This document shows, piece by piece, positions 1-42,047 of a stretch of DNA of 42,047 nt. Both the position numbers and the translations under genes were made by a program. Numbering within the stretch: position 1 is the stretch's first letter; each line of letters starts with the position of its first letter. Origin of the DNA: Lachnospiraceae bacterium (GTDB taxonomy: Bacteria > Bacillota > Clostridia > Lachnospirales > Lachnospiraceae); assembly GCA_017561085.1 (NCBI GenBank), contig JAFZDQ010000107.1, positions 1 through 42,047 on the forward strand. The letters run 5' to 3'. Below the pieces are notes generated by a model, which did not search any database, was not told where the DNA came from, and worked only from the letters and a program-made list of their open reading frames with translations.

Positions 1-258
1 CGTAATGATTCTGGTATACATTACGATAAATTTATCCTCCTCCATAACGGTCCATTTTTCTATTTCTTCTTTCATCTCGCTAAATTTATCCAATATATGT
101 TTGTACTGCTCTTTTGACAGGTAAGAGCACCAGGCAAGTTCAACGGGACAATAATCGCCTTCCCGATAAACATGATGTCCGGTATATTTTTCAGACAAGC
201 GCTGCACCAGCGTACTTTTGCCCATTCCCTGTAACCCTTCTACAAAAATATGTTTCAT
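1..258 (-). CDS. P-loop nucleotide kinase-like protein, C-terminus outside window
   Basis: The first 86 codons of a minus-strand gene are present and the reading frame is still open at base 1, so the C-terminus is missing. The protein starts MKHIFVEGLQGMGKSTLVQR, a textbook Walker A loop (residues 8-16, GLQGMGKST) directly after a first beta strand. This is the layout of thymidylate/deoxynucleoside kinases and related small P-loop kinases. The ATG at 256-258 follows an AAAGGAG ribosome binding site at normal spacing. It lies 46 bases downstream of the ABC-F gene and is probably co-transcribed with it. The substrate cannot be told from this fragment. Confidence 0.75.
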   Translation of the reverse strand, partial: MKHIFVEGLQGMGKSTLVQRLSEKYTGHHVYREGDYCPVELAWCSYLSKEQYKHILDKFSEMKEEIEKWTVMEEDKFIVMYTRIIT

Positions 259-304
259 AAGTCTTTTACTCCTTTCCGTTTCATTTGTTTCTGATTTCAT
301 TTGA

Positions 305-1852
305 TCAACCTTGCTTTTTACTTATGGTAATTACTTCTGTTGCTATCTTTTCCTGAAAGCGTACATCATGATCTACAATCAACATGGTTGGTTTAAAGCT
401 ATTGATCAGTTTTTCAATTTGCATTCTGGAAAACACATCAATATAATTGAGCGGTTCGTCCCAAATGTACAAATGAGCCGGCGTCAAAAGACTGGCCGCA
501 ATCAACACTTTTTTCTTTTGTCCTTCCGAAAAATCTTCCATTTTCTTTACAAATTGTACTCTCTCCATATCAAGCTGTCTTAAGATTGCGCAAAACAAAC
601 TAAGGCTCAGTCCCTGTTTTTCACAAAATTCTTGAATACTCCCCTTCAGATACGAAGTATCCTGGTTAATATAGGATATGACAAGTCCGGATGCCACGGA
701 AAGAGAACCTGTTTCTATAACGGAAAGTTCATCATCCCCACCATGAAAGGATGCCTTTTGCAAAATCATTTTAATTAATGTAGATTTTCCGCACCCGTTT
801 TCACCGGAAAGAAAAATCCGCTGCCCCTGTTTTATTTCAAACCGCAAATCCCGAAAAAGCTCTTCATCAGCATCCCGATACCTCAAAGAATAATCATAAG
901 CGAAGGCCAGTACCTCTTTATGATGCTTCAGCGGCATAATCTTTAAGTCGACCGGTTCTTCGATATCTTTTAAAAGTCCTTCTTTTTCACGGATTTCATT
1001 TTCAATCCGGAATTCCATCTGTTTCACCCGGCTTTGCATCTTTTTCGTTTTCGCACCGACATAAGCTCTGTAGTTCGCTGCACGATCAGGAAACTTTACC
1101 GGGTCATAACCGATTTTAGAATTTTCTCCTTTTTCAGCCCATCGCCTTGCTCTATCTGCCGCAGCTTCCAGTTTCGTAATCTCTTTGGTATGCTTTTCAT
1201 TTTCCATCCTGGCAAAGTGGTCACTTTTTTCCTTATTTTCCCACCAGGATGTGAAATTACCATTGCACACTTCTATGGAACTGCGGTTAAGGACAAGCAC
1301 ATGGTCAATACACGCATCCAAAAAGTCCCTGTCGTGAGAAACCAATATAAAACCTTTTTTCTCTCTCAGATATGCTTTAACGATTTCTCTGGAAGCATAA
1401 TCCAAATGATTGGTGGGTTCATCAATGAGTAAAAATTCATTCTCACCGGAAAAAAGCACGGCTAAAAGAACTTTGGTTCTTTCCCCAAAACTAAGGGTTG
1501 AAAACGGTCTGTACAGCACCTGTGCATCCACGTTCATTTTATCCAGTTCGCAAATCACACGCCAAGTTTCTACGCCGGGCTTTAATTCTTCCAAAAATTC
1601 AGCCGCCGGTTTCTTCAAATCATCTTCTTTCAATCGGTAGGGAAAATAATCAAAGGTGGTACTTGCAGTAATACTTCCTTTGTACTCATATTTACCCATA
1701 AGCAAATTCAAAAAAGTGGTCTTGCCTTTTCCGTTCCTTCCCACAAACCCTAATTTCCAATCCGTGTCTATGGAAAAAGAAACATTCTCAAATATGTTAT
1801 CAAAACTACCCTCATAATAAAAAGTGAGGTTATTTACGTTTATTTGTGCCAT
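305..1852 (-). CDS. ABC-F family ribosome-protection ATPase, Lsa/CplR-like
   Basis: A 515-residue protein with two ABC ATPase domains and no membrane segments, the architecture of ABC-F translation factors. Domain 1 has Walker A GRNGKGKTT (38-46), signature LSFGE (120-124), Walker B ending in DE (144-145) and switch His173. Domain 2 has GENGCGKST (350-358), FSEGQ (441-445), Walker B LYIWDE (461-466) and His495. The charged linker between the domains (about 205-300) is the part that reaches the ribosomal peptidyl transferase centre in this family. The N-terminal and C-terminal motifs (DEPLNYID) resemble Lsa and CplR proteins, which displace lincosamides, streptogramin A and pleuromutilins from the ribosome. 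The resistance spectrum is inferred from family membership. The start is fixed by GGAGGG six bases upstream. A 265-base leader with attenuator-like structure precedes it. Confidence 0.88.
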   Translation of the reverse strand: MAQINVNNLTFYYEGSFDNIFENVSFSIDTDWKLGFVGRNGKGKTTFLNLLMGKYEYKGSITASTTFDYFPYRLKEDDLKKPAAEFLEELKPGVETWRVICELDKMNVDAQVLYRPFSTLSFGERTKVLLAVLFSGENEFLLIDEPTNHLDYASREIVKAYLREKKGFILVSHDRDFLDACIDHVLVLNRSSIEVCNGNFTSWWENKEKSDHFARMENEKHTKEITKLEAAADRARRWAEKGENSKIGYDPVKFPDRAANYRAYVGAKTKKMQSRVKQMEFRIENEIREKEGLLKDIEEPVDLKIMPLKHHKEVLAFAYDYSLRYRDADEELFRDLRFEIKQGQRIFLSGENGCGKSTLIKMILQKASFHGGDDELSVIETGSLSVASGLVISYINQDTSYLKGSIQEFCEKQGLSLSLFCAILRQLDMERVQFVKKMEDFSEGQKKKVLIAASLLTPAHLYIWDEPLNYIDVFSRMQIEKLINSFKPTMLIVDHDVRFQEKIATEVITISKKQG

Positions 1853-1940
1853 TTAAATCCCTCCGTCAGTTCGTCACCAAAAAGATTCCTATGCCCGTAA
1901 AATAACCTCATTTATATTAGTCAAATTAAATTTTTCCACC

Positions 1941-1969
1941 AAAAAAGAGAGGTTATGAGAACATAATCC
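1941..1969 (-). terminator. Candidate attenuator hairpin in the ABC-F leader
   Basis: In the minus-strand transcript GG(A)TTATG, loop TTCT, CATAACC forms a 7-bp stem with one bulged A (1969-1951). TCTC and six U residues (1946-1941) follow, which is the form of an intrinsic terminator. It lies about 90 bases before the ABC-F start codon and downstream of a mini-ORF. Two segments could compete for its 3' arm: AGAGAGGT in the ribosome binding site of the mini-ORF (2101-2108), and GAGGTTAT at 1902-1909. Such competing pairings are typical of antibiotic-responsive attenuators upstream of ABC-F genes. Confidence 0.55.
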
Positions 1970-2082
1970 ACTTTTGGCAACACAAAAAACAAATACTTTC
2001 CTATATCAGTTTAACAAGTAAATATACTTATCCGTTTTTATAGAAAAATATCATACAGTCGTTTCATGTTTTCAAAAGTAAA

Positions 2083-2094
2083 TTATCTTCTCAT
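2083..2094 (-). CDS. Leader mini-ORF, Met-Arg-Arg-stop
   Basis: An ATG followed by two AGA codons and TAA, preceded five bases upstream by a strong GAGAGAGGTG ribosome binding site. It sits about 25 bases after the predicted transcription start of the ABC-F transcript. A three-codon ORF with such a good ribosome binding site is unlikely to encode a functional protein and is best read as a ribosome sensor. A second, nine-codon ORF (2067-2038, MKRLYDIFL) follows but has no convincing ribosome binding site. Confidence 0.5.
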   Translation of the reverse strand: MRR

Positions 2095-2124
2095 CTTTTC
2101 ACCTCTCTCTTTATTTCTTGCTTA

Positions 2125-2154
2125 ATTATAGTATAGGACTTATCCCTCTGTCAA
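2125..2154 (-). promoter_or_regulatory. Consensus sigma-A promoter of the ABC-F gene
   Basis: TTGACA (2154-2149) and TATAAT (2130-2125) separated by 18 bases, both perfect consensus hexamers. The -35 box lies inside the last codons of miaB. Transcription would begin near 2118, giving a leader of about 265 bases before the ABC-F start. Confidence 0.8.
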
Positions 2155-3585
2155 CATCTCTCCCAGATAATAAAAACCATGGCATTCCTTCAAATACACC
2201 GGAACAATCTTTCCGATCAGGGAAGCATCACCCTTAAAATGGACAATCGTATTGTTGGAAAGACGCGCCGTTACCAGTGTCGGGTCCTGTTCATTTAATT
2301 CTTCAACCAAGGCGTCCAAAGTCATGCCTTCCATTAGGGAAACTCTCTCTCTGGCGGTTTCCTGTACCACCTTAAGTACTCTGTCAAAGCCTTCCTTTAC
2401 CACTTCTTCCGGCACCTGATTTTCCATAGCGGCAGCAGGCGTACCGGTACGTTTCGAATAAATAAAAGTAAACGCATTGTCATATTTTACCTTGTTAATT
2501 ACATCTATGGTTTCATCCACATCCTCCGGTGTTTCTCCCGGAAATCCTACAATGATATCCGTCGTAATGGCAATGTCAGGAATTTCTCTTCTGATTTTTT
2601 CAGCCAGGGCAAGATACTGCTCTTTGGTATAACGACGGTTCATTTCCTTCAAAATCCTGGTAGAACCTGACTGCAGCGGCAGATGTAAATGTCGGCAAAT
2701 CTTTTTGGAATTTTTCATCACCAAAATCAGCTCATCGGATAAATCCTTGGGATGAGAAGTCATAAAACGGATTCTCTCAAGGCCTTCAATCTTTTCGATT
2801 TCCATAAGCAGTTCGGCAAAGGTCATGGGCTCTTCCAGATTTTTACCATAAGAGTTTACATTCTGACCAAGCAGCATAATTTCTACAACGCCGTCTGCAA
2901 CCAATGCTTCAATTTCACGGATAATATCCTTAGGGCTACGGCTTCTTTCCCTGCCGCGCACATAAGGAACAATACAATAGCTGCAAAAGTTATTACAACC
3001 GAACATAATATTGATCCCTGATTTAAACGGATATTTCCGTTCAACCGGTAAATCCTCTACGATTTGGTCTGTCCCTTCCCAGATATCAATCACCATACCG
3101 TCTGCTTCAAACATGGCAACCAAAAGTTCTGCAAACTTATAAATATTATGGGTTCCGAAAATAAGGTCCACAAAACGGTAACTCTTTTTGATTTTTTCAA
3201 TGACAGAAGGTTCCTGCATCATACAACCGCATAATGCAATTTTTTTATGGGGATTTTTCTTTTTCAGAGAGTTTAAGTGACCAAGTCTTCCGTAAACACG
3301 CTGGTTTGCATTATCTCGGACGGTACAGGTATTGTAAATAACAAAATCCGCATCTTCCTCTTCTACCAGTTCATACCCTGCCAGTTCCAAAATACCCGCT
3401 AATTTTTCGGAATCACGGGCATTCATCTGACATCCGAAGGTAGTCACGCAGCAGGTAGGCTTATGGCCAAGTTCCTTCTGAAGACCTATCACATATTCCT
3501 TTGCTTTTTCAATATAAAGGAGCTGTCTTTGGGTTTCTTTCTCTCCTTCGAATTTATTGGTAATTTGTGTTAATTCTTTACTCAT
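2140..3585 (-). CDS. miaB: tRNA-2-methylthio-N6-dimethylallyladenosine synthase MiaB
   Basis: Radical SAM methylthiotransferase that converts i6A37 to ms2i6A37 in tRNAs reading UNN codons. The 481-residue protein has the three family domains in order. First comes the N-terminal UPF0004 domain with cluster cysteines C52 (FGCQMN), C87 (NTCTVR) and C121 (CGCMMQ). Next is the radical SAM core with CNNFCSYC (C197, C201, C204), and last a C-terminal TRAM domain. The first 40 residues form a charged N-terminal extension before the UPF0004 domain. An AAGGA ribosome binding site lies eight bases before the ATG. Only one base separates it from the upstream gene, so it is probably the last gene of a gtrA-like / nuclease-like / miaB operon. 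Its last codons also carry the -35 box of the ABC-F promoter. Confidence 0.95.
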   Translation of the reverse strand: MSKELTQITNKFEGEKETQRQLLYIEKAKEYVIGLQKELGHKPTCCVTTFGCQMNARDSEKLAGILELAGYELVEEEDADFVIYNTCTVRDNANQRVYGRLGHLNSLKKKNPHKKIALCGCMMQEPSVIEKIKKSYRFVDLIFGTHNIYKFAELLVAMFEADGMVIDIWEGTDQIVEDLPVERKYPFKSGINIMFGCNNFCSYCIVPYVRGRERSRSPKDIIREIEALVADGVVEIMLLGQNVNSYGKNLEEPMTFAELLMEIEKIEGLERIRFMTSHPKDLSDELILVMKNSKKICRHLHLPLQSGSTRILKEMNRRYTKEQYLALAEKIRREIPDIAITTDIIVGFPGETPEDVDETIDVINKVKYDNAFTFIYSKRTGTPAAAMENQVPEEVVKEGFDRVLKVVQETARERVSLMEGMTLDALVEELNEQDPTLVTARLSNNTIVHFKGDASLIGKIVPVYLKECHGFYYLGEMLTEG

Positions 3586-3586
3586 A

Positions 3587-4327
3587 CTATATTTCCTTCA
3601 CTATATATGCATAAGAGCGGCCCTTTTTGCCGCATCTTTCAATCAATTTAAGGTAATGCAGAATATGTACCACTGTCTGTGCCTCATCCTTCCTGATTTT
3701 CGCAGCCTTTGCAAATTCCGATACCGTAAAGGGTTCTTCTAACTCATAAGGAATCAGCTGCATATAATCTTCAATGCGGCAGATACAAACTTCATCCACT
3801 AAGGCCACAGGTATCCGGTCAAACCGTTCACTGCCTTTCTTTTTATCCTTACTCCATCCGTTTAAAAGCCTGTATTCCTCTATATCAAGCAATGGAAAAC
3901 AAAGTCTTAAATTGGGATGATTTAAATATTGTTTGATCTTATATAATTCATAAAAAGCATGATAAACATTCCCCTTTTTGGGACTTTTCCTTAAGGGGGA
4001 ACATTCGCCTGTTTCCTCATCCATCCAGGAAAGCCATTTCACATGGGGAATCGGATACACTAGCGTAACCGGATATTCCGGCAAAAAAGAATCCAGTTTC
4101 TGGCGCATTTTATTGAAATTCGCCGTTTGGATTTCAATGATTTCCTCTCCGGTATAAATATCCGCCACATAACCGTTAATGGGAACCTCCTGCATATCTT
4201 TATCCGGTGCATAATAATCCTTTAATATGGCATGCACTGTCTTTTCCTTTAAGGTTCCGATACCGGCTTTATTGCGGTCACTTTTCAAATAGGCGTCTTT
4301 CAGTTGTAAAAAGCGCTCTTTGTCCAT
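3587..4327 (-). CDS. Conserved protein with PD-(D/E)XK-nuclease-like N-domain and winged-helix-like C-domain
   Basis: I do not recognise a named family. In the 246-residue protein, a GIGTLKEKTVH helix (residues 22-32) is followed by ADIYTG (D56) and EEIIEIQT (E65, Q67). This E...D...E-x-Q arrangement matches the catalytic pattern of restriction-endonuclease-fold (PD-(D/E)XK) proteins. The C-terminal third (about 190-246, ending KGRSYAYIVKEI) looks like a winged helix-turn-helix, with a basic GKKGR turn before the last strand. There is no signal peptide or membrane segment. It is packed between gtrA-like and miaB genes with one-base gaps on each side, so it is co-expressed with them, but this neighbourhood does not give a function. 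The nuclease reading is an inference from motif spacing only. Confidence 0.65.
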   Translation of the reverse strand: MDKERFLQLKDAYLKSDRNKAGIGTLKEKTVHAILKDYYAPDKDMQEVPINGYVADIYTGEEIIEIQTANFNKMRQKLDSFLPEYPVTLVYPIPHVKWLSWMDEETGECSPLRKSPKKGNVYHAFYELYKIKQYLNHPNLRLCFPLLDIEEYRLLNGWSKDKKKGSERFDRIPVALVDEVCICRIEDYMQLIPYELEEPFTVSEFAKAAKIRKDEAQTVVHILHYLKLIERCGKKGRSYAYIVKEI

Positions 4328-4328
4328 G

Positions 4329-4754
4329 CTATTTTCTCTCTAAGAATAATTTTCTTGAAATGAAATTGTATACCATAACAATACCGGTTGCTAAAAGAGC
4401 ACTTAAGGAAAGCATGGTTTCTCTGGAGATATATCCCTGAATCATGGCACTGTTATCGTAGATTCCGTCGATGCAGATAAACAGAATAATTTCATTTAAT
4501 AATAAGCCAATCGCAGAAAGAATGATAAAAATAACAAATTCCTTTTTCTTATCCATCTCTTTCTTCTGTTTGAATACATATTTAATACTTAATATATAAT
4601 TCACAATGGCAGAAACCACAAATCCGATAAACTTTGAAAGCAAATAATGGACACCGAAAATATTTGCAAGTCCTACCGTAAGACCGTAATCAATCAAAAA
4701 ACAAAAAAATCCAACAATTCCGAATTTGATAATCTGTTGTAATAAATTCTTCAT
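4329..4754 (-). CDS. GtrA-like family membrane protein
   Basis: A 141-residue protein with four hydrophobic helices (about 8-28, 36-56, 72-93, 112-133) and a basic loop between helices 2 and 3 (KQKKEMDKKKE). The opening QQIIKFGIVGFFCFLIDYGL and the helix 2 sequence with VNYILSIKYVF are characteristic of the GtrA-like family. These proteins are thought to help move polyprenyl-linked sugars across the membrane for cell-surface glycosylation. No glycosyltransferase gene is adjacent, so its partner is unknown. It is the first gene of the operon that ends with miaB, with an extended -10 promoter about 70 bases upstream. Confidence 0.85.
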   Translation of the reverse strand: MKNLLQQIIKFGIVGFFCFLIDYGLTVGLANIFGVHYLLSKFIGFVVSAIVNYILSIKYVFKQKKEMDKKKEFVIFIILSAIGLLLNEIILFICIDGIYDNSAMIQGYISRETMLSLSALLATGIVMVYNFISRKLFLERK

Positions 4755-4821
4755 TTGCGTTTTCCTCTCACATTTAAAAACTTGTCCTTCTTTTTCCCAA
4801 AAAGAATGCCATGCATAGGCT

Positions 4822-4830
4822 ATTATAACA
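4822..4830 (-). promoter_or_regulatory. Extended -10 promoter for the gtrA-like/miaB operon
   Basis: TGTTATAAT on the minus strand, a perfect -10 hexamer with the TGn extension. No good -35 box is present at 16-18 bases, which extended -10 promoters can do without. Predicted start near 4815, about 60 bases before the gtrA-like start codon. Confidence 0.55.
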
Positions 4831-4884
4831 TGACATTCCCAATTTGAATATTAATTTTTGTTTTTAGCAAAAAAGAAACAGTCT

Positions 4885-5151
4885 TTATCTACAGCCGCAG
4901 TCCGTATTTCTTTCTTCTTCACAGCCGCAGTTGCCGGTATAGTTTATAAATGGCCTTGCTTCAAAGCGGGGTTCACATCGGTTTGTATTGCAATCACAAT
5001 CGCAATCACGTTCCGATGCAGCTCTTTCTACCGGGCAAACCGGTCTGCAGGTATCGTTACTTCTGGGTTGTATGCAAGACTGAGGTCTGCAATTATCTCT
5101 GCCGGTATTTCCGTTACAGAAAAGTAAAATTAATAAAATCCAACAATTCAT
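4885..5151 (-). CDS. Small cysteine-rich protein
   Basis: An 88-residue protein with 14 cysteines, many in C-x-C pairs (CDCDC near residue 50, CGC twice at the end). A short hydrophobic start, MNCWILLILLFC, is followed by a Gly/Asn/Arg-rich region. Comparable mini-proteins with an N-terminal NCW plus I/L/F run followed by Cys-rich sequence are common and uncharacterised in Clostridia. Metal binding or disulphide cross-linking, for instance in a spore coat, is a guess. I chose the ATG at 5149-5151 because AAGGAG lies nine bases upstream; an in-frame TTG two codons earlier is too close to it. An 8-bp inverted repeat overlaps the ribosome binding site. Confidence 0.7.
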   Translation of the reverse strand: MNCWILLILLFCNGNTGRDNCRPQSCIQPRSNDTCRPVCPVERAASERDCDCDCNTNRCEPRFEARPFINYTGNCGCEEERNTDCGCR

Positions 5152-5153
5152 AC

Positions 5154-5197
5154 ACAATCACTCCTTATGTTTATGCTTTATCATATGCAGTGATTGT
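5154..5197 (-). repeat. Inverted repeat enclosing the leader and ribosome binding site of the cysteine-rich gene
   Basis: ACAATCAC (5154-5161) and GTGATTGT (5190-5197) are exact 8-bp inverted copies separated by 28 bases. The 3' arm in the mRNA starts at the last base of the AAGGAG ribosome binding site and ends three bases before the ATG. It could act as an RNA fold controlling translation or as a DNA operator. No U-run follows, so it is not a terminator. Confidence 0.5.
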
Positions 5198-5209
5198 ACG
5201 TTTGACACT

Positions 5210-5743
5210 TTACTTCTTAAGCAGTTCCTTTTTAATGTAGGAATAGGTAACCTCTTCCCCATCCTTTGCCAGCATCAAAAGGAGAGACTCTAAAAGTTCC
5301 TTTGTTTCGGGATGTATGGGTGCTTTTTCCTTGCCGGATTCATAATACTTTAAGGGGTCAGCGGTGGTATATGCCTTGCCGTTATAAATCTTGCAGGCCG
5401 CTACTCTGTCCATAAACATCTCCGCCACATACTTTACCGGCATCTTTGCAGGCGCCATAACACCGGCGATATCTTTGGTACTGTAATCAATCCAATATTC
5501 ATAATGATGCTTATTTCTGCCCTTATGATGCAGCCAGGCGGAAGAATACCCGATAGCTTCCCGCTCCGCATTGTTCGGACTTCTGTTTCCCTGATAATAT
5601 TTCGCTCCTACCAGAAATTCTGACGGGGAATATTTTGATAAATCATGTAAAAGGCCCTGTTTATACAGTCCGATCTTAAAACAGCCCTCCATGACTTTCC
5701 ATTTATGCTTTGTTATGGTTTTAAAATGTTGCCACGCTTTCAT
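5210..5743 (-). CDS. DUF5662 family protein
   Basis: A 177-residue soluble protein of the uncharacterised DUF5662 family. Conserved features visible are HKWKVMEGCFKIGLYKQG, then LLHDLSKYSPSEF (about 31-43), then the histidine-rich WLHHKGRNKHHYEYW and a DRVAACKIY segment. The HD pair plus the later HH pairs suggest a metal-binding helical fold reminiscent of HD-domain phosphohydrolases, but no activity is established as far as I know. It starts one base after the stop of the GH13 gene, whose final codons supply the AGGA ribosome binding site, so the two are translationally linked. Confidence 0.8.
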   Translation of the reverse strand: MKAWQHFKTITKHKWKVMEGCFKIGLYKQGLLHDLSKYSPSEFLVGAKYYQGNRSPNNAEREAIGYSSAWLHHKGRNKHHYEYWIDYSTKDIAGVMAPAKMPVKYVAEMFMDRVAACKIYNGKAYTTADPLKYYESGKEKAPIHPETKELLESLLLMLAKDGEEVTYSYIKKELLKK

Positions 5744-5744
5744 A

Positions 5745-7589
5745 TCAGCATCCTGCTTTCTTTACTGACCGGTACAAAGAAACACTTCTTTCTTCGGCCG
5801 TTATCACGTCAGCTCCAAACTCTTTTTGTGCTTTCGGTAAAAGAGCTGTATCAAATACAGTTTCCCATACATATCCCTTCGGTAATTTGGGGAATGCGAA
5901 TTCCTGTTCTTTAAAGTGCATATTGACTGCCAGATATAAAAAGTCTTCTTCAGCGGATTTGGCATATTTGCCGCAAAGCATGATTCCTACAGCTCTGCTG
6001 ACATAGGTTAAATCAGGTCTCCAGGCTTCTTTGCCGTGATAAGAGATATCAGGGTAGCCGCAGCCTAAAACATCCGCCATTTTCAGCTCCTTTTCCCCAT
6101 GCAAAACAGAATAAGACTTCCGTAAAGCAAGGAGCTCTTTATAAAAGCTCAGCAATTCTTTATTCCGGGCCGCTTTCGTCCATTTCACATGTCCGATTTC
6201 ATTATCCTGGCAATAGGGATTATTGTTACCAAACCTGGTATTACCGAATTCATCACCGGAAAACAGGTACGGAACACCCTGGCTTAACATAAGAAGTGCA
6301 AGTGCATTCTTCATCTGTTTCATACGAAGTGCCAAAATGGATTTTTTACGGGTTTCCCCTTCAATGCCGCAATTCCAGGAAAAATTAAAATCGTTTCCGT
6401 CCCGGTTTTCTTCCCCGTTTGATTCATTATGCTTATGTTCATAGGTATACAAATCATAAAGGGAAAAACCTTCATAATCCGTAAGTGCATTTAGTACACC
6501 GTTTATCTTCGGATTTGCCCGATGGTATTGTACAAAAAGGTTCGTTAAGTTTTCCTCGCCTTTTAAGAACCGCTTTAAGTCATTTTTAAATCCAATATTT
6601 TCAAGCAAAAGATTCTTACTTCCGGGAATCATATAAGAATATAATTCTTCGGCCAAATCGGTACTGCAACGGATTTTTAATTCCTTCAATACCGGGTCCT
6701 GCACAATCATCTTAAGAGGCAGATCCTGACCGATTAAACGTACTCCGTCAATATGATAGGTAATTGCCCAAAACCGCAGAATCTCAACAATCATACTCCG
6801 ATTCATATCCGCCGGGAAATAGAACTGCATCATCACTTCAATGCCCTTTTCATGCAGTGCTTTCACCATCTTTTTAAAGGATACTTCCGGACGCTGCGCC
6901 GCATAGGATGCCTTGGGTGCAAAATAATAGCCTTCCTGGAATCCCCAGCAGTTGACACGCACCTGTTCTTTCTCTACACCAACCGTTTCAGCCGCATTTG
7001 GTTTCGCCTTCTGAAAGGCGGGATCTCTCATGCATTCTTCATATTCATAACAAGGCATTAGTTCTACACAGGTAACACCGATGCTTTTTAAATAATCACT
7101 TTTTTCAACGATGCCTTCAAAGGTTCCTTTCTCTTTCACACCGGACGATTTATCCATGGTAAAGGCGCGTACATTCAGTCCATAAACCAAAGACTCATGA
7201 TAAGGCGTTGCCGGTAGTCTGTCATCCCCCCAGTCAAAGGTATCCTTCACAGGTCTGCTCTTTATATTCTCCTTTAAAACGGAGGCATCTCCCCATTTTT
7301 CAAGGCCTACATAGCCTCTCGCATAAGGATCCGGAAACACCTCATCCTCCTGATAAAACTGATAGGTACAGTTTTCAAGTTCTTCGCCTTCGATTACAAA
7401 ACCAAACAGGGTTCCCTGCTTCCCTTCTGCTGAAGCAGGCTTACGATATACCTGACCTTTTGCATCCCAAAAAAGCAGCCCGCAAGTTTCATATTGTTTC
7501 GTACAAAACTCTACCGCAAGCATACATTTTTCACCATCGAAAAAAACACCTTGCCTTTCGGGTTTGTAATAAGTAATCTGATAACTCAT
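5745..7589 (-). CDS. GH13 glycogen-debranching-enzyme homologue with lost catalytic residues
   Basis: A 614-residue homologue of isoamylase/GlgX debranching enzymes. An N-terminal CBM48-like domain (about 1-95) is followed by a TIM-barrel-like region from SLVYGLNVRAFT. The usual GH13 motifs are recognisable by flanking sequence but their key residues are gone. Region I (normally DVVFNH) reads QFYFPA. Region II (normally GFRFD, with the nucleophile Asp) reads GVRLI at 282-286. Region III shows no AEPW-type acid/base Glu. Region IV (normally AHDG) reads TDYEG. The neighbouring HNESNGEENRDGND...FSWNCG stretch is well conserved, so the relationship is clear. I infer a non-hydrolytic role such as glucan binding or regulation. 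The start used has AGGAGG nine bases upstream; an in-frame ATG eight codons earlier contains that site and is not used. Confidence 0.8.
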   Translation of the reverse strand: MSYQITYYKPERQGVFFDGEKCMLAVEFCTKQYETCGLLFWDAKGQVYRKPASAEGKQGTLFGFVIEGEELENCTYQFYQEDEVFPDPYARGYVGLEKWGDASVLKENIKSRPVKDTFDWGDDRLPATPYHESLVYGLNVRAFTMDKSSGVKEKGTFEGIVEKSDYLKSIGVTCVELMPCYEYEECMRDPAFQKAKPNAAETVGVEKEQVRVNCWGFQEGYYFAPKASYAAQRPEVSFKKMVKALHEKGIEVMMQFYFPADMNRSMIVEILRFWAITYHIDGVRLIGQDLPLKMIVQDPVLKELKIRCSTDLAEELYSYMIPGSKNLLLENIGFKNDLKRFLKGEENLTNLFVQYHRANPKINGVLNALTDYEGFSLYDLYTYEHKHNESNGEENRDGNDFNFSWNCGIEGETRKKSILALRMKQMKNALALLMLSQGVPYLFSGDEFGNTRFGNNNPYCQDNEIGHVKWTKAARNKELLSFYKELLALRKSYSVLHGEKELKMADVLGCGYPDISYHGKEAWRPDLTYVSRAVGIMLCGKYAKSAEEDFLYLAVNMHFKEQEFAFPKLPKGYVWETVFDTALLPKAQKEFGADVITAEERSVSLYRSVKKAGC

Positions 7590-7654
7590 ATTTACGGGCC
7601 TCCTGTAAAACATTTATTTTAATTATTTGCAATAAACATATTACTATTATCATA

Positions 7655-7676
7655 ACACAATTATAGAAAATTGTGT
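7655..7676. promoter_or_regulatory. Operator-like inverted repeat between divergent genes
   Basis: ACACAATT (7655-7662) and AATTGTGT (7669-7676), exact 8-bp inverted copies with a 6-base centre, lie between the divergent GH13 and DUF1292 genes. A TATAAT hexamer for the minus strand (7665-7660) overlaps the left arm. The site is just upstream of the plus-strand promoter. The geometry suits a dimeric repressor, but the protein is unknown. Confidence 0.4.
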
Positions 7677-7684
7677 GAAAAATA

Positions 7685-7713
7685 TTGATAAATATCCTAT
7701 CTCTTAGTAAAAT
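7685..7713 (+). promoter_or_regulatory. Sigma-A promoter of the DUF1292 gene
   Basis: TTGATA (7685-7690), 17-base spacer, TAAAAT (7708-7713); each hexamer matches consensus at five of six positions. Predicted start near 7720, about 35 bases before the ATG. Confidence 0.7.
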
Positions 7714-7754
7714 AAGAAACAGGAAACAAGAAGTACATACAATAAGGAGTTATT

Positions 7755-8090
7755 ATGAAAAAAGATACCGTAAATACTTTTGAAACCATGGAAGATGCTA
7801 CTGAAGAAATGACTGTTACCCTGGAGCTGGATTGTGGCAGCGTAACCTGCGCAATTGCTTCTATTTTTTCCGTAAAAGACAAGGATTATATTGCTCTGAT
7901 GCCACTTGATGAAGATGGACAGGGAGATGGTACCTACTGGTTCTACGGCTACAGTGAAAATGAAAACGACCCCAACGAAGAACCCAAACTCCGCTATATT
8001 GAGGATGATGAGGAATATGAAATTGTAGAAGATGCATTTGATGAAATTTTAGATAATGCAGAATTTGATGAAATTATTGATGTGCAGTAA
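7755..8090 (+). CDS. DUF1292 domain protein
   Basis: A small acidic protein (111 residues, rich in Asp and Glu) of the DUF1292 family, uncharacterised but widespread in Firmicutes. The typical core is visible: MTVTLELDCGSVTCAIASIF, then KDYIALMPLD, then WFYGY and the acidic C-terminal tail with EYEIVEDAFDEIL. AAGGAG lies seven bases before the ATG. It is transcribed alone from its own promoter, divergently from the GH13 gene. Its last 17 bases overlap the 3' end of the convergent helicase gene with no terminator between them. In other Firmicutes DUF1292 genes often accompany YqgF/YrzL genes; that is not the case here. Confidence 0.88.
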   Translation: MKKDTVNTFETMEDATEEMTVTLELDCGSVTCAIASIFSVKDKDYIALMPLDEDGQGDGTYWFYGYSENENDPNEEPKLRYIEDDEEYEIVEDAFDEILDNAEFDEIIDVQ

Positions 8091-9888
8091 GTACTTTCTT
8101 TAAAAACCGGCAGGGCTTTCGCTTCCGCTCCGCTGTATAGTACAAATATAACGATTCTTTGGCTCTTGTTATGGCAACATACAGGAGCCTTCTTTCTTCT
8201 TCTAATTGCCCTTTTTCTTTACAGTTTTTCGCAGGAAGAATCCCCTCATTTAAATCAGGAAGAAACACCCTGTCAAACTCAAGTCCCTTCGCCCCATGCA
8301 TGGTCATAACCTTCAATCCTTCCGCGTTTTCAATATTTCTATCTTTCTCACTCTTCTCTATTCCGGCCGTAAATTCAGCAACGGTTTCTTTTGGCTTCAT
8401 TAAGCGGAAATGTTCCGTAAGACGGTTTGCAATTTCATTATTTTGATTAAATTCATCTCTACTTCCCATGTGTAAGAGATATTTATCATATCCGATGACC
8501 TGGCGGAAATACTTGATTGCTAAATAGGGTGATAAATCTTTTGCAGCATCAAATGCCGAAAACAATCGCTCGATTCTTTGTTGCATCTCAGCATTTCCCT
8601 GATAAAACCTCAAAATTTCCTGCTTTGAAACAATTGCTTCGCCAAGAGCTTCTCTCTCTAAATAAATTTCCGGTTTATTCATAATTTTGAAAAAATCCTT
8701 TCGTTTTCTGCCTTCCCTTAAAAACCTAAGATATGCACAAAAATCCTCCATGATAAAATGCTGAAAGACATCCTCTTTCTTTATTTTCAATCCGGTCGTT
8801 TGAATTTGATTTTTTCGAAATAGTGCCTCATACAAAACCACTTCCCGATTGGTACGCAGTAATACGGCAGACTGATTCCTCTGCTCCTTTGTAAGCCCCC
8901 TTAAATGATTTATTAATACGGATTCCTGCTCTTTTCTTGTATCCCTGAAACAAACCGTGATCATGCCGCCTTTTTTTACTGCAGATATTTTCTTATCAAT
9001 TCTGTTTTGATTATCCTTGATCATATTATCCGCCAGCGAAACAATCTTTTCTCCGCTTCTGTAATTTTCCGTCAAAAAAAGTTTCCCTGCATCCGGATAA
9101 TCTTCAAAGAAAGTTTGAAACAGATTCGGTTCAGCTCCCCGGAAGCCGTAAATAGACTGGTCATCATCCCCTACTACTAATATATTTTTGTGCGCCTGTG
9201 CTAAAGTGCAAATCACCTCATACTGGAGTTTGTTTAGGTCCTGAAATTCATCCACTAAAATATAGGAAAATCGTTTTTGCCACTTTTCCCTTTCCATCGG
9301 ATTATCCTTTAAGAGCAAAAAGGTATTTCCTACCATGTCATCAAAATCAATGCTTTTTCTTTCAGACAGCATTTTTCCGTAACGAAGGAAAATTTGCTCA
9401 CACTGCTCCTTATTCAGTCTTTCATCAAAAACAGCCTTTAACTTGTTTTTACGCCTGCTGATATAGGAAAGCACGTCAAAAATGAAATCATTTCCGATTT
9501 CTTTCCCTTTCAGTTCACTTTGCAAAATATGCTTTAAAATTTGGATTTTTTGACTTTCAGAAATCAGACGATAGTCCTTAAATCGACCGGATTCTTTCAG
9601 GATGTGATAGCAGATGCTATGTACGGTTCCAAAGAGAACTTCTTTCGAAGATTCTTCCTTATCTTCCGCATTTTGTGCAGACAAAAAACGCTTCTCCATT
9701 TCATCTGCAGCAGCTTTGGTAAATGTAATACATAAAATTTGATTCGGTGGAATTTTCAGTTCAGAGATCAGATAAGAAATACGTGAAATAACGGTGAATG
9801 TTTTTCCGGAACCGGGACCTGCCAGTATTGCGACAGGTCCCATTCCGTATTTGATTGCTTTTTGTTGGTTCAAACTCTCTTTAGGCAT
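8074..9888 (-). CDS. UvrD/PcrA-like superfamily 1 DNA helicase, short form
   Basis: ATP-dependent 3'-5' DNA helicase of the UvrD family. With the chosen start it has 604 residues, against about 720-750 for PcrA/UvrD. Motifs in order are LNQQKAI (Q motif), AGPGSGKT (23-30), [11 protein letters not shown] (Ia), ILVDEFQD (II), [13 protein letters not shown] (III), LTENYRS (IV), [10 protein letters not shown] (V) and [15 protein letters not shown] (VI). All core motifs are intact, so the shortness lies in the 2B region and the missing PcrA C-terminal tail. The ATG at 9886-9888 overlaps the last eight bases of gltX and starts [11 protein letters not shown], where the family normally begins. A longer in-frame start at 9966 would overlap gltX by 86 bases and is rejected. 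Translational coupling to gltX is likely because no strong ribosome binding site is present. Confidence 0.88.
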
Positions 9889-11338
9889 TTTCAAGAAGTT
9901 CGATTCCTTTTTTGATTCGGTAAATGGATTCTTCCTTTCCAAGAAGCTCCATAATCTCCGTAGCACCGGCAGGTGTCATCTGCTTACCGGATACCGCTGT
10001 ACGTACAGGCCACATAGCGTAACCGTTTTTACAGCCTTTTTCTTCTACATAGGAAACAAGCACCTGATAAAGCGCATCATTGGAGTAATCCTCCTGTGCT
10101 TCAAACTTAGGTAAAAGTTCCTTTAATACTTCCAGTGAAGATTCCTTGGTTGTTTTCATCTTCTTGTGCTCATACATAACGGGATCATAAGCAGGAAGCT
10201 CTTCTAAGAAGTCTACAAGCTGACAAATATCAGGGAATACCTCGATTCTGGATTTCACCATGGTAGCAATTTTCTTTAAGTCAAGTTCTCTGGTAAGTGC
10301 CTGCTTCAGATAAGGCAATGCCATTTCATAGAACTTATCATCGTCCATGGCCTTCATATATTCACCGTTCATCCATTTTAACTTGGTATAATCAAACACT
10401 GCAGGGGATTTGCTGATTCTCTTATAATCGAAATTGGCAATCAGTTCATCTAATGTAAAGATTTCAGTATTATCTTCGGGACTCCATCCGAGAAGTGCAA
10501 TAAAGTTCACAATTGCTTCCGTCAAAAAGCCCTGCTCTAATAAATCTTCAAAAGAGGAATGTCCGCTTCTCTTTGATAATTTCTTGTGATTTTCATCGGT
10601 AATCAGCGGTAAATGGATATAAACCGGTGATTCCCAGCCGAAAGCATCATATAAACGCTGATACTTCGGGGAAGAAGAAAGATATTCATTTCCTCTTACT
10701 ACATGTGTAATATTCATGGTATGGTCATCAACTACGTTTGCAAAGTTGTAAGTAGGATAACCATCGGATTTGATTAAAATCATATCATCCAGTTCAGAGT
10801 TTTCTACGGTAATATCCCCGTAAAGTTCATCATGGAAGGTTGTTTTCCCTTCATTGGGAATATTCTGACGGATAACAAAGGGCTTACCTGCCGCCAGATT
10901 CGCTTCTACTTCTTCCTTGGATAAAGAAAGACAATGCTTGTCATATACGGTAATTTCCTTGCCTTCAACAACTTCGGATTTCAGACCGGAAAGACGCTCT
11001 TTATCACAGAAGCAATAATAAGCTTCTCCCTTTTCAACCAGCTGCTTTGCGTATTCCATATAAATACCGGTTTTCATACGCTCACTCTGTACATAAGGGC
11101 CAAAGCCGCCGTCTTTATCGGGACCTTCATCATGAATCAGTCCTGTTTTTTCCATGGTTCTGTAAATAATATCAATGGCACCTTCCACAAAACGTTCCTG
11201 GTCGGTATCTTCGATACGGAGCATAAAATCTCCGCCATCATGCTTTGCTATTAAAAACTCATACAAAGCGGAACGTAAGTTTCCCACGTGCATTCTACCG
11301 GTGGGACTTGGTGCAAAACGTGTTCTTATTTTTGACAT
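9881..11338 (-). CDS. gltX: Glutamyl-tRNA synthetase
   Basis: Class I aminoacyl-tRNA synthetase charging tRNA-Glu (and tRNA-Gln in organisms that use the GatCAB route). The 485-residue protein has the usual length. It opens with [16 protein letters not shown], where HVGN is the HIGH signature, and has the second signature KLSKRSG in the middle. The C-terminal half is the helical anticodon-binding domain. A GAGGT ribosome binding site precedes the ATG. Only 46 bases separate it from the upstream hydrogenase gene. There is no T-box or other leader structure in that gap, so control by uncharged tRNA is not indicated. The downstream helicase gene overlaps its stop. Confidence 0.95.
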
Positions 11339-11384
11339 AATATAACCTCACTTTATCTAAAAAATTAATTCTATTCTACAAATC

Positions 11385-12866
11385 TTACATATTGGGAAGT
11401 TTCACATCGGCTTTTGCTTTAAATCCTGCCACTTCCTTCATCGCCTGCGGAATTGCAATATTGGTACCTGCACCGGCAATACAGCCGCCGGGACAAGCCA
11501 TACCTTCGATGAGGCAGCCATCCTTTTTACCTGCTTTGGCAAGCATCAGCATCTTCTTACATTCCGTAAGACTTTCTGCATGTTCAATGTTTACCTGCAC
11601 ATCAGGATAATATTCATGGATACATTCCTCAATGGCATTTGCGACACCACCGGCTACACCATAACCTCTTCCGGCAGCAGTTGCATCATTTAAAGGCTCT
11701 CCTGCCTCTACGTTTTCAAGGTCGATTCCTTTTGCTTCAAACATACCGGCAAGTTCCTCAAAGGTAATAACAAAATCCACATCGGAACGGATGGTTCTAC
11801 GGGAAGCTTCCAGTTTCTTAGAGGCACAGGGACCGATAAATACCACACTTGCATCGGGATGTTCTTCTTTAATTTTCCTTGCAGTGGCAACCATAGGCGT
11901 AAGTGCATTGGAAATCTTATCAATGGTTTCCGGGAAAAACTTCTTTGCAAGAACAGACCAGGAAGGACAACAGGATGTTAAAAGGAAGGGTAATTCTCCG
12001 GTTGCTACTTCCTTCACATAATGCTCTGCTTCTGCAATAGCACCCATATCGGCACCTATGGCAGTTTCATATACATCAAAAAATCCAAGTTCTTTGATGG
12101 CTTCCTTAATCATATCGGGGCTTACCTTGGGACCGAACTGTCCTACAAAGGCAGGTGCAACCTGGGCTATAATTTTACGTCCTGACTGAATTGCTCTGAT
12201 TAACTGGAAAATCTGTGATTTATCCGCAATGGCACCAAAAGGACAACTTACCATACATTGTCCGCAGGATACACAAAGCTCGGTATCAATATACGCTCTT
12301 CCTTTGCTGTCACTCTTAATGGCATTTACACCGCAGTGTGCAAGACAGGGACGCACCTGATGGGAAATAGCATCATAAGGGCATACAGCCTTACATTTAC
12401 CGCATTTGATACATTTCTCCTGATCAATCACTGATTTGCCGTTTTTCATGGAAATTGCGCCTCTGGGGCATACTTCACGGCAAGGGTGTGCCACACAGCC
12501 CATACAACGGTCCGTTACTTCATAGCAATTCTCCGGACAGGCATTACATGCGGAAGGAATCACCTGCATAAGCGGCGGTTCATAATATTTCTCATCGATA
12601 TTACTCTCTTCCAGTCCCTGGGTTAAGTGCACCGGTAAATTCTCGGGACGCAGGGATAATCCCATCGCCAGCCTTATTCTTTCTCTGGTAATGGCTCTTT
12701 CACGATAAATGCTTTCATATTCCGATTCATCATAATCTACGATTTTATAAGGTAAAGCTTCAATATCATCCTTCAAATTTTCGGATGTATATGCTAAATT
12801 CGCAACTTCTTTAAATATTCTTCTTCTGTCTTTCCGTACTTGGGTATCAATCCCACGCATACTCAT
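11385..12866 (-). CDS. Group B-type [FeFe]-hydrogenase with N-terminal ferredoxin clusters
   Basis: A 493-residue iron-only hydrogenase catalytic protein. Cysteine motifs for several [4Fe-4S] clusters occupy the N-terminal half: CNACPENC, CMGCVAHPCREVC, CIKCGKCKAVC and CVSCGQCMVSC between about residues 107 and 208. The H-cluster domain then shows TSCCPSW (297-303), GPCASKKLE (345-353) and EGMACPGGCIAGAG (454-467). These three loops match the group B, or 'monomeric', hydrogenase variants common in Clostridia, rather than the group A form with GGGGQP in the third loop. The expected reaction is 2H+ + 2e- to H2 with ferredoxin. No maturase genes (hydEFG) are nearby. The start is set by AAAGGAAG seven bases upstream; an in-frame TTG six codons earlier overlaps that site. 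Confidence 0.88.
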   Translation of the reverse strand: MSMRGIDTQVRKDRRRIFKEVANLAYTSENLKDDIEALPYKIVDYDESEYESIYRERAITRERIRLAMGLSLRPENLPVHLTQGLEESNIDEKYYEPPLMQVIPSACNACPENCYEVTDRCMGCVAHPCREVCPRGAISMKNGKSVIDQEKCIKCGKCKAVCPYDAISHQVRPCLAHCGVNAIKSDSKGRAYIDTELCVSCGQCMVSCPFGAIADKSQIFQLIRAIQSGRKIIAQVAPAFVGQFGPKVSPDMIKEAIKELGFFDVYETAIGADMGAIAEAEHYVKEVATGELPFLLTSCCPSWSVLAKKFFPETIDKISNALTPMVATARKIKEEHPDASVVFIGPCASKKLEASRRTIRSDVDFVITFEELAGMFEAKGIDLENVEAGEPLNDATAAGRGYGVAGGVANAIEECIHEYYPDVQVNIEHAESLTECKKMLMLAKAGKKDGCLIEGMACPGGCIAGAGTNIAIPQAMKEVAGFKAKADVKLPNM

Positions 12867-12908
12867 GGTTAATCTTCCTTTCAATAATCCTTGGGCTTTC
12901 TTTGTCTA

Positions 12909-12936
12909 TTTTTACACAAACCTGCAAGGAAATCAA
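12909..12936 (-). promoter_or_regulatory. Possible promoter of the hydrogenase gene
   Basis: TTGATT (12936-12931), 16-base spacer, TAAAAA (12914-12909), in the 126-base divergent region between the hydrogenase and cotJA. Both boxes are imperfect, so this is tentative. Start near 12902, about 36 bases before the ATG. Confidence 0.35.
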
Positions 12937-12961
12937 GAACTTATGTAACCAAAATATTCTT

Positions 12962-12969
12962 CATAACAT
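12962..12969 (+). promoter_or_regulatory. Possible SigE/SigK-type -10 element before cotJA
   Basis: CATAACAT fits the CATAnnnT pattern of mother-cell sigma factors SigE and SigK, 42 bases before the cotJA start. I could not find a convincing -35 partner. The expectation that cotJ is a SigE target comes from Bacillus subtilis. Confidence 0.3.
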
Positions 12970-13010
12970 AAAATATTATTAAACAATCGAAATAATTATG
13001 TGAGGAAATC

Positions 13011-13181
13011 ATGCAGGATTATAGTTTTAATGAATATTTTGAAAAATTTCCCATTGCCATGGCCTATGTTCCATGGCAGACCCTGACAAAAATCTGCGAA
13101 GATTTGGATAAAGGGTACCATAAAGGAACCATCTTCCCCGAGCTTGATAAACCTTTTTCAGGAAGGAGATGCGTCAAATGA
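13011..13181 (+). CDS. cotJA: Spore coat-associated protein CotJA
   Basis: A 56-residue gene, MQDYSFNEYFEKFPIAMAYV then PWQTL, ending GTIFPELDKPFSGRRCVK. The AMAYVPWQ core and the FPELDKPF motif are the hallmarks of CotJA, a small protein of the inner spore coat encoded as the first gene of the cotJABC operon. TGAGGAAATC supplies the ribosome binding site. The stop TGA overlaps the ATG of cotJB (ATGA), and the GGAAGGAG used by cotJB lies within the last codons. Expression in the mother cell during sporulation is expected from the family. Confidence 0.92.
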   Translation: MQDYSFNEYFEKFPIAMAYVPWQTLTKICEDLDKGYHKGTIFPELDKPFSGRRCVK

Positions 13182-13450
13182 GTAATATGATGAATTCTGA
13201 AAAAGAAATGCTTTTTCACGATATCGGTATCATTGATTTTGTTATTGTTGAAATGAATTTGTATTTAGATACCCATCCCACGGATTGCGAAGCCATGGAA
13301 TATTTAAAGCATTATGTACGCCTCAAAAATCAGGCCATGAAGGAATATGCCATGAAATACGGTCCTTTAAGAATCCAGGATGCAGATGCAGGAAATCATA
13401 AAGAATGGTTGTGGGCAATGCAGCCCTGGCCATGGGAAGGAGAATGTTAA
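13178..13450 (+). CDS. cotJB: Spore coat protein CotJB
   Basis: A 90-residue protein homologous to CotJB. It has a helical N-terminal part (FHDIGIIDFVIVEMNLYLDT), the HYVRLKNQAMKEYAMKYGPL segment and a tryptophan-rich end WLWAMQPWPWEGEC typical of the family. The ATG at 13178 overlaps the cotJA stop and sits nine bases after GGAG. The in-frame ATG at 13169 directly abuts the ribosome binding site and is rejected. CotJB is needed with CotJA and CotJC to assemble a coat component in Bacillus. Confidence 0.9.
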   Translation: MSNMMNSEKEMLFHDIGIIDFVIVEMNLYLDTHPTDCEAMEYLKHYVRLKNQAMKEYAMKYGPLRIQDADAGNHKEWLWAMQPWPWEGEC

Positions 13451-13453
13451 TAT

Positions 13454-14056
13454 ATGTGGAGTTATGAAAAAAGATTACAGTTCCCTGTTTCAATCAAAGA
13501 GCCTAATGCCAAGCTTGCCCAGGTGATTATGAGCCAGTTTGGCGGACCTGACGGAGAACTTGCTGCCAGCCAGCGTTATTTGTCCCAAAGATACAGTTCC
13601 CCTTACCGTGAAGTTTCTGCGATTTTAACAGACATCGGCACGGAGGAACTGGCCCATATGGAAATGATCTCAGCCATGGTTCACCAGCTTACCAAAAACC
13701 TTTCCATGGAAGAAATTGAAGAATCCGGTTTTGATAAATATTATGTGGATCATACCATCGGTTTATGGCCCCAGGCAGCAGGCGGCGTTCCCTTTAATGC
13801 CTGTGTTTTCCAGTCTAAAGGTGATATTATCACCGACCTTTTTGAGGATATGGCTGCAGAACAAAAGGCCCGCACTACCTATGACAATATTTTAAGACTG
13901 GTACACGATAATGATATCTGTGAACCCATCCGCTTTTTGCGGGAACGTGAAATTGTACATTTCCAGCGTTTCGGAGAAGCTCTGCGTATCGTTCAGGATA
14001 AACTGGATTCCCAAAACTTCTATGCTTTCAATCCGGGCTTTGATCAGTGTAACTAG
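13454..14056 (+). CDS. cotJC: Manganese catalase-like spore coat protein CotJC
   Basis: A 200-residue ferritin-like protein of the manganese catalase family, the third member of the cotJ operon. Metal-ligand motifs are visible: E35-LAASQRYLSQRY, then GTEELAHMEM (EE and H of the first and second helices), then MAAEQKARTTYDN and REREIVHFQRFGEA with Glu and His ligands. It probably decomposes hydrogen peroxide at the spore surface, as inferred for the family. It starts three bases after cotJB, with AAGGAG eleven bases upstream of the ATG. A perfect hairpin terminator lies seven bases past its stop. Confidence 0.93.
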   Translation: MWSYEKRLQFPVSIKEPNAKLAQVIMSQFGGPDGELAASQRYLSQRYSSPYREVSAILTDIGTEELAHMEMISAMVHQLTKNLSMEEIEESGFDKYYVDHTIGLWPQAAGGVPFNACVFQSKGDIITDLFEDMAAEQKARTTYDNILRLVHDNDICEPIRFLREREIVHFQRFGEALRIVQDKLDSQNFYAFNPGFDQCN

Positions 14057-14063
14057 TCAGTAC

Positions 14064-14117
14064 TTTCATTTTCATGAAAAAAGCACCCGAATGGGTGCTT
14101 TTTTCATGAAAATGAAA
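14064..14117. terminator. Bidirectional intrinsic terminator, perfect 25-bp stem
   Basis: Left arm 14064-14088 and right arm 14093-14117 are exact reverse complements with a 4-base loop GAAT. The core AAAAAAGCACCC / GGGTGCTTTTTT gives a GC-rich stem followed by a U-run on both strands. It separates the convergent cotJC and degV genes and should stop transcription from both sides. Confidence 0.95.
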
Positions 14118-14138
14118 TATAGTTATCTTAAATAAAAA

Positions 14139-15011
14139 TTATCTTTGTTCCCCTTCAAAGAAAAGGGCAATGGTACCGGGGCCGGAATGGGCGCCGATGG
14201 TAGGACCGATATTGTGAATCATAAAGTCCTTAATTCCGAAACGCTTGGTAATTTCTTCCTTCACGAAGCATGCATCTTCATAGGCATCCCCATGACTGAT
14301 AAAAATAATATCATTCTTATCTGCATAGCTTCCCATATTCTTTTCCATGTAATTCACCAATTCAAGTAAGGATTTTTTACGTCCTCTGCATTTACCGATG
14401 GCAATTAATCTACCTTCGTCATTTACATGAATAATGGGTTTAATTCCTACAATCGTTCCTACTACTGCGCTGGCTTTGCTGACACGGCCGCCTCTATGTA
14501 AATGGAACAAATCATCTGCGGTTACGATATGCACCAAATGGGGCACTAATTCTTCTACTTTTTCTTTTACTTCATCAATTGAAAGACCATCTTTCTGCAT
14601 CTGAAGTGCTTTGTATACCAATAAACCTTCTCCCATGGATGCACATAAGGTATCCACCACTACAATCTTTGCTTCAGGATTCTCTTCCATCACTTCGCGT
14701 GCCGCAAGATGTGCATTCTGACAGGAACCGCTAAGCCCGGATGAAAAAGAAAGATAAAGCAGTTCTTTGTTTTCCTTTAAGTATTTTTCAAATATTTCTT
14801 TATACTGGTCCGGATTTACCTGAGAGGTTGTAGGCATTTTTTCTTCTTCTCTCATTAATCGGTAAAATTCTTTCCAATCAAGTTCATTCTCAGCACCATA
14901 GGATACTTCATCCAGAATATAATTAAAATGAACAAGTCCTAACTTGTTTTCCGCAATAAATTCTGAAGGAAGGTCAGCTGTGGTGTTAGTAATAATTTTG
15001 AATTGGCTCAT
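14139..15011 (-). CDS. DegV family fatty-acid-binding protein
   Basis: A 290-residue DegV protein, which binds long-chain fatty acids and in Firmicutes works as the FakB subunit of fatty acid kinase. The family signatures are present: FKIITNTTADLPSEF at the start, PTTSQVNP, LYLSFSSGLSGSCQNA (fatty-acid head-group site) and the C-terminal GPTIGAHSGPGTIALFF. No fakA gene is in the window. The start at 15011 is preferred to one six codons upstream because the upstream version contains the AGAGGA ribosome binding site and DegV proteins normally start a few residues before KIITD/N. Its leader carries a strong promoter and a hairpin. Confidence 0.9.
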   Translation of the reverse strand: MSQFKIITNTTADLPSEFIAENKLGLVHFNYILDEVSYGAENELDWKEFYRLMREEEKMPTTSQVNPDQYKEIFEKYLKENKELLYLSFSSGLSGSCQNAHLAAREVMEENPEAKIVVVDTLCASMGEGLLVYKALQMQKDGLSIDEVKEKVEELVPHLVHIVTADDLFHLHRGGRVSKASAVVGTIVGIKPIIHVNDEGRLIAIGKCRGRKKSLLELVNYMEKNMGSYADKNDIIFISHGDAYEDACFVKEEITKRFGIKDFMIHNIGPTIGAHSGPGTIALFFEGEQR

Positions 15012-15058
15012 ATATCCTCTTTTCTGCATAAGTATGCATCGTTATTGAAAGTATCTAA

Positions 15059-15089
15059 TATTCAGGAGAAGTAGCTCTTCTCCCGAATA
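15059..15089 (-). other. Stem-loop in the degV leader
   Basis: TATTC, a mismatch, GGAGAAG, loop of 5, CTTCTCC, a mismatch, GAATA: a 12-bp stem with one internal mismatch in the 5' untranslated region of degV. No U-run follows on either side, so it is not an intrinsic terminator. It may stabilise the mRNA or bind a regulator. Confidence 0.5.
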
Positions 15090-15111
15090 AATTACTTTCG
15101 CAATCAAAGTT

Positions 15112-15140
15112 ATCATATCATTTTGACCCTATACTTTCAA
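15112..15140 (-). promoter_or_regulatory. Sigma-A promoter of degV
   Basis: TTGAAA (15140-15135), 17-base spacer, TATGAT (15117-15112), each five of six matches to consensus. Predicted start near 15105, leaving a leader of about 95 bases. Confidence 0.7.
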
Positions 15141-15170
15141 TATTTTTTTGTCAAAAAGTTGTTAGGTTTT

Positions 15171-16619
15171 TTATTCCTTAGCCCCCGGTAATCGTTTCCG
15201 GAAGATTCTGTCTGTCAATGAATGAAAATGGAAGGGAATCAGTGGATACAGATAACTTCTTCCGGATACCGTCTTATTTGTAGCAACAAAGAATAGAAAC
15301 AATACAATTGCAAAGATATATCCGAAGATTCCCAGTATCTGCGTTAATAGTAAATTTAAAATCCGCATAAATTTCATTGCATATCCAAGTTCATAATTAG
15401 CCTGGGTATAACTGGCCAAAGCAACAAATGCCATATAAAGCATGATTTCTGAATTAAACCACCCACTATTTACGGAAAACTCTCCCAGCACCAGCGCTGC
15501 CATGATACTAAGCGGTGTACTTAACATGTTCGGGGTGTTTACAGCCGCCAGTCTTAATCCGTCAATTGCCAGCTCTAATATGAGAAATTGTAAAACAATC
15601 GGTACATTAACCTGCTCTTTGATAGTGATAAAGGAAAGTCCTTTCGGAATCAGTTCCTGATTTTGCATCAGCAGCAAAAAGGTTGGAGTCAAAATATAAG
15701 TTAATATCGCAATCAGCATCCGTGATAATCTTAGATAGGTACCGGTAATGGGCGGGAAATAATAATCATCCGCTTCTTCTATGATGTCAAAAACAGAAGT
15801 CGGTGTAATCATTGCGGAGGGTGAATTATCCACCAAAATAATAATATTTCCTTCCAGTACATGAGCAGCTGCCGCATCCGGCCTTTCTGTGTATTTAAAT
15901 TTGGGAAACGGATTGTACCAGCGTTCCTGATAAAGACATTCCGCTAAACTCTCTTGGTTCATGGTTAGGGCATCTACTTTTACCTGCCCAATACGCTTTC
16001 TGATATTGTTAAGGTAATCCTTATCCACCCGGTTGTCCATATAGCAAAGCACAATATCCGTTTTGGATGACTCTCCTGCCTGAAGCATTTCCATCCTTAA
16101 ATAAGGGGAACGGATTCTCCGTCTGATTAAAGCCGTATTAAATACAATGGTTTCCACAAAACCGTCTTTGGAACCACGAAGTGCTTTATCTTTTTCCGGT
16201 TCAGAAACGCTTCTTGCAGGATAAGTTCTGGTATCAATCAAAATACATTTATCATATCCGTCAACAAAAAGTGCACTTACTCCGGACAAAATAAAATAAA
16301 TAATTTTATCCCAGTCATTTTGCAAATCCACTTCACCGTAGGGAATACAACATTTTGAAATTTCATGGGCAGATTCCGGTAAAGACTCCGGTTTCAACTC
16401 CATAAAAAGCTGCAAAACACGCTGCACGGAATCATCTTTACAAAAACCATCCACAAAATAAAGACATGCTTCACGTCCGGCCATCCGGATGACACGATAT
16501 ACCAGGTCAAAGCTTTCCCCTACAGCCAGTTCCCTGCTTAAATAGTTCATATTTTCCTGTAAGGAAGTACTCATTTTCGCAGATACATTATTTGAATTTT
16601 CATTTCTTAAATCAGACAT
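15171..16619 (-). CDS. spoVAF: SpoVAF/GerA-family spore germination membrane protein
   Basis: A 482-residue protein of the GerA A-subunit superfamily. A soluble N-terminal domain (about 1-285) contains the conserved RGSKDGFVETIVFNTALIRR segment, and is followed by GESSKTDIVLCYM, YTERPDAAAAHVLEGN and NSPSAMITPT. Four to six membrane helices follow from about 300 to 455. The pattern (FNTALIRRRIRSP, YTERPDAAAAH) is closer to SpoVAF than to classical GerAA, as far as I can judge from memory. SpoVAF works with the SpoVA dipicolinate channel in germination. No spoVA genes or gerB/gerC partners are adjacent, so it is an orphan here. MSDLRN is taken as start because AGAAGGAG lies six bases upstream; an in-frame GTG upstream contains that site. 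Confidence 0.82.
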   Translation of the reverse strand: MSDLRNENSNNVSAKMSTSLQENMNYLSRELAVGESFDLVYRVIRMAGREACLYFVDGFCKDDSVQRVLQLFMELKPESLPESAHEISKCCIPYGEVDLQNDWDKIIYFILSGVSALFVDGYDKCILIDTRTYPARSVSEPEKDKALRGSKDGFVETIVFNTALIRRRIRSPYLRMEMLQAGESSKTDIVLCYMDNRVDKDYLNNIRKRIGQVKVDALTMNQESLAECLYQERWYNPFPKFKYTERPDAAAAHVLEGNIIILVDNSPSAMITPTSVFDIIEEADDYYFPPITGTYLRLSRMLIAILTYILTPTFLLLMQNQELIPKGLSFITIKEQVNVPIVLQFLILELAIDGLRLAAVNTPNMLSTPLSIMAALVLGEFSVNSGWFNSEIMLYMAFVALASYTQANYELGYAMKFMRILNLLLTQILGIFGYIFAIVLFLFFVATNKTVSGRSYLYPLIPFHFHSLTDRIFRKRLPGAKE

Positions 16620-16705
16620 AAAAAACTCCTTCTTCCACACACTTGGTATAGTACCATTATGTGGAAAAAGGAGCCTGATTATACTGATTATTCGATTAAA
16701 ATATT

Positions 16706-17140
16706 TTATTGTTTACCGGTGCTGCCAAATCCGCCTCTGTCTGCGCCTTCTAATGCTTCCACTTCATCAAAGCAGATTTTCGGCTGATTTTCCATAATTC
16801 TGAACTGACAAATTCTGTCGTTACAGGAAATATGGGTATCACGCACTGCAAGCACGGGCATAAACCACTGGTCATTGTCTCCGCAATAAGAGCAATCAAC
16901 TACCCCCTGGTGATTGGTCTGGATGATTCCGAAATTTTTAAAGGTAGAACTTCTGGGAACGATATGCGCTTCAAAGCCTTTCGGTAATTGCATTGCTACA
17001 CCTAAGGGAATTAATTTAAACTCACCCTGCTTCAAATCGACATCTTCAGCCGCACGTAAATCAATCCAGTCGGATTTACCGTCAATATAAGTTAATTTAT
17101 CAATTTTGTCAGTAAAATATTTAATTCTGATGGTTTCCAT
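16706..17140 (-). CDS. dut: dUTPase (deoxyuridine triphosphatase)
   Basis: A trimeric-type dUTPase of 144 residues that hydrolyses dUTP to dUMP and pyrophosphate. It keeps uracil out of DNA and feeds dTMP synthesis. Motifs in order are [10 protein letters not shown] (motif 1), [10 protein letters not shown] (motif 2), [15 protein letters not shown] (motif 3, catalytic Asp in GVVD), RICQFRIM (motif 4) and DRGGFGSTG (motif 5, C-terminal lid). GGAGG lies seven bases before the ATG. It is 31 bases downstream of nrdG, making the three-gene operon nrdD-nrdG-dut devoted to deoxynucleotide supply. Motif 3 has an unusual Cys-Ser-Tyr-Cys segment where most bacterial enzymes carry D-(S/Y)-x-Y-R-G. Confidence 0.92.
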
Positions 17141-17171
17141 ATGTATTCCTCCATTTTCTCAAGCGGTATTT

Positions 17172-17681
17172 TTATGAATAATCTCCACAATGAAGAACGG
17201 GGATTAACGGGTCAGTCTGTGCAAGGGTCTTCTGAACATCAATGACTCTTTGATTTTTACTTCCTTTCCAAAGAAGCTTTACGTCCTTTTTATCTGCTTC
17301 GAATTCTCCGTCTACAAGTACGTCCACATACTGCATAATTGCATAATGCATGATTTTTTCCCAGGAATCGCCGGTATACATCCAAATCGTCTTGCCCGGA
17401 TATTTTTCTTTAATTTCCGCCATTAAATTTCTCACTTCCAAACGGTTTGCCGCATGAAGCGGGTCACCGCCGGAGAATGTAATTCCGGAAATATAAGATT
17501 TGTCTAACTGCTCAAAAATCTCCTGTTTCGCAGCTTCGTCAAATAATAATCCGCCATTGGGATCCCAGGTAATCGGGTTCTGACAATCCTTGCAGCAATG
17601 AGTACAGCCGGCAACCCAAAGAACCACGCGTAAGCCGTCACCGTTTAACATATCATCTTTCGTAATATTATGATATCTCAT
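17172..17681 (-). CDS. nrdG: Anaerobic ribonucleotide reductase activating protein NrdG
   Basis: Radical SAM activase that generates the glycyl radical on NrdD. The 169-residue protein begins MRYHNITKDDMLNGDGLRVV and carries the cluster motif CTHCCKDC (C26, C30, C33), the TFSGGDPL motif for SAM binding and the IWMYTGDSWE strand. It starts three bases after the nrdD stop, so the two are translated together. Length and motif order are normal for the family. Confidence 0.95.
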   Translation of the reverse strand: MRYHNITKDDMLNGDGLRVVLWVAGCTHCCKDCQNPITWDPNGGLLFDEAAKQEIFEQLDKSYISGITFSGGDPLHAANRLEVRNLMAEIKEKYPGKTIWMYTGDSWEKIMHYAIMQYVDVLVDGEFEADKKDVKLLWKGSKNQRVIDVQKTLAQTDPLIPVLHCGDYS

Positions 17682-17684
17682 GCC

Positions 17685-19871
17685 TTACATACTCTTCCTT
17701 TCTGCAATTTCTGCCATTTTGGCTTCATTTAATCTGGTATCCCCATGTACACGGGAATAAGAAAGATAACCATTCATTCTGTCAATTTTGGTTAAATTTG
17801 TGCTTCCGCATTTGGGGCAAACATCCATTTCAAGTTCCTGATGGCCGCAATCATCACAATAAGCAAGAGAAAGGTTCACACCTTCGTAAAAACCAAGTTC
17901 CATTGCTCTTCTGATTAATGTTTTAATGGCTTCAATGTTATAATCGATGGGATACTTTACGTACTGGATTTTTCCGCCATTACTAAGCTCCCAGAATCTG
18001 TATTCTAAATCCTGTTTCTGGATAGGGGTAATATCCTCTGCTACATGACAGTGGAAACTGTTGGAAACATATTCCCTATCGGAAACACCTTCGATAATTC
18101 CGTATTTCGCTCTGAACTGCTTCACCTGAAGACCGCATAAGCTTTCGGCAGGTGTGCCGTAGATTGCATATAAATTACCGTCTTCTTCTTTGAATTCTTC
18201 GATCTTCTTGTTAATATGCTCTAATACTTCAAGGGCAAACGCGCCGTCTTCTACAAGTGATTTGCCGTTATAAAGCTCCTGTAATTCGTTAAATGCCGTG
18301 ATTCCGAAGCTTGCTGTTGCTGCCTTTAAAATCGGCTTAATCTTATCCTGTAATTTTAAGTTTCCGCCAAGGAATCCGCCTTCACAATAAGCAAGGGGAT
18401 TGGTGGAGGCACGCATTTCTCCAAGGTAAGCATAGGTTCTGATATGAAGCTGACGGATCAGATTCAAATAGTAATCCAAAACTTCATAAAAATCTCTGCT
18501 TTCCTGTCTGGATTTTGCAAGAATCATAGGTAAATGTAAGGAAACCGCACCAATATTAAAACGTCCAACAAAGATAGGTTCATCTTTGTCATCTGCAGGG
18601 TGCATACCGCCTCTTTCATACCAGGGTGAAAGGAATGCACGGCATCCCATAGGGGAAATTACCTTACCATACTGCTTGTACATGCTGGCAATGTAACCTT
18701 TTCCTGTGAGGGATAACCAGTCAGGATACATGGTCTTTGCAGAGCATTTCACACCTGCATCAAATACATCCTCCAGCTCCTTACCGGGTCCATGGAGGTT
18801 TTCATCATATAAAAATACAATCTTAGGGAAAAGAACGGGTTTCTTGCATTCCTTCTTACCCTGTCCTCTTCTACGTACATTTAAAAGCGAAATGGTAGCA
18901 AGACGTGCAAAACGTCCGGTACCGATACCTGCAGTTACGGTAATGAAAGGATAATCACCTCGGCTGCTTGCTACGGTATTAAACTTATATTCCCAGCCCT
19001 GGAAGCCCTGCTCAAACTCTCTCTTTACGTCAGCAAAAGCTTCTGCCTGTGCAGTTTCTTCATCAATACCCAGACGGGCATATTTTTCAAGGCTCTTCTG
19101 ATAGGTTTTTTCCGCATAGGGCTCTAAAATTTTGTCTACTTCAGGTACGGTAAAACCACCATACTGCTGGCTGGCGGCACTTAAAACGATATCACCGATA
19201 ACGTCAAAAGCAACATCCAGGGTTTTGGGTTCATTGTACCAGATATTACCCATTTCAAATCCGCCTGAAAGAACGTTAGATACGTTAAACAGACAGCAGT
19301 TCATGGTATCACGTCTTGCAGACATATCATGTACATAAATATAACCGTCACGACATGCCTGGATTTCTTCGGTAGTCATAAAGAATTTCTGGTAAAGTTC
19401 TTTATTAAACTGATTGAAAATCAGACTTCTCTTGGTAGATACCAGGGCACTGTCGGTATTTGCATTCTCTTTGTCGCCTACATACATAATGGACTGGCTC
19501 TTTTTGTATACATCATCCATCATGCGGACAAAGTCCTGTTTATAGTTCCGATAATCGCGGTAACTCTTTGCAACAATAGGCTTAACCTCTTCCAAAGCGC
19601 TCTCAACGATGTTGTGCATAATCGGAATCGGAATTTTGTCCTGTCCCAGTTCATTTACCTTATCCACTACATATTGACAAATATGACTCTTTTCGTCATC
19701 GGTAAATTTCGTAAGGGCACGATACGCACTCTTACCTACTGCATCAATAACCTTCTGAACATTAAAGTTTTCCAGACTGCCGTCCTTTTTAATCACCTTT
19801 ACGTTGTTAATAGGCTTAAACAAATCTCCGTATTTGATTACATCTTTTTGAGTTTCCGCGTGATTACTCAT
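17685..19871 (-). CDS. nrdD: Anaerobic (class III) ribonucleoside-triphosphate reductase NrdD
   Basis: Oxygen-sensitive glycyl-radical enzyme reducing NTPs to dNTPs. The 728-residue protein has an N-terminal ATP-cone (VIKKDGSLENFNVQKVIDAV) that controls activity allosterically. The large barrel domain follows, then a zinc site CDDCGHQEL...CPKCG, and a C-terminal glycyl-radical loop RMNGYLSYSRVHGDTRLN. The start MSNHAETQKD follows GGAGG by five to six bases. The frame is open for 29 further codons upstream, but that stretch is leader RNA containing a hairpin. Transcription probably starts near 19998 from a strong promoter overlapped by an NrdR-box-like site. Confidence 0.95.
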   Translation of the reverse strand: MSNHAETQKDVIKYGDLFKPINNVKVIKKDGSLENFNVQKVIDAVGKSAYRALTKFTDDEKSHICQYVVDKVNELGQDKIPIPIMHNIVESALEEVKPIVAKSYRDYRNYKQDFVRMMDDVYKKSQSIMYVGDKENANTDSALVSTKRSLIFNQFNKELYQKFFMTTEEIQACRDGYIYVHDMSARRDTMNCCLFNVSNVLSGGFEMGNIWYNEPKTLDVAFDVIGDIVLSAASQQYGGFTVPEVDKILEPYAEKTYQKSLEKYARLGIDEETAQAEAFADVKREFEQGFQGWEYKFNTVASSRGDYPFITVTAGIGTGRFARLATISLLNVRRRGQGKKECKKPVLFPKIVFLYDENLHGPGKELEDVFDAGVKCSAKTMYPDWLSLTGKGYIASMYKQYGKVISPMGCRAFLSPWYERGGMHPADDKDEPIFVGRFNIGAVSLHLPMILAKSRQESRDFYEVLDYYLNLIRQLHIRTYAYLGEMRASTNPLAYCEGGFLGGNLKLQDKIKPILKAATASFGITAFNELQELYNGKSLVEDGAFALEVLEHINKKIEEFKEEDGNLYAIYGTPAESLCGLQVKQFRAKYGIIEGVSDREYVSNSFHCHVAEDITPIQKQDLEYRFWELSNGGKIQYVKYPIDYNIEAIKTLIRRAMELGFYEGVNLSLAYCDDCGHQELEMDVCPKCGSTNLTKIDRMNGYLSYSRVHGDTRLNEAKMAEIAERKSM

Positions 19872-19902
19872 TTTTTCCTCCATTCCATACTTTAAACGTC
19901 CA

Positions 19903-19928
19903 AAAGAAGCAAATACTTCTGCTTCTTT
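19903..19928 (-). other. Stem-loop in the nrdD leader
   Basis: AAAGAAGCA and TGCTTCTTT form a perfect 9-bp stem with an 8-base loop, about 30 bases before the nrdD start codon. On the minus strand the 3' arm ends in a short U-run (UUCUUUUGG), so it could be a weak attenuator; the tail is too short to call a terminator. Confidence 0.45.
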
Positions 19929-19981
19929 CGTAAAAGATTCACTATATATTGATACCAAATCTAGTATTCCCGCTTTTAGCT

Positions 19982-19997
19982 ATTCTATATATTGTGT
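19982..19997. promoter_or_regulatory. NrdR-box-like operator
   Basis: On the minus strand ACACAATATATAGAAT matches the NrdR box (ACACnATATATnGTGT) at all fixed positions but two. It begins at the predicted transcription start of nrdD. Weaker similar sequences occur at 20001-20016 and 20017-20032; NrdR boxes normally come in pairs about three helical turns apart, and the spacing here is not exact. Confidence 0.5.
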
Positions 19998-20004
19998 AAT
20001 TAAT

Positions 20005-20033
20005 AGTATAATGTGTACTACATATAATGTCAA
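20005..20033 (-). promoter_or_regulatory. Sigma-A promoter of nrdD-nrdG-dut
   Basis: TTGACA (20033-20028), 17-base spacer, TATACT (20010-20005). The -35 box is perfect and the -10 box matches at five of six positions. Predicted start near 19998, with a leader of about 127 bases. Confidence 0.8.
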
Positions 20034-20057
20034 CGGAATCGAAATAAAAATGTAACT

Positions 20058-20096
20058 AAAAGGGAATGGATTATTTTGGTTATTTTACCCATTCCC
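20058..20096 (-). terminator. Intrinsic terminator after the aminotransferase gene
   Basis: GGGAATGG (20096-20089 in the transcript) pairs with CCATTCCC (20069-20062), with a 19-base A/U-rich loop, followed by UUUU (20061-20058). It lies about 45 bases after the aminotransferase stop and upstream of the nrdD promoter, separating the two units. Confidence 0.75.
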
Positions 20097-20141
20097 TGCT
20101 TTTTCATACACGATGAAATTAAATTACGATTGATTTTTCGG

Positions 20142-21314
20142 TTATTTACGGATCATACCGGATTCTTTCACTGCCAAAACAGCTTTTTCAAGCTCCTCTA
20201 CCGGCATGGTAAGAGCGAAACGTACATGTCCTTTTCCGAGGCTTCCGAAGCTGCTACCGGGGGTACAAAGGACCCCTGATTTTTCCAGAAGTTCCATTAC
20301 AAAAGCCACATCATCCTCATAACCTTCCGGAATCGGTCCCCAGGCAAACATACTGCCTTCACTGTCGGGAATCTCCCAGCCGATGCTGCGCAGACCGCCG
20401 CATAAGGCATCTCTTCTTCTCTGGTATTCCTTACACTGCTCTTTCACGAAATCATCCGGACCTGTAAGGGCTGCAATCGCACCATACTGGACAGGTAAAA
20501 AGGTTCCGTAGTCAATTTGGCTGCGAAGTCTTTTAAAGGTTTGAACCAGCTGTGCATTTCCTGTAAGGAAACCAACTCTGGCTCCGGTATAGTTAAAGCT
20601 TTTGGATAAAGAATAAAATTCTACACAGATATCCTTTGCCCCTTCAAAATATAAAATCGATTTTCCGACTTTTCCATCATAGATAATATCAGAATAAGCA
20701 TTATCATGAAGGATAATAATGTCGTTTTCCTTCGCCCAGGGAATCAGCTTTTCATAAAAGGAATCGGGCGCTGTTTTACATACCGGATTTAAAGGATAAG
20801 ACACAATCATAAATCTGGCTCTTTTACGGGTTTCTTCGTCAATGGCATCTAAGTCAGGTAAATATTGATTTTCCCCCGTTAACGGATAGGTAACTATTTC
20901 AGCGCAGGCAAGAGAAGGCCCGATTTCAAAAATCGGATAGCCGGGATTGGGTACCAGGACTACATCTCCTGGATTACAAAGTGCCAGACCGATATGGGCG
21001 ATACCTTCCTGGGAGCCGTAAACGGACGTTATTTCATCTTCCTTTAAGGTTACCTGATAACGTGCTTTATATCTGTCAATGACTGCCCTTATCAATTCCG
21101 GTAAATCCTTTAATGCATATTTATAATTTTCTGCATCGCCTGCCGCTTTTACTACAGCATCTATAATATGCTGAGGGGTCTTAATATCAGGCGTCCCTAC
21201 GGAAAGGTTATATACCTTTTTGCCTGTTTTTTCTACTTCTTCTTTTTTTTCATTTAAAACCTGAAAAATTCCGGCTTCATAATTTTTCATTCTGTCTGCA
21301 ACTTTTAGTGTCAT
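20142..21314 (-). CDS. Class I/II PLP-dependent aminotransferase
   Basis: A 390-residue fold-type I aminotransferase. Key residues are visible: YGSQEGIAHIGLALCNPGD with the cofactor-binding region, PNPGYPIFE, SYPLNPVC (PLP-ring Asn), DNAYSDIIYDG (Asp), SLSKSFNYTGARVGF with the Schiff-base lysine, and the C-terminal substrate-binding arginine in HVRFALTMP. The overall pattern resembles LL-diaminopimelate aminotransferase-like and related broad-range enzymes, but the substrate cannot be fixed from the sequence and no biosynthetic partners adjoin it. The start at 21314 has AGAGGT seven bases upstream. It follows the HAD phosphatase gene by 14 bases and is the last gene of that operon. Confidence 0.87.
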   Translation of the reverse strand: MTLKVADRMKNYEAGIFQVLNEKKEEVEKTGKKVYNLSVGTPDIKTPQHIIDAVVKAAGDAENYKYALKDLPELIRAVIDRYKARYQVTLKEDEITSVYGSQEGIAHIGLALCNPGDVVLVPNPGYPIFEIGPSLACAEIVTYPLTGENQYLPDLDAIDEETRKRARFMIVSYPLNPVCKTAPDSFYEKLIPWAKENDIIILHDNAYSDIIYDGKVGKSILYFEGAKDICVEFYSLSKSFNYTGARVGFLTGNAQLVQTFKRLRSQIDYGTFLPVQYGAIAALTGPDDFVKEQCKEYQRRRDALCGGLRSIGWEIPDSEGSMFAWGPIPEGYEDDVAFVMELLEKSGVLCTPGSSFGSLGKGHVRFALTMPVEELEKAVLAVKESGMIRK

Positions 21315-21328
21315 TTTCTTACCTCTTT

Positions 21329-22042
21329 CTAACAATATCTTCCGTACAAAATATCTTTAATTTCCCATAAATTACGGATTTCATAATCGATCCTTAATTG
21401 GGAATACAACTCACCTTCCGGCACTTCCCCTGTGGGGTTGTACCAACAACAACTAATTCCCGCATTATTGCCGCCTAACATATCACTACTTAAAGAATCA
21501 CCGATGATAATTGCTTTTTCTTTGGAAAAACCGGGAATCGCGGAAAAGCAATATTCAAAAAATTCAGTGGCAGGTTTGGGGGCTCCTACCGTCTCAGATA
21601 TAAAAATATCGTCCATTACACGATTAAATCCCGACAATTTCAGTTTACTTTCCTGGGTTTTGGTGACACCGTTTGTGACTACATACTGCTTGAAATCTCT
21701 TCGAAGCTCATTACAAAGCAAAAAAGAATCATCACGATAATAGTATACACTTCCCAGTGCTTTCTGATAAACCGCTGCAAACTCTTCAACTAAAACATCG
21801 GTAATCTGTAATTTTTCAAATAAGGTCACGAAACGTCCCCGTAAAACTTCGGCTTTGGTAATTTCGCCTTTTTCAAGACGCTTCCAATAGGAATCATTAA
21901 TTCCGGAATACAGGCGCACAATACTCTGGTCTATCATTCTGCCATATTTACGGAAAGTATATTTCAGTGCATAATCCTCTGATTTTTCAAAATCCAGTAA
22001 TGTCTGGTCAACATCCCAAAAAATATATTCAAATTGCTTCAT
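21329..22042 (-). CDS. HAD-superfamily nucleotidase, YjjG-like
   Basis: A 237-residue HAD phosphatase with motif I DVDQTLLDF (Asp10 and Asp12 as nucleophile and acid), motif II VVTNGV, motif III lysine in GAPKPATEFFEY and motif IV GDSLSSD. The DVDQTLLDF signature, with a helical cap after motif I, is typical of YjjG. YjjG dephosphorylates (deoxy)nucleoside monophosphates, including non-canonical pyrimidine ones, and so prevents their incorporation into DNA. The substrate is inferred from that similarity. AAAGGA lies eight bases upstream of the ATG. It is followed at 14 bases by the aminotransferase. Confidence 0.87.
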   Translation of the reverse strand: MKQFEYIFWDVDQTLLDFEKSEDYALKYTFRKYGRMIDQSIVRLYSGINDSYWKRLEKGEITKAEVLRGRFVTLFEKLQITDVLVEEFAAVYQKALGSVYYYRDDSFLLCNELRRDFKQYVVTNGVTKTQESKLKLSGFNRVMDDIFISETVGAPKPATEFFEYCFSAIPGFSKEKAIIIGDSLSSDMLGGNNAGISCCWYNPTGEVPEGELYSQLRIDYEIRNLWEIKDILYGRYC

Positions 22043-22109
22043 ATTCCGGTTCCTTTCCGCGAGCTGCGCATCTTCCCTTATTTACATCGTAGGGATTTCC
22101 TATGAAGTA

Positions 22110-22135
22110 AAAAAGTGTTCTTTCGAACACTTTTT
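22110..22135 (-). terminator. Intrinsic terminator ending the transporter/salvage operon
   Basis: AAAAAGTGTTC (22110-22120) and GAACACTTTTT (22125-22135) form a perfect 11-bp stem with a 4-base loop, with a further T on the minus-strand 3' side. It lies seven bases after the stop of the small membrane protein gene, the last of the long operon, and separates it from the HAD gene. Confidence 0.88.
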
Positions 22136-22141
22136 GGTCTC

Positions 22142-22318
22142 TTATTCTGCTGTTTCGGATACCACTGCCTCTGCTTCTGCCAACGCTTTTTCTTTACGGT
22201 TTTTATTCTTGCGCATAGTGATTCCGATGACAATTCCAACCGCAGCAATTACCACGATTATCGCCATTAAAAGTAAATATGATAAAAATGAATTTGCAAA
22301 TAATACAAGATTCTGCAT
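22142..22318 (-). CDS. Small single-pass membrane protein
   Basis: A 58-residue protein of unknown function. A hydrophobic helix (about 10-33, LLLMAIIVVIAAVGIVIGI) is followed by a basic stretch (MRKNKNRKEK) and an Ala/Glu-rich tail, so the C-terminus is predicted to be cytoplasmic. I start it at the ATG at 22318; AAAGG lies about 12 bases upstream, which is long but the best available. A GTG 12 codons earlier has no ribosome binding site. It follows the MutS-like gene and precedes the operon terminator, so it is probably the last operon member. A membrane partner role is possible but unproven. Confidence 0.6.
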   Translation of the reverse strand: MQNLVLFANSFLSYLLLMAIIVVIAAVGIVIGITMRKNKNRKEKALAEAEAVVSETAE

Positions 22319-22380
22319 AATATTCCAAGCCTTTCTTTCCACTTCCGATTTCACTGTAAAATATCATATCATTGCTTAGT

Positions 22381-24072
22381 TTATTCGTCAAGACCAATGC
22401 CCCACTTGCCTGTCTTTATAAACGTATTCGCAAGCATTTCGGCATCTGCAATCATTTTTTCATCATAGCCCATAATGCCAAGCAGTTTAATTGCATTTCT
22501 TGATCCGGCCCGTCCGGCTAAAAGCTTATAACTAAAGGAAATATCATTTCCTTCAATTTCTTCCTTAAAGTGATAATTCTCAAATTCTTTTTCTAAAAGA
22601 TGTGTCAGTTCTATATCATGGGTTGCCGCAAAGCATAAGCAGTTTCCGTCATTTAAAGACCTGAGGATCTGTGTGGATGCTGCAATTCTTTCCACCGTAT
22701 TGGTTCCTCTTAACACTTCATCAACAAAACACAAAACAGGGGCCCCATCTGTTGCTACCATGGCCATAATTCTCTTTAAAGCCTTTATTTCTACCATGTA
22801 ATAGCTGTCACCGCCTTCTAAATCATCGCGAAGCGCCATGGATGAGCATACCCTTGTAAAAAAGGTCTGATAAGCATCTGCAAACACAGTATGGATGGTC
22901 TGCGCCAAAATCTGGTTCAGTGCCAGGGTTTTTAAAAACGTAGACTTTCCTGATGCATTTGAGCCTGTAATTAATACACTTCTGTTTACCGTAATATCAT
23001 TCTTTACCGGCTGCTCCAATAAAGGGTGATACAGTTCCACTGCTTTTAATTCATGTAACTCCTTAAATTCAGGTACACAATAAGCAGCTTTCTTCGTCCG
23101 ATAGGCACCCACAACAATCAGCGCTTCCATTTCGCCTAAAATGGAAATCATTCTGTCAATACTGTCCTTTTGCTCCCGAACGGCACGAAGCATCTTATTA
23201 AACTGCAGTAAATCCAAATGGAATACCATTCTCAGATAATCCAAAAGAATATCTAAAGGATTACCGGATGCTGCCATTCTGGTAGGTGACATCAATAAAA
23301 AGTCGCCTCTTTTATATTTCCCCATTTCACGGACGCATTCTTTAAGCTCCTCCCATTCATTTTTTAGTATGGGAAGCTTAATATCAAGCATTTTGGTAGC
23401 CACACTTAACATCCTGTTGATATAGGAAAAACTGGTAATATAAGGATCCACCTCTGCTTTAAACTTAAAATAGGACATAATATTCCATACAAAAGCACTG
23501 ATAAGCAAGGCCAGACCAATCGGCAAATCTACAAACATTACTACAACAGAAACCGCAACTGCAAGTAACGCCAAATAGTGTCTTAAGTTCTTTCGCTCCC
23601 CTAAATCATCCAAAAACTCCAGATAATCATAGATAGAGAATTTACCGGTATTTCCCAGTTTGTGGAATAAGAACTGACATTTTACACGCTCGTCGTGATG
23701 GGTCATAAAAAATCGGATTATCTCTTCTTTTCTTTGCAGTTGTTCTTTTGAAAAATCAGGTGTCCTGAGTAAATGATAAAGATATTCTTCGCCTGCCGCA
23801 CTGTAGGTACTGTTCATTTCCATAAAAAGATTTAACAAATTTAAATCATTAAAAGTAATATCATCAATTTGAAAATCTTCCGGATGTTTTTCATAATATC
23901 CCGGGATATTAACAAGTCTTTCCGGCTTATACTCTTTTATCTTTTCCTTGCCGTAATTTTGATATAACCGATTGATAAACGTTTTTTCTTCTCTTTTGAA
24001 ATCAATATACCCCTTCGCAAGGATAAACAACAGTACCGCTACTGCAAATATTATAAATATAAAGTATTCCAT
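22381..24072 (-). CDS. Membrane-anchored MutS-family ATPase
   Basis: A 563-residue protein with a MutS-type C-terminal ATPase domain but no mismatch-recognition domain. Residues 2-20 form an N-terminal membrane helix and 166-200 a second, probably hairpin, membrane segment. The region 210-340 resembles the MutS core/lever helices. The ATPase has Walker A TGSNASGKST (369-378), the MutS loop GGDSYYMVEI (420-429), Walker B VLCFVDEVLRGTN (446-458) and the ATHDIEL switch. MutS-like proteins with membrane segments are known in Firmicutes but have no established role. It is not expected to do classical mismatch repair because the DNA-binding domain I is absent. AAAGGG lies eight bases before the ATG. 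It sits at the end of a nucleoside salvage operon. Confidence 0.85.
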   Translation of the reverse strand: MEYFIFIIFAVAVLLFILAKGYIDFKREEKTFINRLYQNYGKEKIKEYKPERLVNIPGYYEKHPEDFQIDDITFNDLNLLNLFMEMNSTYSAAGEEYLYHLLRTPDFSKEQLQRKEEIIRFFMTHHDERVKCQFLFHKLGNTGKFSIYDYLEFLDDLGERKNLRHYLALLAVAVSVVVMFVDLPIGLALLISAFVWNIMSYFKFKAEVDPYITSFSYINRMLSVATKMLDIKLPILKNEWEELKECVREMGKYKRGDFLLMSPTRMAASGNPLDILLDYLRMVFHLDLLQFNKMLRAVREQKDSIDRMISILGEMEALIVVGAYRTKKAAYCVPEFKELHELKAVELYHPLLEQPVKNDITVNRSVLITGSNASGKSTFLKTLALNQILAQTIHTVFADAYQTFFTRVCSSMALRDDLEGGDSYYMVEIKALKRIMAMVATDGAPVLCFVDEVLRGTNTVERIAASTQILRSLNDGNCLCFAATHDIELTHLLEKEFENYHFKEEIEGNDISFSYKLLAGRAGSRNAIKLLGIMGYDEKMIADAEMLANTFIKTGKWGIGLDE

Positions 24073-24134
24073 TCTTTATTCCCTTTATTAATTGTTCCCT
24101 ATTTTTAATTCCCTTCCGCATTAGCGCCCCGGGA

Positions 24135-25424
24135 TTATTTAAATCTGCCGATAATATCATTGGCTTTTTGATAAATATCTTGGGGCATATCAGCAGTCTT
24201 AAACTCGCCGTCCCTATACAGGATTTTTCCTGCAATCATAGTCATTTTTACATTTTGCTTGCTACCGCTGTAAACGATATTCTTCGCAATATGATTAAGA
24301 GGCTGCATATTGGGCTGGTTTAAATCAAGTAAAATCATATCCGCCAGTTTTCCTTTTGCAAGTACATCCGCTTCCTTCAGTCCCATGGCAAGTGCACCGT
24401 TTACGGTTGCCATTTTAAGTACTTCCATGGCATCAACGGCTGAAGCATCTGCCTCTCTTACTTTGGCAAGTGCCGTAACCAAGAACATTTCACGGAACAT
24501 ATCAAGACAGTTGTTGCTGGCAGGTCCGTCCGTACCAAGTGCTACCGGTACGCCTGCTTCCAAAAACGCGCTGATTGGTGCGATACCGCTTGCCAGTTTC
24601 AAGTTTGAAGCGGGATTACTAACCGCAAAAAGTCCTTTATCCTTCATAATCCGGATATCCTCTTCGGACATATATACACAATGATATCCGCCACCGCCGT
24701 AATCAAACATTCCCAGGGAATCAAGGAATGCCAAAGGTGTTTTTCCGTATCTTTCCACACATCCGTCCACTTCTGCCTGTGTCTCCGCCAGGTGGGTAAA
24801 TACGGGAGCCTGATATTTCTGCGCCAGTTTAGCTATTTTTTCAAGCAGTTCCTTAGAACAGGTATATTCCGCATGGAACCCCAGCATATAAGACTGTAAG
24901 GGGCTCTTTGCATTCAATTTTAAATACATTTCCTCAACCAGTTCGGGAGACTGACTGAAATTATTAACTGCCCCAACCTGTACACAGCGCATTCCCATAT
25001 CATCAAAAGCATCCGCAATGCTTTCCGGTGTTAAATACATATCAAATACTGCCGTAATACCACTGGTTAAATATTCCAGTACAGCCAGCTTACTAAGCTC
25101 ATAAATGTCCGTAGCGGTCATTTGTGCTTCGATAGGAAATACCCGGTTATTCAGCCACTCAGCAAGGGGCAAATCATCTGCAAAGGAACGCAAAAGGGTC
25201 ATACCCGAATGAGTATGTGCATTCTTAAAGCCGGGCATCAAAAGATTCCCTTCACAATCGATTTCTTCGTCAAAGACAATGGTATTCTCTGCTAATTTCA
25301 CAGCCGCTTCTTCCGTGCTGCCGACGAAAATAATCTTGTCATCACCGGTCCACACTTCTCCCTGAAAGATATCCTTTCCATCTTCCATCGTTAAGATTCT
25401 TGCATGATAAAATCTGATTTGCAT
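24135..25424 (-). CDS. mtaD: MTA/SAH deaminase-type amidohydrolase
   Basis: A 429-residue metal-dependent deaminase of the 5-methylthioadenosine/S-adenosylhomocysteine deaminase (TrzA/SsnA-like) family, which removes the 6-amino group of adenosine derivatives. Metal and catalytic residues are visible: NAHTHSGM (HxH), GFHAEYTC, FTHLAETQAEV (His and Glu), GYHCVYMSEED and LGTDGPASNN (metal Asp). The flanking beta-sandwich strands at both ends are present. The exact substrate (MTA, SAH, adenosine or guanine) cannot be decided from sequence. The ATG at 25424 is preceded by AGAGGA. A longer in-frame version would overlap cdd by more than 130 bases and is rejected. The cdd stop lies 20 bases upstream. 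Confidence 0.85.
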   Translation of the reverse strand: MQIRFYHARILTMEDGKDIFQGEVWTGDDKIIFVGSTEEAAVKLAENTIVFDEEIDCEGNLLMPGFKNAHTHSGMTLLRSFADDLPLAEWLNNRVFPIEAQMTATDIYELSKLAVLEYLTSGITAVFDMYLTPESIADAFDDMGMRCVQVGAVNNFSQSPELVEEMYLKLNAKSPLQSYMLGFHAEYTCSKELLEKIAKLAQKYQAPVFTHLAETQAEVDGCVERYGKTPLAFLDSLGMFDYGGGGYHCVYMSEEDIRIMKDKGLFAVSNPASNLKLASGIAPISAFLEAGVPVALGTDGPASNNCLDMFREMFLVTALAKVREADASAVDAMEVLKMATVNGALAMGLKEADVLAKGKLADMILLDLNQPNMQPLNHIAKNIVYSGSKQNVKMTMIAGKILYRDGEFKTADMPQDIYQKANDIIGRFK

Positions 25425-25444
25425 GTTTGATTTCCTCTTTTCCT

Positions 25445-25882
25445 TTAGGCTAAGTGATCCGGTCCAAAACTGTCCGGTAACAATTCCTCTAATGTATAAA
25501 TCCGATAATCCTCTGTACTTTTTGCTACAATAATCACGAATTCTTCCGGCTTTGTAAATTCGCGCATCACCTGTCTGCAAACACCGCAGGGAAATGCATA
25601 GGTATCCGGTTCGTCTTTGGCACCGCCAACTACAGCAATCGCTAAAAATTTCCTTACGCCTTCACTGACTGCCTTATAAATAGCATTTCTTTCCGCACAA
25701 ATTCCCGGACTGTATGCTGCATTTTCAATATTACATCCGGTATAAATCCTGTTATCCACTGTAAGTACTGCCGCACCTACCTGAAAGGACGAATACGGAC
25801 TATAGGACTTTTTACGTGCTAAAAGTGCAGATTTAATCAGTTCCTGAACAGGAATATTTTCTAAATTCATCTTTGTTTCCAT
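25445..25882 (-). CDS. cdd: Cytidine deaminase
   Basis: A 145-residue zinc-dependent cytidine/deoxycytidine deaminase yielding uridine/deoxyuridine. The zinc and proton-shuttle motifs CAERNAI and PCGVCRQ are intact, and the N-terminal YSPYSSFQVGAAV and GCNIENAAY motifs line the nucleoside site. The length is that of the homotetrameric bacterial form. AGGAG lies six bases before the ATG. It lies between punA and the amidohydrolase in one transcription unit, in keeping with nucleoside salvage. Confidence 0.94.
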   Translation of the reverse strand: METKMNLENIPVQELIKSALLARKKSYSPYSSFQVGAAVLTVDNRIYTGCNIENAAYSPGICAERNAIYKAVSEGVRKFLAIAVVGGAKDEPDTYAFPCGVCRQVMREFTKPEEFVIIVAKSTEDYRIYTLEELLPDSFGPDHLA

Positions 25883-25926
25883 AACAGACTCCTATCACAT
25901 CATTCTTCATGAATCCAACCTATCAC

Positions 25927-26748
25927 TTAAAAAGAAATAATCGATTCTGTTACCAGCTTCTTAAATAAAGGTGCTGCTTCGTCTGCCGCTGCCTGTACTT
26001 CTTCATGGGTTAAAGGATTCTCTGTCATTCCTGCCGCCAGATTTGCCACACAGGAAATACCGCAAATCTTCATACCCATATGATTCGCAACAATTGCTTC
26101 TACTACGGTACTCATACCTACTGCGTCAGCGCCTAAGGTGCGGAGCATCTTAATTTCTGCAGGGGATTCAAAGGAAGGGCCTGTCAGCTGTACATAGATT
26201 CCTTTCTTTAAATCAATACTGTTCACATGAGCAGCCTGTTTAATCTTATCCTGTAATTCTTTATCATATACTGTACTCATATCAGGGAAACGCACGCCGA
26301 ATTCGTCGATATTTGCACCAATTAAAGGATTCGGGGCAAAGCAGGAAATATGGTCCTCAATGAGCATAAAATCACCGGCTCCGAAAGAAGGATTTATACC
26401 GCCGGATGCATTGGTGAGGAATAAAATTTCAGCGCCCATCATTTTCATCAGTCTCACGGGAAGTACTACATCAGAAATCGGATATCCTTCATAATAGTGC
26501 ACACGGCCCTTCATACAAACCACAGGCACGTCTCCCACATAACCGAAGATAAATTTCCCTGCATGGCCGGGTACGGTAGAAACCGGGAAATCCTTAACTT
26601 CGCTATAATCGATTTCTGCTTTCACATCCATGGTGTCTGCATAGTTTCCAAGCCCGGAACCAAGTACGAGTGCTACCTTCGGTGTAAAGGGAATTCTTTC
26701 TTTGATGCTTTCATAACAGTCTAATACTTTCTGGTAAATCTGGTTCAT
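25927..26748 (-). CDS. punA: Purine nucleoside phosphorylase
   Basis: A 273-residue trimeric-type (PNP-I) phosphorylase that splits inosine and guanosine into base and ribose-1-phosphate. Motifs seen: VALVLGSGLGNYAD (phosphate loop), STVPGHAGKFIFG, MKGRVHYYEGY, LTNASGGI, then YVQLTGPSFESPAEIKMLR with the base-site glutamate, and VGMSTVVEA. The start MNQIYQ is seven bases after AAGGAG; an ATG two codons earlier sits too close to it. It is followed by cdd and preceded by the ECF transporter T component at 26 bases. Confidence 0.93.
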   Translation of the reverse strand: MNQIYQKVLDCYESIKERIPFTPKVALVLGSGLGNYADTMDVKAEIDYSEVKDFPVSTVPGHAGKFIFGYVGDVPVVCMKGRVHYYEGYPISDVVLPVRLMKMMGAEILFLTNASGGINPSFGAGDFMLIEDHISCFAPNPLIGANIDEFGVRFPDMSTVYDKELQDKIKQAAHVNSIDLKKGIYVQLTGPSFESPAEIKMLRTLGADAVGMSTVVEAIVANHMGMKICGISCVANLAAGMTENPLTHEEVQAAADEAAPLFKKLVTESIISF

Positions 26749-26774
26749 AGTCATTCTCCTTTTGATATAATAAT

Positions 26775-27602
26775 TTAAATAAACGGATTGAAAAATCTTC
26801 CGCCGTTAATACACATAAAAACAATAGATATTACAAGCGCCAAAAACGCAATTCCGATTGCCAGATAATCCGCTTTGGTAAAAGGTCTTTCCACAATCCA
26901 GGTTCTTTTTTTGTTTTTGCCAAATCCCCGCAGTTCCATTGCGTTGGAAATCACTTCAATTCTGTCTAAGCTGGAAAGTACCAGGGGAAACAAAATGGCC
27001 GCCGAATTCTTCAGCCTGTCCACCAATTTATCCTTCTTACTCAGGTCAATTCCTCTTGCCTGCTGGGCCTGGGAAATCTCCCTGAAATCCCTTTGAACGT
27101 CCGGGATATAACGAAGTGCAATGGCAACCGAATATCCCACTTTATAGCTGACGCCGATTTTATTTAAGCTGGCCGCAAATTCACTGGGATTAGTAGTCAA
27201 TATAAATAAAAGCGCCGTAGGGATTACTGCCATGAATTTCATGGTGAAATTAAAAAGATAAAAAAGTTCTTCCCATACCAGGGAGTAACGCCAAAACAAA
27301 TGAACAATTTCCGTCCGCGTACCGTAAATGGATACGCCCTGTTCCGGTGCAAACAAAAAAAGTGCCAAAATGTTTACAACGATCAGCCATAGCATGAAAT
27401 ATACGGCAAACCTGATATTCTCCCAAGTTAGCTTTGACATCTTAAAGAAAACAATGCCAAACAGAAACATCACCGCCAACACCCTCGTATCGAAGGTCAG
27501 CATGGCTGCCAGACTCCATACGAAGAAAAAGATAAACTTCGTGCTTCCTGTCAGATTATGAATGGGAGAATCTTTTTTGATATAAGAAAGTGCTGCACTC
27601 AT
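26775..27602 (-). CDS. ecfT: ECF transporter transmembrane component T (EcfT)
   Basis: A 275-residue membrane protein of the CbiQ/EcfT family, the scaffold joining the S component to the two ATPases in energy-coupling-factor importers. Hydrophobic helices lie at about 22-62, 66-85, 115-140 and 245-265. The cytoplasmic coupling helices carry the family's Ala-Arg-Gly signature in QAQQARGID and an equivalent ELRGFG further on. Its ATG overlaps the stop of the ATPase gene (ATGA), with GGAGG upstream. Confidence 0.92.
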   Translation of the reverse strand: MSAALSYIKKDSPIHNLTGSTKFIFFFVWSLAAMLTFDTRVLAVMFLFGIVFFKMSKLTWENIRFAVYFMLWLIVVNILALFLFAPEQGVSIYGTRTEIVHLFWRYSLVWEELFYLFNFTMKFMAVIPTALLFILTTNPSEFAASLNKIGVSYKVGYSVAIALRYIPDVQRDFREISQAQQARGIDLSKKDKLVDRLKNSAAILFPLVLSSLDRIEVISNAMELRGFGKNKKRTWIVERPFTKADYLAIGIAFLALVISIVFMCINGGRFFNPFI

Positions 27603-29302
27603 CTCCGTACCTCCCTATCATATTCAATAAATGCCCTGATATACGCTTCTTTATCAATTCCGCACATATCCGCCAAATGATATAAAGAAGTCTCCTTAAG
27701 GCTGGCCTGTTCTAACAATGCTGCATCTGCAAATAACTTCTGCGGTGTGGTATCCGCAATCTTTTTTCCTTCCGAAAAAACAATGCTTCTTGTAGTATAT
27801 TCCAGCATCAGGTGCATATCATGGGTAATCATCAGAACCGTATATCCTTTTTCGTTCAGCTCCTTTAAAAACTCCATAATTTCCGTATAATGTCTGAAAT
27901 CCTGTCCGGCTGTAGGCTCGTCCAATATAATTATCTTGGGTCTGGAAACCAAGATACTTGCTATGGTAACCCTTTTCTTTTGACCGTAGCTAAGGGCACT
28001 GACAGGCCAGTTCCTGAACTCGTATAAACCGCAAATCTTCAGCGTTTCATGGACTCTTTCTTTGATTTCTTCTTCCGGCAGCTTCTGCATCACAAGACTT
28101 AAAGCCACTTCATCAAAAATCATGGGCTTACTGATCATCTGATTGGGATTTTGCATCACATAGCCAATGGAGGATGCACGCTCTTTAATGGTATCCTCCG
28201 CCATATCACGGCCGTACAAATACATGCTTCCTTTGCCGGGCTTTTCAAAACCGCAAAGAAGCTTGGCCATGGTACTTTTTCCTGCGCCGTTTTTACCGAC
28301 GATACTGATCATGTCCCCTTCCCGTACGGTAAAGGAGATATCCGAAAGATTTTCTACCTCCGGGGTATAGCCGAAATGAAGATTCTCTACCTTTAGAACT
28401 TCGTTCTTTAGAGGCGGCGCTTCTTTTTCTTTTTGTTCAAAGAACCAATCCCTTATTTTTTGTTTCTCTGCTTCGCTAAGGGTCAGACTCTTCCAATTTT
28501 CAAGTTTTAAATCTGCCGTAAGGGGAACCTTTGCATATTTTAAAGCAGTCAGATAAAGCGGTTCACGTATACCGGCTTTCACTAATTTATCCGATAAAAA
28601 TAACTCTTCCGGGGTGGAATCGTTAATGATTTTGCCGTTTTCCATCATGATGATACGGTCTGCACCAAAATACATGGCATCTTCCAAACGATGCTCTATG
28701 ATAATAACCGTTTTATCACCATCTTTTTGTAGTTTATCAATTAATTCCATGGCATCCCTGCCTGCCGCAGGGTCTAAATTCGCCAGTGGTTCGTCAAACA
28801 ATAAAACCGGAACCTGATTCACCATAACACCGGCCATGGAAACTCTTTGCTTCTGTCCTCCGGAAAGCGCATGGGGTGCATCCTGTAATTTGTGCAAAAG
28901 ACCGACTCTCTGTGCTTCTGCATGGGTCTTTGTAATTAATTCTTCTTGCGGGATACAATCATTTTCCATAGAAAATGCAATATCCTCAAGTACCGTCATA
29001 CCGATAAACTGACCGTCCGTATCCTGTAATACGGTACCTACAAATCTGCTCAACTGAAAAATACCTGACGTTGCAGCTTCCATACCGCAAATAGTCAGGC
29101 TTCCTTTACTTTCTCCGGGATAACTAAAGGGATTTAATCCATTCAGGCAATGGGCCAGGGTGCTTTTACCACACCCTGAAGGCCCAACAATAATTACCCT
29201 TTCCCCTTTATATATCTCGAGATTGATATCCATAATCGTAGGCGCAGCCTGCGCACGATACTGATAGGAATAATCCTTAAACGATATAATGGGTTCTTTC
29301 AT
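27599..29302 (-). CDS. ECF transporter ATPase, fused A-A' (two ABC domains)
   Basis: A 567-residue protein with two complete ABC domains, replacing the separate EcfA1 and EcfA2 subunits. Domain 1: Walker A GPSGCGKST (about 39-47), signature ALSGGQKQR, Walker B LLFDEPLANLDP and switch His in IIEHR. Domain 2: Walker A GKNGAGKST, signature ALSYGQKKR (Gly to Tyr in the signature), Walker B IILDEPTAGQD and ITHDM. The C-terminal tail of about 60 residues is typical for EcfA-type ATPases. It starts three bases after the S component gene and overlaps ecfT by four bases, so all three are made together. The fused form resembles YkoD-type ATPases. Confidence 0.92.
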   Translation of the reverse strand: MKEPIISFKDYSYQYRAQAAPTIMDINLEIYKGERVIIVGPSGCGKSTLAHCLNGLNPFSYPGESKGSLTICGMEAATSGIFQLSRFVGTVLQDTDGQFIGMTVLEDIAFSMENDCIPQEELITKTHAEAQRVGLLHKLQDAPHALSGGQKQRVSMAGVMVNQVPVLLFDEPLANLDPAAGRDAMELIDKLQKDGDKTVIIIEHRLEDAMYFGADRIIMMENGKIINDSTPEELFLSDKLVKAGIREPLYLTALKYAKVPLTADLKLENWKSLTLSEAEKQKIRDWFFEQKEKEAPPLKNEVLKVENLHFGYTPEVENLSDISFTVREGDMISIVGKNGAGKSTMAKLLCGFEKPGKGSMYLYGRDMAEDTIKERASSIGYVMQNPNQMISKPMIFDEVALSLVMQKLPEEEIKERVHETLKICGLYEFRNWPVSALSYGQKKRVTIASILVSRPKIIILDEPTAGQDFRHYTEIMEFLKELNEKGYTVLMITHDMHLMLEYTTRSIVFSEGKKIADTTPQKLFADAALLEQASLKETSLYHLADMCGIDKEAYIRAFIEYDREVRR

Positions 29303-29305
29303 AGA

Positions 29306-29860
29306 TTAATCTTCTTTCTTAAGACTTCCTGCTTTGGTTCTTGTTTTTGCATAAGCAAGTAATAAAGCAGTACCAACGATTGCTGTGGTAATCACATTTG
29401 CACTAAAGGCAATGAGACTCTGGCCAACTAACTTGGTAATATCTTCTTTGTAAATAAGTACATCCAAGGAAGATGCAACAACAATCCAGCAGATTGCATG
29501 TGCAATAATCTGTGCCACATTGAAGATGCTAATTTCTTTCTTACCGAAGACACCGTTATCAATGTCAATCTTTTTCTTGGTAAGACCCATAATAAGACCA
29601 AATACTGCAGATGCAATAATCCAGCTCCACCAGGGACCGCCCCAGGATAAGTCGATCAGGGTATGACCGATAAAGCCTGCAAGCGCACCTACAAGGGGCC
29701 CGAAAATGATACTGAACACTGATAAAATACCATACTGCAGATTCGCTGTTGTGTTAGCAAAAATAGGAATTGCCACAAAACGGCCAACTACAAAAAACAG
29801 TGCCGCACCGATACCGATTGCTACGATACTTTTAATCGTAACGTTACTTTTCTTCTCCAT
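29306..29860 (-). CDS. ECF transporter substrate-binding S component, UPF0397-like
   Basis: A 184-residue integral membrane protein with five to six helices and no signal peptide, matching UPF0397-type S components. The N-terminal IVAIGIGAALFFVVGRFVAI region contains the small-residue pattern that docks on EcfT. FGPLVGALAGFIGHTLIDL and WGGPWWSWIIAS are typical of this family. Databases often label UPF0397 proteins as riboflavin-type, but ligand assignment by homology is weak. Co-transcription with purine phosphorylase, cytidine deaminase and MTA/SAH deaminase genes suggests a nucleoside or related compound. GGAGG precedes the ATG. No riboswitch fits in the short leader. Confidence 0.85.
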   Translation of the reverse strand: MEKKSNVTIKSIVAIGIGAALFFVVGRFVAIPIFANTTANLQYGILSVFSIIFGPLVGALAGFIGHTLIDLSWGGPWWSWIIASAVFGLIMGLTKKKIDIDNGVFGKKEISIFNVAQIIAHAICWIVVASSLDVLIYKEDITKLVGQSLIAFSANVITTAIVGTALLLAYAKTRTKAGSLKKED

Positions 29861-29908
29861 GATTTTTTCCTCCGTAACCTATATAGTTTTTCGCATTTGC
29901 GTATTATA

Positions 29909-29937
29909 ATTTTAACATAAGTTTGAAAACTTGAAAA
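29909..29937 (-). promoter_or_regulatory. Promoter of the ECF/salvage operon
   Basis: TTTTCA (29937-29932), 17-base spacer, TGTTAAAAT with an extended -10 (TAAAAT at 29914-29909). An overlapping TATAAT at 29908-29903 is an alternative -10. Start near 29900, only about 40 bases before the ATG of the S component gene. Confidence 0.5.
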
Positions 29938-29940
29938 TAG

Positions 29941-29970
29941 AAAAAGAAAGTTTCTGAACATTCTGTCAGA
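29941..29970 (-). terminator. Terminator-like hairpin at the spoIVA stop codon
   Basis: In the transcript TCTGACA, loop GAA, TG(T)TCAGA forms a 7-bp stem with one bulge (29970-29953) that contains the spoIVA stop codon. A U-rich tract AACUUUCUUUUU follows. It would separate spoIVA from the transporter operon promoter immediately downstream. Confidence 0.5.
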
Positions 29971-31453
29971 TAATAATGCAAACCATTCCGCCATTAGAAT
30001 CATTCACGATTTTTTGCATGGTCTCCTGCAGTTTTTGCTGGCTTTCTTCTCCGATGACGGACAATTTACCGGTAATCCCGTCACTGACCAGCTGCTCCAC
30101 TGTTTTTCCGAAGATATTAGTCTGCCAGATTCCTTCCTTTTCATCCTTGGTTTCCGAAATATAACGGATTAAATCCCGGGCCTGTTCTTCACTTCCGACG
30201 ATAGGTGCGATTTCCGTTTCAATATTAGCCCTAATCATATGGATGCTGGGACTTTCAGCCTTAATTTTGACTCCAAACTTATTTCCGTGCCTGGTGATTT
30301 CCGGATTTTCCAGTCTGATTTCTTCTTTCGAGGGCTTTACCACGCCATATCCGCTTCTTCTGACACTTTCCAGTGCAAAAAGTACCTTGCCATACTCTTT
30401 TTTCATCATTGCCATTTCCTTCAGAACCTGTAAAAGCCGGTACTCGTTATGAATAGATTCTCCGGTAAGTTCACTTAACATTTCGAAATAATACGTTTCA
30501 TCCATATCAAGGATTATCTTTACAAGACCGTCCGAAAGGGAAAGATTTTCACATCTGCCTGCTTTAATATATTCGCTTTCCATTTCAATGGGACACTCTT
30601 CCACATCACGGATGACGGAATAACTATGCATGATATCTTTCACCTTCGCAAGTAAGTCCGTTTTAATTTTATGGTTAACAGGAAGCATTTCAACCCACTT
30701 CGGCATATAAAATTCAATGCGCGATAAAGGAAATTCATATAAAATACTTTTCAGGATAAAATAAATATCTTCTTTCTTTAATTGTTCACAATTAAGCGGA
30801 AGAACTCTTACGCCGTATTTTTCCGCAATTGCCTCTGCCAGTTTTTGGGCCTCTTCGCTATGGGGCCTTGCACTATTTAAAATAACAACAAAAGGTTTAT
30901 TTAGTTTCTTTAATTCCAAAATGGTTTTTTCTTCTGCAGGCACGAAATTTTCTCTTCCGATTTCACCAAAGCTTCCGTCCGTGGTAATCACAAGTCCTAT
31001 GGTAGAATGGTCTGTAATGACTTTTCTGGTTCCCACTTCTGCCGCTAAAGTAAATGAAATTTCCTCGCTAGACCAGGGTGTTTTTACAAGCCGCTCCGCA
31101 TCATTTTCCATATGCCCTGCAGCCCCTTCTACCATATAACCTACACAGTCAATCAGACGAAGCTTTACATCCGTCAAATCTCCCATTTTAATAACAGCCG
31201 CATTTTTCGGAATAAATTTAGGTTCTGTCGTAGTGATGGTCTTTCCTTTGGCGCTTTGCGGCAGTTCATCCAATGCTCTTTCTTTTTCATAGGAATCCTC
31301 CATATAAGGCAGTACCATCAAATCCATAAAATGTTTGATAAAAGTCGACTTGCCGCATCTCACCGGTCCAACCACGCCTATGTAAATCTCGCCGTTACAT
31401 CTTTCCCTAATATCTTTGTATAGGTCAAATTCTTTTTTTGTATTTATGTCCAT
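29966..31453 (-). CDS. spoIVA: Stage IV sporulation protein A (SpoIVA)
   Basis: A 495-residue ATPase that polymerises on the forespore surface to form the coat basement layer; it also takes part in cortex assembly. The N-terminal TRAFAC-type GTPase-like domain has Walker A GPVRCGKST (29-37), where Bacillus has GAVRTGKST, then TTTEPKFIP (switch region) and RLIDCVGYMVEGA (Walker B region). The central and C-terminal polymerisation domains follow. The C-terminal end is hydrophobic (GGMVCIII), as in SpoIVA proteins that target the forespore. AGGGG lies eight bases before the ATG. It follows gpsA in many Firmicutes, but here six genes separate the two. Confidence 0.95.
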   Translation of the reverse strand: MDINTKKEFDLYKDIRERCNGEIYIGVVGPVRCGKSTFIKHFMDLMVLPYMEDSYEKERALDELPQSAKGKTITTTEPKFIPKNAAVIKMGDLTDVKLRLIDCVGYMVEGAAGHMENDAERLVKTPWSSEEISFTLAAEVGTRKVITDHSTIGLVITTDGSFGEIGRENFVPAEEKTILELKKLNKPFVVILNSARPHSEEAQKLAEAIAEKYGVRVLPLNCEQLKKEDIYFILKSILYEFPLSRIEFYMPKWVEMLPVNHKIKTDLLAKVKDIMHSYSVIRDVEECPIEMESEYIKAGRCENLSLSDGLVKIILDMDETYYFEMLSELTGESIHNEYRLLQVLKEMAMMKKEYGKVLFALESVRRSGYGVVKPSKEEIRLENPEITRHGNKFGVKIKAESPSIHMIRANIETEIAPIVGSEEQARDLIRYISETKDEKEGIWQTNIFGKTVEQLVSDGITGKLSVIGEESQQKLQETMQKIVNDSNGGMVCIII

Positions 31454-31480
31454 AAAAAAATCCCCTTCCATACTTAGTTC

Positions 31481-31488
31481 AATATATG
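31481..31488 (-). promoter_or_regulatory. SigE-like -10 element before spoIVA
   Basis: CATATATT on the minus strand, seven of eight matches to the SigE -10 consensus (CATACAnT). It gives a start near 31474, just ahead of the ribosome binding site. The -35 region is not clear. Control of spoIVA by SigE is established in Bacillus subtilis. Confidence 0.45.
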
Positions 31489-31517
31489 GATAAGGGATTT
31501 GTTTTAGACCTGATATC

Positions 31518-32207
31518 TCAAGAAATATTTAATTGTTTTCCATTTGTTTTCAGCCACTTCACATATTGTCTGTAAGTAGGACAGACACTTTCAACGAGGC
31601 TCCAAAACGCAGGGGAATGATCCATATGAACCAGATGACAAAGCTCATGAATCACCACATAATCACAAACCGCCTCAGGTGCCATGATAATCCGGTAATT
31701 AAAATTCAGATTTCCTTTGCTGCTGCAACTCCCCCAGCGGCTTTTTTGATCCTTAATACGGATGTCTTCGTAGGAAACCTTCAGCAGTTTTGCAAATTCT
31801 TCTGCTTTTTGCCGGATGATTTCCGCCGCTTCTTTCCGATACCACTTTTCTATCAGTTCCCTCTTCATCTCATAATCCGCTGAAAAAGGAACATGCAAAA
31901 TGATTCTTCCGGGAGCAGAAACTACTTTTCCTCTTTGTCTCTCTTCTCTGATTACGGTAAGAGTCATCTTGTCCCCGAGCAGAGAAAACACGTCACCGTT
32001 TTCCAGCGGTCTCCTGGTTAACAGTTCCTGCTTTCTTTGGTTTTCCAGTCGTTTAGAGGTGGCATTTATCCACGCTTCTTTCTCTTTCAAAAAAAGCTCT
32101 ATGGTTCGGGTGCTGACAAAATATGGTGCTTTGACGCATAAATTGCCATCCCTGTCAAAAGAGATGGCAATTGTTTTTCGTTTACTTCTGGTGAGATGAT
32201 ACTTCAT
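31518..32207 (-). CDS. YgjP/DUF45-type zinc metallopeptidase
   Basis: A 229-residue protein of the DUF45 (YgjP-like) metallopeptidase family. The active-site helix reads YVVIHELCHLVHMDHSPAFW: HELCH provides two zinc-binding histidines and the catalytic Glu, with the later His as third ligand. The preceding SRWGSCSSKGNLNFNYRIIM block is diagnostic of the family. It is a soluble protein with a beta-rich N-terminal half; its substrate is unknown. GAGGT lies six bases before the ATG. It is 40 bases downstream of tyrS and upstream of spoIVA. Confidence 0.88.
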   Translation of the reverse strand: MKYHLTRSKRKTIAISFDRDGNLCVKAPYFVSTRTIELFLKEKEAWINATSKRLENQRKQELLTRRPLENGDVFSLLGDKMTLTVIREERQRGKVVSAPGRIILHVPFSADYEMKRELIEKWYRKEAAEIIRQKAEEFAKLLKVSYEDIRIKDQKSRWGSCSSKGNLNFNYRIIMAPEAVCDYVVIHELCHLVHMDHSPAFWSLVESVCPTYRQYVKWLKTNGKQLNIS

Positions 32208-32247
32208 GTATTTACCTCAAGTGAATCCTGTTTACATGAATGCAAAA

Positions 32248-33471
32248 TTATTTGATTACCACTTTGCGGAAGTTCTTTTTACCACGCTTTACTACCACGC
32301 CTTCACCGGCAAAAACATCCTTTGCATAAGCAGCCTTAATATCGGTTACCTTGTCATCCCCAAAGGTTACGCCGCCCTGTTCAATGGCACGTCTTCCTTC
32401 GGAACGGGATGCTACGAGACCGGATTTACAAAGAACACTGATTAAATCAATGCTTCCGTCTGTGAAATCTTCCTCAGTAAGCTCTGCAGTAGGCATATCA
32501 GCCGCTACACCGGTGCTAAAGAGTGCTCTTGCACTTTCCTGTGCCTTAACCGCTTCTTCTTCGCTATGCACCAATTTGGTTAATTCAAATGCAAGAATTT
32601 CTTTTGCCTGATTTAACTGGCTGCCTTCCCATGCGTCCATTTTATCAATTTCTTCAAGAGGAAGGAAGGTAAGCATACGGATACATTTCAGGACATCTGC
32701 ATCCGCAACATTTCTCCAGTACTGATAGAATTCAAAAGGTGTGGTCTTGTTAGGATCAAGCCAAACAGCACCTTTCTGGGTTTTACCCATTTTCTTTCCT
32801 TCGGAATTCAGAAGTAAGGTAATGGTCATTGCATAGGCATCCTTACCTAATTTTCTACGGATTAATTCCGTACCGCCCAGCATATTACTCCACTGGTCAT
32901 CACCGCCGAACTGCATATTACAGCCGTATTTCTGGTATAACTCATAGAAGTCGTAGCTCTGCATAATCATATAGTTGAATTCAAGGAAACTCAATCCCTT
33001 TTCCATTCTCTGCTTGTAGCATTCTGCACGGAGCATATTGTTAACAGAGAAATGAGGTCCTACCTCACGTAAGAAATCAATATAATTCTTTCCAAGCAGC
33101 CAGTCAGCATTGTTTACCATCAGGGCTTTGCCTTCGGAAAAATCGATAAATTTGCTCATCTGTTCTTTAAAGCAGTCGCAGTTATGCTGGATGGTTTCCA
33201 CAGTCATCATGGAACGCATGTCACTTCTTCCGGAAGGGTCACCAATCATAGCAGTTCCGCCACCGATTAATGCGATAGGCTTATTCCCTGCCATCTGTAA
33301 ACGCTTCATCAGGCAAAGTGCCATAAAATGACCTACATGAAGGGAATCCGCTGTAGGGTCAAAACCAATATAAAAGGTTGCTTTTCCGTTATTGATTAAT
33401 TCTTTGATTTCTTCTTCGTCCGTAAGCTGGGCAAGAAGGCCTCTCGCTTTCAATTCGTCAAAAATTGTCAT
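32248..33471 (-). CDS. tyrS: Tyrosyl-tRNA synthetase
   Basis: Class I synthetase of 407 residues charging tRNA-Tyr. The HIGH signature is HVGH (45-48) and the second signature KMGKT (227-231, in place of KMSKS). [13 protein letters not shown] is the tyrosine-binding region. A C-terminal S4 RNA-binding domain is present ([19 protein letters not shown]). The leader is only about 60 bases long and holds no T-box. It lies downstream of the VWA gene with its own promoter. Confidence 0.95.
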
Positions 33472-33536
33472 TTCTCTTTTATCCTCTCTTCTATTTCAAT
33501 CCTGTATTTCAAGCATCGTTCAAACAAACAATGTAT

Positions 33537-33564
33537 ATTATACACCTTTTTAGTCTATCTGCAA
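33537..33564 (-). promoter_or_regulatory. Promoter of tyrS
   Basis: TTGCAG (33564-33559), 16-base spacer, TATAAT (33542-33537). The -10 is perfect and the -35 matches at four of six positions. Start near 33531, about 60 bases before the tyrS ATG. Confidence 0.55.
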
Positions 33565-33573
33565 AGGATTTCC

Positions 33574-34782
33574 TTATTTGTTACTGATTAACTTTTGCAT
33601 CGCCTTATTTAAACCGTCCACAGTCAGCTTATACATGGGGAACATGGCTTTCACGGCAGTTTCCGCTTCACGCCAGGGTGCATGTCCGGGTGCCATCTTG
33701 GGATTGAGCCATACGATTTTTTTGTAATGCTTTTTCATCAGCATCAGCCATTCATATCCGGAAAGGCCGCCGTTGGGTCCTCTGTAATTTCCTGTTGTAG
33801 AATAAAGTTCCTCCGGTGCCATGGCCGCATCCCCGACAATAATTACTTTATAATCACTGTCTAAGTTACGGAACATCCACTCCGTATCAATCCACTCACC
33901 GTTTTCGCATTCCGGTGTTTTGTACAATTTGGAATAAATACAGTTGTGGAAATAATAAACCTTTACATCCTTATAATGATTGGATTTATTGACTGACTGG
34001 AACAATTCATTTAACAGATTACTGTAAGGAATCATGGTTCCGCCGGAATCCATCAACAAAAGAAGCTTCACTGCATTCTTCCTGGGCTTTTGCATCACAA
34101 TCTGCAAGCAACCGCCGTTATTACAGGTTTTATCAATGGTCCCGTCAATATCCAGTTCCGTTTTCGGAATATCCAGTTTCGTGGAAAACTGTCTTAACTT
34201 TCGAAGGGCCAGCTGGAACTGTCTGTTTTCCAGTACGCGGTCGTCTCTGAAATCACGGTATTTCCGTGCACCGATAACCTGGAACGCACTTTGATAACCG
34301 GTAGTTCCGCCTACGCGGATACCGCCCATATTTCCGCCGGCATTACCAAAAGAGGTTTTACCCATGCTTCCGATCCAAAAGCTTCCGCCATTGTGCTCAC
34401 TGTCCTGGTCACGGAGTCTTTCTTTAAACTTCGCTTCCACTTCATCCTTATCCATATCGTGAAAAAGTCCGTCCTGCTCATTCATCCGGAAACGGTCCTC
34501 TTCATCTACCATTTCAATCAGTTCTGATTTGTCTAACCATCTGAGCATTGCCTTGGTTACTTCATTTTCCGACTGGATTCCTTTGAACACCTCTTCAAAT
34601 GCCATATCAAATTTATCAAAATCTGTTTCGCTCTTTACCAGAATCATTCTGGCAAGATAATAAAAATCTGTCAGGCTGCTTCCTGCAAGACCCTTATCCA
34701 AGGCCTCCTGTAACGTCAGCCATTCCGTAAGGGTTACACGCAGTCCTTTCGCCCTACAGGTATAAAAGAACTTTGTGAACAT
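33574..34782 (-). CDS. VWA domain protein, CoxE-like, partner of a MoxR ATPase
   Basis: A 402-residue soluble protein. The N-terminal helical half (1-130) leads into a glycine-rich linker (about 132-162, with GGNMGGIRVGGTTG). A C-terminal von Willebrand A domain starts near 235, with LLLLMDSGGTM (245-250 DSGGTM) as the metal-ion-dependent adhesion site. It has T where S is common. A second MIDAS-type Asp lies in VIIVGDAAMAP. This layout matches CoxE-like VWA proteins, which work with MoxR AAA+ ATPases as metal-inserting or complex-remodelling chaperones. The MoxR gene is 21 bases upstream. Targets are unknown; the adjacent membrane proteins are candidates. Confidence 0.85.
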   Translation of the reverse strand: MFTKFFYTCRAKGLRVTLTEWLTLQEALDKGLAGSSLTDFYYLARMILVKSETDFDKFDMAFEEVFKGIQSENEVTKAMLRWLDKSELIEMVDEEDRFRMNEQDGLFHDMDKDEVEAKFKERLRDQDSEHNGGSFWIGSMGKTSFGNAGGNMGGIRVGGTTGYQSAFQVIGARKYRDFRDDRVLENRQFQLALRKLRQFSTKLDIPKTELDIDGTIDKTCNNGGCLQIVMQKPRKNAVKLLLLMDSGGTMIPYSNLLNELFQSVNKSNHYKDVKVYYFHNCIYSKLYKTPECENGEWIDTEWMFRNLDSDYKVIIVGDAAMAPEELYSTTGNYRGPNGGLSGYEWLMLMKKHYKKIVWLNPKMAPGHAPWREAETAVKAMFPMYKLTVDGLNKAMQKLISNK

Positions 34783-34803
34783 GGTATCACCGCATCTTTC
34801 CGA

Positions 34804-35616
34804 TTAGTTGATTCTTTGTTTCAAACCTTCCAAATCTTCATCCTTTTTCACAATCACACCAACAAAAGGAAGTTCAGCACGGATTCTGTCTGCAGAAATA
34901 CCACCAATCTGCAGCGCATTAATCCAGTCAATCAGTTCGGAAGTGCTGGGTTTTTTTCTGATATCCTTTAAAGAACGGATCTGATAAAAAACGTCCATCG
35001 CATTCTTTAAAAGGTTTTCTTCCACGTCGGGATGATGTGTTTTTACAATTTCTTCCATCAAAGCCGCATCCGGGAAATCAATGTAATGGAAAATACATCT
35101 GCGCAGGAATGCATCAGGCAGTTCCTTTTCCGCATTGGATGTAATGATTACAATGGGACGCTGTTTTGCCATCACGGTTCTTTTGGTTTCATGAATATAA
35201 AATTCCATCTGGTCAAGTTCCCATAAAAGGTCATTGGGGAATTCCAAATCCGCTTTATCAATTTCGTCGATTAAGAGAATTACCTGCTCTTCACTGTCAA
35301 ACGCTTCTCCCAGTTTGCCAAGCTTAATATATCTGGAGATATCATCTACGCCTTCTTCACCAAACTGACCATCATAAAGTCTCTGAATGGTATCATACAT
35401 ATAAAGACCATCCTGGGCCTTGGTAGTAGACTTAATGTTCCAAATAATTAATTTTTTGTTAAGTGACTTCGCCACGGCTTCTGCAAGCATAGTCTTGCCG
35501 GTTCCGGGCTCGCCTTTAATTAACAGTGGTTTCTTCAGTGCAATGGCAACATTTACACTTGCCATAAGCTGCTGGGAAGCCACATATTCCTTTGTACTGC
35601 CGAATGACTGTTGCAT
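34804..35616 (-). CDS. MoxR-family AAA+ ATPase
   Basis: A 270-residue AAA+ protein of the MoxR group. Walker A GEPGTGKT (about 35-42), Walker B VILLIDEIDKAD, sensor 1 in PIVIITSNAEKELPDAFLRR with the arginine finger, and sensor 2 in the lid helices. MoxR proteins assemble as hexamers and act with a VWA partner to activate or assemble other proteins. The segment KSTTKAQDGLYMYDTIQRL after strand 2 is typical of the CoxD-like subgroup. AAGGAGG precedes the ATG. The VWA gene follows at 21 bases and the membrane protein gene precedes at 14 bases, so the four are one operon. Confidence 0.9.
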   Translation of the reverse strand: MQQSFGSTKEYVASQQLMASVNVAIALKKPLLIKGEPGTGKTMLAEAVAKSLNKKLIIWNIKSTTKAQDGLYMYDTIQRLYDGQFGEEGVDDISRYIKLGKLGEAFDSEEQVILLIDEIDKADLEFPNDLLWELDQMEFYIHETKRTVMAKQRPIVIITSNAEKELPDAFLRRCIFHYIDFPDAALMEEIVKTHHPDVEENLLKNAMDVFYQIRSLKDIRKKPSTSELIDWINALQIGGISADRIRAELPFVGVIVKKDEDLEGLKQRIN

Positions 35617-35630
35617 ACTGTTCGTCCTCC

Positions 35631-36122
35631 TTATAAGTTTACGGTAACCGTTTGTTTATCTTCATACTCAAAATCACGTAAGATTAAATCAAATTTTTCA
35701 CACGCATCATCAATAGCAATGAGCCTAAACAAAGTACAGGTTTCACCGGGTTTTATGTAGTAACCCCGATCCCAGGTACCAAATTCAAAAGCTGCCTCTC
35801 CGGAAATCATATAGTCATAATCTCCATACGCATTCGTATTGTAGATAAAATGTATTTTATCGGCATCAATACCAATCGCATAGGGATTCTCTACTTTGAT
35901 TTTAAGCAGATACGTCGTCATTCCTTCGACGTTTAACTCTTCATATTCTTTATCCAGAGGTTCTGCAGAAACCTCCGTAATCTTCGGATTTGTCAATTTA
36001 TAAGAACCGTAATTCAGCTCATCAATCTGAATCAAATAAAGAATAAAGGAAATAAGGCCGGCAAACGCACACCCCGCGCATATGATAAAGGTCAGAAAAT
36101 TTTTCACAAATGTTTTCATCAT
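35631..36122 (-). CDS. Membrane-anchored protein of unknown function
   Basis: I do not recognise the family. A 163-residue protein with an N-terminal membrane helix (about 8-31, FLTFIICAGCAFAGLISFIL) and a 130-residue domain predicted to be extracellular. That domain has alternating beta-type sequence (TTYLLKIKVENPY, KIHFIYNTNAYGDY, AAFEFGTWDRGYYIKPGET). The pattern suggests an immunoglobulin-like beta-sandwich such as those in DUF4352-type surface proteins. The start overlaps the previous gene (ATGA). Two consecutive ATGs lie four and seven bases after AGGAGG, and the second may be used. It is encoded between another membrane protein and the MoxR/VWA pair. Confidence 0.7.
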   Translation of the reverse strand: MMKTFVKNFLTFIICAGCAFAGLISFILYLIQIDELNYGSYKLTNPKITEVSAEPLDKEYEELNVEGMTTYLLKIKVENPYAIGIDADKIHFIYNTNAYGDYDYMISGEAAFEFGTWDRGYYIKPGETCTLFRLIAIDDACEKFDLILRDFEYEDKQTVTVNL

Positions 36123-37222
36123 TCTACCTCCTGACTTTCCGTATGCTCTTTTGAGAAACGGTTAAAATTAAGTTCCTTTTCAAAAATCTTTGTCGTTACA
36201 TCGACATGATTTCTATTCCTCGTTTCTTCAAAATAAATTCTGGGGTTTTCCGCACCTTTGGGAACCATAAAACAATAATAGCCTTCCGAAGTAATCCCGT
36301 TTCCCTCTCCATAGGGACTTAAGACCTTATTATGGAATTTCGTATCAACCAGATAATCATTTACGGAATAACTCGAACTTGCCTTGATATAAAGGGTCTC
36401 TCCTTCATAATCAAAGCCAAGATAAGGATACTTTATAGTGGTATCACTTATATAGTTTTCGGATATGATTACACAACAGACTGCCACCAACATGGTATCC
36501 TGAGGGAACCCTTCTACATGAGCAGCTTTTTCCACATGGTAAGCACTGCTTTCCAGGGTCACTTCACTGTTCCCGAAAATGACGAATTTATTTCCGACTT
36601 CAATTGTCTCAACTCTCGTATTTAAAATCGCTTCCATGGCTTTAAATTTATCAACCTGCGCCATAGTAAAGAAAAACAATGCAAAAAGAACCGTAGCGGC
36701 TGTAAAACCGATACACAACTTTCTTCTCTTACTTAATTTCTTAAATTTAGTAAGAATGTTGTTCTTTTCACCGGTAAGTTCACTGTATACCTGCCCGGAA
36801 GACTGATAATTCTTTTCATACGGATTATACTGTTCAGCCTGCTCCCTAAGCTGTTCCTTTGGCTGTTCTTTGGCAGAAGGAGCTGTTTCCTCTGCATAGG
36901 TATAGGGATTATCATGCTTTGATTCCCCCTCATATATATAAGGATTTTCCTCTGACACCTGCGGTTCATAGCCGGAAGGTTCCTCTTTTCTGTATAGTTC
37001 CTCCATTGGATCGGAATCCCAAAAGCTGTCTTTTTTTTCATCAGGTTCTGTGTAAGTGGATGACCAGGAACTGCTGGCATAAGGATTATCCTTAGTAGCC
37101 TGATTCAGTTCTTTTTCAAACTGCGTATCATTTTTCAGCCAATCATCAGATACTACCGGTTTGTTCCAAAAAGAATCATCGGAAGTGTTCCAAAAATCAT
37201 CTTTGTTATTCGTATCCCCCAT
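36119..37222 (-). CDS. Single-pass membrane protein with NPY-repeat cytoplasmic tail
   Basis: I do not recognise the family. A 367-residue protein with three parts. Residues 1-155 are hydrophilic and low in complexity, with three FW motifs (10-11, 18-19, 67-68) and four NPY motifs (46, 93, 105, 133) in acidic surroundings. A basic stop-transfer KKLSKRRK precedes one membrane helix (about 168-189). Residues 195-367 form a beta-rich domain predicted to lie outside the cell (TIEVGNKFVIFGNSEVTLES and following strands), similar in style to the neighbouring 163-residue protein. The repeated short linear motifs in the disordered tail look like docking sites, perhaps for the MoxR/VWA proteins. It follows gpsA by 26 bases. 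Confidence 0.75.
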   Translation of the reverse strand: MGDTNNKDDFWNTSDDSFWNKPVVSDDWLKNDTQFEKELNQATKDNPYASSSWSSTYTEPDEKKDSFWDSDPMEELYRKEEPSGYEPQVSEENPYIYEGESKHDNPYTYAEETAPSAKEQPKEQLREQAEQYNPYEKNYQSSGQVYSELTGEKNNILTKFKKLSKRRKLCIGFTAATVLFALFFFTMAQVDKFKAMEAILNTRVETIEVGNKFVIFGNSEVTLESSAYHVEKAAHVEGFPQDTMLVAVCCVIISENYISDTTIKYPYLGFDYEGETLYIKASSSYSVNDYLVDTKFHNKVLSPYGEGNGITSEGYYCFMVPKGAENPRIYFEETRNRNHVDVTTKIFEKELNFNRFSKEHTESQEVE

Positions 37223-37248
37223 TGTTTTCCCCTTTTTACTCCCGGCAA

Positions 37249-38286
37249 TTACCAGGGCATCTGTACATTATCACCTAAAAACTTCCTTAAATCGATATTT
37301 TCAACTTTCTTACTGCGCATCATCAGTTCTTTCACTGCTTCGGATGCACTGGCGCCTTCAAATAAAATCTTATTCACCTGCTCTACGATGGGCATGCTGA
37401 CTTCATATTTTTTAGACAAAGCATAACCGGCTTTTGCAGAGTATACGCCTTCTACTACCATCTTCACTTCATCCATGGCTTCTTCCATACTCTTTCCCTG
37501 ACCGATTAAGATACCGGCACGACGGTTTCTGGAATGCATGGATGCACAGGTAACAATCAAATCACCGATACCGGTAAGGCCGTAAAATGTCTCCAGGCTA
37601 CATCCCATATGAATACCAAGTCTTGCAATTTCAGCAATTCCTCTGGTAATCAGGGCTGCTTTGGTATTGTCCCCATAGCCTAAGCCGTCAGCAATACCGG
37701 CTGCAAGCGCCACTACATTCTTAAGGGCTGCCCCAAGTTCAATTCCCTGCACATCTGAGCTGATATAAACGCGGAACACTTCATTCATAAAAAGGTTCTG
37801 TAAATATTCAGCAGTTTCCTTCTTTTTAGAACCTACAACAATAGAAGTGGGAATTCCTCTTCCTACTTCTTCCGCATGGGAAGGGCCGGACAATACAGAA
37901 ACATCGGCTCCCGGAATTTCTTCCTCAATAATTTCGGAAAGGGTCATCAGTGAAACATCCTCGATGCCCTTGGCAACATTTACGATTTTTTGTACCTTTG
38001 TTACAAAAGGCGCCATCTGGGCCGCTGTTTTACGGGTAAAGGGAGACGGTACCGCAAGCACCAGAACCTCTTTATCCTTTACTGCTTCTTCCAAATCAGT
38101 GGTAAAAATCATCTCATCGGAAAGAATTACACCGGGCAGTTTCTCCTTCTGCTCGTGAAATTCCTTTAACATATCAATTTCATTCTGAAGTGCTGACCAA
38201 ACGGTAATTTCGTTTCCGTTCTTCTGTAACAAAACTGCAAGCGCAATTCCCCAACTGCCTGCACCAATTATGCCTACTTTCGCCAT
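37249..38286 (-). CDS. gpsA: Glycerol-3-phosphate dehydrogenase [NAD(P)+]
   Basis: A 345-residue enzyme reducing dihydroxyacetone phosphate to sn-glycerol-3-phosphate for phospholipid synthesis. It has the N-terminal Rossmann motif VGIIGAGSWGIALAVLLQKNG, the catalytic-lysine regions VAKGIE and ALKNVVALAAGIADGLG, and LSGPSHAEEV plus GLTGIGDLIVTC. Length and motif order are normal. It directly follows plsY (26-base gap), which uses its product, so the pair makes lysophosphatidic acid. The GAAAGGGAATT leader supplies the ribosome binding site. Confidence 0.95.
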   Translation of the reverse strand: MAKVGIIGAGSWGIALAVLLQKNGNEITVWSALQNEIDMLKEFHEQKEKLPGVILSDEMIFTTDLEEAVKDKEVLVLAVPSPFTRKTAAQMAPFVTKVQKIVNVAKGIEDVSLMTLSEIIEEEIPGADVSVLSGPSHAEEVGRGIPTSIVVGSKKKETAEYLQNLFMNEVFRVYISSDVQGIELGAALKNVVALAAGIADGLGYGDNTKAALITRGIAEIARLGIHMGCSLETFYGLTGIGDLIVTCASMHSRNRRAGILIGQGKSMEEAMDEVKMVVEGVYSAKAGYALSKKYEVSMPIVEQVNKILFEGASASEAVKELMMRSKKVENIDLRKFLGDNVQMPW

Positions 38287-38312
38287 ATCAAATTCCCTTT
38301 CTTCTAACCTGA

Positions 38313-38960
38313 TTACAGTTCATTCTTCTTGGTCAGATATGTTTTTCTTTCATTACCCTTTATTAATCTTACAATATTATCCTTGTGCTTATAATACGCC
38401 ATAAATGTCAAAAATGCAGTAATCAGATACATTTCCGTTAAAATAGGGCGTGTCGTGTGAAATAAGCCCAATTCTCCGGAAATTACCATCTGAATCATTA
38501 CACCCGCATACACCAGAAGGGAGCCCAAAGACACATAGTGTGTCAGGAAAAAGGTTCCGAAAAACAGAAGTAACCCTACCGGTATAAAAGAAGGATGAAA
38601 TGCTGCAATAAATCCTGCTGTGGCTGCAATTCCTTTACCGCCTTTAAAATTCAGGTAAAAGGGGAAATTATGCCCTAAAATTGCGCCCAAAGCAGCATAT
38701 AACTTATAAAGATATCCCATCTCCGGATTATTTCTTCCGAATAACAAATAACATACTAAAATTGCCAGAATACACTTAATCATATCACCGACTAAAACAA
38801 TGGCTCCTGCTTTCTTTCCAAGCACTCTTAGTGCATTCGTGGTTCCGGCATTGCCGCTACCATGATTTCTGATATCGATTCCATTCATTCTTCCGTAAAT
38901 AAATGCAGTCTGAAACAAACCGAATACATAACCGATTACAACACATAATAAACGTTCCAC
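38313..38960 (-). CDS. plsY: Glycerol-3-phosphate acyltransferase PlsY
   Basis: A 215-residue integral membrane acyltransferase using acyl-phosphate to acylate glycerol-3-phosphate. Five or more membrane helices and the three conserved motifs are present: GSGNAGTTNALRVLG, FKGGKGIAATAG, and an A-Y-Y-K-H-K-D-N-I segment near the C-terminus. The start codon is GTG (38960-38958), one base after the der stop, with AGGAG in the last der codons; translational coupling is likely. It is followed by gpsA, which makes its substrate. Confidence 0.93.
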   Translation of the reverse strand: MERLLCVVIGYVFGLFQTAFIYGRMNGIDIRNHGSGNAGTTNALRVLGKKAGAIVLVGDMIKCILAILVCYLLFGRNNPEMGYLYKLYAALGAILGHNFPFYLNFKGGKGIAATAGFIAAFHPSFIPVGLLLFFGTFFLTHYVSLGSLLVYAGVMIQMVISGELGLFHTTRPILTEMYLITAFLTFMAYYKHKDNIVRLIKGNERKTYLTKKNEL

Positions 38961-38961
38961 G

Positions 38962-40299
38962 TTATTTATTCTCTCCTCTTTCCCTAATAATAAATTTCAG
39001 CGGAGTTCCTTTAAAACCAAAGGCCTCACGGATCTGATTTTCAATATATCTGGTATAAGAAAAATGCATTAATTCTTTATCATTTACAAAAATAACAAAG
39101 GTAGGCGGCTTCACGCCGGCCTGAGTAATATAATAAAGTCGCAGTCTCTTCCCTTTGTCTGAAGGGGGCTGCTGCATGGCAACTGCTTCTGCCATAATTT
39201 CATTTAAAACACCGGTAGAAATACGCATTGCGTGATTCTCAGCCACCGTGTCAATCAGTTCAAACAACTTCGGCAAACGCTGTCCTGTGGCCGCAGAAAT
39301 AAAGGTAATTTCCGCATAAGGCATAAAAGATAAAATTTCACGGATTTTTGCAGTATATTTATTTACCGTCTTATTATCTTTCTCAATGGCATCCCATTTG
39401 TTTACGGCAATAATCACAGCCTTACCGCGTTCATGGGCAACGCCCGCAATCTTTGCATCCTGCTCGGTTACACCTTCATTGGCATCAATCACAAGCACCA
39501 CAATATCCGCACGTTCCACCGCACTGACGGTACGTACGATCATAAATCGCTCTAATTCTTCTTTAATCTTATTCTTGCGGCGAAGACCTGCCGTATCGAT
39601 AAAGATATACTCTTTTCCGTTGTGTTTAATGGGCGTGTCCACCGCATCTCTTGTGGTACCGGCAATATCAGATACAATCAGTCTGTTTTCGCCTAACAAT
39701 TTATTAATCAAAGAGGACTTTCCTACGTTGGGCTTTCCTACAATAGCAACCCTTACACGATCATCCTCTTCCTCATCGGAAGCACCATCCGGGAAATAAG
39801 AAGTCACCTCATCCAGCATATCACCGATTCCAAGCTGATTGGATGCGGAAATTGCATGAGGTTCCCCGATACCCAAGTTATAAAATTCGTAAACATCCGC
39901 CATGTACTTTTCGAAATTATCTACCTTGTTTACAACAAGTACAACGGGCTTATGGGAACGGCGGAGCATGTCTGCTACTTTGGCATCGGCATCCACAAGA
40001 CCCTGCTTCACATCTACCATAAACATAATAACATCTGCTGTATTAATGGCAATTTCAGCCTGTTCTCTCATCTGGGACAAAATAATATCTTTGGAATCCG
40101 GTTCAATACCGCCTGTATCAATTAAGGTAAAAGACTTATCAAGCCAGGTAATATCCGCATAAATACGGTCACGTGTGATACCGGGTGTATCTTTTACGAT
40201 TGAAATTCTCTGTTTCGCCAACGCATTGAATAACGTGGATTTACCCACATTGGGACGTCCTACAATTGCTACAATGGGTTTGCCTTTTCTCTTATTCAT
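38962..40299 (-). CDS. der: Ribosome biogenesis GTPase Der (EngA)
   Basis: A 445-residue GTPase with two consecutive G domains and a C-terminal KH-like domain, needed for 50S ribosome assembly. Domain 1 has GRPNVGKST (14-22), DTGG and NKVD; domain 2 has GKPNVGKSS (188-196), DTAG and NKWD. The linker between them is acidic ([10 protein letters not shown]), as is common in Firmicutes. Its ATG overlaps the stop of the upstream DUF512 gene by four bases, and plsY follows after one base. Confidence 0.96.
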
Positions 40300-41651
40300 C
40301 GATTCACCTCTTCTACTATCGCATTAACAAAGTCATATCCGCTTGATTTTACAATAATTGCCTTAACTTGTAAAGCCTTTTCCAGTTCGCATACTCTTAC
40401 ATCATCCAGAAAAACATCCTCGCAGCTGCGCAGCACATTCACAGGTAAAAGGAGTTTTTCTCCCAATGCTTTTCCCTGCAACTGACCTATAATATCTTTT
40501 CCGGTAAGTAAACCGGATACGGTAATTAACTCACCGAAAAATTCATTCACAATAGGATATACATGAATGGTAAGCTCCGGGAACATCTCTTCCATTTTCT
40601 TCGCCATCTGTTTGATAAACGGATAAGCAAGTTTTCCCGTTGCCATGGAAATTTCTACGGGGCCATTTTTCTTTTTAAAAGGATTTTTCAGGAAAGGCTT
40701 TTTCTTTAGTGCCTTTTTGGCATCTTCAAATTCGGTAAGTAACAGCCTTAACATTCCCACGCCGTTTTCTAACTGGAGATAGCCGTCATAGCTTTCTTCC
40801 TCCGGTAAGTCCTGTCCGGCCATTAAATACCATTCATCGCTGGCATGTACGAAATGACAGCCATGTGTTTCCATACATTCATCCTGAAATGCATGAATGA
40901 CGGAAAGCACTTCTTTCGCATCTTCCTTTTGGAATGGTTCTAAGGGATATAAGCCTTCCCGATGCTTGGACAAACCAACAGGTACCACGGAAACGCTTTC
41001 TAAATAGGGAAGATATTTCATCATTTCACGGATACTGAACTTTAATTCTTCACCGTCATTGATTCCTTTACAAAGAACAATCTGACCGTTCATGGTAATT
41101 CCCGCTTCAAATAACCGGTCCATAATTTTCAGGGAATCCCCTGCGAAACGGTTATTCAGCATCTTACATCGAAGCTGCGGATTCATAGTTTGTATCGAAA
41201 TATTAATGGGAGAAAGATGATAGCGGATAATCCGGTCCACGTCGTGCTCCGACATATTCGTTAGTGTCACATAATTCCCCTGTAAAAAAGATAAACGGGA
41301 ATCATCATCCTTAAAATAAAGGGTTTCACGCATACCCTTCGGCATCTGGTCAATAAAGCAAAAAATACATTTGTTGTGACAGGAACGGTAATCATCCATC
41401 AAACCATTTTCAAAGACAATTCCCAAATCCTCGTCTTCATCCTTATCAACCTCTAATACCCACTGTTCGCCGTCTTGTTTTTCGATTAGGATTTCCAAAT
41501 ACTCATCCTGTACCAAAAACTGATAGTCAAAAATATCTTCCACCGGATTCTCATTGATGGAAAGCAGTCTGTCACCGGGCTGGATATCCAGTTCCTGCGC
41601 AATACTTTCCGGGATGACTTCTTTTACTATATGTCCTGTTTGTTTCTTCAT
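40296..41651 (-). CDS. PDZ-radical SAM-DUF512 protein
   Basis: A 451-residue protein of the DUF512 family. A short N-terminal PDZ-like domain (about 1-65, with [20 protein letters not shown]) is followed by a radical SAM core with the cluster motif [14 protein letters not shown], then by the DUF512 domain. The C-terminal [12 protein letters not shown]...[12 protein letters not shown] segment is diagnostic. The gene regularly precedes der in Clostridia; its reaction is not known to me. ATG at 41651 has AAGGA six bases upstream. A longer frame to 41687 would place the ribosome binding site inside the gene and is rejected. The start lies only 35 bases past the tandem repeat, so its promoter is either within the repeat array or further upstream. 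Confidence 0.92.
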
Positions 41652-41686
41652 ATCTATTCCTTCCGCGCTGCTTCGAAATGTCTGCA

Positions 41687-42047
41687 TTAAAATGTCTGCT
41701 TCGCAGCCGCTTTCTTTCCTTCCGCCTTCACGCTTTCGCTTTTTCCACGTAAACTCTGAAACTTCATACCTTCGGTACTCGTTTCATCGTTAGTATATCG
41801 GGTGAAAGAAAATGTCTGCTTCGCAGCCGCTTTCTTTCCTTCCGATTTCACGCTTTCGCTTTTTCCACGTAAACTCTGAAACTTCGCACCTTCGGTACTC
41901 GTTTCATCGTTAGTATATCGGGTGAAAGAAAATGTCTGCTTCGCAGCCGCTTTCTTTCCTTCCGCCTTCACGCTTTCGCTTTTTCCACGTAAACTCTGAA
42001 ACTTCATACCTTCGGTACTCGTTTCATCGTTAGTATATCGGGTGAAA
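41687..42047 (-). CDS. Tandem-repeat open frame, 40-residue units, N-terminus outside window
   Basis: A minus-strand frame without stops from the window edge to a TAA at 41687, at least 119 residues. It consists of three near-identical 40-residue units containing KFQSLRGKSESVK, then EGKKAAAKQTFSFTRYT, then NDETSTEG. The composition is basic and rich in Ser/Thr/Lys with no hydrophobic segment, so it looks unfolded. Units differ only at A/S before EGKK and M/A before KFQ. The period of 120 bases is a multiple of three, so openness in one frame follows automatically once a unit is open; translation is therefore not proven. The start could be an internal ATG (42007) or lie outside the window. I know no function for it. 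Confidence 0.45.
   Translation of the reverse strand, partial: FTRYTNDETSTEGMKFQSLRGKSESVKAEGKKAAAKQTFSFTRYTNDETSTEGAKFQSLRGKSESVKSEGKKAAAKQTFSFTRYTNDETSTEGMKFQSLRGKSESVKAEGKKAAAKQTF
41689..42047. repeat. 120-bp tandem repeat, three copies to the window edge
   Basis: Copies at 41689-41808, 41809-41928 and 41929-42047 (last one short by the window end). Copies 1 and 3 are identical over the visible length. Copy 2 differs at four positions in two adjacent pairs (41845-41846 and 41886-41887). There are no spacers. Each unit contains small hairpins with GAA loops on the minus strand (TACC-GAA-GGTA, CTGC-GAA-GCAG). The array probably continues beyond the window. Confidence 0.95.

Follow-up and report, generated by a model that had tools for sequence, protein, structure and literature searches.

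The 120-bp repeat at the end of the window, by which we mean the whole 42,047-nucleotide stretch of Lachnospiraceae DNA that was analyzed, probably consists of tandem copies of a small interspersed, non-coding element and lies in the leader of an operon between its promoter and its first gene. We read the family to which it belongs as a non-autonomous, promoter-proximal hairpin repeat that behaves like BOX elements and MITEs, is absent from Rfam and is not tied to a RAYT transposase. Searches of the open literature, the broadest of which covered the top-ranked papers, returned no published description of this repeat for Lachnospiraceae, and the family, which extends across Lachnospiraceae, a large gut-bacterial group, has apparently gone undescribed so far.

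The array and its host operon

Tandem Repeats Finder reported the repeat at 41,689–42,047 (element on the minus strand) with a period of 120, 3.0 copies, 96% matches and a score of 690. Unit 2 differs from unit 1 at four bases (unit positions 37, 38, 78, and 79, forming two adjacent pairs), and unit 3 equals unit 1 across all its 119 bases, in agreement with the three 120-bp copies and four differences described in a sequence-only reading of this DNA. Each unit carries a near-invariant hairpin tip, AAGCGRCTGCGNAGCAGRCATTT on the minus strand, located at 41,810–41,832 in the middle copy and at 41,930–41,952 in the distal copy of the window, both identified by pattern and covariance-model matches, and at 41,690–41,712 in the gene-proximal copy, identified by pattern match, model score and sequence. 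The last of these lacks the gene-side (3′) arm, as does the last copy of several arrays elsewhere, and scored 37.3 bits against the covariance model vs 59.2 bits for the other window copies. Also evident on the minus strand are the main-stem 3′ arm of the middle copy (41,791–41,809; TCTTTCACCCGATATACTA in RNA sense), whose full-length partner occurs only in the terminal copy on contig C42, and a second hairpin (stem A; 41,757–41,786), TGAAAC/GTTTCA around TACC-TTC-GGTA. Read by eye, this hairpin is framed by ACTC and TCGTTA, and the frame is identical in relatives. The minus-strand segment 41,665–41,688, between the array and the ribosome-binding site, is probably a scrambled remnant of a further copy; comparable truncated gene-side copies occur elsewhere.

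The end of the window is also the end of its contig (C116, in an assembly of 131 contigs), and the break falls inside the array, which the earlier reading had correctly seen to run off the window. Contig C42 opens with 79 bases of the array's repeat, followed by a different, terminal-type flank and then by prs. The flanking sequence, which that reading had proposed to consult for the total copy number, brings the array to at least four copies, each counted by its tip. The two contigs are almost certainly adjacent, since C42 carries prs, the divergent neighbor of the operon in all 29 relatives compared. Elsewhere in the window, a short imperfect tandem repeat lies at 8,017–8,075 (period 24, 2.3 copies).

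The array sits in the leader of the first operon gene (40,296–41,651, minus strand), which is preceded by a probable ribosome-binding site, GGAAGGAA (41,657–41,664, minus strand). This gene encodes a radical-SAM protein (DUF512 in the earlier reading) that matches NCBIfam TIGR03279 with an E value of 1.4e-117 and 393.1 bits, under the family cut-off of 574.7; it was matched in 35 of the 37 genus genomes, the window's own included. The three minus-strand genes behind it, der (ribosome biogenesis GTPase; 38,962–40,299; TIGR03594), plsY (38,313–38,960; TIGR00023), and gpsA (37,249–38,286; NF000941), all exceed their NCBIfam cut-offs; the earlier reading had named the operon DUF512-der-plsY-gpsA.

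For a comparison of the locus, 30 loci were fetched from the 35 genomes with a first-gene match; one was the window's own, leaving 29 relatives. In all 29, prs and the first gene are divergent neighbors, 104–330 bp apart. The promoter motif at the window locus, where the −10 box reads TAAAAT, is kept in 29/29 relatives, and the tip occurs in 0/29. A motif between prs and the operon, GTGACACGTCAAG (101–113 in locus L245, contig C42 of the window's genome), is kept in 29/29 relatives if one substitution is allowed, and appears to contain the two divergent −35 boxes, which lie on opposite strands and overlap. Two relatives (L239 of genome G002 and L240 of G001) carry a different insertion in the leader of the first operon gene, with GTGATNCAGGTGTGAGGGG and GTAACA motifs; their distances to prs are 330 and 284 bp, respectively. 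An insertion resembling it lies between rpsM and rpsK in G001 (L380).

Hairpin anatomy and leader position

In RNA sense, which is the window's minus strand, the element as read by eye consists of a TATAAT-like box, the 5′ arm, the tip, the 3′ arm, TAACGA, the second hairpin and GAGT, followed by the next gene. The tip has the consensus AAGCGR-CTGC-GNA-GCAG-RCATTT. Subtypes have little in common beyond the tip and the pairing: arm sequence varies while complementarity is kept, and the median match between the 5′ and 3′ arms is 17 bp, as compared with 5 bp when the two arms come from different elements (n = 154). Since the tip pattern was the means by which most copies were detected, conservation of the tip is partly built in; a model-based set relaxes this ascertainment, although its own alignment is fitted to the structure. 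In this alignment of 98 distinct rows, the covariation score was 0.275 vs 0.087 after shuffling, and 94.9% of the cells were paired, vs 41–48% after sliding one side by 1–3 columns. Double changes affected 8 of the 13 pairs, a count reached by 1 of 500 shuffles (shuffled mean, 4.9). An earlier alignment of 70 pattern-found copies gave a covariation score above all 500 shuffles and 5 of 13 doubly changed pairs, equalled by 131 of the 500 shuffles. The apical stem switches between CTGC/GCAG, CGGC/GCCG, CTCC/GGAG, CGCC/GGCG, and CACC/GGTG. Beside it lies a purine mismatch, G·A in 43 and A·G in 35 of the 96 rows with letters; on the plus strand, the oppositions among 151 pattern-based copies were T·C (96), C·T (42), TT (6), CC (4), and CG (3).

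The tip is of the d(GCGNAGC) mini-hairpin type, of which the DNA mini-hairpin d(GCGAAGC) is exceptionally stable (PMC10527192). The loop is GNA in 83 of the 98 model-aligned rows. Other GNA loops are reported to behave similarly. The terminal copy has a predicted folding energy of −29 kcal/mol (z −5.8); in an array-internal stretch (z −4.2), neighboring copies are predicted to pair with each other instead of forming separate hairpins.

Copies of the element are strongly oriented toward genes. The orientation set comprised 110 copies in named loci, of which 10 lay at a locus edge; 94 of the other 100 had a downstream ORF, defined as at least 90 amino acids within 500 nt on the RNA-sense 3′ side. 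The next gene was on the element's strand in 84 of these 94 rows (p about 1e-15), corresponding to 75 of 85 distinct genes. The same held for 25 of 31 copies (p = 0.0009) in a second set of 67 model matches, partly overlapping the first, from which 12 duplicates, 14 array-internal copies and 10 copies without an ORF had been removed. A naive caller placed 22 of the 110 copies inside an ORF of at least 100 amino acids.

Of 179 leading copies, 88 had an exact TATAAT starting 22–48 nt before the tip, whereas shuffling gave a mean of 4.5 and the other side and strand gave none in 175; the remaining 91 leading copies had no exact TATAAT in this range. The position is narrow, with 89 of 91 exact sites starting 23–28 nt before the tip. 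With one mismatch allowed, the box was found in 121/179 leading copies, vs 52 after shuffling and 13/175 on the other side and strand. These boxes suggest putative promoters, from which transcription starting about seven bases below TATAAT would begin at the foot of the hairpin.

The genes behind the copies include those for acetate kinase, glutamine synthetase, MreB, a RelA/SpoT-domain protein and ribosomal proteins. A Pfam family was assigned to 33 of the 40 downstream proteins that were scanned from among the 85 distinct genes. The families share no theme, no transposase is among those named, and only glutamine synthetase came up twice. A metabolite riboswitch with a fixed regulon was rejected, as the downstream genes are unrelated among the 40 of 85 scanned. 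A bidirectional terminator, suggested by the A- and T-rich arms of some subtypes, was dropped because the subtype of genome G144, as read, has no such arms.

The element could have been domesticated as a cis-regulatory RNA, in which a host protein or ligand binds the tip, the leader controls the downstream gene and tandem copies tune the response. We regard this as possible, though on the unlikely side. It accords with the position and orientation in leaders, with the strong predicted fold of the terminal copy and with an invariant internal loop, AAGCGR/RCATTT, in which a G·A or A·G opposition occurs in 78 of the 96 rows with letters. In addition, two loci (L060 and L142) have the element at the same crt-hbd site with arms that differ yet pair in each, as judged by eye. 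However, the downstream genes are unrelated, orthologous sites in relatives lack copies and no Rfam family corresponds: the window stretch had 0 matches up to E = 1, and 18 relatives yielded two rRNA genes plus three matches under the gathering score, which were taken as chance. Moreover, selection on RNA predicts an excess of G-U over A-C oppositions in RNA sense, and none was seen in whole arms (32 vs 33), in the model-aligned rows (8 vs 6) or in the inner stem of pattern-based copies, where A-C was the commoner (4 vs 13). Since G-U is no commoner than A-C, pairing appears to be kept without an RNA-type bias. Together with a tip of the d(GCGNAGC) type, arms that pair in this way make it possible to test whether hairpins can arise and be maintained at the level of DNA.

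Coding potential of the repeat

One minus-strand frame is open over the repeat, for 119 codons to the end of the window, as the sequence-only reading had noticed. That reading weighed a disordered repeat protein against a structured RNA or DNA repeat that merely looks coding, and it is the latter that better describes the data. A protein built of basic 40-residue units would account for the open frame, for a window period that is a multiple of three and for the one silent change (AAG to AAA) among the four unit differences, but we consider it very improbable. The other unit differences change residues (A to S and M to A), and conservation of the tip tracks base pairing, not codons. In arrays elsewhere, 42 spacings were listed, of which two of 27 bp and one of 47 bp were dropped; the other 39, all within 80–150 bp, ranged from 87 to 144 bp. 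Only 17 of them are divisible by three (p = 0.18 vs one third; copies within one array are not independent), and 22 break the frame, including spacings of 98, 100, 107, 113, 115, 118, and 125 bp. Thus, arrays in general keep no frame, and homologs show the frame breaks that had been named in advance as evidence against a coding role. Nor did protein searches lend support: the 119-residue frame had no NCBIfam match at E ≤ 0.001, a best Pfam E value of 0.066, far under the cut-off, and a best PDB match at E = 0.1. The open frame is taken as a by-product of composition and period, for which BOX elements set a precedent, large ones creating open reading frames that lack a known protein match (PMC3049150).

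Spread, mobility and relation to known repeats

BLAST with one unit matched 22 of 98 genomes, the window's own included; the matches were short and fell mostly in the first 36 bases of the unit, and in nearly all genomes at most nine candidates were scored. The part shared by these matches is AAATGYCTGCTTCGCAGYCGCTT on the plus strand. Allowing one mismatch, 22 of its bases were found in 19/37 genus genomes and 20/299 family genomes (own included), and a reversed-pattern control had 0 matches in every genus and family genome scanned. A covariance model of the tip and inner arms detected the element in 32/37 genus genomes at E ≤ 0.01 and, under stricter filters, in 8/391 genomes across the class; among the matches listed, 8/37 genus genomes had at least two at array spacing. 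A collection of named species contained at least 120 stretches with the tip, and the 80 titles listed were mostly Lachnospiraceae, its genera or other Clostridia, along with a few of higher rank only and one uncultured bacterium. The phage and plasmid collections had no match to the 359-bp array, and among viral contigs the tip pattern occurred in a single stretch, at a contig edge; a phage origin is therefore unlikely. A weak pattern match in the window's genome (contig C27, three mismatches) was dropped, as it lies in a coding stretch, presumably a ClpX-like C-terminus, and was not reported by the covariance model.

Two genomes point to recent movement. The 5′ arms are 95–97% identical among 12 loci fetched from G161 (which hold 13 of its 14 pattern matches) and among seven from G144, whereas the flanks, upstream and 100–150 nt downstream, are 27–29% identical, which is the chance level. 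Over the first 40 bases of the 3′ side, compared without gaps, identity is 75% in G161 and 92% in G144. From these alignments, the element has evidently been copied and dispersed recently within some genomes, and the earlier statement that no mobile element explains the repeat loses its support. Between rpsM and rpsK, the element was present in two (G018 and G007) of 29 readable loci, read by eye over 215 nt, from 30 that were fetched and included the window's own genome. In six further aligned sets of occupied and compared sites, the compared loci lack the tip; only in one set, between genes read as rpsK and rpsD (L185 vs L211), is the intergenic spacer alignable enough to locate the insertion, which is behind AGGAGG. 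The sequence TGRTATAATN stands at both ends of the seven G144 copies and of most fully read G161 copies, its 3′ occurrence lying partly in the element's own hairpin. A search for target duplications on the −10 box found exact TATAAT on both sides of only 26 of 179 copies. In G161, a further repeated module, TATAATGTCGCTAAGACATTATATCAGCGCAG...AATCATGATATAATG, occurs in variants chained next to the element (L247, L249, L252, L254, and L256) and is likewise bounded by TATAATG.

At the window locus, part of the stem resembles the leaders of relatives. The 5′ arm of the terminal copy, TAGTATATCGGAAGGAAAGAAA, includes 14 bases, TATATCGGAAGGAA, that the tip-less leaders of G006 and G016 also have just past their −10 box; the shared stretch is 7 bases long in G026 and 4–9 bases in the remaining relatives. 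The 3′ arm is complementary to TAGTATATCGGAAGGAAAGAAA and absent from the 95-nt leader stretches of relatives. We infer that the stem at this locus uses host leader sequence. Template switching at inverted repeats creates and maintains RNA hairpins (PMC8794818), and the process described there would provide a DNA-level route by which long arms stay complementary while their sequence changes, as here; it is a mutational mechanism, whereas the Lachnospiraceae element is a repeat family. Copies in G161 carry their arms along, so that arms are not rebuilt at each insertion.

The preferred reading, a non-autonomous mobile repeat, can be extended to a mechanism. A trans-acting factor would recognize the tip, and the element would insert immediately downstream of −10 boxes, aligned with transcription, which would place the hairpin at the start of the mRNA. 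Arrays may lengthen when identical units slip or recombine, and replication template switching may renew the complementarity of the arms and, at the window site, their pairing with host leader sequence. More tentatively still, and as a conjecture that we hold to be doubtful, the family might be a self-spreading regulatory RNA. It would then be a mobile leader module found throughout Lachnospiraceae that reaches −10 regions by a route other than Y1, inserts along the direction of transcription and builds the rest of its stem from an inverted copy of the host leader; the mRNA of each new host gene would then begin with a hairpin whose tip is recognized in trans. Copies in front of genes such as those listed above could alter expression from one close strain to another, and strains could readily come to differ in copy number.

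Streptococci, neisseriae and enterobacteria are known to have small interspersed repeats (PMC3049150). In Streptococcus pneumoniae, the BOX elements are interspersed hairpin repeats of small size whose tandem internal units vary in number; they are predicted to fold when transcribed and form 5′ or 3′ extensions of operons (PMC3049150). The Lachnospiraceae element is like them in its variable tandem units (39 spacings), its hairpin fold (z −5.8) and its 119-codon frame. BOX is modular, of the form boxA-boxB-boxC, and pneumococcal repeats downstream of genes have been read as a sign of parasitic mobility (PMC3049150); by contrast, every Lachnospiraceae unit carries the same tip, and its copies are strongly leader-oriented behind a −10-like box. 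On reading, the arrays showed one repeated two-hairpin unit and no separate end modules. Correia elements are small and non-coding, map mainly just upstream of genes and have sigma70-like promoter sequences (PMC10969869), all features in which the present element is like them and like promoter-carrying MITEs; it forms tandem arrays, whereas the review of Correia elements and MITEs nowhere uses the word "tandem" (PMC10969869). MITEs are characterized by terminal inverted repeats and target duplications (PMC3049150). The likeness to them is one of behavior (dispersed, non-coding and recently mobile, with 12 plus 7 loci and relatives' sites without the element), as these two hallmarks are not established for the Lachnospiraceae element.

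With REP/BIME palindromes, which are moved by a Y1 (RAYT) transposase, the element shares a hairpin with mismatches, tandem clusters and a dispersed, intergenic distribution. Nevertheless, membership in this type is highly unlikely, and the reading was rejected on the distribution of Y1_Tnp (PF01797). The domain is absent from 5 of 12 carriers (G161, G144, G251, G311, and the window's own genome), recently active ones among them, and occurs in 7 of the 12 carriers, compared with 9 of 12 genomes that had no pattern match. A RAYT/REP origin is contradicted, except in the case that the Pfam model misses a diverged Y1 enzyme. The search for a mobilizer, which covered Y1_Tnp, revealed none. The two-hairpin anatomy and the leader position also differ from REP/BIME; REPs are reportedly sorted by end tags.

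Least probable of all is an assembly artefact of the draft genome, which the sequence-only reading had raised and the contig break inside the array might suggest: unit 2 has four private changes, and it is the arrays of the same kind in other genomes, including those of a named strain record (L119/L281, Hominisplanchenecus faecis) and of G218 (L266–L272, eight contigs), that speak against it. On reading, a CRISPR-like array was rejected, the units being near-identical without unique spacers.

One of the G218 arrays (L271, contig C5) breaks off within a tip, immediately before the TATAAT of a gene that by eye is tRNA-like. In G080, a genome from another family of the same order, a copy of the tip lies between the 16S and 23S rRNA genes (L010, about 1,501–1,531).
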